Positions 1 to 64,000 of a stretch of DNA of 64,000 nucleotides are shown piece by piece (within the stretch, counting starts at the first letter, position 1; the number at the start of each line of letters is the position of its first letter). The stretch is taken from contig NC_030850.1 in NCBI RefSeq assembly GCF_000208745.1, positions 14,662,626 through 14,726,625 on the forward strand. Direction: 5' to 3'. This DNA is from Theobroma cacao (taxonomy: Eukaryota > Streptophyta > Magnoliopsida > Malvales > Malvaceae). Below the pieces are notes generated by a model. The model worked only from the letters and a program-made list of their open reading frames with translations, searched no databases and was not told where the DNA came from. A program made the position numbers and the translations under genes.

Positions 1-2529
1 TTGACTCAATTTGATAAGAAGAAAAAAGAAAATTAGGTCAGATAATGGCCTTGAATTTAATTGACTTGAATTTTATTCATCAAAAGGAATTATTCATCAA
101 ACTTCTTGTGTGGGGACTCTTCAACAAATTGGGGTGGTAGAAAGGAAGCACCAACATTTATTAAGCTTCACCAATTCATTTTTAGGGTGAATCAATTATG
201 GTTGCAACTAACATTATAAATAGGGTGCCTACAACTATTTTAAATAATTTGACTCCTTATGAAATAATGTTTGGAAAAACTCCTGATTGTTCACATCTTA
301 GAGTTTTTGGAACATTATGTTTTGCATCAACATTGAGTCATAATAGAAGAAAAATTTGATCCAAGAGCTAGAAAATGCATATTCATAGGATATCCTGTAG
401 GAATGAAAAGTTTTGAATTGTATGATCTCCAGACACATAAACTATTTGTTTCCAGAGATGTTATTTTCTTTGAGCATATATTTCCATATCAAGATTCATA
501 TATCATTCCTCAACCTCATGACTATGATAATTTATTTTTTGAAAATCCACTTTTTGTTCCATCACATTCTTGCTTAGATATAAATTGTGATTCTAACCTT
601 TTACCTTCTTTGGATGTTGAGAACAACACTATTGTACCTATTGATACCTTACCATCGAGTCTAATTGATTCTGTTCCTCCCCATAACTCCTTGGATAATC
701 CTTTTGACCTCTAATGAATTTATTGTTGATAGTTATGTTGATGAACTGCATGCCACAGTTACTCCATTTTCTGAGTAGTCACCAAAACCCTCCCTCACTA
801 GAAAAAGCACCAAAATAAAGAACATTCCAAAATATTTGGAAGCTTACCAACATGACTTACCTTCTCAATCCAATTTGGTCACTGATCATCTAATTCAAAA
901 AGTTCTTTCTTTTAGCCGACCATCTTATCCTCATGGAATTTTTACTACTTCTTTAAGCCAAATTCCCGAGCCTAAAACCTATAAATAGGCAGTAAAGTAT
1001 CCTCAGTGGCAAGCAGCTATGAAATCTGAGATTGAGGCTTTGGAGAATAATGGGACTTGGTCTATGGTTCCTCTTCCTAATGACGCACATACCATAGGAT
1101 GCAATTGGGTGTATAAGGTAAAATTGCGAGCTGATGGGAGCATTGAACGATTTAAGGCCAGCCTGGTTGTGAAGGGTTACAGTTAGCAGGAAGGATTTGA
1201 TTATCATGAGACTTTCAGCCTTGTGATTAAACATTTAACAGTGAGGATATTTCTCTCTCTAGCCATAATTTATGGTTGGCATCTATCCCAATTAGACATA
1301 GACAATGCATTTATTTAAGGCGACTTAAAGGAGACAATGTATATGAATCTACCCGAGGGCTCTCTAGTTCAGAGGGAGTGTCCAAGATCCTCACGGCTAG
1401 TTTGTAAGCTTAGAAAATCATTATATGAGCTTAAATAAGCCTCCAAATAGTAGAATTCTAAATTCACTACTGCTCTCATAGATTTTGGGTTTCAACAATC
1501 TAAGTCAGATAATTCTCTGTTCACAAAAAGGACTGACAAAGGAGAGTTCATAGCTTTGATGGTCTATGTGGATGACGTAGTAATTGGCAACACTACAATG
1601 ATAACAGTAGAGGAGGTGAAACAATATTTAAAAACAAAATTGAAGCTCAAGGACTTAGGAGGACTTAAATGCTTCCTTGGTTTAGAAATGGCAAGATCAA
1701 GAAAAGGTATTTTTCTTTGTCAAAGAAAATATGCTCTAGATTTAATCAATAAGTATGGATTATTGGGATGTAAACCTGCTTCAACACCCATAGACTATAA
1801 TCATAAGCTTGCAAAGGATAATGTTAATGAAAATTTTGTGAATTCTACTACATATAGGCAACTAGTGGGGAGACTTTTATATTTAACTTTCACTAAACCT
1901 AATATTGCTTATGTTGTCCAGTGCTTATCATAGCTTATGGAAAAACCTAGTGATGTTCATTTACAAGTGCATAAAGGGTTCTCAAGTATTTGAGGAAGGC
2001 ACCAAGGCAAGGCATACTATTGGCATCTCATTTTGATTTACATTTGAAGGTGTATACTAACAGTGATTGGGCTGGTTGTCAAGAAACCAGAAGGTCTATT
2101 ACAAGTTTTGGTGTGTTCATGGGTGATTTGCTTGTCAGTTGAAAATCCAAGAAACAATCTTTCGTGGCAAAGAGCTCCACAGAAGCTGAATATAAGGCCA
2201 TGGCTGTGGCATCTTGTGAAATTGTATAGATTTTATCTTTACTTGCTGATTTTGGTGTTACACATAAACGACTATTTGATTTTTATTGTGATAATCAATC
2301 TGTTCAACATATATGTAAAAATCTTGCCTTTTATGAAAGGACTAAACATATAGATATAGATTGTCACTTTATTAGAGATAAAGTCTTAGAAGGAATCATC
2401 ATTCCACAACATGTCTCCACAAAGAATCAGCTGGCAGACATGTTCACAAAGGCATTACAGCCTACACAGTTTTACCGCTTGATGGGTAAGATGAGCATTA
2501 TGAACATTCATGCTTCTCTTGGAGGGGAG
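1..2529 (+). mobile_element. Ty1/copia retrotransposon, degenerate pol (truncated by window start)
   Basis: This is the 3' part of a copia polyprotein gene, read on the plus strand through several frames. Residues typical of the integrase core (DNG, then ERKH) appear near 45-150, followed by the integrase C-terminal segment (to about 714). The reverse transcriptase fingers and palm lie at about 980-1930. The YVDD active-site motif is at about 1565, then the LKDLGxLxxFLGLE segment. Copia RNase H remnants (SSTEAEY-like, then ADMFTKAL) lie at about 2150-2460. Many stop codons and frameshifts break it, so it cannot make a functional polyprotein. It ends in a purine-rich tract (2521-2529) directly before the 3' LTR. 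The 5' half, including gag, is outside the window. Copia order (integrase before RT) is clear. Confidence 0.93.
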
Positions 2530-2770
2530 TGTGAAGAATGAAGCAGGAGAAAGAGAATAAAACTGGTAAATATTTATAAAGTTTAAGGGTAATTATTGTA
2601 ATTAGAATAAACTCTATTTTATATATGTACCCATAAATACCTGTTGTATTATGTAACTTAGCTACAGCTTTCAACCATTAAAAAAAAGGAAGACGATAAT
2701 TCTAGAATTCTTATTGAATCTATATCTTTATTTCTTTTGTTTCTTTTTTTATGTTCGGATTCTTTTAACA
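2530..2770 (+). repeat. 3' LTR of the copia element
   Basis: It starts with TGTGAAGAATG right after a GGAGGGGAG polypurine tract and contains a short AT-rich promoter-like stretch. The proposed end is TTTTAACA at 2770, giving the TG...CA form. The start is well supported by the polypurine tract. The end is a guess, because the partner LTR lies outside the window. Confidence 0.6.
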
Positions 2771-3006
2771 TGATATTATTAGTGTTTGATTTTCTTTAAC
2801 ATTACATATTTTGTAGGGAATTGTTGGAGACGTTAATCCTATTTAATTGTAAGACAAAAGATGAGAGGATTATCTATCATGATAGTATAAACCAAATTGC
2901 TTTTAGAAATTATTTGGAAAAAGACTAATCAATAAAGTATTTAGAACAAAACTCAAAGGTTAACCTTTGATGAAAAGAAATAACTTTTGATAAAAGGAGT
3001 CTAATA

Positions 3007-3722
3007 TTAGGTAGCGTTTGGTATAGGGAAGTGAGAGCACATTCGTTGCAATATGTCTAATTAAATTATATTGTAGTGTTTGTTTTACAACAGATCACTG
3101 TAATATAAAATTATAATGTAATCACATTACAGTCAAGGGATGTAATGTGATTGCAGTTCAAAACTAATGCAATCACATTATATTGCATTCTGCAATGTTA
3201 TTAAAGATATTTTGACCTTTCAACTTTATTACTTTGTTAAAAATATTTTATAATATTATAATTAAAATAAAGAATATAATATAAGAATTAGAAATTAAAA
3301 TAAAATAAAATATAAAAATTAAAATTTATATAATATAGGTAAAAGAAATTAAAGTAAAATATATAATATAAAAATTATATTAAAAAATAAAAATAAAAAA
3401 TATAATATTATAATAAAAATAAAAATAAAATATATGACATTAAAAATATATTTAAGAGATGATATTATATAAAAATTAACAATAAAAAATACAAGTATAT
3501 TAAACTTGTATTTTAATAAATAGGGATAATTTTGACAATTAACATTACATTCCCAACAAAGTATTTGTAAATCAAACGCTGTAATGTTATTTTTTTGATA
3601 TTTTAATTATTATTTTATTTGTATACCAAATACTGTAATGTTATTTTACCTGTAATCACATTGCTTGCAATCACATTATCTGAAATCAAATTACATTGTA
3701 AATTACCAAACGTCACCTAAAT
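3007..3722. mobile_element. Non-autonomous TIR element (MITE-like), copy 1
   Basis: The left end reads TTAGGTAGCGTTTGGTA. The right end, reverse-complemented, reads TTAGGTGACGTTTGGTAA, so the two form a terminal inverted repeat of about 17 bp. Just inside are several copies of a palindromic TGTAATCACATTACA-type motif. The interior (about 3230-3520) is a very AT-rich A/T tract without coding potential. A second diverged copy with the same ends and sub-terminal motifs is at 28130-28855. No clear target-site duplication was found, so the superfamily is left open (hAT- or Harbinger-like ends are both possible). Confidence 0.75.
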
Positions 3723-5324
3723 TCAAAACTCAAGGGTGAAAATCTTTTATGAGTAATGATGACCTTTTGATGAATAGTCATAATTAATTTATCTATAAAT
3801 AATTAGTCAAATTTGATTGATTCAAAAATAATTATTCTATTTCTATCTTTTAACTCTCAATCAAATTTTTTTTTTAATTTCATTACTAAAGAGGGAATTC
3901 AATATTCGTTGTTTGTAATTTTAGGATGGTTTTGTTGAATTTAGGGATATATTACCATTAATCTCAATAATCATATAGGAGGACATAATAACTTAAGGAC
4001 AATATATGATTATAATCTATACACACCGAAGCATAGAAAAATAAGCGTCAAATTATGTTCTTCAAATGACATATAAAAAATAATTCTGTTCTTCAAATTA
4101 CATATAAATAACAAATTCAACTGGAAGTTTGGTGGGAGGGGAAGGGGAAGGTTGAAGAGAAATAAAGGAAAAGAAAGAGAAATAATAATAATAATAATAA
4201 TCTTTATAATTTTGACATATTTGTACTATGCTATCTAAGTAAAATATAATCAAAATCATCAATAGGACACATGTCGTTTTGTTTTAATCTGCAACAAGAG
4301 TTATTGGTGTTGTTTTCTTCATCACAATAAAAGTTTAATTGAATATAAATAACAGTTTATGCCTTTGTAAATGGGTTCTTGTGATAAGAAGAAGAGGAAG
4401 CGTTGCAAACAAGTAAGGGATGCACCAGAGGTGACGGAGAGGAAGATTGGAACAGTTCCTGAAGTACCAAATGTTGTGGCAAGTGGAAGAAGATAAGAAA
4501 AGAATAGGTGTTCTCAATGAGAATAAGATAGAGAAAAAAGATTTGAATGAGAGTCCGATAATTCTCAAAGTGAAGGAAAAGTCTCATTTTTTAAATTGTG
4601 AAAGGTCTATATATAGTTTCAGAAGTAACAGTTACAAGATAAAATTTTAATATACGTAATGAATTACACCATTAAGGAGGGATTTAATGTTAGGTAATCG
4701 TTACTGAGAGTTAATATTGAATAGCAGTTAAAAATTTATTATGTGGCTATTAAAATAATTATATTTAATGAGACCTGTTCTCGAGTAGGAGCTGATAGAG
4801 AAAAGCTGTACATGAATAGGTACAGGGGCATAAGCTGTAAGGTACAAGAGAAGAAGGTGTATGTGAATAGGTGTACGAGAACAAGATAAGAGTGTGAAAC
4901 ATTTGTACTTCAAGAAAATGTTAAGAGGAAGACCTCTTAACTACCTCCATATTTGAGCCATCAAGTCGAACTTTTCGAAACATCTCAAGATGAAAGTAAC
5001 TCATGAATCTTGCTACTTATTTTGAGTTACTTTTACTATCACCCGAGTGAAGTGGTTATTTTATCCGAAGTAGCTCTTTAACTTATATTAGTAGTTCCAT
5101 ATGGAGTAGTGCTTTACTTATTCTAATTATTCTACGTGAAGTAGCACTTTATTTGTTTAAGTTGTTTTCTGTACAATATTATGTTGTAACATAATTCTTT
5201 AGAGAATATATATTAATCAAAATCAAGTATTTACAGCCTCAATTAACAAACAAGATGAATTTTAATTAACTTAATTTAAAAAGAAATTTTAAAGCCTGAT
5301 TTTTTTGTCCTTTTCATTCATTGG
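3723..5324. other. Intergenic region upstream of ZIP4
   Basis: There is no convincing gene here. The AT-rich stretch holds an (AAT)n microsatellite. A 42-codon open frame near 4374 has a Lys/Arg-rich start but no recognisable family. A diffuse repetitive stretch at about 5040-5160 carries degenerate GAAGTAGC-like words. An AATATATATTA stretch at about 5205-5215, roughly 190 bp before the ZIP4 start codon, could serve as its TATA region, but this is inference. Confidence 0.5.
4181..4201. repeat. (AAT)7 microsatellite
   Basis: Seven consecutive AAT units lie in intergenic DNA upstream of the ZIP4 gene. Confidence 0.9.
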
Positions 5325-5402
5325 ATGCACGACTCGATTCATAGTGATACTTTCACTGAAAAATTCACTCCGCTTTCAAATTTTCGCGCCAGAAGAAGGA
5401 AA

Positions 5403-8400
5403 ATGAGAATCGCAGAAATCTCAACTCCGGAACTCCGGCCACCTGCACATGACCGGCAATCCCCTTCCCACCACCAAGACAATCACCTCCTCTCTCAAAT
5501 CGAATGCAAAATCAAACAGACCGAAACCCACCCACCCGATACTCCCCTACCCGACTCGCTCCCTTCCGATCTCCGCCAACTCTTAACTCACCTGACTCAA
5601 CTCCTTCCTTTCCCCACCACCAACAACTCTCTCAAACTCCACCTCTGGAAACTCAGCTACCGTCTCTGGAACGCCTGCGTCGACCTCTCTAACGCCGCCG
5701 CCGCCTTCCGCTCTCCATCCTCCAATTTCTCTCCTCAAAATGTCGCTGAGCTCCGCCACGTGGCAGCCGATATGCTCTCCCTAGCCGTAGATGTCGTCGG
5801 CGTCCCTTCTCCGGTGATCAAATCCGCTTCCTTCTATTACAAGACCGGTCTGGTCTGGCACGATCTTAAAAACTTCGATCTAGCGTCAACATGCTTCGAG
5901 AGAGCCACGGATCTTATCTCGAAGCTCGATATAAGGAAAATATCGGACGCAGGAGAGAGGAAGCTTCTGTTAGATCTAAACATCGCGAGATCTCTCACCG
6001 CGTGGGAGATTTCAGATAAAAATCTTGCGATAACACTACTGAACCGGTCCAAAACTCTCCTTTTCGGTTCACCAGTTCACTTCAAAGCTCTGGCGAACCA
6101 GTTCTTAGCTTTCGCTAAGACCGCTTTATCGAGAACTGAAAATAATGGTAGCTTCAACGAAGCCTTGAAGCTTATGAACGAAGCTTTGGAATTATGCGAG
6201 AAAGGATTATCTATTTCCCGAACACGAGAAGAAACGGTGGAGATCAAGGAATTAAAATCCAAAATCCTGCGTTTCATCTCAGCCGTCCATTTGCAAAACG
6301 GAGAGTTCGAAAGCGTGATCAAGTGCGTTAAAGTTTTAAGGGAGAACGGTGGTGAGAGTGGAGATCACCACGCTTCATTGCCGGTTTTGGCAATGAAGGC
6401 GTGGCTTGGTTTAGGGAGGTATAGTGAGGCGGAGAAGGAGTTGAAGGGTATGGTTGTTAATAAAGGGATTCCCGAGGGCGTTTGGCTTTCTGCGGTGGAA
6501 GCGTATTTTCAGGCTGCGGGAAATGCGGGGTTAGAGACTGCCAAGGGGATATTTTTGGGGTTGTTGGGACGATGTCATGTTAGTGCACGCGCGGCTGTTA
6601 GGGTGGTTCATAGGGTGGTGGGGGACGATAGTGGAATTGAGGGGTCGAGGATTAGAGCGAAGATGGTGTCGGAGCTGGCCTCAGATGAGAGAGTGGTTGC
6701 GTTGTTTGCGGGTGAGGCTGTGGCGAAAGAGAGGACGGCCATGCATGCTGTTCTTTGGAATTGGTAAGTTGTTAGTTAGATTTCCCGCGATTTTTGTTTT
6801 CTGGGTGATTGCATGTTTTGATTGAGAAAAAAGAATGCATATGTGTAGAATATTCAATTAAAAGGGTATTTAATTGTTTTGGATATACTGTTAGAATTAT
6901 GCAGTTACATTGCTTTTGATTGTTCTGAGCTAGATGAGTATGGCCGGAGTAGTTTGTTTGCTTCATTGTTTCTTTCAATAGCACAGTACCATTTTTACTT
7001 CAATGATTCAATCACCTTACTGACAAACATATTAGTAATAAAGTTACGTAGTTATATAAGAGATAATTAAAGCTATATAGGGACAAATAAGATATATAAA
7101 ATGGTACCACACATATATAGTCCTAAATACATTTGTGCTTGACCAAGGTGTCTCTTGCCCTGCAAGAAAATGTCTATGTTCTTTCTTGTCACAATAAACA
7201 ATTGAACTCGCTTGATGTGACAGAATTACTATAATCTACAAGTTAATTAGTATTTGTTAGATCTGCTCCCTCTGAATTTCATTGTGCCTTTACAGTGGTT
7301 CAGGTAATTTCCGATTAAAAGATTATGAAACGAGCGCTGAGATGTTTGAGAAATCTATGCTTTATGTACCACATGATATAGAGAATAGAGTTCTTCGAGC
7401 TAAGGGCTATAGAGTTTTGTCTCTCTGCTACCTTGGTCTTGCTCAACTAGATCGAGCTCAAGAATATGTCATTGAGGCTGAAAAGGTATCTTGAGATCTA
7501 TGAATTTTAGTATCTAAGATGATAAGGGTCCAAGCACTATGTTGATTTGTCCCAATCGTTTCTATTTCTGCAGCTTGATCCAAACATCGTATGTGCTTTC
7601 CTTAAGGTACTCTCTTTCTCTCTTACACGCTCCCCATTTATTGGACTTAAGACAAACACTGTCAATCTGTCACTGGTGGATTCACTAGCTTAATTACAGC
7701 TATGCACTACTTAATTAATGGATAGTCATAATCAATTTTATACCTATCCTGATTTATGCAGTTCAAAATCTGTCTGCAAAAGAATGACAACTGTGGTGCT
7801 ATCAACCAGATAGAAACAATGATAACCTGCATGTGTTTCACTCCAGACTTTCTGTCTCTCTCAGCCCATGAAGCTGTTGCTTCCCGTGCTCTTCCTGTTG
7901 CTGTTGCCGCACTTTCCAAGTTACTAAACTTCTACACCTCAGGGAAACCAATGCCAACAGCAGAAGTTGTAGTGCTACGCACCTTGGTCACAGTTCTCTC
8001 TCAAGACCTTGGTAAAGAGCCTGAAGTCCTAAAATTCTTGAAACAAGCATATGATAGAGCTTCTAAGCTTGGAGCTGACTGCTTTTTTGGAAAAGGAGAG
8101 GTTGGAAGACGAGAACAGAATTGGTTTGGTGTAACTGCATGGAATTTTGGAACAAAATGTGGAAAGGAAAAGCACTATGATTTATGTGCTGAATTTTTGA
8201 GACTGGCTTCTGGATTTTATAGTTTTGTTGTTGATGGACAACTGGAAGAAAACCATATCATGACTTGCAGATCATTGATACTGACTGTATCTGCTATGAT
8301 AGCTTCAGAGAACCAAAGAATGATTCCATTGCCGGATGCTGAAGTAAAATGTGCTGTTGAGCTGCTAGAGAGAGCAGGGAAGGCATGTGTCATAAATTGT

Positions 8401-9206
8401 CAACTTTATTATTCTCTACAAGAAACTATTAAATGTTCATTTTGTGTTGCAAATGCTTGAAGGCTGCTGTTCATACTTTAATATTTCTCCTGTTGAAGCT
8501 GTTTTCCCCATATAATACTTTGATTTGATGCATAATGCAGATACTGAATTCTCTCTCAGTGGGGTCCCAGCTAAATGATGATAAAGTTAATACCATTGAG
8601 TCTGACCTCTTTTTCATGTATGTGCTCAATGCCTATGATATGCATGGAAGACTTAACAATTTAGAGTCCCAACAACGCCTTGTTAAGAGCTTTGCTGGCA
8701 CGAAGGCTTGCAGTCCTCAATACCTTCTCCAAATTGGCCTGAATGCCTCACAGGGTCCAAGGTTCAATGTAGAAGTGGCAACCTTTGCTCTCAGTGAGTG
8801 TCTCTCAGGCTTTCTTTCTTCTGCCTGTCCGGACTACCAAAATGTGGCACTTGTTGTCCGAAGGCTGATTGCAATAGCTAGCATGCACAAGGGTGATACA
8901 GATGACGATGCGGTGCTTAGTATGTACAAGCAAGCATACCGAATAATGGTTGGGTTGAAAGAAGGGGAATATCCAACAGAAGAGGGCAAATGGCTAGCAA
9001 TGACTGCATGGAATCGGGCAGCCTTACCTGTAAGGATGGGACAGATTGATGTGGCAAAGAAGTGGATGAATGCTGGGTTGGAACTTGCTAGGAAGGTTGT
9101 CGGGATGGAGACTTATCAGGCATGCATGGAGGATTATGTTGCCGGATTTGAAAAGAAATTTGATATGCAGATTGCTGGTGAAAGCAGGCGTCAACTAGGG
9201 CAGTAG
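5403..9206 (+). CDS. ZIP4: ZIP4/SPO22-like meiotic TPR protein
   Basis: This is the plant ZIP4/SPO22 homologue, a tetratricopeptide scaffold of the ZMM group that promotes class I (interfering) crossovers on meiotic chromosomes. Exons are 5403-6763, 7296-7485, 7574-7606, 7762-8382 and 8541-9206. They join in phase to 956 residues, close to the size of the Arabidopsis protein. The product is almost wholly helical with TPR-like A/G-rich repeats and no catalytic motif. The ATG at 5403 (MRIAEIS) was chosen because it matches the family's start. An upstream in-frame ATG at 5325 would add 26 unsupported residues. The last intron (8383-8540) begins with GC (AAG|GCATG) rather than GT; only that donor keeps the frame and the conserved sequence. 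Exon 1 is GC-richer than its surroundings. Identification rests on recalled family similarity. Confidence 0.93.
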
Positions 9207-9439
9207 CATGTGTAAATCCCATAGATTTTAATAAATGTTTCTTGAAAGTGATAGTGTCCATACACTCGTTAAACCTCATATACTGTATGTATCATGCCAA
9301 AGGTTATGCAACAGGGAAAAAGAAAAAGAAGATTTACTCTGCTTGCCATTCCAATGACTGTAATGCAATCTTTTTTTCCTGTTGTAGCTTAAACAGGAAA
9401 TTATAAAAAAACAGAACAAACTAGGAAACTACATCAGGA

Positions 9440-9940
9440 TTAGATGTAGCCCCAATAGCTTGTATGAGTTCTGGGGTGCACAACCCCTACAACATCCGCT
9501 AAAAGAGCAAGGGAAATACAATCAGGAGGCGTATTATACAAAACAAAATCCTGCTCCTGAGTGACACCAGCTTTGGCAAGGATATCAGCACTAGCATTCC
9601 CTTGGCGGGGCACATGCCTGACTGCTTCAACTCCTATACTCTTCACAAGCCGTCTGCAATCATCAATGGGGGAACCACAAGAATGATTAATGGTACCGTT
9701 AGCTGCAGCTTCAAGTCCTCCATAGATCGCCCATAATTCAGCACTGAGGCTGGTTGTGTCACCAAGCCTTCCAGAAAAGCCTGCTCCAGTGGGAGCGGGA
9801 TTACCCCAGGATGAGCCAACAGTGTTAATGCTGAAGTGACCTGTAACTGTAATCCAATCTTCTGGTGAGATGTAGTACTAATATGAAACCAATACTTTAG
9901 TACCTCAACATAAATGGAAATATCTACTTTTTGTACCACT
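9440..9940 (-). pseudogene. RNase H-like (RVT_3) fragment of a non-LTR retrotransposon
   Basis: On the minus strand, a frame with an SAELWAIYGGLEAA motif (about 9700-9760) is followed by a frame with the RNase H C-terminal signature HVPRQGNASADILAK (about 9540-9600) and a PP...L..L..D..GV tail. These are hallmarks of the plant RVT_3 type RNase H domain carried by LINE-type elements. A frame change and an internal deletion lie between the two parts. It sits 234 bp downstream of the ZIP4 stop codon and has no upstream reverse transcriptase here. Confidence 0.75.
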
Positions 9941-10733
9941 CCACGCCTCTTGTCTCGACTCCCGAGATGTTCATGACTTGGACCCCGTTAACATCTTAAA
10001 AACCACACATTTAAGTTAGGTATGATATTAAAATATTTAAAAAATAATTTTATATTAATATTTTAAATTCTTTAAAATATATTTTAAAGTTAAAATCAAA
10101 ATAATGATATTTTTGAAAGAATGTTAATGGATGAAGTAGTGTCATTTTTAAAATACCTTTAACTTGAACTACTTAATCTTATAAATATGCGAATAAATTT
10201 TTAAATTGTTAGTTGAACTTATTCTCTATTAAATATTTGATTAAAATAAATTTAAAATTATTTTATATATATTATTAATAAAAATTAAATTAACAAATTG
10301 AAATTAATTTATAAAATAATAAAAGTAAAGTTTAAGATCATATTTAGAATAATTAATAAATTTAACGAATATTTTATTAATTATAAAAAATTTATAAATA
10401 AAAAATAATATAATATATATAAAACTAACTTTTAATATTAAAAATAAATAATCAAATTCAAATATTGAGCGTCCTTCTTGAACCTACCCCAAATGACAAG
10501 TAATAATTTTTTATGCAAATTCGATTATAAAATATCTTAATTTTATTTAATTGTATTGGACAAGTATATCTTCAATCAATTGAGCCTAGGGAAGAAATTA
10601 GGGGTCAAGTCTGTTTCAGCCTCTGAACTGATCTTGGTTAGCAAGAGCTCACTTAACCGAAGTTTCCCAGCCAGCCCAATCACTTTTACTCTTTATCATC
10701 GTCTTCCTCTATCCGTCTTGCTTGACCCTCATA
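9941..10733. other. AT-rich intergenic spacer and STR4A upstream region
   Basis: Bases 10000-10550 are extremely AT-rich with no coding signal and no clear repeat boundary. Bases 10556-10733 are less AT-rich and probably hold the STR4A promoter and 5' UTR. I see no strong TATA box. Confidence 0.5.
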
Positions 10734-13185
10734 ATGGAGTCTGTTTCTGTGATCCACTCATCATCTCCACCCTTCCGAAACCATCCAAAAACACACAAAC
10801 CAACCTCCTCCAAATCCAATCCTTTTTTCTCAAGCTCCTTTCCCATCCCCAATTGCATTCCCCAAACTCCTATTAATCAGCAAACTAATTTCCCCACCAC
10901 TAAACTAACCTCCCCCTCACCCTTTACTCAGTCCCGAAACCATCTCCAAAGCCCTCTTTGGATTCTTAAAAACTCTTCTGTTTTACAATCTCTAACCAAA
11001 ACACATCTTTCTTTTACCTTATTTAACCTCCTCACTTCTTTTCCTTGTCTCGCCTCTGAAACAGTTATATCCTCAACTGAGCCAGGCAAAGTAAGCCTAG
11101 AAGCAATCTTGGTCTCAATTGATGAATTTTTTAACAAAAACCCATTTTTTGTTGCTGGCTGCACCTTCATTTGGCTGGTTGCTGTACCTTTAACTAAAGA
11201 GTACTTGAGCAAATGCAAGTTTATATCTGCCATTGATGCGTTTGGGAAACTCCGTGATGACTCAAATGCACAACTTTTGGATATTAGAGATGACAAGACT
11301 CTGGCTTCTTTGGCATCACCAAATTTAAAATTTTTGAACAAGGATTCCGTTCAGGTTCAGTTTACAGCTGAAGATGAAAATGGATTTGTCAAAAAGGTTC
11401 TGCAGAAGTTTCCGAACCCTGCAAGTACTGTTCTTTGTCTTCTTGACAAGTAAACCTTCGGAATTTGCCTTTCATTTTTTAACGAAAATTTCAACTTTGT
11501 TGTATCAAAAGTTTACCGTCTATTCTTGTTTTTTCTTCTTTTTATGTCTAAGGTAGTTTTGATGGAAATTCCTTGAAAGCGGCTGAGTTATTGTATCAGA
11601 ATGGTTTTAAGGAGGCTTATGCAATCAGGGGAGGGGTCAGAGGCAAGAAAGGGTGGCTGGTAAGTCTCTTTGTTTATTATTAACCTAAGGATTATTTATC
11701 ATATGACTGAGTTCAGTGTTTATGGATCCTGTAGTGGAGCTCTGGTTTTTTTTTTTTTTCTGTTCTGCTTCTGGGGACAGTGATGCAAATCCATTTTTTG
11801 TTGTCTGTAGTTAGTATTTTTTAAGTATGTTTCTGCTACCGGAATATGTTTTTGAGCATTTCACAAGTTGGTTGGCTATTGGGCATTGCCCTTTATATGC
11901 CTAGCAAAGTTGATAATGGGTGGGAAGGGGTCAATTAAGAGTGGCTATGTGAAATTATTCCAATGCTTATCAGGGATATGCCAGACAGTTGGGGTTACTT
12001 GGGGATGAACGAATGTTGCCTAGATATGGCTAGATATGCCAGAGATTTCGCTTCAGAAAGCTTCAAAACAATCATTAAATATGGGGTACTAGTTTGTATT
12101 ATACTTATATCTTTTAGACGATATTGCTGTTGATCTGATTAGATACGCATTGAACTCTGGAGAGCAGTGCACTGGAAATAAAACATCACCTAAATAGGAG
12201 GTTTTTGTTTGATAGACTGAGGTAATTGAATTTAAAATCTCTCTTCTTTTGTTTCTTTTGTCTTCACTCTCAATGATAAAATCGTTCCTTCAGTATATAA
12301 TTCTTTTGACAGTTAAATATAAACATATAACTTGATAAAGTCTGAGTAAGAGTGGTGTTGGTCTTTCATTTGTGTCTAGAAACCCAAGATGGTTGAGAAT
12401 GTAGCAGCTATTGTTTATCTGCTGCAAGTCTAGAATGAAGATTATATGTGTTGTTCCTTTGGTTTCTTGCAGGCAATACAGGAGACCCTTTTGCCACCTT
12501 CTGTACATATTAAGCCTAAGAAGAAGAAGAAGAAGAAGAAGGTCAAAATATCTCAACAGTTTGGTGTAAATGGAGCAGTTAGTCAAGTTGAGGATAAGAA
12601 AGAGGATTCTTCTTCTACAAGTGCCCCTGTAGTAGAGAGTCAAACTATAGATCATGAAGTTACTGAATCCATGCCACATGTGAAAGTTGGTCCGCGGTCC
12701 TTCTCTCCTTACCCTAATGTATGACTACTCTCTTTTTCTTCTGCAAGTGCTTTTCTAGACAAAATTCAGAGGATAGATTGCAAACCTACAAAATCTATGT
12801 GATTTTGCTAATTTTGGTTTCTGGTCCTCCTCTTCCTACCCAAACATGTTATCTCTCTCTCTGGTGCTCAAGTTTCTGCACGGATTGATGTTAAAAGGTT
12901 CTGAGATCAAAGAGTAGAAGTAGAATGTGTTAACAATGATATCAGAAACTCAATTCAATTACATGGTTGTTGCTATGGAAATAATGATGAAGCTGCACAT
13001 GATTTTTTGAAATTTTTTCTTGTCATCATTATATGTAGCCACTTTTTAAGTTCATAAAGCTTGCATTGTTTACTTTAATACATGAAGGGCTTAATATTTA
13101 TAAAATTTACTGACTTTTGCCCTCATTTTTACTATAGTATCCAGATCTGAAGCCACCATCTTCACCAACTCCATCAAAACCATGA
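10734..13185 (+). CDS. STR4A: STR4A/TROL-like chloroplast rhodanese-domain protein
   Basis: The protein is of the thylakoid rhodanese-like group (TROL/STR4, STR4A). Exons are 10734-11449, 11557-11659, 12473-12718 and 13138-13185, giving 370 residues in phase. The Ser/Thr/Pro-rich N-terminus looks like a plastid transit peptide. A hydrophobic helix lies at about residues 138-155. A rhodanese fold follows to about 273, then a run of eight Lys (289-296), an acidic linker, and a C-terminal SPYPNYPDLKPPSSPTP motif. That motif resembles the ITEP segment by which TROL anchors ferredoxin-NADP reductase to the thylakoid. The active-site loop is LDNFDGNS in place of the usual CxxGxR, so no catalytic Cys is present and sulfurtransferase activity is unlikely, as in TROL. 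The ATG at 10734 is the first in frame. The STR4A versus TROL assignment is by overall length and neighbours. Confidence 0.88.
12518..12541 (+). repeat. Coding (AAG)8 microsatellite
   Basis: Eight AAG codons in exon 3 of the rhodanese gene encode a poly-Lys tract between the rhodanese fold and the C-terminal linker. Slippage here would change Lys number without breaking the frame. Confidence 0.9.
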
Positions 13186-13884
13186 GAATTATACAACACA
13201 AGTATCTCGGTCTGAGATCACCTACCCGCATCATTCATAGCTTGAAGGTCATTCCACTTTTCAGAAGTGACTTTTCATTTTTGTAATTATCCAATTTCTT
13301 TAATATCTAGTTTTGACTAAGTTGATTCTGCATATGATGGTACATTATGTACAATAATTAGGGTTTGTCTTCTTTGTTTGGGCGGCAAACAATGGAGTGA
13401 CTGTAAATTCAGAGTATCAAATGTAGAGAACCAAAGTGCTAGATGTTACTAGCTATTTTGGGTATGTTTTCCGGTCAAGTATGGAGTTTCTGATGCAATT
13501 TGAATGTTTTGGAACTGAATTGATGTGTTAGGAATCTTTTAAGGTCAGATTCTACCACGTGATCAGGCAGGGTATAAAATGTAAAGAATTATTAAATATC
13601 CAGCATTGGTGGGTGTCAGGACAAGTTAGCTTATGCAATGGGCACATTTACTATATTGATTTTTTCATCTAAAATGTGCATGAATTATAGATTGGACTCC
13701 ATGGCCATGTAAACATAGATATAATTTGGGAGGCCATGTATTCATTGTTTAGTTCAGAAATGACCTTCACAAGGAAAAGGATAGCAAGAGTGATCCTTTT
13801 CTTCTGCTTGAAATGAGGGAAAAAAAAAACTCAGAAAAAAAAAAAAAGAAAGACATGAAACTCAAATGCCAGTAGTTTGCTTAT
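13186..13884. other. STR4A 3' region and spacer
   Basis: This likely holds the 3' UTR of the rhodanese gene (AATAATTAGGG around 13355) and then unannotated AT-rich DNA with two A-runs near 13820-13850. No gene is seen. Confidence 0.5.
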
Positions 13885-14060
13885 GGCTAAATACCTATGT
13901 AAGTTCTTAAATTATGTCAAAAAAATCAACTAAACTCTTGTTTTTTTATTACGTTTAAATAAACTCTTAAATTTTTATTTTACATCAAATAAGTCAATTT
14001 CACTAATTATTGACTAACTTTTGTTAGTCAATTGTACAACTAAAAAGTTTGTCATGTACC
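13885..14060 (+). repeat. Left copy of the outer inverted repeat
   Basis: It pairs with 29110-29285 in inverted orientation. It is non-coding, with alternating A/T-rich words typical of long Mutator-like termini. Confidence 0.7.
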
Positions 14061-14597
14061 AGATGGTGTGTATTAAAATTTGCTAATTAGGAATTGAGTT
14101 TTTGCATTTTACCAATCCACATGTCCAAAAATAATATATTGGGGATTTAGACAAAAAAAAAAACAACAAACTTAATTGTTTCAAACTAAGTTTTGATTAC
14201 CAACGTCCTTAACATGAAATAGGTTTTTAACAAAAAAAAGGCAATTGAGTTTGAGAAAAAAACTCAAATGTCATGGGTTGGGGATTGTTAAGGTGAGAAG
14301 ACGTTTGAAAAGACCTTTTGTTGCAAATCTTTTTCATGATTATGATACCTTTAGGATGAATATCTACTCTAAGCCTAAGAGATTTTTTTCAATTTGTATC
14401 TATTTATCACCATAACAAATTTCAGAAGGATGGTTAAATTTTATCTTTGTAACTTTGTATTGGGGATTACAAGGAATGGTTCTTTCAAAGCTTGGAGGTT
14501 CAATTTTGATTTCGAAGGAATATTTCCCTTCAATATATGTGATATGCTAATCATCAATATCAGGTTTCGAATTCTCATTCTCACCATTATATAAAGG

Positions 14598-14680
14598 ATA
14601 TGTTTGGTTTGCAGAATGGAATAGAGTAAGAATGGAATAGCCATTTCGTAGAAATAGAATAAGAGATGAATAATTATTAT
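14598..14680 (+). mobile_element. Left fragment of a TIR element split by the MULE
   Basis: The left end carries GTTTGGTTTGCAGAATGG and repeated GGAATAG words. The mirror end at about 28020-28060, reverse-complemented, reads GTTAGGGGAATGGAATAGTC. The MULE inserted 83 bp in and copied TAATTATTAT at both junctions. Confidence 0.5.
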
Positions 14681-14800
14681 GAGATTTTTTTTAACCCTTA
14701 AAAATAATGTGTTTTTGTAAATAACCCTGTGAATAATTTTAACTGTTTGTAGCCACCAGAATAGATTTTGGGACAAAAATGCCTTTAATGAGCCATTTTC
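14681..14800 (+). repeat. MULE left terminal inverted repeat
   Basis: It begins GAGATTTTTTTTAACCC and continues through TTTTAACTGTTTGTAGCC and GGGACAAAAATGCC. It is degenerate relative to the right end (26915-27033), but blocks align in order. Elements at 36282-39108 share the same end sequence. Confidence 0.75.
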
Positions 14801-15129
14801 ATTAGCGTGCACTCTCAAACAAGCGAAAAATGGGAGAAAAAAAATAAATATGCAAAGATTGGTTGTGCAAAATACCCATTTTTTTTTTTTTTTGCAAAGG
14901 TTGTGCAAAACAAAATAATGTTGCATGAGATGGATGTTCAAAGATTTGGGACATGACATTCAGATAATAGGAGAAGAAAGATATTAAATCGAAGGAGGAA
15001 CCGGTCGTCATGAATGGAAAGCTTGGCTAATGATGTGAAACCAGAAATCCTTGATACGGTGGTGAATTGAAAAGAGAAAGATGTGAATCTAAAGCAAGAA
15101 ATGGTCTTTCTATAGCAAGCCATATGTGA

Positions 15130-15630
15130 AACGACTGTCGTAGGGCAGGGTTTAAAGTTTGTGAAACGTCATGTTGGGAATGTGTGACACGGCACCACTC
15201 AGAGTTGGTGAGACGCCATGAAGGGAATTTGTGAGATGCTAGAGTTAGGAGTTGGCAACACGCCATGGAGGGAATCTGTGACACGTGAACGTTCAGAGTT
15301 GGTGATACGGCATGGAGGGAATCTGTTACATGCTAGAGTTCATAGTTGGTGAGACGCCATGAAGGAAATCTGTGACACGCTAGAGTTCAGAGTTTGTGAC
15401 ACGCCATGGAAGGAAGCTGTGACACGCCAGAGTTCAGAGTTGGTGACACGCCATGGAAGAAAGCTGTGACACGCCAAAGTTCAGAGTTGGTGACACGCCA
15501 TGGTCATGGTTTAGAGTGTGTGACACAGCATTGCTTGAAAAGCTGACATGCCATGGTCATGGTTTAGAGTGTGTGACATGCCAGTGTTTGAGCAGCTGAC
15601 ACGTCATGGTTTGAAATAAAGAGAGGAAAA
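15130..15630. repeat. Minisatellite array 1 (about 47-bp unit)
   Basis: Six or more diverged units of about 47 bp each carry ACGCCATGGA...GGAA.CTGTGACACGC and GAGTTCAGAGTTGGTGAC. The shared core is GTGACACGCCATG, the reverse complement of the CATGGCGTGTCAC core seen in the other arrays. Confidence 0.85.
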
Positions 15631-16091
15631 AAAATGAGCAATTAACGGGGTAATCGTTTGGACTTTCACTGAATTAATTTCCCTTTTTCAGAATAAATAA
15701 GAATATTATAAGGCCATTTTTCATTTTAAATAGTTATTATTCAGAATTCATAACGTTTGTGTGATTCATTTCTCATTCCTGTCGGTACCGGAGTGTTCGA
15801 GAAGGCTTTTTGCAAGCGTAACGACACCAGAGCACCAACAACAATGTCAGCCATGAATGAAGAGGTCAGTGAGTCTCAAACTGAAACATTCATGTGTTTG
15901 TTTATTTGTTTGGTTTTTTCCTGGGTTTGTTTGATATGTTCGAGTTTTTTGTTTTATTTTTGCAAATGTTTAGACTATGTTTTCTTGCTGGTTTGATGGT
16001 TGTTGGGGTTAAGTTTATGGGTTTTGGGTGTTTATCGTGTGACGCCATTGTTATTCTTGTTATTATAGTTAGTTATTGACGTGTCAGCTTT

Positions 16092-16350
16092 ATATGTTTT
16101 GATTCGATATGCATGATGTATGAGAACATTTTACTTGATATGCATAGCGTGTGACAGCATTTTACTTGATATGCATGGCGTGTGACAACGTTTCACTTGA
16201 TATGCATGGCGTGTCACAACGTTTTACTTGTTATGCATAGTGTGTCAAAACGTTTTACTTGTTATGCATGGCGTGTCACAACATTTAACTTGTTATACAT
16301 GGCGTGTCACAACATTTTGCTTGCTATGCATGGCGTGTCATAACATTTAT
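16092..16350 (+). repeat. Minisatellite array 2 (31-bp unit)
   Basis: About eight units of TTACTTGATATGCATGGCG followed by TGTCACAACGTT lie within the first intron of the DUF1985/Ulp1 gene. Confidence 0.9.
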
Positions 16351-17867
16351 TCCTTATTTATGTCTTCAGTATACCTTGTTGCAGATGATGGCTTAACTCA
16401 CTGGTGCATGTGTGCCATGTTTTGCAGATCCAGCGCAGACAGTATGAGGATCTTGACAGTTTGCTGATCGTGCCGAGGGAGAAGTGGGCATTCAACATTG
16501 GAATTAACACCCACTGTAAGTGGTCGCAGCTGCATTACATCACAAAGACTCTCCAACAGAAGGGGGAGTACGATACAGTTAAACGTACCTGCTTTGGAAT
16601 GCTCATGGACGTCTATCCACAAGGGTACTTTTGCGTCGATCTCTTGCATATAATCATGATTCGCCGGATCAGTGAGAGCCAGTCAATGGACCATAAGCTA
16701 TGGTTTGTCACTGGCAAGAGCAAGGAGTGGCTATCAAAGTAGGAGTTCTGCCTCATCACCGGGCTGAAGTTTGGTCCAATGCTCGATTTGTTCAGACGAT
16801 CGTACGAGGTTGTTGCGAAGGGAATTCATGACAGATACTGAAACGGGCAAGACAACGTGAAGCTGCAGGCTTTGCTTGATACGTTTCGCGGGGGCAACTT
16901 CCAGCGACCAGGAGACGCAACCAAGATGGCACTCGTTTTGATCACGAATAACATTTTATTTGGTCAAGACTACCGTAGACTAGTGACGCCTTGGTTGCTG
17001 TCATTGGTGGAGGGCATCGACACTTGGAATGTCTTCCCATGGGGGCACTATGCTTGGAAGCTGACCTTGGACTACCTTTTGAAGGGGTTAGAAGTGCTTG
17101 ACTCAAGCGTGACAAAAGAAACTCGATTACGCTACAACATTTACGGATTCGTATTGGTGATACAGGTACTATCACGTAACATTTTTCAGTTTTCTTTGAA
17201 AAAAAAAGTTATGGGTGCACTCGTTTATGATATACAGTCTGATAATGGTTACATTTGACATGCAGTTCTGGGCAATGGAGGCAATTTCAATCCTAAAAAA
17301 AATAATTACCCCCTATGGTCTGAAGAACAACGCCTACCCACGAATGTGCAAATGGGATTGCAATCAGAAGCCAAAAGACTTCTACAAGGCAATTCAGAAG
17401 TTAGAGTAATCTGACGATGTGAGTGAACAGCTGCTAATTTTTTAGTTATATTTGTATAATAATTTTCTCTATTCGATAATGACAACATTTTATTTGTTTA
17501 TTTGCAATTGTGGGCACTAGAGACGTTGGAACCCACTGCGAATGAGGCCCTCCGGGAGTATTTTATGGACCTTGATGTCCCGTTATTGGAGGGCCACGAG
17601 TACGTGCCAATAGGGCACATGGAAGATAGGTCTGATTGGGGCTTAGGTGCGAGGCAAAAAAGAGAAGCTTGAAGGAGAAAAGAGCCTCTGGTGGCACGAA
17701 GCGGATGCGCATCATCGCTGCTTTAGTTGATGAGCTATCGGGCCCTAAGTTGATGGACGAAGGGGAAAACCATGGTCAAGGCAGTAAACAGCCGGTAAGG
17801 ACAATTGTAATGATTTTGTGTTCTCCAATTCCATATGTGATTATCGAATAACATTTCTGTGTTTGCA

Positions 17868-18331
17868 GTTGGACCATATGTCAGCAGCTCCAGAAGCACC
17901 CACCGATCCTCCTCAGACGCATAGTGAAAACGACCCGTTAGTAAGATCGATTCTAACGGTTTGTGTTTTACATTTCCACATTTGTTTATCGAGTAACACA
18001 GTAATTTCTATAATTGCAGTTTACGAAAGCGACGACAAGTCCTCAAGCACCAATCGATTCGGCTTAACCGCAGACAACTAACGAGCCGACGGTAAGGATA
18101 TTAAAGTTATAACGGTTAATGTTCAACAATTCTATACATGATTATTGAATAACACAGTTATATATGTAATTGCAGTTTGTGGAAGCAACGACTGGTCCTC
18201 AAGCACCGAGCGATCCGGCTCCACCGCAGACTGCTAACGAGCCGTCGGTTAGGATATTAAAGTTGTAACGGTTAATATTTAACAATTCCATATATAATTA
18301 TTGAATAACACAGTTATATATGTTATTGCAG
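17868..18331 (+). repeat. Tandem exon-intron duplication (three units, about 156 bp)
   Basis: Three consecutive units each hold an intron end (TTGCAG), a short Pro/Ala-rich exon (QAPxxPxPPQTxNEP-like), a donor (GGTAAGG or variants) and a similar AT-rich intron. Acceptor positions are 17868, 18019, 18175 and 18331, giving spacings of 151, 156 and 156 bp. The middle unit has a TAA in the exon, and the third exon's donor reads GTTAGG. Confidence 0.85.
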
Positions 18332-18679
18332 TTGACCTAGTCGAGAATAGTCAATGATGGAGCAGTCACTACCCGCCAGTTTCGATGGATCATGCGCAAG
18401 CATGAAAAAGAGATGTCGGAGCTGAAGGCGTTAATTCAGTCAATGAGTCTAGCAATGCAGACGCTTGAGGACCGTATCGTTGCTCGGATTCTTGACGGCC
18501 TTAAATCACAAGTACGTTGTTTTATCTTTACTTGTATTTTGATGGTTTACATTTAGCAACTGTTTAGATTGTGTTTTCTTACTGGTTTGATGGTTTTTTA
18601 GGTTAAGTGGTAGTGGTTTAACTAGTTTTTGGTCATTAGCGGGTTAGGACATTTGTATTAAAGTTAGTTATTGCTGTGT

Positions 18680-19022
18680 CAGCCTTAGCGTGTGACAACA
18701 TTTGATTTGATATGCATGGCATGTCAAAACATTTAACTTGTTATTCATGGCATGTTAGAACGTTTGATTTGATATGCATGGCGTGTCAGAACATTTTGGT
18801 TGTTATCTTTGGCTTGTCACAACAATTTGCTTGTTATGGATGGCATGTCACAACGTTTAACTTGTTATGCATGGCGTGTCACAACAATTTACTTGTTATG
18901 GATGGCGTGTCACATCATTTTGCTTGTTATGCATGGCGTGTGACAGCATTTTACTTGATATGCATGGTGTGTCACAACATTTTACTTGATATGCGTAGCG
19001 TGTCACAACATTTTACTCTTTA
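18680..19022 (+). repeat. Minisatellite array 3 (31-bp unit)
   Basis: About eleven units with core ATGCATGGCGTGTCACAAC lie between exons of the Ulp1-like gene (donor near 18512, acceptor near 19070). Confidence 0.9.
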
Positions 19023-20539
19023 TGGTTTGTGGTATTTTATGAGCTAATTAACGGTTTTTCCCATTTTGTAGGGCGGTCCATCTCACGGTGCTGGTCTGGA
19101 GCATGATGATGCTGATGATGGACAACATCATGAACCTAGTGTTGACATTGACGATGACGTTCTTAATGCTAACGGAGAGCACATAACTCATGCCGATGAC
19201 GTCGTCGATGAAGCTGTGGCAGTGGATGTCACCCTTCAATTATATGATGCTAAAGGAGAGCATGTTCTTGTGCTCGAGTCCATTATCGATCCATCTGCTG
19301 GAAGGGATGAGGAGCCTGACTCAATCATGGCTGAATGAGAGCATCTTCCTCCGGTCGATGCATTCATCGACGTAGCAGCAGGAGCTATCATTCTTTATCG
19401 TGGGAGCACTCTTGATGCAATTGAGATACGGTCGTCGTCACCAAAGTCATTTGCTATCCATCATGGTGCAGCAAAAATTTCAGACCCAACTGAGCGAGCA
19501 CAGCTGAAAATGGCTAGCAAATACATGGCAAGCCTGTTCATCGACCCCTTAGTGACTCGTCGAGATGTGAGGGATAAAATCGTAGAAGACTACGAAGCTT
19601 TCAAGAAAGACGAGTCCATGAGGTAAGAAACATAAATAACATTGCAAATATTATTTTTTAATGAAACATTAATCCACCACGACTTATGAAATTCATTATG
19701 TTACATATGCAGGCATAACGTCGGCATTTTAAGGGATAAAGGGGCTGACTTTTTCATAACCTTAGAGAATCCCAATGAGGAAATGACAAGTGAACATATC
19801 GACGCATGCCTCAGCCTACTCTGCAAGCGAATGATAGGGCCGAAGTCGAAGCTGTACACTACCCATGCATGCGTGGTTGACACGATATTCTTAGTAAGTT
19901 TATTTGAAAATTGTTCAATTCTACAAATACTAAGTTTTTGATTGCATGAAGTGTAAGCTAATATTTACATGTTTCACAAGACACCATTCGTATATTACAC
20001 ATGGAATTTCCAACAGAAGATGCCCGGGCCACAATGCAAATTCCAGATGAGTTGCGGAGATATGTGGAGGGTGAAAGGTCGACATACTCCAAAAAATGGG
20101 AAGATGTGGATTTCATCCTCGCGCCTTGCAACGTTGGTGGGCATTAGGTGGTTGCGAAGATCAACTTGGTGAAGTGGACGATCAAGGTGGTGGACTCCGC
20201 AAGAACTTTGGATGCTGAGGATAACGGAGTTCATGTAGGTCAGATGACACCCTTGACGACAATGATGCCATTCATCTACCAACAAGCCGGTTATTTCAAT
20301 AACATACGTCGAAAGAGACGGGATTTAAAGCCGATGCCATTGGATATTCATTTGCCAAAAGCTAAAGTGTATTGGCAGAATGATAGTGTCAGCTGCGGTA
20401 TGTTCATGATAGGGTACATGGACCATATTTTGCAATAAGAAAAGATCGGAGTTTGGCAGAATATGATTGCAAAAATGCATCGACAATATGCTCTAGAAAT
20501 TTTTTTCAACAGTTGTGAGAGCAAACCTTGAACATATCG

Positions 20540-20775
20540 GCCCTTGTCTACACAATTTTTTTGTATACAAAATTTTTTTTATACAATTAATTTTATACAC
20601 ATTTTTTGTATACACAATTTATTTTATACAATTCATTGTAAACAGAATTAATTCTTTTTGTATACACAATATACTTTATACAATTATTTTATACACAATT
20701 AATTTTTTTGACTATACATAATTAATTTGATACTATCGAATTTTTTTCCTTTTCTATACACAATATATTTAATTT
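20540..20775. repeat. TATACA-rich low-complexity tract
   Basis: Repeated TTTTATACA and TGTATACACAATT words lie directly downstream of the Ulp1-like coding end. No coding signal. Confidence 0.8.
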
Positions 20776-20779
20776 GATA

Positions 20780-21310
20780 CACAGTCGCAAGAAGTCAGCG
20801 TGTGATGCCATAAATATGCTACCACTCAGCATGTCCCCACATACATTTGCTTGCACTCAGCGTGTCACCCTCATAAATTTGCAAAAAGTCAGCTTGTGAT
20901 GCCGTAAATCAACTAACACTCAGCGTGTTAGTAGTGTCAGTCGATAAATCTGCTTCCACTCAGCGTGTCAGCCCATAAATCTGCTTCCACTCAGCATGTT
21001 AGCCCATAAATCTGCTTTCACTTAGTGTGTCAGAACAATTAGGTCGTGTCGTGTCACTCCATTAATCTCCAGATACTCAGCGTGTGACGTCGTAAATCCA
21101 CTAACACTCAACGTGTCAGCCAATAAATTTACATTCACTCAGCATGTCACACCATAAATCTTCAGATACTCAGCGTGTGACGCCATTAATCTGCTTCCAT
21201 TTGGCGTGTCATAAGAATTGGGCCGTCGCGTGTGACCCCACGATACTGTACCAAGTCTGCCGTGTCACACCATAAATCTACTTGCACTCAGTGGGTCACG
21301 ACTGTGAAAC
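20780..21310. repeat. Minisatellite array 4 (about 31-bp unit)
   Basis: These are diverged units of CACTCAGCGTGTCAGCCC followed by ATAAATCTGCTTC. The GCGTGTCA core matches the other arrays, but the spacer sequence differs. Confidence 0.85.
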
Positions 21311-21384
21311 ATCAGGGTTAAGAATATATGACACGCCACGGTTACAATATGTGACAAGACTGTGACACGCCATTGCTTGAACAG

Positions 21385-21665
21385 CTGACACGCCATGGTA
21401 ACCGTTGCGTGTCACAACGTTTAACTTCTTATGCATGGCGTGTCAGAACAATTTACTTGTTATGCATGGCGGGTCAGAACAATTTAATTGTTATGCATGG
21501 CGTGTCAGAACAATATACTTGTTATGCATGGCGTGTCATAACGTTTAACTTCTTATGCATGGCGTGTCATAACATTTTGCTTGTTATGCATAGCGTGTCA
21601 CAATATTTTACTTGATATGCACGACGTGTCACAACATTTAACTTGTTTTGCATGACGTGTCTCAC
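21385..21665 (+). repeat. Minisatellite array 5 (31-bp unit)
   Basis: About nine units of ATGCATGGCGTGTCAGAAC plus AATTTACTTGTT, the same unit as arrays 2 and 3. Confidence 0.9.
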
Positions 21666-21857
21666 ATTTATTCCTTATTTATTTCTTCTGTATACCTTGT
21701 GCACATTATGGCTTAACTCATTGGTGCATTTGTACCATGTTTTGCAGATCCAATGCATACAGTATGAGGATCTTGACATTTTGCCTCACCAAGAGATGAA
21801 GGAGTTCATGCAGTGAAGCGTACATTTTTGGGATGCTCCTTGAGGTCAATCCACAAG
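21390..21857 (+). repeat. Internal duplication of array plus DUF1985 exon start
   Basis: The order '31-bp array, TTATTCCTTATTTAT, TATACCTTG, splice acceptor TTTTGCAG, start of the DUF1985 exon (CAGTATGAGGATCTTGACA)' at about 16092-16465 is repeated here. About 90 bp of the exon are missing, and the copy runs to ATCCACAAG at 21857, where it switches to RNA-polymerase-like sequence. Confidence 0.8.
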
Positions 21858-22070
21858 CTTGGTCTATCAAACTTTGACCTTGTTTGCACGGTTGAGTTGA
21901 ATGTAGCCCGGTATAGTTTTCCTAGTACCCCAAGGGAAGCATACATGGGTTTGTCAACCTTCTGCATGAAGTTTGGAAACTCCCTTGGTTTCAAGGATCG
22001 AGCCATCTCAGTTGGTGCTGCTGTCTTTGCAAAATCAACAGCCATAGAGTGAAGAGTTGCCAATTCTAGG
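21858..22070 (-). pseudogene. RDR2-like RNA-dependent RNA polymerase fragment, arm 1
   Basis: The minus-strand frame is open. It encodes LATLHSMAVDFAKT, then LKPREFPNFM, a VDKPMY block and VLGKLYRA, a segment I recognise from plant cellular RNA-dependent RNA polymerases. It most resembles the RDR2 (RdDM) type, downstream of the catalytic region. The match covers only about 70 residues and lacks the catalytic motif. It looks like host-gene capture by the MULE, as in Pack-MULEs. The family call is from memory; RDR1 or another clade remains possible. Confidence 0.72.
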
Positions 22071-22095
22071 CTGGATCGAGACCTCGAATCATGGA

Positions 22096-22310
22096 CCTAG
22101 AATTGGCAACTCTTCACTCTATGGCTATTGATTTTGCAAAGACAGCAGCACCAACTAAGATGGCTCGATCCTTGAAACCAAGGGAGTTTCCAAACTTCAT
22201 GTAGAAGATTGACAAACCCAAGTATGCTTCCTTTGGGATACTAGGAAAACTGTATTAGGCTACAATCAACTCAACCGTGCAAGCAAGGTCAAAGTTTGAT
22301 AGACAAAGCT
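22096..22310 (+). pseudogene. RDR2-like RNA-dependent RNA polymerase fragment, arm 2
   Basis: This is the inverted duplicate of arm 1, with the same residues read on the plus strand (LHSMAIDFAKT, LKPREFP). It has two stop codons, one after the PNFM position and one in the KLY position. The two fragments run head to head away from the 25-nt loop. Confidence 0.72.
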
Positions 22311-22359
22311 TGTGGATAGACATATAGGAGCATCACGAAGCACGTAGGCTTCACTGCAT

Positions 22360-22640
22360 TATACTCTCCTATCTCTTTGAGAGTCTTTGTGATGTAATGC
22401 AGCTGCCACCACTTACAGTGAGTTTTAATATTGAGTATTGATAAGCATATGAGAGCCAGAAACCCCAAATTAAAATATCAGGTTAGTTTGCCTAAGATGC
22501 CAAGTCTGCATGCACTCAGTGTGTCACCACAAGACTTGCAGTAAAAACATAAACGGTTAAATCAAATGAAATAGAAGGGAATTAAATCAAATCATTAATT
22601 ATTTGATACAAGTGGTAATAAAATGTGACAAATGGGGTAA
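22360..22640. other. Inverted DUF1985 exon piece and spacer
   Basis: Bases 22360-22445 are the reverse complement of the DUF1985 exon (about 16500-16590; CACTGTAAGTGG and GCAGCTGCATTACATCACAAAGACTCTC blocks). They continue arm 2 beyond the region kept in arm 1. The rest is AT-rich, with one CACTCAGTGTGTCACCAC word like array 4. Confidence 0.7.
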
Positions 22641-22733
22641 CAGTATAGGGACTTAATCTCTTAATATTGGCAGCCATTCCATGCTTGTTGTTCCTTCATA
22701 AGATTTGTGTAGCCACTTGTACTTAATGTTGTC

Positions 22734-23041
22734 ATTATAGTTGATTTCGTTTTGCTTCACGAATTTGTCTGCTCGGTCATTCTATGAGCCACTTTTAGTT
22801 ACAGACTTTGTTACCAAACATTTCAGGCAGATAAACTTGTCAAGGCTCCTGTCTGATGGAGAATGTAATCGGAACATTCTTACAAACAATGTAAGAATGT
22901 ACTTTAACACAATCTTGATTAGACAGAGGCCTTGATAGGCTTATCTGCTTGAAATGTTTGGCAACAAAGTCCATAACTAAAAGTGGCTCATAGAATGACC
23001 GAGCAGACAAATTCGTAAAGCAAAACGAAATCAACTATAAT
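22734..23041. repeat. Second inverted repeat (hairpin 2), arms 121 bp, loop 66 nt
   Basis: Arms 22734-22854 and 22921-23041 are reverse complements with about 90% identity by eye. The loop contains its own small stem (CATTCTTACA / TGTAAGAATG). It sits just beyond the 3' end of the transposase gene. I do not recognise a protein in the arms. Confidence 0.9.
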
Positions 23042-23057
23042 TTTCAGACACATTTAG

Positions 23058-26055
23058 TTAGGCGAACAAGCTGTCTTCATCCACAACACACACTACATTT
23101 TCAGACATTGTCCTTTGTATTTGACAGTTGTTACGTGTGTGACTGGTTTGTTTGCAACTTGAACATGCTTTGGGTCGACGCAGTCGTGGAGACGCCGATT
23201 GACTTGGAGATGGTGACGAATTTGTGGATAGAACTACAAATGGGGATGGGCAGTTCTGTCTATTATGCCCGTTCCTCTTGCATTGCAAAAATCTCCGTGC
23301 TCAACTGCCTTCGCCTTCACCAGCTAATGGAATCCTTCTCCTCCTAAGTCTTCCCGCTTGGCCTCGCCAAGGTGGGGGTAAGACGATAATTTCTTTCACA
23401 TGAGGGGGGATGTCCCACTCACTAGGATGCATTACCGGCCTAATGGATCCTGAATAACCATCCACCAAAACGGTTGTCTTGTAATAGTCAGCACATAATT
23501 CAATGGCTTCACAATTGCATTTACTGAAAAACACAATAAACTCAATCTTCAAGCACAATGTAAATGCTATGTCAATTACGGTTCAAATAAGAAATAAATA
23601 TATTCTGACCTTATTGCTGCAATGGTATGGCTGCATGGCAGTAAATCTGTTTAGAACTCATAACATGAACACGTCTTTCTGGACAGGTTTGCAAGTCCGT
23701 CCATCTTCCTGTCTTTAACTTCGAACTCCGCTCGATTGATAGGCTTAACTAGAAAGCGATGTGCATCATTGAACCTTTTGCTCAACTGCCTAGCAACCCA
23801 AGGGTTGAGGGGGGGTCACCTTGACGGCCTCCTCGTACCGATCATGGAACCAACGCTGGAACATGTCTTTGATGAACTCAATCAAAACAGTGATCGACAT
23901 TTGTTTTGCATGCTTCAAGCATGAGTTAACACATTCCACAATGTTGGATGTCATCATTTGGTATCGCTTTGCCGGTGAACATGCACGTGCCCATTTCTCA
24001 AGCCCTATTCTCATAAGGTTCGCATGGGCTCCCAAGTGAATATGTTGTATCTGGTTCATATGTCTGTTGAAATCGACCACCTTATAGCAATCTCGAGCAA
24101 GGGTGAAAAGCATACAAATATCGTCGCGCTTGAACTTGTTTTTAATTTTTTTTTTTCAAGTGGTAATCGCATAAACCATGGTGTGCTTCTGGGTATGCAT
24201 TTTGGATTGCTTTCTTAATGCCTAGATGCTGATAAAAAATGAACATAGTCTTTTCAGGACAACCAACCGCATCACGCAGCTTGCTAAGAAACCACATCCA
24301 CGAGTCTTCGTCCTCAACATGGCCGATGCCAAACACAACTGGATATACGCACTCGTTCGCATATTTGCATACAGCGACAAACAGAACACCCTTGAACCTG
24401 TTTTTGAGATGTGTCACATCAATTGCAACCGTAGGACATTTTACATCCATAAACCCCCGAATACAAGCCTCGTATGACCATAAACAATATTTGAATCTCT
24501 CTTCCTCATCAATAGTCACTGTAGTCACTGTGCCAGGATTTTCTTATTCCAACATATAAAAATACGATGGTAGTAGCTGAAATGACTCCTCTAGTGGATC
24601 AAAAACAAGCCTCTCCGCATACTCCTTCGCTTGCCAAGCCTTACCATACAAGCATTCCAATCCCCATTGAACTCTCATCTCACAAATTATGTCCTTAGGT
24701 CTCAATGCTACTCCATTAGCCCGAAGCTTGTGTGACATAAGTTCACCAATCATCTTCGCACTCGTAGTTGCAAATCGCTTTTGCAAACCATCAACAGTAC
24801 AGGTGTGTACTTTATGGAATGTCAGAACTTGCCAATATTATCCTCTATCAGGTAACTTCGTTGCACGAATACTAAACTTGCATGCCTTGTCCTTGCAACC
24901 AACCTCGTAACGAGCTTTACATGACCTTTTTACTCTTATCGCAAACTTCTATTTTATAACCAACATGTTCAAAGCTCGTTTCAACTCAGCTTTCGGGAAA
25001 ACATTTTTCCTTTGTATAAGCGATCTTCTGCACATGTCGACTCCTCAGTGGTAATTGTTTAGAAGGAGAATCTTTCTACACCTGTAATTACCCACATACG
25101 AGATATCCCTACATTTTCGCTTTCCTGATCACTGTCATCGAACAATGTATTAAGGGAACGAATCCCGTTCTCACCAGTGATGGGGTTATTGTATATTGGG
25201 CCATCACACTAAACATTTCCTACATCAACATCTCCAACAGGTTCCGTTTCGCCTTCAACATTATTACAAATTGGAATGTCACTATCATAAAAGTAGTCAT
25301 CGTCTGAATTGTCATCTTGCCATTGTTCAAGCCCATCATCTGAAGTGTCATCAAATCTATCTTCATTGGCAGCGAACAAATCCTCATTTCCCTCATCAAA
25401 TGCAGTATTATCCTCCAGCGTTGCAGTGTCACCCTCCAACCTCACATTGTTGTCCTCAACTGTCGTATTCTCATTTGACAATGGCATTACACACTGTACA
25501 GTTTCACCCGATCGTTGCATTTGTTTAAGAGAAGCAAGAAATTGGTTTGATGCACATCCTAATCGGAATTGTGCAGCCAACTGTTCTGTGAATGTCGTTG
25601 GTCTACCGGGCTGCACAAACTCTTATGCATACCTCAATTGCCATTGTTGTGGGTTACGAACCAAATGCTGTGGTATATGTGAAGCATTGTAAATCTCATT
25701 TTGATTGAGCTGATTACCATGTTGTCCAACTTCTTCATGTGACATAATGTTTGTTTGGCGTCCCTTAATGCTAACATACACAGTCGGAACATTCCTCTGT
25801 TCTAGCAAAATTAATGTAACATCCTCATCGTCCTTGATAATTGGCCGTAATAGCTCTCCGGGTGTACTGGTCAATGCATGTAACTCAATCTCATCAATTT
25901 TTGAGTTTACCCCAACAACATTTTCAACCAGCTTCATCAAGCCCACAAACGATAAATCACTCCTAACCCATCGCATTCGTGACTCACCACCCTTGTAAAT
26001 GTTGTCCACCTACTGACCACCGTGTCTTATCATAAGTCGCACAATTGGAACCCCA
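23058..26055 (-). pseudogene. MuDR-type MULE transposase
   Basis: Read on the minus strand. The N-terminal PB1-like block (IYKGGESRMRWVRSDL) lies at about 25950-26009. An acidic linker (25209-25616) and a Mutator DNA-binding block (SCKARYEVGCKDKACKFSIRA) lie at about 24850-25020. The DDE catalytic domain is at about 24140-24528, with AIDVTHLKNRFKG, EDEDSWMWFL and GLCDYHL. An ACSPAKRYQMMTSNIVE block lies at about 23790-24000, a SWIM-like tail at 23300-23558, and CCHC zinc knuckles at 23058-23288 (the second, CSSCKQTSHTRNNC, is complete). The usual SDRH motif reads FYQH, so one catalytic Asp is Tyr. Stops split the frame, including TAG before VDNIYKGG where Trp is expected. Transposases of this family cut and paste the element through its TIRs; this copy looks dead. 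Confidence 0.9.
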
Positions 26056-26099
26056 CTGAAATTTTGAAAAAAAAAATTATTGTTAATCATTTTACACAA

Positions 26100-26290
26100 T
26101 ACATGCCGTGATAAAAAATTTATCAGTTGTGTTGTTACACGCCATGCATATATAGTAAAATGTTGTAACACACCATGCATATCAAGTCAAATGTCGTGAC
26201 ACGCCATGCATCAGTATCGTGACATGCCATGCATCACTGTTGTGACACGCCATGCATCACTCTTGTGACACGCCAATCATTGTAATTACT
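26100..26290 (-). repeat. Minisatellite array 6 (31-bp core, inverted)
   Basis: On the minus strand it reads GCATGGCGTGTCAC units, as in arrays 2, 3 and 5, so it mirrors the left-half arrays. Confidence 0.85.
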
Positions 26291-26545
26291 GACTCATTAC
26301 ACCAACAGCCGTGACACGCTAAAAACCCAAAAAACTAGTTAACCCACGATATGTCAGGAACAGTTGTGACACGCTAAAAACCCAAAAAACTAGTTAACCC
26401 ACGATACGCCAGGAACAACCGTGACACGTCAAAAACCCATAAATTCAGTTAACCCACGACACGCCAAGAACAGCCGTGACACGCTAACAACCCAAAAGAC
26501 TAGTTAACCCACAACACGCCAGGAACAACCTTGACATACTAAAAT
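26290..26545 (-). repeat. Minisatellite array 7 (about 60-bp unit)
   Basis: Four to five units contain GTGACACGCTAAAAACCC, ACTAGTTAACCCACGA and CGCCAGGAACA. On the minus strand the GGGTTAACTAGTTTTTTGGG block resembles single-copy sequence at about 18600-18640 in the left half. Confidence 0.85.
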
Positions 26546-26914
26546 AACTCTAACACATGTTATAGATGCATGATGTGTAACAACTCTGGGCAATATTTCC
26601 AAACCATCTTTTAATTTACACCAAATGTTTCAGAAATTTAAGTCTGTTGCAGAAATAAACCCAATAACAGGTACCTTGATGTCATCTCTGCTATAGGGTC
26701 TGTTAATCTATGACAATGTGGCCAAATGCCGAGAGATAGACCATAGCCCGATGACGATGGTGCTCAATAGAGACTTGCCAAAGTTGAGACAACTCAGAGA
26801 GTTGTGAGAGAAAGATGACCGAGCCTAAACAGTTGCACGCATTTATTTATTTTTTTCTATTTTCTCTCCGGCGGGAGGCAGATAGCTCAAACAGTTGAGC
26901 ATTTATTTGAAACG

Positions 26915-27033
26915 ATATTTTTAAGGGCATTTTGGTATACTCATGCTTATTTTTGGCTAGAAACAAATAACTTTATATGAGTGGTTATTTCTGAAATCAC
27001 CTTATCACGATGTCCTTTTCTCATAATATCCTC
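26915..27033 (-). repeat. MULE right terminal inverted repeat
   Basis: Read on the minus strand it begins GAGGATATTATGAGAA and passes through GAAATAACCACTC, TTTGTTTCTAGCCA and ACCAAAATGCCC, in the same order as the left end. Confidence 0.75.
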
Positions 27034-28060
27034 TAATTATTATGTAGTTTGATTTATGGGATGAAATAAAATAATAATTGTTATCATAAATTATTATAAT
27101 GTTTGGTTGGCAATAATAGTTTCGAGAATAGCTAAGGAATAAGTAATAAATGATAAGAATACTCTTCATTATAATATTTAATTTTTAAATTAAAATATTT
27201 ATTATTTTAATAATTTATTAAAAATATTAATAAATTATTATTTGAATTTTAATATGATTATTTGTTTTAATTTATAAAATATTAATAATTTGTAATTAAA
27301 ACATTCACATTATTATTTTATTTTTTTATCTTTAACATATTAATATATTACAAATTTATAATTAAAATTTTAATTTAATTTTTAAATTTAAAATAATAAC
27401 TTTTTATAATTTAAATTAAAACTTAAACCTTTTTATTTAAATTCTTTTTAATTATTTCTTTTTTACTTTTTTTCTTTCTTTTCGTTGACCGGCCACTAAA
27501 GATGTGGCTACTCGGCATAAGAGAGCATCGATATGTGCTCCCTATGGCACGATCAATCTAGGGATCGCTAAATCAGCACTCCTCGTGATCGAATCTAGTC
27601 GTGAGTGCTAGATTCAGTTGCAAAATCTAGCTGAGAAGCGCCAAATCCTATGTTTCCCACGATTGGTTTGGCTGATGAGCACTTGATGGGCATTTCCCGT
27701 GACCTACACTGGTGTTGCCATCGTCGTCGTCACTAGCCTTTGGTGGTAGAGGGAATGTAGAGAGAGAAGGAGAGAGGAAGAAGATGGGTAGAGTAAAAAA
27801 ACCTTGAGAAATGAAAATATTTTATATTATATATGAGTAATTTTTAAAATTTTAATAAGGTATTTTCTTCCAATTGAATTTTTTTTTTTATTCCCACCAG
27901 TCCAGAATAGTTATTATTGAGGGAAGGTTCGGTAATGGTTATTCCAAATCCTCTTGAAATGACTATTTCAAAGAATAGGCATTTCATTGAACCAAATAAA
28001 TATTGAAGTTAGTAATAGAAATAAAGATGGAATGACTATTCCATTCCCCTAACTAAGTTT
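27034..28060 (+). mobile_element. Right part of the split TIR element(s)
   Basis: This continues the 14598-14680 fragment after the MULE. It includes an AT-rich stretch (27150-27480) and a GC-richer non-coding core (27480-27790). It ends with GAACCAAAT and ATTCCATTCCCC blocks that mirror the GTTTGGTT and GGAATGGAAT ends on the left. A second GTTTGGTTGGC start at about 27100 pairs with GAACCAAAT near 27986, so one small element may itself be nested in another. No coding capacity. Confidence 0.5.
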
Positions 28061-28129
28061 TCAATTGTGAAGCAACACTATAATCAGCTATAGGAAGGGG
28101 ATGGATTGATAAAAAAGAAAAGTATTTTT

Positions 28130-28855
28130 TTAAGAGTTTTTTTTAGTGTTTGGTATGAGAGAAGTGAGAGCATATTTCTTGTAATGTTTCCAATTAAATG
28201 ACATTGCAGTGTTTGTTTTGTAACAAACCACTACAATGTAAGATTACAATGTAATCACATTACAACAATATGATTGCAGTCCAAAATCAATACAATTAGA
28301 TTGCATTGCTTTCTGTAATATTTTTACCTTTCAACTTTGCTACTTTATTAAAAACATTTTGCAATGTTATAATTTATTTTTAATATATAGATTTCATGGG
28401 ATTTCTTTTTATTATTCTTAGTACTCATGGTGACTGTCAATAAAATTTATATTTTTTTTAAAGGAAAAGAAGTTAAAATAAAATATATAATATAAAAAAT
28501 TATATTAAGAAATGAAAATAAAATATATAAAATTATAATAAGAAATAAAAATAAAATATAGAATATAGAATATTAAAAATATATTTAAGAGATGATATTA
28601 TATAAAAATTAATAATAAAAAATATAAGTATATTAAACTTGCATTTTAGTTAATAAGAGTAATTCTAGAAATTGACATTATAGTTTAAGCAAAATACTTT
28701 GAAAACAAATGTTACAATATTATCTTCCCTGTATTTTAATCATTACTTTGCTTAAGTACAAAACATTGCAATATTATCTTCTCTATAATCATATTACTTG
28801 TAATCATATTATCCGTAATTATATTAAATCGTAAAATATCAAACGCCATCTAAAT
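28130..28855. mobile_element. Non-autonomous TIR element (MITE-like), copy 2
   Basis: It shares GTTTGGTATG, GAAGTGAGAGCA, AATGTAATCACATTACA and the closing CAAACGCCATCTAAA with the element at 3007-3722, in the same orientation and with the same AT-rich centre. The left end lacks part of the TTAGGTAGC terminus. Confidence 0.75.
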
Positions 28856-29109
28856 CTCTTGTGACTTCTTTCTCAATATCAGTGGCATCGTCAAACAAGC
28901 TTGGATTGTCCATCGTTATAGTTTTGAAGGTTTCTTTATATCATCTTTTGGAAAAAGAGTTTTGGCAAATTATTGACTAAGGCTGGAGATTGTATTACAA
29001 ATTTAAAAGAAGTGAAAGGAACAATTTCACTTAGAGAATGATTATTATTTCTCTTTAACATAAAAATTAATATAAATTTGCACAGATAAATCAACATGTT
29101 TGCGGCACA

Positions 29110-29285
29110 TGATGTGACATAAAATTAGCAATTGTATCATTAACTAATGAAAGTTAGTCGATAATTAGTGAGAGGGGTTTATTTGGTCTAAAATAAAAGT
29201 TTAGGGGTTTATTTGAATATAATAAAAAGATAGAGACTTAATTAAATTTTTAATATAATTCAAGAATTTATTTAAGTATTTAACG
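29110..29285 (-). repeat. Right copy of the outer inverted repeat
   Basis: This is the reverse complement counterpart of 13885-14060, diverged by many substitutions. It ends 451 bp before the ATG10 start codon, so it may overlap that gene's promoter. Confidence 0.7.
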
Positions 29286-29368
29286 TTTACTTAATTAAAA
29301 AAAAATAATTTACAAGTTATTATAACAAAAGCTTCCGGCCCAAGCAGTCAAAGGTCCATTAAGCTCCT

Positions 29369-29700
29369 TTGCCAGCTTACAGGGCAGGCTTCCCATCGAA
29401 GAACCATTCTGCAAAGTGCTTATGTACTCCACCTCAATCCCAAAGGGGACCAAAGGACAATATCAAAATATATATCTCTGTTTCAGTCGAGCACTTCAAG
29501 TTTAACTCCCCGCGAACGCAATTTGAACTAATCATTCTACTCAGGAACTTTTTCGATCACACCGTTCCTTTTTCGGGTTTACCAGATTTATGGAGGTGAG
29601 TCTTCAATTCCTATCCATAATTAAATTAAATTTCCGGGTTTTTGGAGAGAAAATAATTTTTTGACTTACTATTTTCTTATTTTGGCTGTTATGTGTTTAG
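29369..29700 (+). other. ATG10 5' UTR exon and first intron
   Basis: A non-coding 5' exon probably ends at about 29596 (TGGAG|GTGAGT). A short intron ends in TTTAG at 29700. The outer repeat at 29110-29285 lies just upstream, so the promoter is close to or within transposon-derived DNA. The transcription start is not resolved. Confidence 0.5.
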
Positions 29701-29735
29701 CAACGTTGGAACTGTTTTGGACTGTGATCGAAGTA

Positions 29736-32138
29736 ATGATGGATGTTTTCAATTGGGACGGCACCGTGTCTGCAAAGGATTTCAGAATTGGTGCTCTCTC
29801 ATTTGCTCAGAAATGGGAAAGTCTTAATTCTGCTTTTCCTCCATGGTCTTGGGTTCCTTGTCCTAAGCACCCTTGGCTTGCTTCTCCTGAGGTTACTCTT
29901 CTCAATCTTTTTTAAGCAATTATTGTCTTAAAATAACTTAATGCCTTGTATTTGGATTCAACTTATTTTTAGCTTTTCCAGGAGGAGGGATACTTGTCAC
30001 TGGAAAATATATGCATTTCCAGGCCATATGAGGTCCGGTTTTAGATTTAATGCATTATATTTGAATATTTAAAACAATGCTTATGTTTTCTTCTTCTTTT
30101 TTTTTCTTTTTTCTGTTGGGTGCAGGTAGATATTGATCAAAATAGTCAAACTGACCCTGGGGAAGAAGAGACCAGTTGCTCTGAGAAAGAAGATGATATT
30201 GACGATGCCACATTGGTATATACATTTTGGACTATTTTTTGAGTTATTTAGCCTACACTGAGTGTAAAAAATGTGCGACTTGGGAGCAAACATGGATTTA
30301 CAAATGAAAGTTGTGTTTTATTGTTCCACTGCCTGTTAGTTTTTTGTCTGACTTTAATCATGTTCATGTTCTTTTGCTAGGTCCAAAGCAATCATCATGA
30401 ATTGCATTACTGTGACTTCCATATAGTATACAGTTATACATTTAGGGTTCCGGTGCTATATTTACGTGCTTACTGCAGTGGTAAGTTCACCCAGCCACTT
30501 CCTCCCTCATGGAAGCAATTATATTAGGAAATTTTGTGTCAGCTTGTGGTATAACATATATGGTGACATAATTTAGCTCATCTATACATTTCACAGTTTG
30601 AACTTTTAGATCAGATATTAGGCTGATGTGGCTGGAAGTCCAAACAAATAATGGTTAGTATAATTGATGGTAGCATTGCAGCATGCTTTGTTAACTGATA
30701 GCAGGAAAAGGGGCAATCTTTTTTTAGTGAGCGAAATCTTTTGAAGTGTGGTGTTGCTTGTATTGCAGCTGGAATTAATTTCACGTTCTTCGTTAAGGAG
30801 CTCTTTCATTTCACAAGAATTTTGGTGGTTAACTAATTATAAGTCTTGTAAATCTTGGAATTCTAGAATACTGATTCATAGATGACGCTCTGTCTTAATA
30901 CTTTAGCATTGTCCACGATCTCTTTGTTTTTCTATTGTCTTACAAAGAGTCTTATCAAAGATGATAGGTGGTTCAATTATGGAGACTGTGTTTTAAGGAA
31001 ATTAACCTAGGGCAAGTTTAGCATGGCTAGATGTGATTTGGCAACTTCAGACTCTTAGAACCAACCTAGAGTTGGTGCTGATAAGCTGGGTTACCGGTAG
31101 GATTATATGCAGTTTGATAAACCTGGCAAGAAAACAACCTAAGTTCAAGTAAACTTAACAGTACCAAATTTTATCACAGCAGGACAGACCCTGTGCTAAG
31201 GAATCCCTTCATATAGCACAACCATGCATTACTGGAGAACCAAGGCTGTTAGTGGCAAATGAAAGATGTTTTATCAAGTGTTTCTGTCGGGTTGTTTGGG
31301 AAGCTGTCTGGTTGGTGTTTTATGTATGTTAGTATGTGGTGTATGTTGATGGCACACCAATGGAATAGGTTATCATGCTCTTATGTGTGCAGCCATACGT
31401 GTGGGTGGATGTCTATAGATGAAGTTCAGTTTTAAATTGTTCAGTGTATTAATTATTTGAAGAGAATAACTAATGGTTTGTATGCCGTGTAGATGGACGA
31501 CCTTTGCTGTTGGATGAAATTGAGAAGGAGCTTCCTGCCTGCTCTTCAAAGGAATCGCCAGAGACAAAATGGGCATTCATAACTCAAGAGGTATGTTTTC
31601 CCTACCTTCGTTTATCTCTTTACCTTGGTTGTCTCTTCCTTATCATGCTAATGAATTTTAAATTGATAAGAATTATTCTAAATTCCTGTTATATTCTTTC
31701 TCATTCTATCTTACTCAAAATACTGGGTTATGTTCAAGATGATTATCATGCATTTTACTTTAGAACGACCAAAGGATAAATATTGTTAAGTAGAGATCGT
31801 GGCAACCTTATGAGGCTGAATTCTACATAGAACAAAATTTTGCTTAAAATCAGCTGTTTTTGTACAAGGGTATCGTGCAGCATCTTCACGTAGGTTAATA
31901 TGAAGGTGATTGTTGTGTGTATTTTCAACTGTAGGAACATCCATACTTGAAAAGGCCATGGTACAAATTGCATCCATGTGGGACCAGTGAGTTTATGAAG
32001 TTGCTTTTCCTTGGTGGTGATACTGGTCAGCCTAAATTGGAGGTGGTGCTGGAACTGTATCTCCTGTCATGGTTCTCAGCTGTTGGTCAAGTGGTTGGTC
32101 TTAGGATCCCTTGTAAAATGTTAAATGACCGTCGATAG
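29736..32138 (+). CDS. ATG10: ATG10, E2-like autophagy conjugating enzyme
   Basis: ATG10 is the E2-like enzyme that transfers ATG12 from ATG7 to ATG5, making the conjugate that drives ATG8 lipidation in the cytosol. Coding exons are 29736-29891, 29982-30032, 30126-30215, 30381-30480, 31493-31590 and 31935-32138, giving 232 residues in phase, near the Arabidopsis length. Signature segments are an N-terminal FxxGALSFAQKW...FPPWSWV, EGYLSLENI, the strand YSYTFRVPVLYLRAY, and the catalytic HPY...PWYKLHPCGTSEFM block with Cys180. The C-terminus YLLSWFSAVGQVVGLRIP is also typical. Two adjacent ATGs start the frame (29736 and 29739); the first was used. The fifth intron is about 1 kb. It is convergent with the TlyA-like gene, whose stop codon lies about 520 bp away. 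Confidence 0.93.
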
Positions 32139-32657
32139 TCCTGCCTTTTTTCTTTCCAGGTTCTACTGCCATTGAATTCAATAGTCTTCGGTCAATAATT
32201 TTAGTTCTTTTTTTCTTTTGCAAAAGCACATAGAACCTCCTCTTTTCCCATGGCTTTCACTTTCAAGCTTCAACCAAAGTGTTGAACAGTTTGGGCACAT
32301 CACAACGCACAATTGTTTTTTTTTTTTACTTTTGTTTGGCTAAAAGAATTTTACATCTTTCAGTAGCTTGGAAATTGAATAATTACATGTGAGTCTCTCA
32401 GTTCACATTATCGAGGGTAAAAAAAAAAATATAAAGAAGCTAGCAGAAGATTGATTTCACTTCTAAATCCATATGACGACTGGATGCAACCATTCAAAGT
32501 AAGATGACGACTCCCTGTTGTAATGAATCTGTCCTGCACAAAATCGTCCATGGCTTTACTCTTGCTGAAAGGTTCATAGTGACCGTGGGGCACGATGTCA
32601 CATATGGATAGATACCTAGCTCATACCTTGCATGATAAACTATTCAGAACTTTTCCC
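32139..32657. other. Convergent 3' spacer between ATG10 and TlyA-like gene
   Basis: This contains the 3' UTRs of both genes, with T-rich and A-rich runs (32316-32327, 32416-32431). No gene is seen. Confidence 0.6.
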
Positions 32658-35600
32658 TTAAGTCCGACTAAACCAAACGAGAAATTCTGTATTACCCTCA
32701 GCACCTTTTAGAGGAGACTCAATCCACCCTTTGCTTTGAAAACCAAAGTTCTCTACACCCTTTATAATCTTTTCAAGAACCTGCATGATGAAACACAATA
32801 AATCTTAAATTAGCTTTCTCAAGTAGTAGCTTTAGCCTATCATATCAGATGTTCAACAAAGTCTGTATCTTGATGATGTTATTTTTGCATACCTCCTGAT
32901 GCACTTGGGGATCTCTCACAATCCCACCACTTCCAACCTGCAAAGGGGTTCAAAAAGATTACTCGTACAATTTACAGTTAGCCTAACGGAACCCTCACAT
33001 ACAACTATCACAATTTTTTTGGTGCTCCTTCAATTCTTAACTACATTACATCCATAATGGAGAATGAAAAACATACATTTTATAGGCATGTGGTGTATGT
33101 ATGTTCACTCCACATGTATAAATATATTTCTTACTTGAGATCTACGAGCTTCAAACTGAGGTTTAACCAGGGTAACCAGAGTTGCCTCTTCCTTCATCGC
33201 ATTTACTACAGCGGGCATGACCTGGTTAAGAAAGTAAATAAATAACTAAAGATATTGACAAAGTTAAGCATAAATGTTGTTCAGCATGGGATTGCTTTAA
33301 ACAAGACTACCTGGCTATAGATAATCACCAATAATAATTCTGTTTCCTCCCTCTCTTTGACATTCAATAACAATCAACTAAAATAACAAATAGCGTGGGC
33401 AGTGTACAGCTGTTTAAGGGCAGAGCATTGTTTAAGACTAAGACGCCTTTTGATGAATCTAGGAATTCAGAGGTCTAAAGAAACAGAACAGAATCGTACG
33501 AAGAGACTGACTGAAAATAACAGTAAAAAGTAATGCAAGCATGGTAACAAAGCAGTTTGGAAATGTTTGACAATGCTTACCAAGAGAATAGAAATAAATG
33601 AAAGGTCCAGTGTCACCAAATCAACTTTTTGAGGGAGACCAGAAAGGTATCTTAAATTTGTCCGTTCAATCACACAAACACGTTCATCTCGACGAATCTT
33701 GTCTGCTACCTATTCAAAATTGAAATCCACATGCAATCAAGAACCATTAAAAACCCAAAACTGCACATCCATTTGAGACAGGGAACATATCATTTAGTAC
33801 ATTTTTCAATCAGTGAATATAGGGGATTGCTTCTATATAGATAAAGCTTCACTATTAAAAAATGAAGGTAGAAAAGAAACTGCTCTTAGTAATTAATAAT
33901 GTCTTCCAGGAGAGCTTTTCTTGGAAAGAAGAAAGAATATCTTTGTCCTAAAAGCCAAGCCATCATTTTATTATTTAGGAAACTATTACTCAGTAGTGCG
34001 AAAATTAATTACATGTTCATTCCAAAAACAGTGTCTCAAAAGTAATTAAACCAAGCATTTTGTCCACACTTTAAAAATCATATCAGCTAGCTCTTGGGTT
34101 GTGTAAGCGGGACTCACTTGAAATACCAGAGGTAAAGAAAAACAAAAATATACCAGTTGTTATTTCTATAGAAGATGTTCTTACTTCCATAGAGACGTTC
34201 TCACTTTCTAATCTTTCCCCATTAAATGAGCTTCCTTGTGTGAGTTAACTTAAGCTGCTCTATAATTTCAGAACTTACCATGAAAGCTTCTGTCATTTAC
34301 TTTCATTTCTGCGAATTTTAATTCACAACCATCAGAATGCCAGCCAGAGAACATTATACTGTCATACACATGACATACACCACCCATAGCTATGACCAAG
34401 TTGATTTAGCCGACCAAAGTTCTCGTATTCCTTGATCAGTTTTAACATATTTTTCATTTAATCATTTGAAAAATGACATAAACGTACTTCATCTGCACAT
34501 AATGTCTATTCCAAATTGTCAAAATTTTACCTGCCCATAACCTACATCAACTCCATAAACATATGATGCACCATACTGAAGTAGGCAATCAGTAAATCCT
34601 CCAGTGGACAACCCAGAATCAAGGGCTACTTTGCCAGCCACATCAACACCAAGCTGTTCAATAGCAGCTTCTAACTTATATCCTGCTCTGGATCAGCAAA
34701 GGAAACATTCAAACCAACATTAAACATCTCAACAATATAATTGTAGAAAAATGCAAGATGGGTGTTCAGAGAATATTCACCTACATACATATTTAGGGAT
34801 TTCAGCCATAATTTCTACAACAGCCTTGTCAGAGACGGGTGTTCCAGCTTTGTTTACCATCTTTCCATTCACATAAACTTTGCCTGCACCATAGATGTAA
34901 TATAGAAAAAGATATGTCTCCATGATTTCTACGGTCGGTTCTTCATTCATGTAATTTACATTTCAAGAACTGGAATAAAAATTGCACCAAGTGTATTAAA
35001 GTACAAGGATGCATGCAATTGAAGAATGTTACTTACCTTGCAAAATCCATGACTGTATGAATGTTCTACTATACTGCTGAAACCTTTCAAGACATATCTC
35101 ATCCAGCCTTTTTTTCCTGACAATGTCATAAGAGTAAAGCACAATAAGGTATAAAGGAAAAAGATACGGACAGGTTTCAAGGACCGATAAAAGACTCAGA
35201 CTAAGCTAGGGTAAGTTTGCATCTTCTTCCATTACCGATAAAAATCAATTAGCAATTAATGGCATCCCCAGAATTTCACTGTTACAATATATATTACCAT
35301 GTAACAAAACTATCTTTCAACAAATATGTAGTAGTCATCAATTGAGTGATATAGGCTTACTTTTTTGGTATTTGAAGCTTTTCTGACTTGATAACAGCAA
35401 AGCTTCTATAGGGACTACGCATATGAGCTTTGACCGAAATTACTGGAAACCGAATCCCAACAACCAAAGTACCCGAGCAAAGCCAAAACCAAAATAAAAC
35501 CCAATTCATTTAGAACCCAAAAGAAAAGGTAAAGTAAAGAAAAAAACACCGATAACAGATTAAATAAAAGAACAACCGCCCCTTTTCTTTTCTCTCATTC

Positions 35601-35856
35601 CATATACAATCAAAGTGTTTGTGAGAATTACTGAAGAGAATAACAAGAGAACCCAACTCGGTAACAAGCATGAAGACGTCAAATTTGAGTCCAACAGCAT
35701 ATTAAACTAAAAAAAAATGCAATGTATGAATCTATTGAGAGAGAGAGAATGGGTACCATGAAAAGGAGAGTAAGATTTCGATAAGAGAAATAAAGTGGAG
35801 CTACCGCTACCGCAGCAGCGTGATATAAAGGGAAGCTTCACAATATGCAGTGCCAT
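32658..35856 (-). CDS. TlyA/FtsJ-family rRNA methyltransferase-like protein (hemolysin A-like)
   Basis: Nine exons on the minus strand are 35757-35856, 35361-35442, 35037-35116, 34781-34883, 34531-34687, 33581-33709, 33135-33221, 32893-32937 and 32658-32780. They join to 301 residues in phase. The first about 55 residues look like an organelle-targeting leader. An S4 RNA-binding domain follows ([18 protein letters not shown] to about residue 120). Then comes an FtsJ-type Rossmann methyltransferase with SAM motif I at [11 protein letters not shown] (145-155), VTLDLSFIS (206-214) and VKPQFEARR. In bacteria TlyA makes 2'-O-methylcytidine in rRNA, and 'hemolysin' is a historic name. A chloroplast or mitochondrial rRNA target is inferred. 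The likely Arabidopsis counterpart is At3g25470, next to STR4A, which matches the order here. Confidence 0.9.
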
Positions 35857-36281
35857 TTTCGGCTTCGTTTGGTTATGTTTTTACAAAGGTTGTGCAGCTG
35901 AGCTCAGTTCGGTTCAAGAGGTGTCGCCTTAGGAAGCAGATAAAGCCGTGGCGATCAGTGTTAACGAATTACCAAATCTTAAAACGGAGACGACAGACGA
36001 AAAGGCCTAGCCAGAAGTCTTAAAAGGGCCGTGAGATCTTCTGCCCAAGACTCAAAACCCAGCTTGTATTTGGCAAGCAGGGCTTAATATATCCTCTTTA
36101 GTCTTTTTCTAATGGAGAGATTAATTGGTAATTTTTATGCACGTGGAAAAATTGACAGAGACAAATTTTGAAAATTAAAAAAATAAATTTATTGAAGAAT
36201 AAAAAATTCTTGTTCTCATCACGTCAATTGACATTTTCTTTTTTATTTTGGTTAGGTCAACTTCATGTACATCCCAAGACA
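35857..36281. other. TlyA-like gene promoter region
   Basis: This moderately GC-rich upstream stretch (35857-36060) then turns AT-rich. It probably holds the 5' UTR and promoter. No coding signal. Confidence 0.5.
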
Positions 36282-37590
36282 GAGGATATTGAAAATTTTT
36301 TTTAAGAAATTATAAGAAAGGGTCAATCTTATAAAGTCATTTCAAAAAGAGAAAAATGTGAGAAATAAATTTTTTATTAATCATCAAAAAAAATTTAACT
36401 GTTTTTCGTTATATTTAGTAATAATTTGACAAAAATATCTTTGAACTATTTCATATAAATTAAACTATTCATTATAATTTCTCTTCATTTATGTTTCCGA
36501 TTTCTCTCTCTCATTATCAAACTCTTTTTAATTTTATTGATTTCTCTCTTCAACATTCGTCTGTTATGCTCTCAATTTCTTTCTCCCGCGCTTTCAAGAC
36601 GCTAAGCGATGATTTTGATGTGCTTAGGATGAGTGGCTATTTGGAGGATTTGATTTTTAAGTATTTTGGATGAAATTAAAACGGTAGAAATAATCACGAA
36701 TGTTTAAAATTGGATTAATTCGGGATTTAGATATCAATAAACTTAAAATTTTTAAATTTATAAACCTAGAGTTTCAAAGGAAAATTTTTTTAATTTTTAG
36801 TCGAAATCGGTATTTTAGATAAGAAAATTTGTGTTTTGATTTATGAAAACATGTTAGAAACACTTAAATAAAAATAAATTAAAAGAGTTGAGAGGATTTG
36901 AAATTTTGTTCGTAGGTAATAAAATATTTTAAGTATTAAAGTGTAACAAAATTTTTTTAAATATTACGTATAACAATAATATTTTTTCAACATGGCGTGT
37001 AACAATAACATTTGTTTCAACATAAAGTATAACATGTTTTTGTACATGGCGTGTAATAATAATATTTTTTAACCATGACGTGCAATATGTTTTATTCATG
37101 ACGTGTAACAACAATATTTTTTTTTTCAACATGACATGTAACAACATTTTTTAACCATGACATATAACATGCTTTTATACATTGCACATAACACTATTTT
37201 TTTTTTGTCAAACATGGCGTATAACAACCTTTTTAACCATGATATGTAACATAATTTTGAACATGATGTGTAATAATAATATTTTGTTTCAATATAGCAT
37301 GTAACAACCTTTTTAACCATGACGTGTAACATATTTCTGAACATGACGTGTAATAACAATATTTTTTTTCAACATAGCAAACAACAACCTTTTTTAACCA
37401 TATCGTATAATATATTTTTATACATGATGTGTAACAATAATATTTTTTCAACATGGCATGTAACATCATGTAATGGTGTATAATATCATTAAAAGTAATT
37501 TTGTCCAATTTAGTTAAAAATAGTTAAAATTATAAAAAGAGTTATTTTTGAAAACATCTTATATTTAAGGGTTATTTTTTAAAATACTCC
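36282..37590. mobile_element. Short non-autonomous relative of the MULE (element B)
   Basis: The left end GAGGATATTG equals the MULE right terminus (GAGGATATT). The right end, reverse-complemented, reads GGAGTATTTT and continues AACCCTTAAATATAAGATG, TTTTAACTATTT and GGACAAAATTAC, aligning with the MULE left TIR block by block. The interior (36940-37460) is an array of CATGGCGTGTAAC-type units, the same core as in the MULE arrays with A in place of C. No coding capacity. Confidence 0.7.
36940..37460. repeat. Minisatellite array in element B
   Basis: Diverged units of about 30-45 bp contain AACATGGCGTGTAACAA or close variants, separated by AATATTTTTT stretches. Confidence 0.85.
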
Positions 37591-39108
37591 TTTAAAAAAT
37601 AGCCTTTAATATAAAGTTAATTGTTTTTACCCAAATTTTGTTATGAGTTGACAAAAATTCCATTGAAGTTATTTTAGGCAAATTAAATCATTTATCATAA
37701 TTTTTCCTCCTAATTTCTCTCTCCGACATTTGTCTGTTATGCTCTCAATTTCTCTCTTGTTATCCAACTCTCTCTAATTTTATCAATTTCTCTCTCCCAC
37801 CATCTAGCCGTCTCTAATTTTACTGCCATTGTTATCTCTTTCTGTCTATTTCTTACTCTATCATCATTGATTTACAAACCAAAAAGTAGAGATGATATTA
37901 ATGTATATTCTTGGGTTTATTTATTTACATTCACAAAATCTCAAAATTAATGGGTTGAAGTTATATAACTGAAATCTGTAAATTAGAACATTGTCCAAAA
38001 TTGTTACGCACCATACCTACATGGCGTGTAACAAATTTATTGAATATGGTAGGATTTAAACATGGCATGCAACTTGATTTTTATTTTTGTATTTCATTAG
38101 AATATGAACTCTTTGAGTTAAACATCTTAAACATAACGTGTAATAATTTTTTTTTTCAATATAATGTGTAATAACTTTTTCTTTTCAATATGATGTGCAA
38201 CTTAATCTCTTATTTTGTATTTCACTAGGATATAAACTGTTGAAGTTAAACACAAACATGACGTGTAATAATTTTTTTTTAACATGATGTGTAATAATTT
38301 TTTTTTAACATGATGTGTAATAATTTTTTTTTAACATCACTTGTAACTTGTTCTCTATCTTTGTATTTTACTAGGAATGAGTGCTACAATTTTTTTTTCC
38401 AACATGACATGTAACTTAGTCTTTATATTTGTATTTCACTAAGATATAAACTCTTAAGGTTAAATATCTTAAACATGGCATGTAATAATATTTTTTTTTC
38501 AACATAGCATGTAACAACATATTTTTGAACATGACGTAACAATAATATTTTTTAAACATGACCTATAACTTGATCTCTATTTTTATATTTTAGTAGGACA
38601 TTTACACCTTAAACATAACGTGTACAATTTTTTTTTTCAACATGATATTTTCTGAGTTAGTCGTTTCATCAGAGTTCTTGCAGTAGCTGCATACCACCAA
38701 TACATCTTTAGGGTTACAGCTATCAAGGCTTTGGGATCCCGATCAACTAAAGAAAAAGAAACAAAAAACTTATCAAATATCAAAATGGCTTTGTCTCCAC
38801 TTCTTCTTTTTTTTTTTTTCATTTTTCATTTGTGTGTGTGAGAGAATATTTATGATGATGTCCCTTCTTTCTTCTTTTTCATCTTTTCTTTTTTTATAAT
38901 TTAAATATTTATTATTAGCTTTTGCAACTCTGTGTTATTATTTTTGAGTAATGATGGTGTTGATTTTTTCTTTTCAAAAACTAATATGAGGAGATTTCAT
39001 TAAGAGTAATTTTATCATAAAATATTACTTTTGGCTAAAACGGTTAAAATTAAAAAAAAGTTATTTCAAAAACACCTCATCTTTTAAGGACTAAAAAAAA
39101 TTTATCTC
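37591..39108. mobile_element. Short non-autonomous relative of the MULE (element C)
   Basis: The right end, reverse-complemented, starts GAGATAAATTTTTTTTAG and continues CCTTAAAAGATGAGGTG, TTTTAACCG and AGCC, matching the MULE left TIR in order. The left end is a shortened version (AATAGCCTTTAATAT, TTGACAAAAATTCC). It shares a 130-bp CTCTCTC-rich segment with element B (36410-36590 versus 37640-37790). The array at 37985-38640 uses the same ACATGACGTGTAATAA words. B and C are adjacent and in tandem. Confidence 0.65.
37985..38640. repeat. Minisatellite array in element C
   Basis: Irregular units contain AACATGACGTGTAATAATTTTTTTT and CATGGCATGTAAC words. They are more decayed and more T-rich than the array in element B. 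Confidence 0.8.
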
Positions 39109-40360
39109 ATTTTCTTTTGTATGATTATTCATTATTTAAAGAGTTTTATCATTGGCCAAATTTTATATTTTATTTAACTTTTTTAACTGCATATATATTA
39201 ATGCCTTGCGACAGAGCCAAGTTTCGACTAAGGGGACCAACACACTTTATGCTGCTATCTAATTATTTTTTAATCTTTTTAAAAGAAAAAAAATTTTGTT
39301 GTAAGGCTTTTGCATTTAATATATTATTGTATTGAAGGTTGTTAAACCTTTGATATGTAAAATATTATAAATAATAATAGTGAAAAATAGGGAATAAAAT
39401 TGAAGGTACAAACTTATATATGTGAATAAACCAAAACGGTATGAGATCAGATAAATAAAACTGAAAGCAAGCGCTTAAGCTTAAGATAAAAGACAAAGCA
39501 AAAGGAGCATACAAGGAAAGACGAGAGAAAAAAAGAAAATAGTAAAATATTAAATTCATTCAATAAATTCAGTATAGAATTTAGAAAAACCAAAAAGTTG
39601 AATCAAAGAATTTATAAGGATCAAGGGGTTGCATGCCACAGCACGAGGCTTCACTAGCTGTAAATGGGTAGCTATTATTCGGGTATACGAGTACTCAGCC
39701 TATTCGATTATTTGAAAAATTTTGTTAATAGTGAGTTTCAAACTTGTACCTTCTTTATCTTGAAAACAATTTTAATCATCGCAATCAACTTCCTTTCTTA
39801 TAAATTAACAAATATAAATATAAATCTGTGTCAAATACTTAGACACGTTTATGTCATATATGTTTTGTATATTAAATTAAAGACGTGGTTAAAATATAAT
39901 GATATATACATCTAATTTAATTTGTAGTTTCATATATTTGAGTCAATATGAATTTGAAAAACAACAAGTACATTGCTAATAGTAAGAAGTTAAAAGGTGA
40001 AGCACGTAGATAATACAGAGGTGGGATAATACGCAAGTAAGCTTCAAACTTCACTTTTAAAAAATGAAAACATATCCACTTTAGTACAAACATTTTGGGT
40101 TCTTGTCAACAAGCACCAGGTTGGATTACAAGACATGTCTGCAATATTTGGTGTTATGGATAAGAGATAAGATTCCACACATTCTCCCATCCAATCAACA
40201 ATATGCAAAATTAACACCTCATCCTTCTCAGCCACAACTTTTCCTGCAATTGATGCCCTTGAGCCTACTCAGAAAATCTCTTTTTCTCTGTCTATCTCTG
40301 CTTGTATTACATATTTCTACTTCCAGTTCCCCTTTCTGACTCTTCTAACAAAATCAGTCA
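39109..40360. other. Spacer and PsaL upstream region
   Basis: AT-rich DNA without a recognisable gene or element to about 40050, then the presumed PsaL promoter. Confidence 0.5.
40159..40171 (+). promoter_or_regulatory. Paired GATAAG I-box motifs upstream of PsaL
   Basis: Two GATAAG hexamers (40159-40164 and 40166-40171) lie about 195 bp before the PsaL start codon. GATAAG (I-box) elements are known from light-regulated photosynthesis promoters. No TATA box is obvious nearby, in keeping with reports of TATA-less photosystem I genes. Function is inferred. Confidence 0.5.
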
Positions 40361-41099
40361 ATGGCTGCCACTGCTTCTCCAATGGCGAGTCAGCTCAAGA
40401 GCAGCTTTACATCTTCTGTTACAAGAGGCCTGGTAGTCCCCAGGGGCATTTCTGGAGCCCCATTCAGAGTATCACCCGGCAAGAGGACTCCTTGCTTCTC
40501 TGTTAAAGCTGTCCAAGCAGACAAGGTAGGCGAGTGCCTTGTAGATTTTCTTCTCATGATAGCGCTAGGCAAGTGAATAAGTTTATTGTGTTTCCTTCTC
40601 TTTGCAGCCAACATATCAAGTGATTCAACCCATCAACGGTGACCCCTTTATTGGAAGCCTTGAGACTCCGATTACATCAAGCCCCTTGATCGCTTGGTAC
40701 CTGTCCAACCTCCCAGCCTACAGGACGGCTGTGAACCCACTCCTCAGGGGTATCGAGGTGGGTCTGGCCCACGGCTTCCTCCTGGTCGGTCCATTCGTTA
40801 TAACTGGCCCTCTAAGGAACACACCTGTTGCAGGTCAAGCTGGGTCCCTGGCAGCTGCTGGTCTTGTTGTGATCCTCAGCATTTGCTTGACAATGTATGG
40901 CACTGCATCATTCAATGAAGGAGAGCCCTCAACAGCCCCGAGCCTAACCCTGACGGGAAGGAAGAAGGAGCCTGACCAGCTGCAAACTGCGGATGGATGG
41001 GCTAAGTTCAGCGGAGGATTCTTCTTTGGTGGAATCTCCGGTGTCGCTTGGGCTTACTTCCTTCTCTACGTCCTTGACCTTCCTTACTACTTCAAGTAG
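40361..41099 (+). CDS. PSAL: Photosystem I reaction centre subunit XI, chloroplast precursor
   Basis: PsaL is a thylakoid membrane subunit of photosystem I near the light-harvesting complex II docking side; in cyanobacteria it holds trimers together. Exons 40361-40525 and 40608-41099 encode 218 residues, the normal precursor size. The first about 50 residues are a Ser/Ala/Arg-rich transit peptide ending near SVKAVQADK. The mature part begins [15 protein letters not shown] and shows three hydrophobic helices, including [25 protein letters not shown] and the last [17 protein letters not shown]. The single intron falls at the transit-mature boundary. No odd features. The gene is a strong landmark for chloroplast-directed nuclear DNA. 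Confidence 0.98.
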
Positions 41100-41736
41100 A
41101 TATACATCTACATTTTACCCTGTTTTGTTACTTAATGTAAATCTATATGTATTCTGGACGATCCCTTGGGAATGAATATCAACTATAAAGTGATTGTCAC
41201 TAGATGTTCTTGTTAAGAGTTATTGCAAAAACAAGTTTCTGTTTCACTCGCAAAATCAGATCAGTGGCCAAGAAGCCAGAGAGAAGACGCAGAAGTTAAA
41301 TCTCTTCCACGTTATGGCACTAGGAATTTGAATTTCAACTGATTATTTGTGAAAGTCAAAGATTTGGTGTGAGGTATTCTTGTTTGGTTTGGCAGCATAA
41401 ATTCTTTCAAGTTTGAGGACAAGTAAATGCGATAGTTACTAAGACCGCAGTCATCCCCTCCTCGCAATGAAAGTGGATTCTTTCCACCCCGACGACGAAT
41501 ATAAAATCCTCACATTGTTTTAGCAAAAAGATTGTACCTCTAAAGAGGGTAGAACAATTACTTAAACATCAGTATCAAACTTAAAAATTTGTTGAACATG
41601 TATGCAAATTTATGCAAACAAGATGTCAAAAACTGTAAACCGTAAGAAATTGTATTGATTACAAAATTGTTTTTACTGCCTGTACAAGTATTTTTTTTTT
41701 TTAGACTAACACATATTGATAGTCGGATATTCATTC
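41100..41736. other. PsaL 3' region
   Basis: Contains the PsaL 3' UTR (to about 41200) and unannotated spacer up to the copia-type LTR. Confidence 0.6.
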
Positions 41737-42091
41737 TGGACGTATTACGAGCTTATTCATCTCCAAAAACTCACGTACAAAATTGAGTAATAGCCACGCT
41801 CTTCACAATACAAGAACTTTAGTTTAAATGGAAGAGAGTTTTGTGTTCTTGTATTTCTCGAACACTCTTAGTGAATTGTTGGTTTGTAGTTTGGTGGAAT
41901 AATTTATAACCCTATAAAGGGCACATGATAATTCTTATCAACATAATCTTTATAATTTTTATTAGATAATGTTAATATCTAATAATCTTGATCATTTTGG
42001 TTTATCAAGATAAAAGGATAAAGCATAATTATCTTAGATAGTCTTATCTCCATAGGATGATCACCATGGGTGTTTTCCTAAAAGTCCAACA
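41737..42091 (-). repeat. 3' LTR of the old copia-type element
   Basis: On the minus strand it starts TGTTGGACTTTTAGG and ends ATACGTCCA. It matches 52219-52591 through blocks such as TAAGACTATCTAA, AACATTATC and ATTACTCAATT. Confidence 0.65.
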
Positions 42092-42826
42092 TCTCCTACA
42101 CGTATATAATTGGGAAGCCATTCGATCACTCTCTTAAACCGTCCTATTACCAAGTTCTTATTTGTTAATGGATTGTGTGACCGCTAAGTATACTTAAATT
42201 TTGGGAATATTATATTAAAAATTAGAGCCAACATAAAGATATCGACTCTTTAAAAAATATAGTATCCCTGTGTGTCGTTAACTTGCTTGATCACATTAAA
42301 TTATCTCAAATCTGTCAAAGAGTACACTTCTATTTCCTTTTGCAAAACATATCATATTACATAAATTTTATCTTATTAGTTTATAATAATAACTATAAAA
42401 CGAAAGATATAGCAGTGTCTTTTATTAAAAAACAAATACTTAAAGTAACATAATTTATCTTTAAACGTATCCCATTAATTGGCTTGTACAACATACCTTG
42501 ACACCTTCGATCTTTTGCTCTTGAATCCACAATCGACATAACAAAAGGATGAGCTGATAAATTTTGACTTGCCTCAAAGCAATTAAAATGAGACATAAAG
42601 TTGGATAATACTTTCTTCTATAATTATAACAAGTTAACTTGGCTTTGTCTTTCTTACCACCATGTTTGCCTCTATGGTGCTTGATAGGTTTTTTCCTTCT
42701 TTGAAGTAGATTCATTATCAGTGTCCTCCCTAGAAGTTTCTACACTCATCATGCGCTTAGGCCTAGATCCCTTGCGTGAATTGAACTGAATTGGTAGTTA
42801 CAGATTTAGCAGCTTTTAGGCGCTAG

Positions 42827-43398
42827 TGTCACGCCCCTTTTGTGGAGGAGGGCAAGACAGCCCGATGGCAAGGGCTTGAGGCTTGGGAGTGAGCGAGCCG
42901 GCTTGAGAGTGGGTGAGCCGACTCGGGAGTGGGCGAGCTGGCTCAGGAGTGGGCGAGCCAGCTCGAAGATGGGCGAGCAACGAGGGCTAGAACCCCTATT
43001 GGGCACCGAGAGGCTCGGAGGCATCCGCACCCATGGGCAGACTGGGCGCGCGAGCCAACGGACAGGCAGTGTGCGCTGGCCAGCACGCAGTCAGGCGCGC
43101 AGGTGCGCAAGAAATTGGCACGCAGCAGAGCTAAAACAGCCCCTAGCCGTTGGGGACTGCCTTGTAACGGCTTCAAGGAGTCCTAAGCTATATAAACCCC
43201 TTGAGCCCCCTCATTTGGGACTAATGACTCTTGTATTGGAAATTCTAGCAATAAAAGCTATCTCTTTGTTCTCTCAACTCTCTTGTGCTTGCCAAAATCG
43301 ATCCTAACTCTCTAGCTTGAGGAGGCTGCTAGCCTTTCTAACCCCCTTTACCAAGGTAAAGGTTAGGCCGCACGGGTCAAGAGAAAACCCCTGTGACA
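42827..43398 (+). repeat. 5' LTR of the gypsy element (572 bp)
   Basis: It runs TGTCACGCCCC to CCCTGTGACA. Near its start are four to five tandem units of about 22 bp with GTGGGCGAGCCGGCTC words. It matches the 3' LTR except for length differences. Confidence 0.93.
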
Positions 43399-43400
43399 CT

Positions 43401-43412
43401 TGGTATCAGAGC
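43401..43412 (+). other. tRNA-iMet primer binding site
   Basis: TGGTATCAGAGC, two bases after the 5' LTR, is complementary to the 3' end of plant initiator methionine tRNA. Confidence 0.95.
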
Positions 43413-43416
43413 GACA

Positions 43417-46400
43417 ATGGCAAACACGAGGTTTGGAGTGGGAACCGAGGGTGTTGCTTCCACCCCTGATACAAGGGAGACACGTTCGGGTAGGGTGAAG
43501 AGGAAGTCCATCTTGAGAGACCTCCTAGCCGCGGTAGAGTCTAGGTTGTCCCACCAAGAGGAGCGTGTGGCAGAGCTGGCTGATCGTTGCTAGGCGGAGG
43601 AGGCTCGAAGGGATGGGTGCAAGGAGCACATGGTCGAGCTGCGAGAGGAGCTGCAGGCCGCTCTCAATGAGACCCTCGAGGCATTAACCCAGCGTGATGC
43701 TAGGTGAGAGGTTGAGGCCGAGTAGCTACGATGTGAGATGAGCGAGCTAAGGCGCGAGCTCGAAACGTGCAAGGCACTCCTTGGTGGAGGATTGCTGGCC
43801 GTACAACCGTCTAGCAAGGTGGACATCCCCAAACTGAAAGAGTTCAAGGGCCAGTGGAATGCCCAAGACTTCGACAATTTCGTGTGAGGGATGGAGCAAT
43901 ACTTTCGGGCCACCAACATTGCCGATGATGGTAAGAAAATCAACACAGCTTCGATGTATCTTACTGACTTGGCTTGTTTATGATGGCATAGGAGGTGTGA
44001 TGAGAGGCACGGTGGAGCTGCCATCTCAATGTGGACTGACTTTGTGCGCGAGCTGAAGGCATAATTCTACCCCGAGTACCCGTAAGATGAGGCGCGGGGC
44101 AAATTGAGACGCCTAACGCAGCAAGGGGGAGTTCGGGAGTACGTGAGGGAGTTCACCGAACTCATGTTGCAGATCAACGACCTAAGCGAGCAAAAGTCTT
44201 TGTTTTGCTTCCTTGATGGGCTGAGGCCGTGGGCAAGACAGGAGCTCCAACATCGAGGGGTCCTAGACATCACTGCTGTGATGGCTGCAGCAGAGTCCCT
44301 GATTGAGTTTCGCAAGGGGGATGCGGATAAGGATGAGGGGAAAAGCAAGGCCAAGGTGAATGCCACTGCCAAACCACTGCCGAGGGGCATTACCAACGGG
44401 CAAAGCAGCACGCGAGGTACTGTCCAAGGCAGTTGTGCAGGGGATAAGGGCAGGAGGCCCCTGACATGTTTTCTGTGTGATGGACCACACGTGGTCTGAG
44501 ACTGCCCCAAGAAGGCCAAGCTGTCTGCCATCATCCAAGAGGGGGAAAATGAGGGGCAGCAGTAGCGAGATTCTTTGAGATTGGGCACCATGATGCTGGT
44601 AGCACTGAAATAGCACAAGTCGAGCTGTAGCAAGGGCCTAATGTTTGCGGACATAATGGTGGCGGACAAGAAATTGAATGCGCTGGTTGACACGGGAGCA
44701 AGCGACCTGTTTGCCTCTGTCGAGACAGCAAAGATGCTAGGGCTAGACACCAAGGCTGGGGCAGCGCGCATTAAAACTGTCAACAGCAAGGAGATTCCCA
44801 CCGTTGGCACCGCAAGCAACGTGGATGTGGGCTAGGTGAGTGGGTCGGTAAGGAAACCGTCGAAGTTATTCCTTTGGATGATTATGATTTTGTGATTGGT
44901 TTGGATTTCCTTGACCGAATAAATGGCATGGTTGTCGCATTCTTGAGCTGCATTGTGATTCTTGACCTGCAGGGTCAATGTGTGGTGCCAGTAAGGCGCG
45001 AGTAGCAATCCGTGACCACGACGCTGAGCGCCATACAGCTAACAGATGGTGTGCGCAGGGGCGAAGAGACCTTTGTAGCCACGCTATCCCTGAACGAGGG
45101 CGAGCCGAGCGAGGCAGCACCCGAGTTGAGTGAGGTATCGGACGTGCTGGACCAGTATGCGGATGTCATGTCGGCCAAGCTGCCTAGCTCTTTGCCGCCT
45201 GAGCGTGAGGTGGACCACAAGATTGAGCTTGTGCCGGGGGCACAACCACCCGCTAGGGCACCTTACCGAATGGCACCCCCAAAGCTAGCTGAATTACGAC
45301 GGCAGTTTACGGAGTTGATTGAGGCAGGCTTCGTTCGGCCAAGCAAAGCACCCTATGGTGCACCTGTCCTCTTCCAGCGGAAGCACGATGGGACGCTGCT
45401 ATTGTGCATCCACTACCGAGCACTCAACAAGCTGACCATCCGGAACTGCTATCTGATCCCTAACATCTCCAAGCTGTTCGACCAGCTAGAGGAGGCCCAT
45501 GTCTTCTCCAAACTTGACCTGCGGTCTGGGTACTATTAGGTGAGGATTGTCGAGGGGGACCAAGAGAAGACTGCCTACGTGACGCGTTACGGTAGCTTTG
45601 AATTTCAAGTCATGCCCTTCGGCTTAACCAATGCCCCCGCGACGTTCTGCACATTCATGAACAAGGTATTGTCATCGTTCCTTGACAAATTTATGGTCGT
45701 ATACCTTGATGATATTGTCGTTTATAGCAGGACCATGGTGGAGCATGTGTGGCACTTGCGGGCTGTGTTTAAGTGCCTAAAGCAGCACCAGTTGTATGTC
45801 AAGCGGGAGAAGTGCTGCTTTGCTCAGCTGGAGATCCCCTTCCTCGGCCACATTATTAGGGGAAGCCGGATTAGGATGGATGCAGCCAAGGTCCGAGCTA
45901 TCAACAAATGGAAGCAACCCACTAGAGTGACTAGGTTGCTGAGTTTCTTGGGGCTAGCCAACTACTACCGCAAGTTCGTGCGGGGCTACTCAGACATCGC
46001 AGCACCCTTGACCGACTTGTTGCGCAAGGACCGCACATGGCAATGGAGTTCAGAGTGTGAGTAGGCGTTCCAGCGACTGAAGCAGGCGATGATCGAGGAG
46101 CCTGTGCTACGCTTGCCAGACCCGAGTGTGCTGTATGAGGTGCACACTGATGCGTCAGACTATGCCATAGGCGAGGTGCTCATGCAGCAAGGCCAGCTAG
46201 TGGTGTATGAGAGCCGAAAGCTCAATGACACCGAGCAGCGCTACACGGCTCAAGAAAAGGAGATGACAACGGTAGTGCACTGCTTGAGGGTGTGGCGGCA
46301 CTACTTGCTAGGTGCATGGTTCGTGGTGAAGACAAACAACATAGCCAATAGCTTCTTCCAAACCTAAAAGAAGCTGACCCCCAAGCAAGTTATGTGGCAG

Positions 46401-47990
46401 GTGTACTTGGTAGAATTTGACTGCACCATGGAGTACAAGCCGGGTGACACCAATCGGGTTGCTGATGCATTGAGCCGCAAGGCAGAACTGGCGACCATCA
46501 GCCAGGCACAGGACGAGTTACTGGCCAAGATTCGTGTAGGGCTTGCAGGAGATGCCACAACATAGGCCATCATCAAGTGCGCCAAGGAGGGAAAGACGTG
46601 GCGGTTTTGGATGGATGGGGACCTGCTCATAGCCAAGGAAACTCGAGTCTATATGCCAAAGACCGAGGGGCTACGCAAGGAGATCATGCGGGAGCACCAC
46701 GATTCCTTATGAACGGGACATCCAAGTGCCGAGCGGACTGAGGCACTAATCGCGGCATGCCACTACTGGCCAAAGCTGTCCGAGGACGTCGAGGCCTATG
46801 TGCGAACATGCTTGGTCTGCCAGTAAGACAAGGGCGAACAACAGCAGCCAGCAGGGCTGCTCGAGCCCCTAGAGCGGCCCGACCTACCGTGGTAGTCTGT
46901 ATCCTTAGATTTTATTACTAACCTACCTACAACTAATGGGTTTGGTGCTATAATGGTTGTGGTTGACAGGTTTAGCAAGTATGGGATCTTTGTACCGGTC
47001 ACATGAGAGTGCCCAGCTGAGGAGGTAGCCTGGGCATTCATGATGCATGTGGTTAAGCTGTGGGGCTTATCGGAGAGCCTAGTGAGCGACAAGGATGGGC
47101 GCCTCACAAGCAAGTTTTGGACCGAGCTGTTCAAGCTGTTAGGGTCCAAGCTTTGCTTCTCTACTAGCTTTCACCCGTAAACGGATGGGCAGACGGAGCG
47201 GGTAAACCACTTGTTGGAGATCTACTTGCGGCACTTCGTCCACACCAACCAGTCAGATTGGGCAAAGTTGCTGGACGTTGCATAGTTCAGCTACAACCTG
47301 CAGCAGCGGGAGTCGATCGGGAAGAGCCCGTTTGAGTTGGTGATGAGGCAACAGCCAATGACCCCCGGGGCCTTAGTTAACGGCTACACGGGGCCGACAT
47401 CAGCAGCTTTTCGTTATGCCCAAGAGTGGCATGAGTAACGGGACTTGGCTAGGGCGAGCCTTGAGCGGGCCACCCAAAGATACAAGAAGTGGGTGGATAG
47501 GCACCGGCGAGACGTGAGCTTCAACGTGGGGGACTTGGTGTTGGTGAAGCTTCACTTGGTTTTCCGCCACGAGAAGCTGCACAAAGGGCTGGTCTAGAGG
47601 TACGAAGGGCCCTTTCGCATCGAGAAGAAAGTGGGCCGCACGGCATACAAGCTGGAAATGCCGCCCAAGCCAAGGGTGCATTCGGTCTTCCACGTGAGCA
47701 TGCTAAAGCCATACCACGCGGACCCGAACGACCCGAGCAGGAACCGCAGCCAGCGGCATCCCATGGGGCATAAGGCATCGTTCGAGCGGGAAGTCTAGCA
47801 GATTTTGACCAAGAGGGTTCTAAGAAGGAAATACCACCGGTCGCAGCATCAATACCTAGTCTAGTGGAGGGGACTACCAGCAAGCGAGACCAACTAGGAG
47901 TCGACCCAGGCGCTGTGGCAATTCGAGGACCTGGTGGAGTAGTTCTACGGCCAACATGCAACGAAGGCATTGCCGGAATAGTTGGGGGAG
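43417..47990 (+). pseudogene. Gypsy gag-pol polyprotein with many nonsense mutations
   Basis: Gag starts at ATG 43417 and runs to about 44530, with retrotransposon gag core near 44060-44300 and a partial CFLCDGPH zinc knuckle near 44467. The protease DTGAS motif is at about 44690. The frame shifts once at about 44836, then stays open in one phase to 47990 apart from stops. RT has [11 protein letters not shown] (about 45510), MPFGLTNAPATF (45610-45650) and YLDDIVVYS (45700-45727). RNase H follows with DASDYAIG. The integrase HHCC-like region and core lie near 46700-47350, including TDGQTERVN. A chromodomain-like tail (REV.QILTKR...YLV.WRG) lies at about 47790-47930. Stops: TAG is commonest, then TAA and TGA. 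Confidence 0.95.
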
Positions 47991-47992
47991 AG

Positions 47993-48653
47993 TGTCATGC
48001 CCCTTTTGTGGAGGAAGGTGAGACAGCCTGATGGCAAGGGCTTGAGGCTCAGGAATGGGTGAGCCAGCTCGAAGATGGGTGAGCAACGAGGGCTGGAACC
48101 CCTACTAGGCGTCGAGAGGCTCGGAGGCTCGGCACCCATGGGTAGACTGGGTGCACGAGCTAGCGGACAGGCAGTGTGCACGGGCCAGCACGCAGACATG
48201 TGCGTAGGTGCGTAGAAAATTGACTGGCAGCAGAGCTGGCAGACTGAGACGCAGTAGGAGCGCGTGAACTGCCCAGGCAGACTGCCAGAAGTGTGGGAAG
48301 CACTGGCCAGCTCGAGGCCTGCGAGGCAGCCGTTGCCTACCGTTGGCAACAATGCCAAGGGTGCATCAGAAAGGCCCAACAAAGGCCAAAACAGCCCATA
48401 GCTGTTGGGGATTGCCTTGTAACGGCTCCAAGGGGTCCTAAGCTATATAAACCCCTTGAGCCCCCTCATTTGAGACTAATGACTCTTGTATTGGAAATTC
48501 TAGCAATAAAAGCTCTCTCTTTGTTCTCTCAACTCTCTTGTGCTTGCCAAAATCGATCCTAACTCTCTAGCTTGAGGAGGCTGCTAGCCTTTCTAACCCC
48601 TTTTACCAAGGTAAAGGCTAAACCGCATGGGTCAAGAGAAAACCCTCGTGACA
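47993..48653 (+). repeat. 3' LTR of the gypsy element (661 bp)
   Basis: It runs TGTCATGCCCC to CTCGTGACA. Compared with the 5' LTR it has fewer of the 22-bp units and about 150 extra bases at about 48225-48390. Confidence 0.93.
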
Positions 48654-49042
48654 CTCGTCTTCCGATCTCAAATGACGTGATATGCCATCAAAAGTATGGA
48701 CACTATCGTTATGTATCATGTTTGCCTTCATGTGCTCCTAAAAGTTAAGAAGAGAAGAGATGATTACTTGATTCTGTTGCTTATCTATTAGGACAATCTT
48801 TGTCCCCTTAGGCTCACAGATCAAGTTAGCATCATTCTCAGATATTATTTCATCGAGTGATGTGCCTTTTTTCTTTTAGGTATTGAACTTTAAATTCAAT
48901 TAATCAAGTAAGTCAGAGACCACTCTATATTTATTGTTAAAGGTTTGTCACGTCTCATGAACTATTTCATACTACTCAAGCTCACCTATTAGATCATTTT
49001 ACATGCTGCTCAACATAGTAAAAAGCACACAACGATCTTTCC

Positions 49043-49340
49043 TGCACCAATTTTGGTAGGCTTCAAGATCATGATAGTGTTGAGCTAGCTGTATTTCTAG
49101 CTTCTAGCTCTTGAATGATCTATTGAGATTTTCCAAAATCCTTTTGCTCATCTAGGAGATATTGGATTTTACCACACCAAATGTCAATACTTTCTTGCAC
49201 CAATTTTGATAAGCTTCAAGATCACGATGGTGTTGAGCTATATTTCCTGGTTCTAGTTTTTGAAGGATATATCAAGAATTTCCAAAACCCTTGCTCATCT
49301 AAAAGATATTGGATTTTACAAGATCAAATGTCATAATTTT
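49043..49340. repeat. Tandem duplication, 153-bp unit
   Basis: TGCACCAATTTT, GCTTCAAGATCA, GGTGTTGAGCTA-like and AGATATTGGATTTTAC recur in order at 49043 and 49196. The unit lies in the coiled part of the old copia gag. Confidence 0.85.
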
Positions 49341-51417
49341 CGTCATTCAATTTCTCATATTTGTTCAAATCAATCACAATGTTCTTAAAAAATCATATTT
49401 AGCTACATTTTTTTTGAAAAACTGAGAAGGTATATTGTTAGTAATGTTAGCTGCATAACAATGAGGAAATATCCAAAAGAGGGGTGAATTGGATTTCTAA
49501 AAATTCTTTTCAACAAATCAAATTTTTAATTAAAACAAGCTTGAAGATAAGTTCACAAATTTGTTTTCACTTTGAAACATACCAAAAGTAATTTAGTAAG
49601 CAAATTAATGAATAAGCAAGTTGAAAACATATTTTTAAAACTCTTCAAAGTAAAGTTCACGAATATATCAAGGTGATTCAAAAGTAATTTAAAAAGTAAA
49701 TTAAAAAATAAACAAACTAAGAACAAATATTCAAATCTTTTGAAAGTAGAGTAAAATGCGGAAGTATAATAAGTGAAGTGTGAATAGGAAATGCTCAAGT
49801 TCAAGGAGTTAAAAGAAGAGAGATAATACACAAAGAATTTATAAAGGTTTGACCCTCTCCATTAATGCCTACATTCTTTCCCTTAGCAAGTTAAGGAGTT
49901 TAAATCCATAGAGGTTCAACCCTCTCTATAGGTGCCTATATACTTTCCCTTAGCAAGCTAAGGAGTTTAAATCCACTCTTTAAAAACAACTTTTTCAAAA
50001 CATTAAGCATAACCTTTACAAAGCACTACCTTTTATGGATGAAGTATAACCATTGCCTTTTTAAGGATAAGCATAACCTTTAGACACTAACTTTTAAAAG
50101 CTAAGGAACAACCTTTTTCTCTCTTACAATTTCGAATAGCAAGGGTACTTGTAAAAGGTGGATTTTTCTAAGTGGGTACAATGGAGATAAAGTATAATGA
50201 ATACAAATGATAACAGGCTCGAAGATAGTTTGAAAGCTAAATGGAAGAATGTGAGTTGCTTGTTCTAACTTGGTTTCTCTTTCTTTTTCTTCTTGTTGCT
50301 TGGCTCTTGATCAAATGATCTTTTTCTCAACTTTCTCTCACTCAAAATGTGTTGGAGAAGTTTTTTTTATACTTAGAAAAAGTTTGGAGCTGTTCGGGAT
50401 GATTTGGTGGAAAAAGTTTGGAGTTGTTCGAGATGATTTGGTAGAGGAACTAACCATATTTCTTGTCTTTTTCGTGTCTAACAGCTATTTTCTAGAGTTT
50501 GAGAATCGATCTATGGATTTGTTAGAAGTCAATTCTTCTAGCCTCTGGAGCATTCTATTTTCTAAGAATTGGTCAATGCATTCTTGCGAAGTCGATTCTT
50601 CTTGCGTCTAGAGCATTCTGTTTTGTGAGAACCGATCAATGCCTCTCCAGAAGTTGATTTTTCTTTCACTTTGGGTGTCAAATTCAAAATTCAAGTTTGC
50701 TTTTGCTTGTTTCATCCTTCTCCAATTATCCCATCATTTTTTCTTTTCCAAGTTTTTTGAATTTTTCTTTTGCAACTTTGAGAATCGATCGTTTGATGCT
50801 TGAGAAGTTGATTCTTGCTCTTCTAGTGACTTTTGTATATTCAAGAATTGACGTTTCCTTTTCAAGAAGTTGATTTTAAAAGCTTGAACTTGAGATTTAA
50901 AGTGTTCAAAAGAATTTTCTTTTCACACACAATCTCAAACAACAAGTTCAAAAATCAATCAAGTATGAAAACACTAAAGTACTTCAAAAATATTCAAGGA
51001 TCACTCAAATAAGAAATTTTGATCATTTTTATCATTTCAAAACTCTAATCATTTTAAAGCTAACATTTATTAATATTTCAAAATCAAGAGGGGATAAACA
51101 TATCCAAGTACAAGCATAAAAAACCGTAGCAAAACGAAAACAATATGCGGTAAAGCAATTACTCGATACTACATCAAGATAACTTAATCCTTCCAAGTGG
51201 AGGGCAAAATAATGCACAACAGAAATCAATAATTAACACCATATCATAATATTTTATCACATAAATTCAAATCAAATAATGAAAATAATATACAAGTTAT
51301 AAGATAAAAAATTCACTCTGTTTCCAAGCATCTCTTACATACAAGTAATAGTTTCATTTTTAATAGGACAGGGGTCCCAATGGAGGGACAGTTGTCTTAT
51401 TAAAAGTTGGGCTACAG
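49341..51417. other. Non-coding interior of the old copia-type element, with small tandem repeats
   Basis: Two 67-bp copies of GGTTTGACCCTCTCC / CTTTCCCTTAGCAAG / AAGGAGTTTAAATCCA lie at 49846-49985. Three units of 63 bp starting AGAATCGAT / AGAATTGGT / AGAACCGAT lie at 50502, 50565 and 50628. The remaining DNA is AT-rich and I see no gene. It may be the 5' untranslated leader of the element or further unidentified repeats. Confidence 0.55.
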
Positions 51418-51539
51418 ATGTCCATTCATCAACTTTTTCTGCCATGGAAAGGAGTACCTCGCTTCAAGTCCTCATATGGAAAAACTAATTGGCTGGTCAC
51501 CCCACCCCACCCCATCCCCAACACCCCACCCCCCCCCCN

Positions 51540-51816
51540 TTGGATTGTTTTGAATTCGAATGGCATATATAGGCCCTCAATGGAAGCGGCAGCGGCAGGA
51601 GGCTACTCCCTCCGGTTTGGTAAATGCACAGCTTATAGAGCTGAACTTTGGGGAGTTTCTAAAGGATTAACCCTTGCTTGGGACCTGGGACACGGAAGAA
51701 TCAATCTTGAAGTTGATTGTATGTTGACAGTTCAAGCTATAACATCTCCTTTATCACATCCCTGCTCCAACTCAGATCTGATCAAGGCCATACAGAATCT
51801 TCTTCAACGCGAATAG
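51540..51816 (+). pseudogene. RNase H-like (RVT_3) fragment
   Basis: A plus-strand frame carries WIVLNSNG, AAAAGGYSLRFG, CTAYRAELWGVSKGLTLAW, INLEVDC and a tail, which is the plant RVT_3 RNase H order with the catalytic Asp of the first motif replaced by Asn (LNSNG for LNTDG). An ambiguous base (N, 51539) and a C-run precede it, and no reverse transcriptase is present. It is the second such fragment in the window, on the opposite strand to the first. Confidence 0.75.
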
Positions 51817-52218
51817 GATGTGAAAACTCATCACATTTTTCGTGAAGGGAATAATTAACAGATTTCATGATAAATTTGGATTTTTTTGATAACATCTTGG
51901 TTAATTTATGATAATCCACCTTTAGGGTCTACAAACTTGCTTTTGTCTGATGTGTTGGGTGTTTGTTTTCCACAATTGATTAGAATATAAATTTTTTCTT
52001 AAAAAAAACTACTTTAAATAATTCATGCGCAAAAGTTAGTTTTAGGAGTAAAATTTAAAAAATTTCACTCAACCAAAACCTCCCACTTAGCATGGCATAC
52101 CTAGACATGTTATTAAATTGCATATTATAAAAAAATGAAATAATTTTACTTTGATTAAATATGTGTTAGTTTTTTACCTTTTCACGACTAATGCAAAGTG
52201 ACTCTAAGATCTTGATTT
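51817..52218. other. Spacer before the right LTR
   Basis: AT-rich, no gene or repeat recognised. Confidence 0.5.
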
Positions 52219-52591
52219 TGAACGTGTTATGAACTCATGGTGAGAAACTACTACCATAGAATTGAGTAGTAACCACACTCTTTCATAGTACAAGAACTTT
52301 AGCCTAACAATTGGTTTTTCTCCAGGGAGGAGAGATTTCTAATCTTGTATTTTAAGAACACTCTTGATGAATTGTTGACGTTGTTTGGTGAACACCTGAA
52401 CCTATTTATTACCCTTTAAAAAACACCGGATTACTTTTACTCAGATAATCTTAATAATATTTTATCGGATAATGTTAATGTCTAATCATTTTGATAATAC
52501 CAATATATCAAGATCAAAAGGTAAACTATTATTTTAGATAGTCTTATCCAGATAGGGTGATTATCATGGAAGTTATCTTAAAAGTGCAACA
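52219..52591 (-). repeat. 5' LTR of the old copia-type element
   Basis: On the minus strand it starts TGTTGCACTTTTAAG and ends AACACGTTCA. It is diverged from the left copy by many substitutions and small indels, which suggests an old insertion. Confidence 0.65.
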
Positions 52592-53183
52592 TAACAATTG
52601 ACTTGAGTGTTGCCATATTCAACCATCTTTTGAATGGTTTTGATCCTCGAGTGAAATTTTGATTAAATCATACAAAATGGTAGTCAAAAGAGTTCCATAT
52701 CATGATTGACAATTAAAACTACCAAAAGAAAACTATTTGTGCTTTATGTTCATAGAACAGGAATCCTATTCTGTCATACTCCTAGGCTATTGACAGTAGG
52801 AACCAATTTGTTCATTTCACTATGTACATAATTTAAAGCCAAATACATAATTGACTCAAATATTGTATAATGGCAAAGATTCTGTAGTAGGAAAATAGGA
52901 AAAGAGTGTTTAGGATTGGGGGAGAAATAACAATTAAGTAGAATTCCATTAAAGGTATGCTTTTCCTCATAATGAACATTGTACGCACTATTTTCTTTTA
53001 TGTGTAAAAGGAGAAACAAAATACTAGATGTGGAGTGCCACTGCACACAACATAAATTAATCGCAGCCAGAGAATTCCTATCCTCGTCACAGAGTCCCGC
53101 TCTAAATGAAAAAAAAAAAAGAAAAAAAGAGGCAACGGCTAACCGTCTCTTTGTTTGTCATAACTCTCTCTTCCTGAAACGTT
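52592..53183. other. Hydrolase gene upstream region
   Basis: Unannotated spacer, then an A-rich tract (53107-53130) and a GGCAACGGCTAACCG stretch (53131-53146, MYB-site-like) just before the start codon at 53184. Promoter function is inferred. Confidence 0.45.
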
Positions 53184-56100
53184 ATGGCAATCCAAGGCAA
53201 GCCCCCTAGCCTCTTTTGCCATCAGTTTCAATGCTCCCTTTACTCGCCTACTGCTTCTAAATCACTTCTCTTCGGTGGGTCCTTCCAATCCAGGGCTCAA
53301 CATCTCTGTAGAAAACCTCTCAGACTTAGCTGCAGCAGATCAAACGCCAATGAGCCACAAGATGTACTCTTTCCTTTTGAGCTCTTTGGTGTACATTACT
53401 ATTGATTCAAACCAATAATTTGTATGTAAAAGATGTTATATTTTGCAGGATTATCTGATTGATGCACCTGTTTCGGCTGGTGATGGTTTTTCTTTTAGTG
53501 GAGGTAAGTATACATTCATATGACAATTAATTTTTTTTCTTAAAGTAATGCAGTAGGTAAGAACTTAATGATTGAATGAAAATATTTTTTTCTTTTTGTA
53601 CAGGAAAATATTCAGATGAGGCAAACCCATCTGATGAATGGTTTAAGCAAGGAAAATATGTGAGTAATGCATGCCTGCAGTCTGCAGATTGCCTGGGTTT
53701 TAGCTCTTAATTAGACAATGCCTTGGAGGTCTTTATTTTACTTAAAATGTCTGCTTGTAGGTTAAAGCTCATCCAGTTGGTGGCACTGGTGAGAAAGCTA
53801 AAGATCCAATTTTTGGACTAACCATGGGAGCTGGCTCTCAAGCCTCAGGAGATGTTTTTAGGTAAATGAAATTATTACTTTTAAATGCTGTTTTATAATT
53901 GATGCCGATAGGTTTAACATTGGTTTCCTTTTATTGAGTTTGATTATTGTTTTTTCTTAGTATTGATTTTAGGTTTCCATGAGGTCTGATCATTTGCAGG
54001 ATTGAAACATGCTCTCTATCTATATGATTTTATGAAATAGATGGTTTTGCGTGGAAAGTGGAAACGCTGACAATCATACCGTTATTTTGATTCATGGTTT
54101 CCCTTCACAGGTTAGTCCATTTCAATCTTACATTGTGTCTCAATGATTAGGAATCTTGAACCTCCTCGGTAACTAGCTTTGAGGTGCCTTTCCATACTGT
54201 AATACTTATCAGATCCTGGTCGAATTATGGTTGGTCTATAAGTGTGATGGTTTAGTTTTGTTGACAGGCATACTCCTATCGCAAAGTCCTTCCTGTTCTC
54301 TCCAAGAATTATCGTGCTATAGCTTTTGACTGGCTAGGTAAGATCAGATATTCATTGTGAATTATATCAGGAACGACCAAGTTCCGAATACAGTCATAGT
54401 TTGTGGTCTCGGTGTCTTGTGGGAAACTGTGAAGAATTCTTTGGTATCATTGTTTAAAGTAACCAGTAATGCCGGCTGATATTAATTGCACTTGCCTAAT
54501 AGCCTCTAAAATCTAATTAGTACTTTTTACGACACCGTAAAAGATGTACGAAATGGAGACTCTGTTCTGCTTAGATGATACTATCTACTTTTATCTGATC
54601 ACCATGTGAGTAAATAAAGGTTTGCTTTCGTTATGTATTTATGGTAAGAGGAGATTCATGTATTTTGACATAATCATCATTTAATAGGGTTTTCTAGAGA
54701 AATTGTTTACTCTTAGCCCAGAATTTGCTTCTAAAGGTGAAAGAGTTCAGTTTAGCTTACAAGCCATGGCAATTAGCAGATGAAACAGAAAATCATTGCA
54801 ATTGTCATACAATCTTTTTTTTGAAATTTAATTGTCATACAATCTTAAAAGGCATACAGATGCTTGTTTTATTTTTTGCTGATTTTTCATCTTCATATAG
54901 ATGAGAATATTTTGGGTGCATGTGCTTTACTTCATGATTGAGTCTTCAAATACCATAAATCACATACAAGATTGTCTTCAATGGACCGCTTTTGGTGATA
55001 TCATAGAAGACCTGCATTTTGAATTCCTTAGTACTTAAAAATTTTCATTGAAGACCTGCATTTCGTAAGTTAAGACCTACGGATGGAGAACCTGGATAGT
55101 ACTTTTAGCCTTTTGGGACAGAATAAGTATTCATTATTATAAAGCAGATGATGACGGTTTATAGGATTTCTCAATGTTGTTTCTTTCAAATATTAATCTC
55201 CTTTAATTTCAGACTGCATATCATCCATACAGTTTTAAATTAATATAAGGTAATGGTGACAGCTTCTCTGCCTGCTTCTTACATCCCTTGTTCTACAGGT
55301 TTTGGATTTTCTGATAAGCCTCAACCCAGATATGGATTTGACTACTCATTGGGTGGTAATTGCTTTACATGCCTGGAAATTAAATCTAGTTTTGACGACT
55401 TTATTAACAAAATAAAAGCGTAAGAAATGAGAATAATGCTTATCTACATCCTCAAAAAAATTTTCATCCCTAGCAGAATATGTCTCAGCATTGGAGTCCT
55501 TTGTTAATGAAGTTGCTCCGAATAAAGTTTCACTTGTTGTCCAGGTATGTTGTCTTTCTGTATATATAGACAAGTGGACATAGAGTTAACCTTGTAAATT
55601 ATGTAACATATAACTAAAACGCTTTTGATCTTTTATGTTTTCAGGGCTATTTTTCACCAGTGGTTGTTAAATATGCCAGCAAGCATCAGGAAAAGCTTAA
55701 TGATCTAATTCTCCTCAATCCTCCTGTATGAACATCCTGAAACTTTAGTACTTGCATTATTGACTTTCCTTGTGCTACCAACTATAGTTTGGATTATATA
55801 ACTGTAACCAACTTGGCATACCTAACAATTACTTTTTTAACCTTGGTTATTGCAGCTAACAGCCAAACATGCCAATCTTCCCTCGACATTATCCATATTC
55901 AGCAACTTTTTGCTGGGTGAAATTTTTTCTCAGGTAAGCACGAATGCATGATATATATGGAATTTACTAAACAAATGAGGTGTCTATGCTACAGCATATG
56001 TTTTCTTGCATGTACTTGTGTTTATGAAATGGAATATAGACAACTATCAATTCATTTTCATAAATTATTGTTTAACTGCTCCTAAGTGGTACCATGTAAC

Positions 56101-56896
56101 AAACATTTTTAATGGCTTGTTCTTCTGCTGAAATAGGATCCTTTGAGGGCCAGTGATAAGGCCCTGACCAGCTGCGGTCCTTATGCGATGAAAGAGGATG
56201 ATGCAATGGTTTATAGAAGACCTTATCTCACATCTGGTTCCTCTGGATTTGCACTAAATGCAATCAGTAGGGCCATGAAAAAAGAGCTTAAGGTGGATTT
56301 ATCATTTATAATTTTAATTGTTTATTTTGTCCAAGTTGCACCTAACAGCTTCGACTTTGAGTCTGTGTTCACTCTTTCGAGGGAATCCTCTACCATAGTA
56401 AATTCCATTGTGTTGATTCATTAATATAGCATTTGTCTGTTTTATCTTTCGTATATTTGTCATCATAGGAGGTGCTGCTAAAAGCTCTTCTGTCTACCAC
56501 ATTATCATGGTTGCTTATTTGACAGGCCTATGTGGAAGAAATGAAAGTGATTCTTATGGATAAAAGTTGGAAAGTTCAAACCACAGTCTGTTGGGGCCAG
56601 AGAGACCGTTGGTTGAGCTATGATCAAGTCGAAGATCTCTGCGAAAGTTCAAACCATAAGCTGATTGATCTTCCAATGGTACAAACTTCCCACATTACTG
56701 TTCACCCTTAGATGACTTCTGTGATGAAAAAATTACAGGGGCATGTTTCTGAGGTCTCACCTGCAGAAAACAAATTCACATTACTGTTCACTTGACTGGT
56801 TGCTTTCTGCAGGCAGGGCATCATGTACAGGAGGATTGTGGTGAAGAAATTGGAGGAATCATTTCTGGAGTTATCAGCCGAAGGATCCTCAGGTGA
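53184..56896 (+). CDS. Chloroplast alpha/beta-hydrolase-fold protein (haloalkane dehalogenase-like)
   Basis: Thirteen exons are 53184-53363, 53449-53503, 53604-53659, 53761-53861, 54041-54110, 54268-54337, 55299-55355, 55477-55544, 55645-55725, 55856-55933, 56137-56292, 56526-56678 and 56813-56896. They join in phase to 402 residues. The Ser/Arg-rich N-terminus looks like a plastid transit peptide. The fold is shown by VILIHGFPSQ (oxyanion HG, about 149), DWLGFGFSDKP, and the C-terminal GHHVQED His (about 378-379). The nucleophile elbow reads VVQGYFS (about 218-223) instead of GxSxG or xxDxG, so the usual Asp/Ser nucleophile is absent. Family members resembling Arabidopsis At4g12830 are annotated as hydrolases, but the substrate is unknown. 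It lies downstream of PsaL as in Arabidopsis. Confidence 0.9.
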
Positions 56897-57525
56897 TACG
56901 TTATGATTGCTTTTGAGCTCTCGGCACTCCAAACAGTGATTCTTATTTCGTCCATGAAAGCAATTTCATTTTAAGGCTTAAGCCTTTTAAAGCTTGCATT
57001 CCACGCAAGATTCGTTTGAGCTGTGTTGACATTCTTGTAAGAAATCAATTATTTAGAATCATTAGCATGCCTGCAGTGGGGGACCGCTAGTCCAAGCAAT
57101 ATTATTCCCCTTGAGAACTTCAAATAAAGAATCTTTGCCTTTCCATGGATTTAAACTTCTCAGATCAGTTGTAAAAGGTTGCAGCCCATAATATCTTCTC
57201 AAGTGGTAGGATAATATCTTTATTAAGTAGGTTACTTGCTGGTTGAAAGGTAAGATGCATTGATTTTATGCCTTCCCCCTCAACTCAGCTGTTTCAATCA
57301 ACAGATAAAGCACTCTCAACAGGACAAAAATCAGAGAATCACTAAGCAAACAAAAAGATTCTTTGCATCAAGAAAACATGGTGGTTAGGCATAGCTAACT
57401 ATTGAATAGCAAAGGTTCAACAAATTTAGGAGGTTCTACCTTCCCACATTTGAAGTCAACCTTCTCATACCACTAAACATGCAGTCTTTCCAACAGAAAA
57501 ATTAAGGAGAAAAACGCAAAAGATA
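56897..57525. other. Convergent 3' spacer
   Basis: 3' UTRs of the hydrolase (+) and the small membrane protein (-). No additional gene is visible. Confidence 0.6.
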
Positions 57526-57846
57526 TTAAAGAGAAAGCAGAGAGGGCTTATACCACAGCGTCACCAGAAAAAACACTAGCAGCAGGACGAGGCCCCAAGG
57601 CACATCCCACCCTCCAGCATGACGAAGACCGCTCCACTTGGTTGTTTTAAAGTTAGCCGTGGCTAACCCATCCTTAAATTGGTTGAGGATGAGAAGCGAA
57701 AGCAAAGCCCACAAAGCGAGGAGTGCCTGCACGATGATCATCCATTGCTTCCGCCCAGACTTGTAGCTTGAAACAGATGGAAGAATCAAGAACAGCAAAA
57801 GGATGCAGGAAATGGTGATCAAAGGCAAAGGAAGCCCCATTAACAT
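57526..57846 (-). CDS. Small three-helix membrane protein, function unknown
   Basis: An intronless minus-strand frame of 106 residues. The ATG at 57846 is the first true ATG; the codon three positions upstream is GTG. Hydrophobic helices lie at about residues 7-25, 35-54 and 84-99, with a basic YKSGRKQ loop between the first two and a Lys/Arg/Trp-rich loop (KTTKWSGLRHAGGWDVPW) before the third. I do not recognise the family. The length, clean helices, a TATA box about 90 bp upstream and low interruption argue for a real gene. It lies between the hydrolase and the DUF707 gene. Confidence 0.7.
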   Translation of the reverse strand: MLMGLPLPLITISCILLLFLILPSVSSYKSGRKQWMIIVQALLALWALLSLLILNQFKDGLATANFKTTKWSGLRHAGGWDVPWGLVLLLVFFLVTLWYKPSLLSL

Positions 57847-57930
57847 TGTGGCCACGCTTGGGTTTTTTTGGTTTTGCTTAATGCTTAACCTAGGCTTCCC
57901 ATGCAGTTGTAGTTAGCAACCAACCAGCCC

Positions 57931-57943
57931 TTTATATATAATA
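57931..57943 (-). promoter_or_regulatory. TATA box of the small membrane protein gene
   Basis: On the minus strand it reads ATTATATATAAAG, about 90 bp before the start codon at 57846, a normal distance for a plant TATA box with a short 5' UTR. Confidence 0.6.
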
Positions 57944-58434
57944 ATTGGGTTTTTGGTTTCGTAATAGCAATACATTAATTTCATATTTTCTTGAGTCGAT
58001 AAGTTAAAAGATCTATCAGAGTTAAGCATGCTAGGAAATGGTCCAATTATAATTTAGTCAAACAGCAAGGTATCAGTGAAACAAATGCTTCAGAATTGAA
58101 CAAAAAGAGGAGACTGATTTTCGGAGTTTTTTTATTTTCATAATTGAAATTTGCATTTATCCATACAGTTGATCTTCATCGTCCAGTAAAACTATCTAAA
58201 TAAAAATTAGCCACAGCCCAAGGGTTTGCTACAATAAAGAAGCTTTTAACATCATTTTCTGGGTATTACATAACTAATTTAGTGTATTTATAGTACAACA
58301 CAAGTTTCCTATAGATGCTTTTTGAGTATAATTCTTCTTGTTTTATTCCTTGCTTTGAAAATGCCCCTGTTTGTGACTCTTTACATGCACGTTCAGAACT
58401 GAATTCTTCCTCTAATCCTCTTATATGATCATTA
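57944..58434. other. Spacer between small membrane protein promoter and DUF707 3' end
   Basis: Holds the upstream promoter of the small gene and the 3' UTR of the DUF707 gene. No further gene is seen. Confidence 0.55.
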
Positions 58435-61400
58435 CTACTGCTTTTTTGTGGATGGTTCGTACGGATCAAACCAACATTTATCTTGCTTCACAGCTCTCTT
58501 CCATCTGTTTTTGAAGATCTCTAATTCAATGAAGGATTGCTTTCTGACCTGTGGAAAACAATTTTCCAGACAATGAATTAATGAATGTCAAGAGGCCTCT
58601 GGCCATCAATAGCTATAGAGTGAAGTGCGCTTGAAAGCTGTGCATAAAGAGTAAGTTCAAGGCTTACCTCAGATCTTCCACCAGGCTCACTGGAAGGTGA
58701 TGGTACCTGCAAATCCAAAGGCCATTAAAGAATAATTAGGAGAGATAAAGAATTGCATGGTCATCCCCTTAGTTTAGAGCAAACCCTTTCGGTCACGAAA
58801 CTTAATCCAACCCAGTATGAAATCAAATCCTAAGCTCAGGTTGGACTTGATTTGACTTGTAAACTGAATTGGGTTAGATCAGGTTAGACTTGAAAATGGT
58901 ATATGTTCTGATTGGACTTTGTTAGATAATTATCATCTGAAGATGGGGTTTGTACAGATTGCAATGCCTCAGGTATAGAACTACTCATGCGGTATTGTCA
59001 ATATGATCCACAAATTCTTGAAGAAGAGATTGCTTTTCATCATTAAAGACTTAAAGTATCAAGTGTATAATGGATGAGACGAGCAAGTGGTATGGAATAA
59101 CTCATGGTTGACCTAGTGTTTGCCTCTCTGTTACCCTGTAATGTACAATCAAGGTCTAGGGTTCACCCCCCTCCCCCTTGGCCTTGTCCATATGTATTAA
59201 AAATAAAGCATATGATCCAGGGGAGCCTTTGGAAAATGCTAAATCCATCTCTGGATTAAATTGAGATACAAGCAAACCAAAGTTTCAAACTTTGTAAGCA
59301 CTTCAGTCGATTGATCAAATTGAGGAGCCATATCTACAATGACATTAATTAATAAAGTTTCTTACCTCGTTTGCTGCCACACCTCCAAGGGTGGGAAGAG
59401 CATTGTGAACTAAGTACTCAGAATCAACAATTCCAATTTTTTGAGTTCGATCACCCTGTCAAATAAAGCTTCATAATAAGAAACATCTTGAGAATATCTT
59501 TTATAAAAAGAAGGAAAGGCATGATTGAAGGTATAGAATTGCCTGTGCACAGTAACCAAGCTGAAAGTCCACTCCCCATCCATAAACCAGGTCACTCTGA
59601 AATGGGGAAAACCAAGAATGAGAGGACAGATAAATTAATGGCTAAGCTTTATGAAAAAATAAAGCCATGTTAGACAGGCTTTTAAGGAACTTAGAAGTTT
59701 ATTCACATTGGACCAAACCATATCACTGGTAAGAAGGATCTAAGCTGCATTGATTCAACCGAACAAGAAATATCCCACCTTCCACCTTATTCTTAGAAAT
59801 TTGAAATAAACAAACAACCTAACCATCCCTGCATTATCTTTTATTTGAGCCATTGACATTAATAACATAGCTATTAAATTATAAAATGGTCATGATTGTT
59901 TACTCTATTTTAATCAACCTTCAATTTTTTCTATTAGCATTAGTATCAACTTTCTAGTTTGGATAACGTACCTGAATCATATGCCATGCACAGCGCCAAG
60001 ATGCTCTGGAGAAAACAGGAGCCATCATTTCTACAAATCTGTAATATGCAATGTCAGTTTCTTTTAGTCCATGTGAATAGATAATTAAATTGCGTACAGC
60101 ATATTGAGCAAGAATTCAAGGAAACTTTAAAGTAAGGAAAGAGGTATATATTACATATTATGGGATTGAACTATCAACAGAAAAAGACAGGTAGATATTA
60201 CCCTGTACAAGGAGGACCTGTGCTGTTTTCATTGCATCTCGTCCTACCAATCACCTCGTATGTCCTCCTGTCAAATATACACAAGTTAGAAATATGCACA
60301 GAAAGGTTTACTTCGAGCAAAAGCAGGGGATAAAAGTGATGACAAGCTTCCAGAAATTCATGAGAATAATTATACAAATCAAGTTATTACTAGGATAAGC
60401 TGCCCAGCTCTACAAATGCAATTAACTTAAAGTAAAAGCACTCCAACATTATCATGAGACAAAACATTTCCTCATTCCCGAATAGAATTTAGTTAGGAAG
60501 ATAGTGAACCTGTGTACTGTTGATTTTTTGTCTCTTGCTGTAATTGGATGATGCAGCTCTGACTTCTCAACATCAAGCGCAGGCTGTGATATTTCAAGTC
60601 CTTCCTTTTTAATTATTGAAAGATATCTGCATTTTAAGTAATTAAGAGGAGAGAATCAGTTTTTAAATGGTTATGAAGTAAATCCCCAACTTGTCTCCCT
60701 TCTCCAAAGTGAAATAAACTAAAGTATTTGGCGTTTGTGATAATTAAGCTTCGTGTATGTTGCCAAAAAGAACTAAAGTTTCAAGCATTTTTATTGTACT
60801 GGATTATAACCTTTCTAGTTACCCTTTAATGATTCTATGAATAATGATGATAAAGTTTTCGATAAGGCCTTGTACAGAAAGGTCTTCAAAATTTATTACA
60901 AAGGTTTGCACACCTTATGCCAGTGTTTAGCAATGAACTTCGGGGAGATGCAGAATATCATTTAAAATCAAAGTAAAGAAAAATTTATATTTTCATGTAC
61001 TTGTAAACTTATTTACAAAACCCAAATGTTTTTGAAAGCCGTGAGTCTTTCGAAAATATGGTTTTACACAATTAACTCATGTTTTGATGCGTTATCATCA
61101 AAGTAAAAAGGTCTTTTAAGAACATAATTTCGATAAAAATTGTGCTTTAAAAACAAAATTTAAATGAATATGGTTTTTTAAACATATTTTTAAATGTGGT
61201 CTGATAAATAGATAAGTTTAACGGACGATGGGTCTGGGGATATGTCTTTATTTAGCCGGTCATAATTATTGACTAGATTTTTGTCATTCCCTGCCCACAG
61301 GCCAGGCCTTGATGAGCCATTGAACCTTCAAGCACAGCACAATCTTTAAACTCTGAGAATCAAACTTCAGTTTCTTACAATTAGATGTTAGTTCTGGTGT

Positions 61401-63803
61401 AGGTGAAGCAGTGATGTAAACCAATTTATATGCTTTTACAAGCAAGCAAAGGATTGTATCAAATCACTACTAAAGGATATGAAAAGCAACAAAGCAAGAC
61501 TTGCACAACAAACCTTGCTGCATTAAAGTGATCGACTCCAAGGTCTTCATCCCACAGGAAGATGTAGGAATACTCTGAAACAATATCTGGATGTAAAAAG
61601 CGCTTTGCAAACCACCTAATTCATGAGAGCACATTATACTGTGCCAAGTTATCCAGAACTGAATCGACATATATAAAAGATTTTTCAAATCTAAAGCTAA
61701 TGAACATTTACCACTTAGTTTGATTAACAGCAGACACGTGTATAGCAAGGTCATTCCACTCTAAGTCCTTCCACTGGTCCACAATCCCATCATAATGGAA
61801 AAGCATCACAACAAAATCACTCGCTGGAAACTGTGACATGGAACAAAAGGAGGAAAAAAGGGATGTATGACATAAATCTAACTTAAATAATGCAACAAAA
61901 GAATGACATTTAGCATAAATCTAAAATAATAACGTAAAATATAAAGTCTTTCTTTTCACCTTCTTGACGATTTTGTTTACACTTTCTTTTTGCTTGATTC
62001 CAACTGCAATGGCTAATAAGTTCATTGACAACTTTGGCTTCTAAACAAAAGTAAAGGGGAATGGATTAATGAAACAGCTATATTACAAATGTCCATTATA
62101 AAATCAACTTAACATGTTGAAAATAACAAAATACAAAACTTATGACGGAACAGCATTGTTCTGATGGAGGATGTAAACTGAGAAAGAAAGGGGAATAGTA
62201 TGTCTCTTCTTATTACTTTATATGAGTTTTAAACTGCATTTTTAACAATAGTAAAGGACATATTTGGGAAAATAAAAAAAGGGTAAATACATACATAGGC
62301 TTAGTCACTTAGCCACAAGTCTGCAAGAGTATAGCCAGATAGCACTAAAGATTCTAAAAGCTTATCACAGCTTGACCAGAAAACCAAGTCCCAATCAATG
62401 TTCCCATTGTTTTACTGTTGACAGTTGGCAGCTGATGCTTCTTGTAAATTTAAAATTTATAGAGATTCCAGACCAGAAAAAACAAACTAGGCAAAGTTGT
62501 AAACCACAGTAGATAAAAATGGAGGTCAGAGTTTAGTCAGATAGGGAGAGTCCAATTGTGGCAATATCCAGTGCTAGAAGTGGAAGAAGACACTGACACA
62601 TATGGATCGTCTCAGCTTACAAAATGCTAAACTAAAAGGAACAAATGCAAATCTATATGCCACTAACCAGACTAACCTGAAGCCAAATAGTCTGAAATAA
62701 GAAAAATAAAGTCATTATTAGCTAATACCATCTTGCAAAAGGAACAGTAATTGTGCAGCCATAATGGTTTAGAAGACAAAGTGGACAACTGGAAAAATTG
62801 TAATGCACTTTCACTGGGGAATGCATAACTACCAAAGGATTAATGTTGTCATTAATATAAGCAACAAAACAGCTTACCTTCTTATTCTGTAGGCCCCATA
62901 ATGGTCGCATTTCCAAGTCAGATGTCTCAGAAATAATTCCCTTAGGTAATGCCTCACTTCCATAAGCCCTACACTGAGTCTAAGCTCAAGCGACAGGAAA
63001 AAGGAATGCTTAAGAGATTCATGTACACAAGTAAAACATATACATAACATAAAATATACCAAACAAACCTCACAAATCTTAGGTCTTTTATACTGCAAAA
63101 CAATAACTGATCTCCATCCTAAAATTCTCTGCACAAAGAAGGCCCCAATTCACACATTATTTACTTGATTATAGGAAACATAATACAGCAGTTTGCAAGA
63201 AAGGGTTGGTATGGAGCCCTTTTTTTTCCCCTTATTTTAATAATTAGATTAAAACTTACTTAGGCATATTTAGCATGCAAGAACTAGATAAAGAAAATAA
63301 ATGAAAACTACAAATAGGAAAAGAAGTAACTTCTGAGTTCTGTTGTCAGAGAAACCAAGAGAAAATCCTTTCTTTGTGAGGGTCGGTTAGATTTCAACTT
63401 TATGCAAACCGTGCTTAGACATGTATACCTCTTTATAGTCTGTGATTATAAATGCACTTCCTATGAAGAAGGCTGCAGAAAGCAAAAGAATCATGGGGAG
63501 GAATCGGTGTGTAAATAATCTCTGCCTTCTAGGTTCTGCCTTTAGAGATATCTGAGAACAAGAGGAAACAAAGAAGATAAGACAGGATAAGATGCAAAAT
63601 AGTTTTCATTTTATTTTTCTTTGAAGAGGTTGCACTTCAGACTACAGAGACAAAAGGAAAATGTTCTTCCAAAACCATATTCGAGGGACCATTTATGAAA
63701 ATTATATTTATTGTTGGGCATTAATGAGAAATGAGACACATACAATTTTATCTTTCCTGACAGCAATCCCAGGCTTCCAAAGGACAAGTAAAGACAGTAT
63801 CAT
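58435..63803 (-). CDS. DUF707 protein (lysine-ketoglutarate reductase trans-splicing related)
   Basis: Minus-strand exons: 63744-63803 (first, tentative), 63429-63551, 63069-63128, 62878-62979, 61960-62040, 61712-61830, 61514-61615, 60510-60626, 60202-60267, 59972-60038, 59543-59596, 59366-59455, 58668-58706 and 58435-58548. They join in phase to 397 residues, the usual family size. A signal-anchor helix (FLPMILLLSAAFFIGSAFII) suggests a type II Golgi-like membrane protein. Family motifs follow: NLLAIAVGIKQK, VVMLFHYDG, VNQTKWWFAKRFLHP, YIFLWDEDLGVDHF, GLEISQPALD, GPPCTGFVEMMAPVFSR, GWGVDFQLGYCAQ, and IGIVDSEYLVHN. The WDEDL (DxD-like) motif and fold hint at a glycosyltransferase. The intron after GYCAQ starts with GC (CAG|GCAAT). 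The closest match I recall is Arabidopsis At4g12840. The start codon is the least certain part. Confidence 0.88.
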
Positions 63804-64000
63804 AGGTTTTGCATGCCAATATTAAGAAGTTTCATAAACTACCACTCAAAAACAATTAAAAACAAGTATATCTCAGGGTACAATTTGTTAATGCAGGTAG
63901 TTGGTATGAGGAGTAGTTAAATTCCTCAAGATGCAAGGAGGAAAAGGCATTCATTAGGGGTTCCAACAGAGTTGAGATATACCAAATAAAATTTAAAATT
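63804..64000 (-). other. Upstream region of the DUF707 gene
   Basis: AT-rich, cut by the window edge. A non-coding 5' exon or the promoter could lie here or beyond the window. Confidence 0.4.

Follow-up and report, generated by a model that had tools for sequence, protein, structure and literature searches.

Carrier element and its features

The window (the whole 64,000-nucleotide stretch of Theobroma cacao DNA analysed) harbored a long hairpin inside what its gene content indicates to be a Mutator-like element (MULE) with VANDAL/Kaonashi-like anatomy, the DUF1985 match being sub-threshold. The hairpin lay between two converging genes (transposase on the minus strand and Ulp1 on the plus strand), and the element displayed the following features:

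24142..24528, minus strand: MULE transposase domain (PF10551, E 1.2e-17)
20148..20438, plus strand: Ulp1 C48 protease domain (PF02902, E 1.5e-8)
16857..17258, plus strand: weak DUF1985 match (E 1.6e-5; 25.4 bits, under the Pfam cut-off of 35.1)
15156..15503, plus strand: 47-bp tandem array with the TGACACGCCATG motif
16106..16348, minus strand: 31-bp tandem array with the TGACACGCCATG motif
18688..19024, minus strand: 31-bp tandem array with the TGACACGCCATG motif
21407..21670, minus strand: 31-bp tandem array with the TGACACGCCATG motif, directly upstream of the hairpin
26304..26544, plus strand: 55-bp tandem array of related repeats, with motif copies just before the array (26135-26254)

VANDAL/Kaonashi elements are described, in the available text of three papers, as combining motif arrays with genes for MULE transposase, Ulp1, and DUF1985 proteins, and VANC proteins are described there as binding short-motif arrays and inducing methylation loss (PMC5735166, PMC10398659, PMC13317346); VANDALs are also termed non-TIR MULEs (PMC13317346). 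The cacao element shared with VANDAL/Kaonashi (KIU) elements the MULE transposase, Ulp1, a DUF1985-like piece, and tandem arrays of one motif, but it differed in two respects: (i) its DUF1985 match was below the Pfam cut-off and (ii) it contained an RDR2 hairpin, of which the available text of the three papers made no mention for the Arabidopsis elements (PMC5735166, PMC10398659, PMC13317346).

The five tandem arrays at 15156-26544 (three 31-bp, one 47-bp, and one 55-bp array) shared TGACACGCCATG or a relative of it. At up to one mismatch, TGACACGCCATG had 34 matches in the window versus 0.09 expected, and 31 of the 34 were located between 15.2 and 26.3 kb. These five arrays are candidate binding sites for the VANC-like protein of the element, and, by analogy, a cacao VANC-like protein might bring about methylation loss at them. 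An acceptor-like TTTTGCAG (spotted by eye) and a tandem array lay just ahead of the hairpin. The inverted pair 13888-14039/29132-29282 (76% identity) represented possible element ends, and a limited scan showed no target duplication. Two further regions were recognized elsewhere in the window: (i) 36991-38031, with three TTACACGCCATG sites and, at 37057-37469, a related repeat forming an 80-bp array, which may mark another related element, and (ii) 44104-46064, with frames like retrotransposon gag/reverse transcriptase, recognised by eye only.

Structure of the hairpin

The near-palindrome spanned 21785-22383, the arms measuring about 286 nt and the loop 25 nt; its parts, together with a second inverted repeat nearby, were as follows:

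21785..21867, plus strand: arm 1 outer part, of MULE origin and related to the exon located at 16425-16631
21868..22069, minus strand: arm 1 inner part, 202 nt derived from host RDR2, in antisense orientation on the plus strand, 92.6% identity to C3:488462-488663
22071..22097, plus strand: loop, 27/27 nt identical to RDR2 at C3:488230-488256 (L033:1386-1412), sense
22097..22298, plus strand: arm 2 inner part, sense copy of this 202-nt RDR2 segment, 89.1% identity, frame interrupted
22299..22383, minus strand: arm 2 outer part, MULE-derived, reverse of the MULE exon
22734..23041, no strand assigned: second inverted repeat, arms 22734-22866 and 22909-23041 (133 nt, 89%), 42-nt loop, found in many family copies

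Without gaps, the arms paired over 21827-22070/22096-22339 (244 nt, 92% complementary, spacing 25 nt); with gaps, they paired over approximately 21785-22070/22096-22383. RNA folding of 21750-22420 gave -478 kcal/mol, with shuffled sequences averaging -182 (z -38) and none of the 20 shuffles folding as well. RDR2 accounted for only 202 nt in each arm, the outer ~85 nt being MULE sequence, and 22309-22429 paired with 16503-16623 at 82% (outer arm 2 versus the MULE exon). The earlier note had described arms of about 263 bp around a 25-nt loop, both encoding an RDR2 segment and set in a MULE. The inverted repeat was confirmed, with arms of 244 nt (ungapped) or ~286 nt (gapped); an RDR2-like frame was recovered by Pfam, PDB, and the C3 gene (see below), open in arm 1 but containing stops in arm 2, and the RDR2 part was confined to 202 nt of each arm; and the MULE setting was borne out by the PF10551 domain.

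The second inverted repeat, about 350 bp from the RDR2 hairpin, gave no match in a PDB search and none over the cut-off in a Pfam search, and it had at least 79 genome matches (40 of 72 candidates scored).

Source of the captured fragment

The arm frame matched the Pfam RdRP profile (E 9.6e-13) and four PDB entries (E 1.6e-19 to 5.9e-18), of which two bear the name RNA-dependent RNA polymerase 2. When the genome (325 Mb in 431 contigs) was scanned with the Pfam RdRP profile, RDR-like genes were identified on contigs C2, C3, and C9. The C3 gene aligned without gaps over 319 residues with a PDB chain bearing the name RNA-dependent RNA polymerase 2 (E 4.5e-154). At the end of the RdRP domain, it scored 155 bits against the PDB RDR2 chain, compared to about 102-104 bits for the two C2 genes and 74 bits for the C9:1.35 Mb gene, in a comparison that left aside the C9:5.32 Mb gene and had no RDR1 or RDR6 among the PDB answers. 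Judged from these alignments, the hairpin parent is the RDR2 gene on C3, the best RDR2 match among the RDR-like genes compared.

Since both the arms (92.6% and 89.1%) and the loop (27/27 nt) matched the C3 gene, they come from one host gene. Within that gene, the loop segment precedes the arm segment by 205 nt and has the orientation of arm 2; the gene stretch between the two segments is absent from the hairpin, with an intron apparently falling within it (a break between Pfam matches). Other RDR genes were ruled out as the source: no 15-mer and no 21-nt window of the window hairpin was matched in the nine loci of other RDR-like genes.

Genomic copies and spread

A DNA search of the genome with the RDR2 exon gave 63 matches (38 of 38 candidates scored), comprising the gene itself and 36 other places, namely, the window hairpin and 35 more; two of these 36 places, separated by 6 kb, may belong to a single element. 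Both arm orientations were present at 25 of the 36 places. Among the 62 element matches, 55 ended at query base 280, two ended 4 and 11 bases beyond it, one ended 3 short, and four were shorter pieces. Because 55/62 stopped at the same base, the pattern fits a single capture followed by amplification together with its carrier. In a tree, 35 copies formed a star-like pattern with a nested subfamily. Twenty-two of the 35 copies retained at least 600 nt of the hairpin region, and these folded at -397 to -557 kcal/mol. One of the 22, L059 (C2:17560700-17561850), had an uninterrupted 214-bp helix, the longest of all (the next being 125), which would be either a recent arm-to-arm conversion or an assembly artefact.

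Match between the hairpin and RDR2

A majority arm was built from the 51 of 62 arm pieces with at least 190 nt (11 shorter ones were dropped). It was identical to RDR2 at 195/202 sites, and five of the seven differences fell at third codon positions; one of the seven was split among the arms (26 A, 22 C, and 3 T), and two residues differed between the majority-arm protein and RDR2. This third-position pattern, which is that of a constrained gene, suggests that several of the seven differences arose in RDR2 after the capture, albeit from small numbers and without an outgroup. With only 7/202 differences, five of them at third positions, the hairpin would probably have been, at the time of its spread, a near-perfect trigger against RDR2. 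Arm likeness averaged 91.3% within elements (21 elements) versus 90.1-91.1% between elements, with arms 1 and 2 labelled by locus strand rather than by element orientation; as the within-element value was hardly above the between-element one, the two arms probably had almost the same sequence at the time of the burst and have decayed apart since.

The window copy still matched the RDR2 gene exactly in 63/579 21-nt windows and 48/576 24-nt windows, corresponding to 53 and 41 distinct gene sites, respectively (loop included), with 49 nt as the longest exact stretch. Single arm pieces kept 0 to 58 exact 21-mers, and 109/182 21-mer positions of the RDR2 segment were matched exactly by at least one of 35 loci. 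The interpretation in the earlier note was thereby partly supported: besides the RDR2 origin and the MULE setting, a parental RDR gene exists in the same genome, the arms share long exact matches with it, and the hairpin fragment recurs at 35 other places.

Proposed role of the hairpin

The main reading is that the hairpin served in counter-defence against RDR2 while the element was young, to which a probability of about 0.38 is given. A VANDAL/Kaonashi-like MULE took up two pieces lying close together in the host RDR2 gene, the longer of which ended up there twice in opposite orientation, giving a long hairpin between two converging genes, and the element would have spread to dozens of places while its arms matched RDR2 almost perfectly. 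Read-through transcription of a copy would yield self-complementary RNA and hence double-stranded RNA, from which Dicer enzymes could release 21-24-nt siRNAs with no need for RDR2; these siRNAs might lower RDR2 mRNA or methylate the RDR2 exon, and RNA-directed DNA methylation would be weakened as long as the element was young. The copies have since become methylated and are in decay, with the footprint described below. According to the available text of one report, Arabidopsis rdr2 compromises the re-silencing of VANDAL21 after VANC activation (PMC10398659); lower RDR2 could therefore favor a young VANDAL-like element. A weakening of RDR2 in trans would presumably aid every transposon, leaving little private benefit for the carrier.

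Decay of copies, methylation footprint, and loss of the hairpin

About equally likely is passive carriage, itself held only tentatively: the MULE would have picked up a gene piece, as MULEs often do, the palindrome would have come from repair, and the whole would have hitchhiked, with any RDR2 siRNAs too few or too short-lived to have an effect. The divergence of the copies from their majority sequence was in line with such carriage, being 0.055-0.056 in the inner arms versus 0.053-0.054 in the near flanks, and the inner arms were slightly faster than the near flanks within both subfamilies. The outer arms diverged more than the inner ones (0.096-0.106), as did the loop (0.107); because the near flanks match the inner arms, this excess was not taken as selection, and it may stem from subfamily differences of older date, from CpG sites, or from misalignment. 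Selection for a match to RDR2 was sought in divergence by segment and in mutation contexts across copies (segment borders being one base off the parts list in both analyses), and none was found; nor was pairing kept by co-evolution supported within the genome, the arms decaying at the near-flank rate. Against passive carriage stands the nature of the load: the captured piece pairs with itself, comes from a gene active in silencing such elements, and still shows both arms at 25/36 places; this coincidence carries no statistical weight, since it goes back to one capture event.

Loss of the hairpin was traced through transposase relatives. Ten of the 40 scored (of 462 candidates) were within 10 kb of a hairpin, and four hairpin-less ones among the other 30 were fetched: all four were without 21787-22763, with the same junction (TTTG microhomology in L070, by eye), all four had the second repeat with a truncated left arm and a full right arm, and they nested among hairpin bearers with supports of 0.73-0.92 in midpoint-rooted trees. 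The mark of this deletion (the second repeat from query base 31 onward) was found at 12 or more places, including the fetched L073 (40 of 72 candidates scored). That these copies never had a hairpin was rejected for the four fetched, given their nesting and the truncated left arm; from the same two observations and the shared junction, the hairpin was probably ancestral in the group and lost in a clade that still spread. Continued spread of this clade agrees both with passive carriage and with a hairpin acting against its own element, the next reading.

Mu killer (Muk) of maize is a long hairpin tied to Mutator-type transposons and targets the transposon itself. An equivalent self-silencing trigger in cacao, whose double-stranded RNA would direct methylation to the element's own copies and so help the host, is considered unlikely. 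In its favor, the copies are strongly marked by a C-to-T footprint, seen in each of the CG, CHG, and CHH contexts: C-to-T or G-to-A accounted for 404/578 arm changes, and the C-to-T rates in the inner arms were 0.149 (CG), 0.182 (CHG), and 0.051 (CHH), as against 0.005 for transitions at A/T sites. CHG and CHH rates were also higher in the inner arms than in the near flanks (0.133 and 0.036; p 0.009 and 0.014, respectively). The far parts of the element were, however, as strongly marked as the inner arms (CHG 0.173, p 0.54; CHH 0.060, the arms being lower, p 0.04), and the footprint is therefore not called hairpin-specific, a result that also counts in favor of passive carriage. A-to-G/T-to-C changes were rarer in the inner arms (30/5901) than in the far parts (116/10839). 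Read from these contexts, the pattern is a methylation footprint across the whole element. The cacao hairpin resembles Muk in being long and tied to Mutator-type transposons, but most of each arm is host RDR2 and only the outer ~85 nt is MULE-derived, while Muk targets the transposon. Taken together, the flank-like decay of the arms, the element-wide footprint, and the spread of the hairpin-less clade disfavor a continuing antagonist role.

A coding arm (part of a gene for an RDR2-domain fusion protein, the palindrome being incidental) was judged very unlikely: although a 96-codon stretch of one arm frame is open, arm 2 has stops, 14/47 element rows have stops within the matched stretch, the piece is limited to the last part of the RdRP profile (positions 513-581 of 582), and private changes by codon position (263, 206, and 109) are fewest at the third, the opposite of protein constraint. 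Four of the six protein matches of the arm frame were named Theobroma cacao (P0003-P0006), three of them short and named partial RNA-dependent RNA polymerase and the fourth RNA-dependent RNA polymerase, which speaks for coding; these four are probably misannotated element copies. In P0003 and P0004, the antisense arm, a loop-like stretch, and the sense arm were read as one frame.

Comparison with known systems

The earlier note had cast the hairpin as the mirror image of Mu killer; a closer mirror is miR820 of a rice CACTA element, which derives from OsDRM2 and represses it, as described in the available text of PMC3459959. In that account, pre-miR820 is similar to OsDRM2 and directs the cutting of OsDRM2 mRNA, lower OsDRM2 raises transposable element expression in rice, the miRNAs are of 22/24 nt, co-evolution was shown, and Nipponbare has 5 copies and a BB genome at least 18 (PMC3459959). 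The cacao element shares with miR820 a DNA transposon containing a fold-back that resembles a host gene of RNA-directed DNA methylation and has multiplied with the element; the trait characteristic of miR820, a fold-back from a host silencing gene inside a transposable element, was thus present in cacao. The two cases differ in three respects: (i) CACTA plus DRM2 in rice versus MULE plus RDR2 in cacao; (ii) a miRNA stem with demonstrated cleavage versus a hairpin of ~286 nt known from sequence only; and (iii) 5 or at least 18 copies versus 36 places (PMC3459959).

Pack-MULE activity, or transduplication, provides another parallel: captured pieces of host genes are spread by MULEs and may yield siRNAs against the donor gene, according to the available text of PMC13317346. 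The cacao element likewise had a host gene piece captured and spread by a MULE, but it contained a transposase domain in the same element, and its captured piece was an inverted repeat. A search by title or abstract, with most of the subscription literature outside its reach, found no report of an RDR2-derived hairpin in a transposon.

Implications

An extended form of the counter-defence reading has two layers, with a VANC/KIU-like protein stripping methylation at the element's own arrays and the hairpin RNA lowering RDR2, on which RNA-directed DNA methylation depends for re-silencing such elements; this combination is regarded as rather improbable. If it were true, the hairpin siRNAs, being RDR2-independent, could keep working as RDR2 falls.

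If the hairpin works as proposed, it would be another case, after miR820 and DRM2, of a transposon turning RNAi against a transposon-silencing pathway, here at RDR2, in a carrier that also resembles the VANDALs with their protein-based anti-silencing. Whether RNA counter-defences evolve recurrently in transposons could then be tested with ordinary cacao small-RNA libraries.
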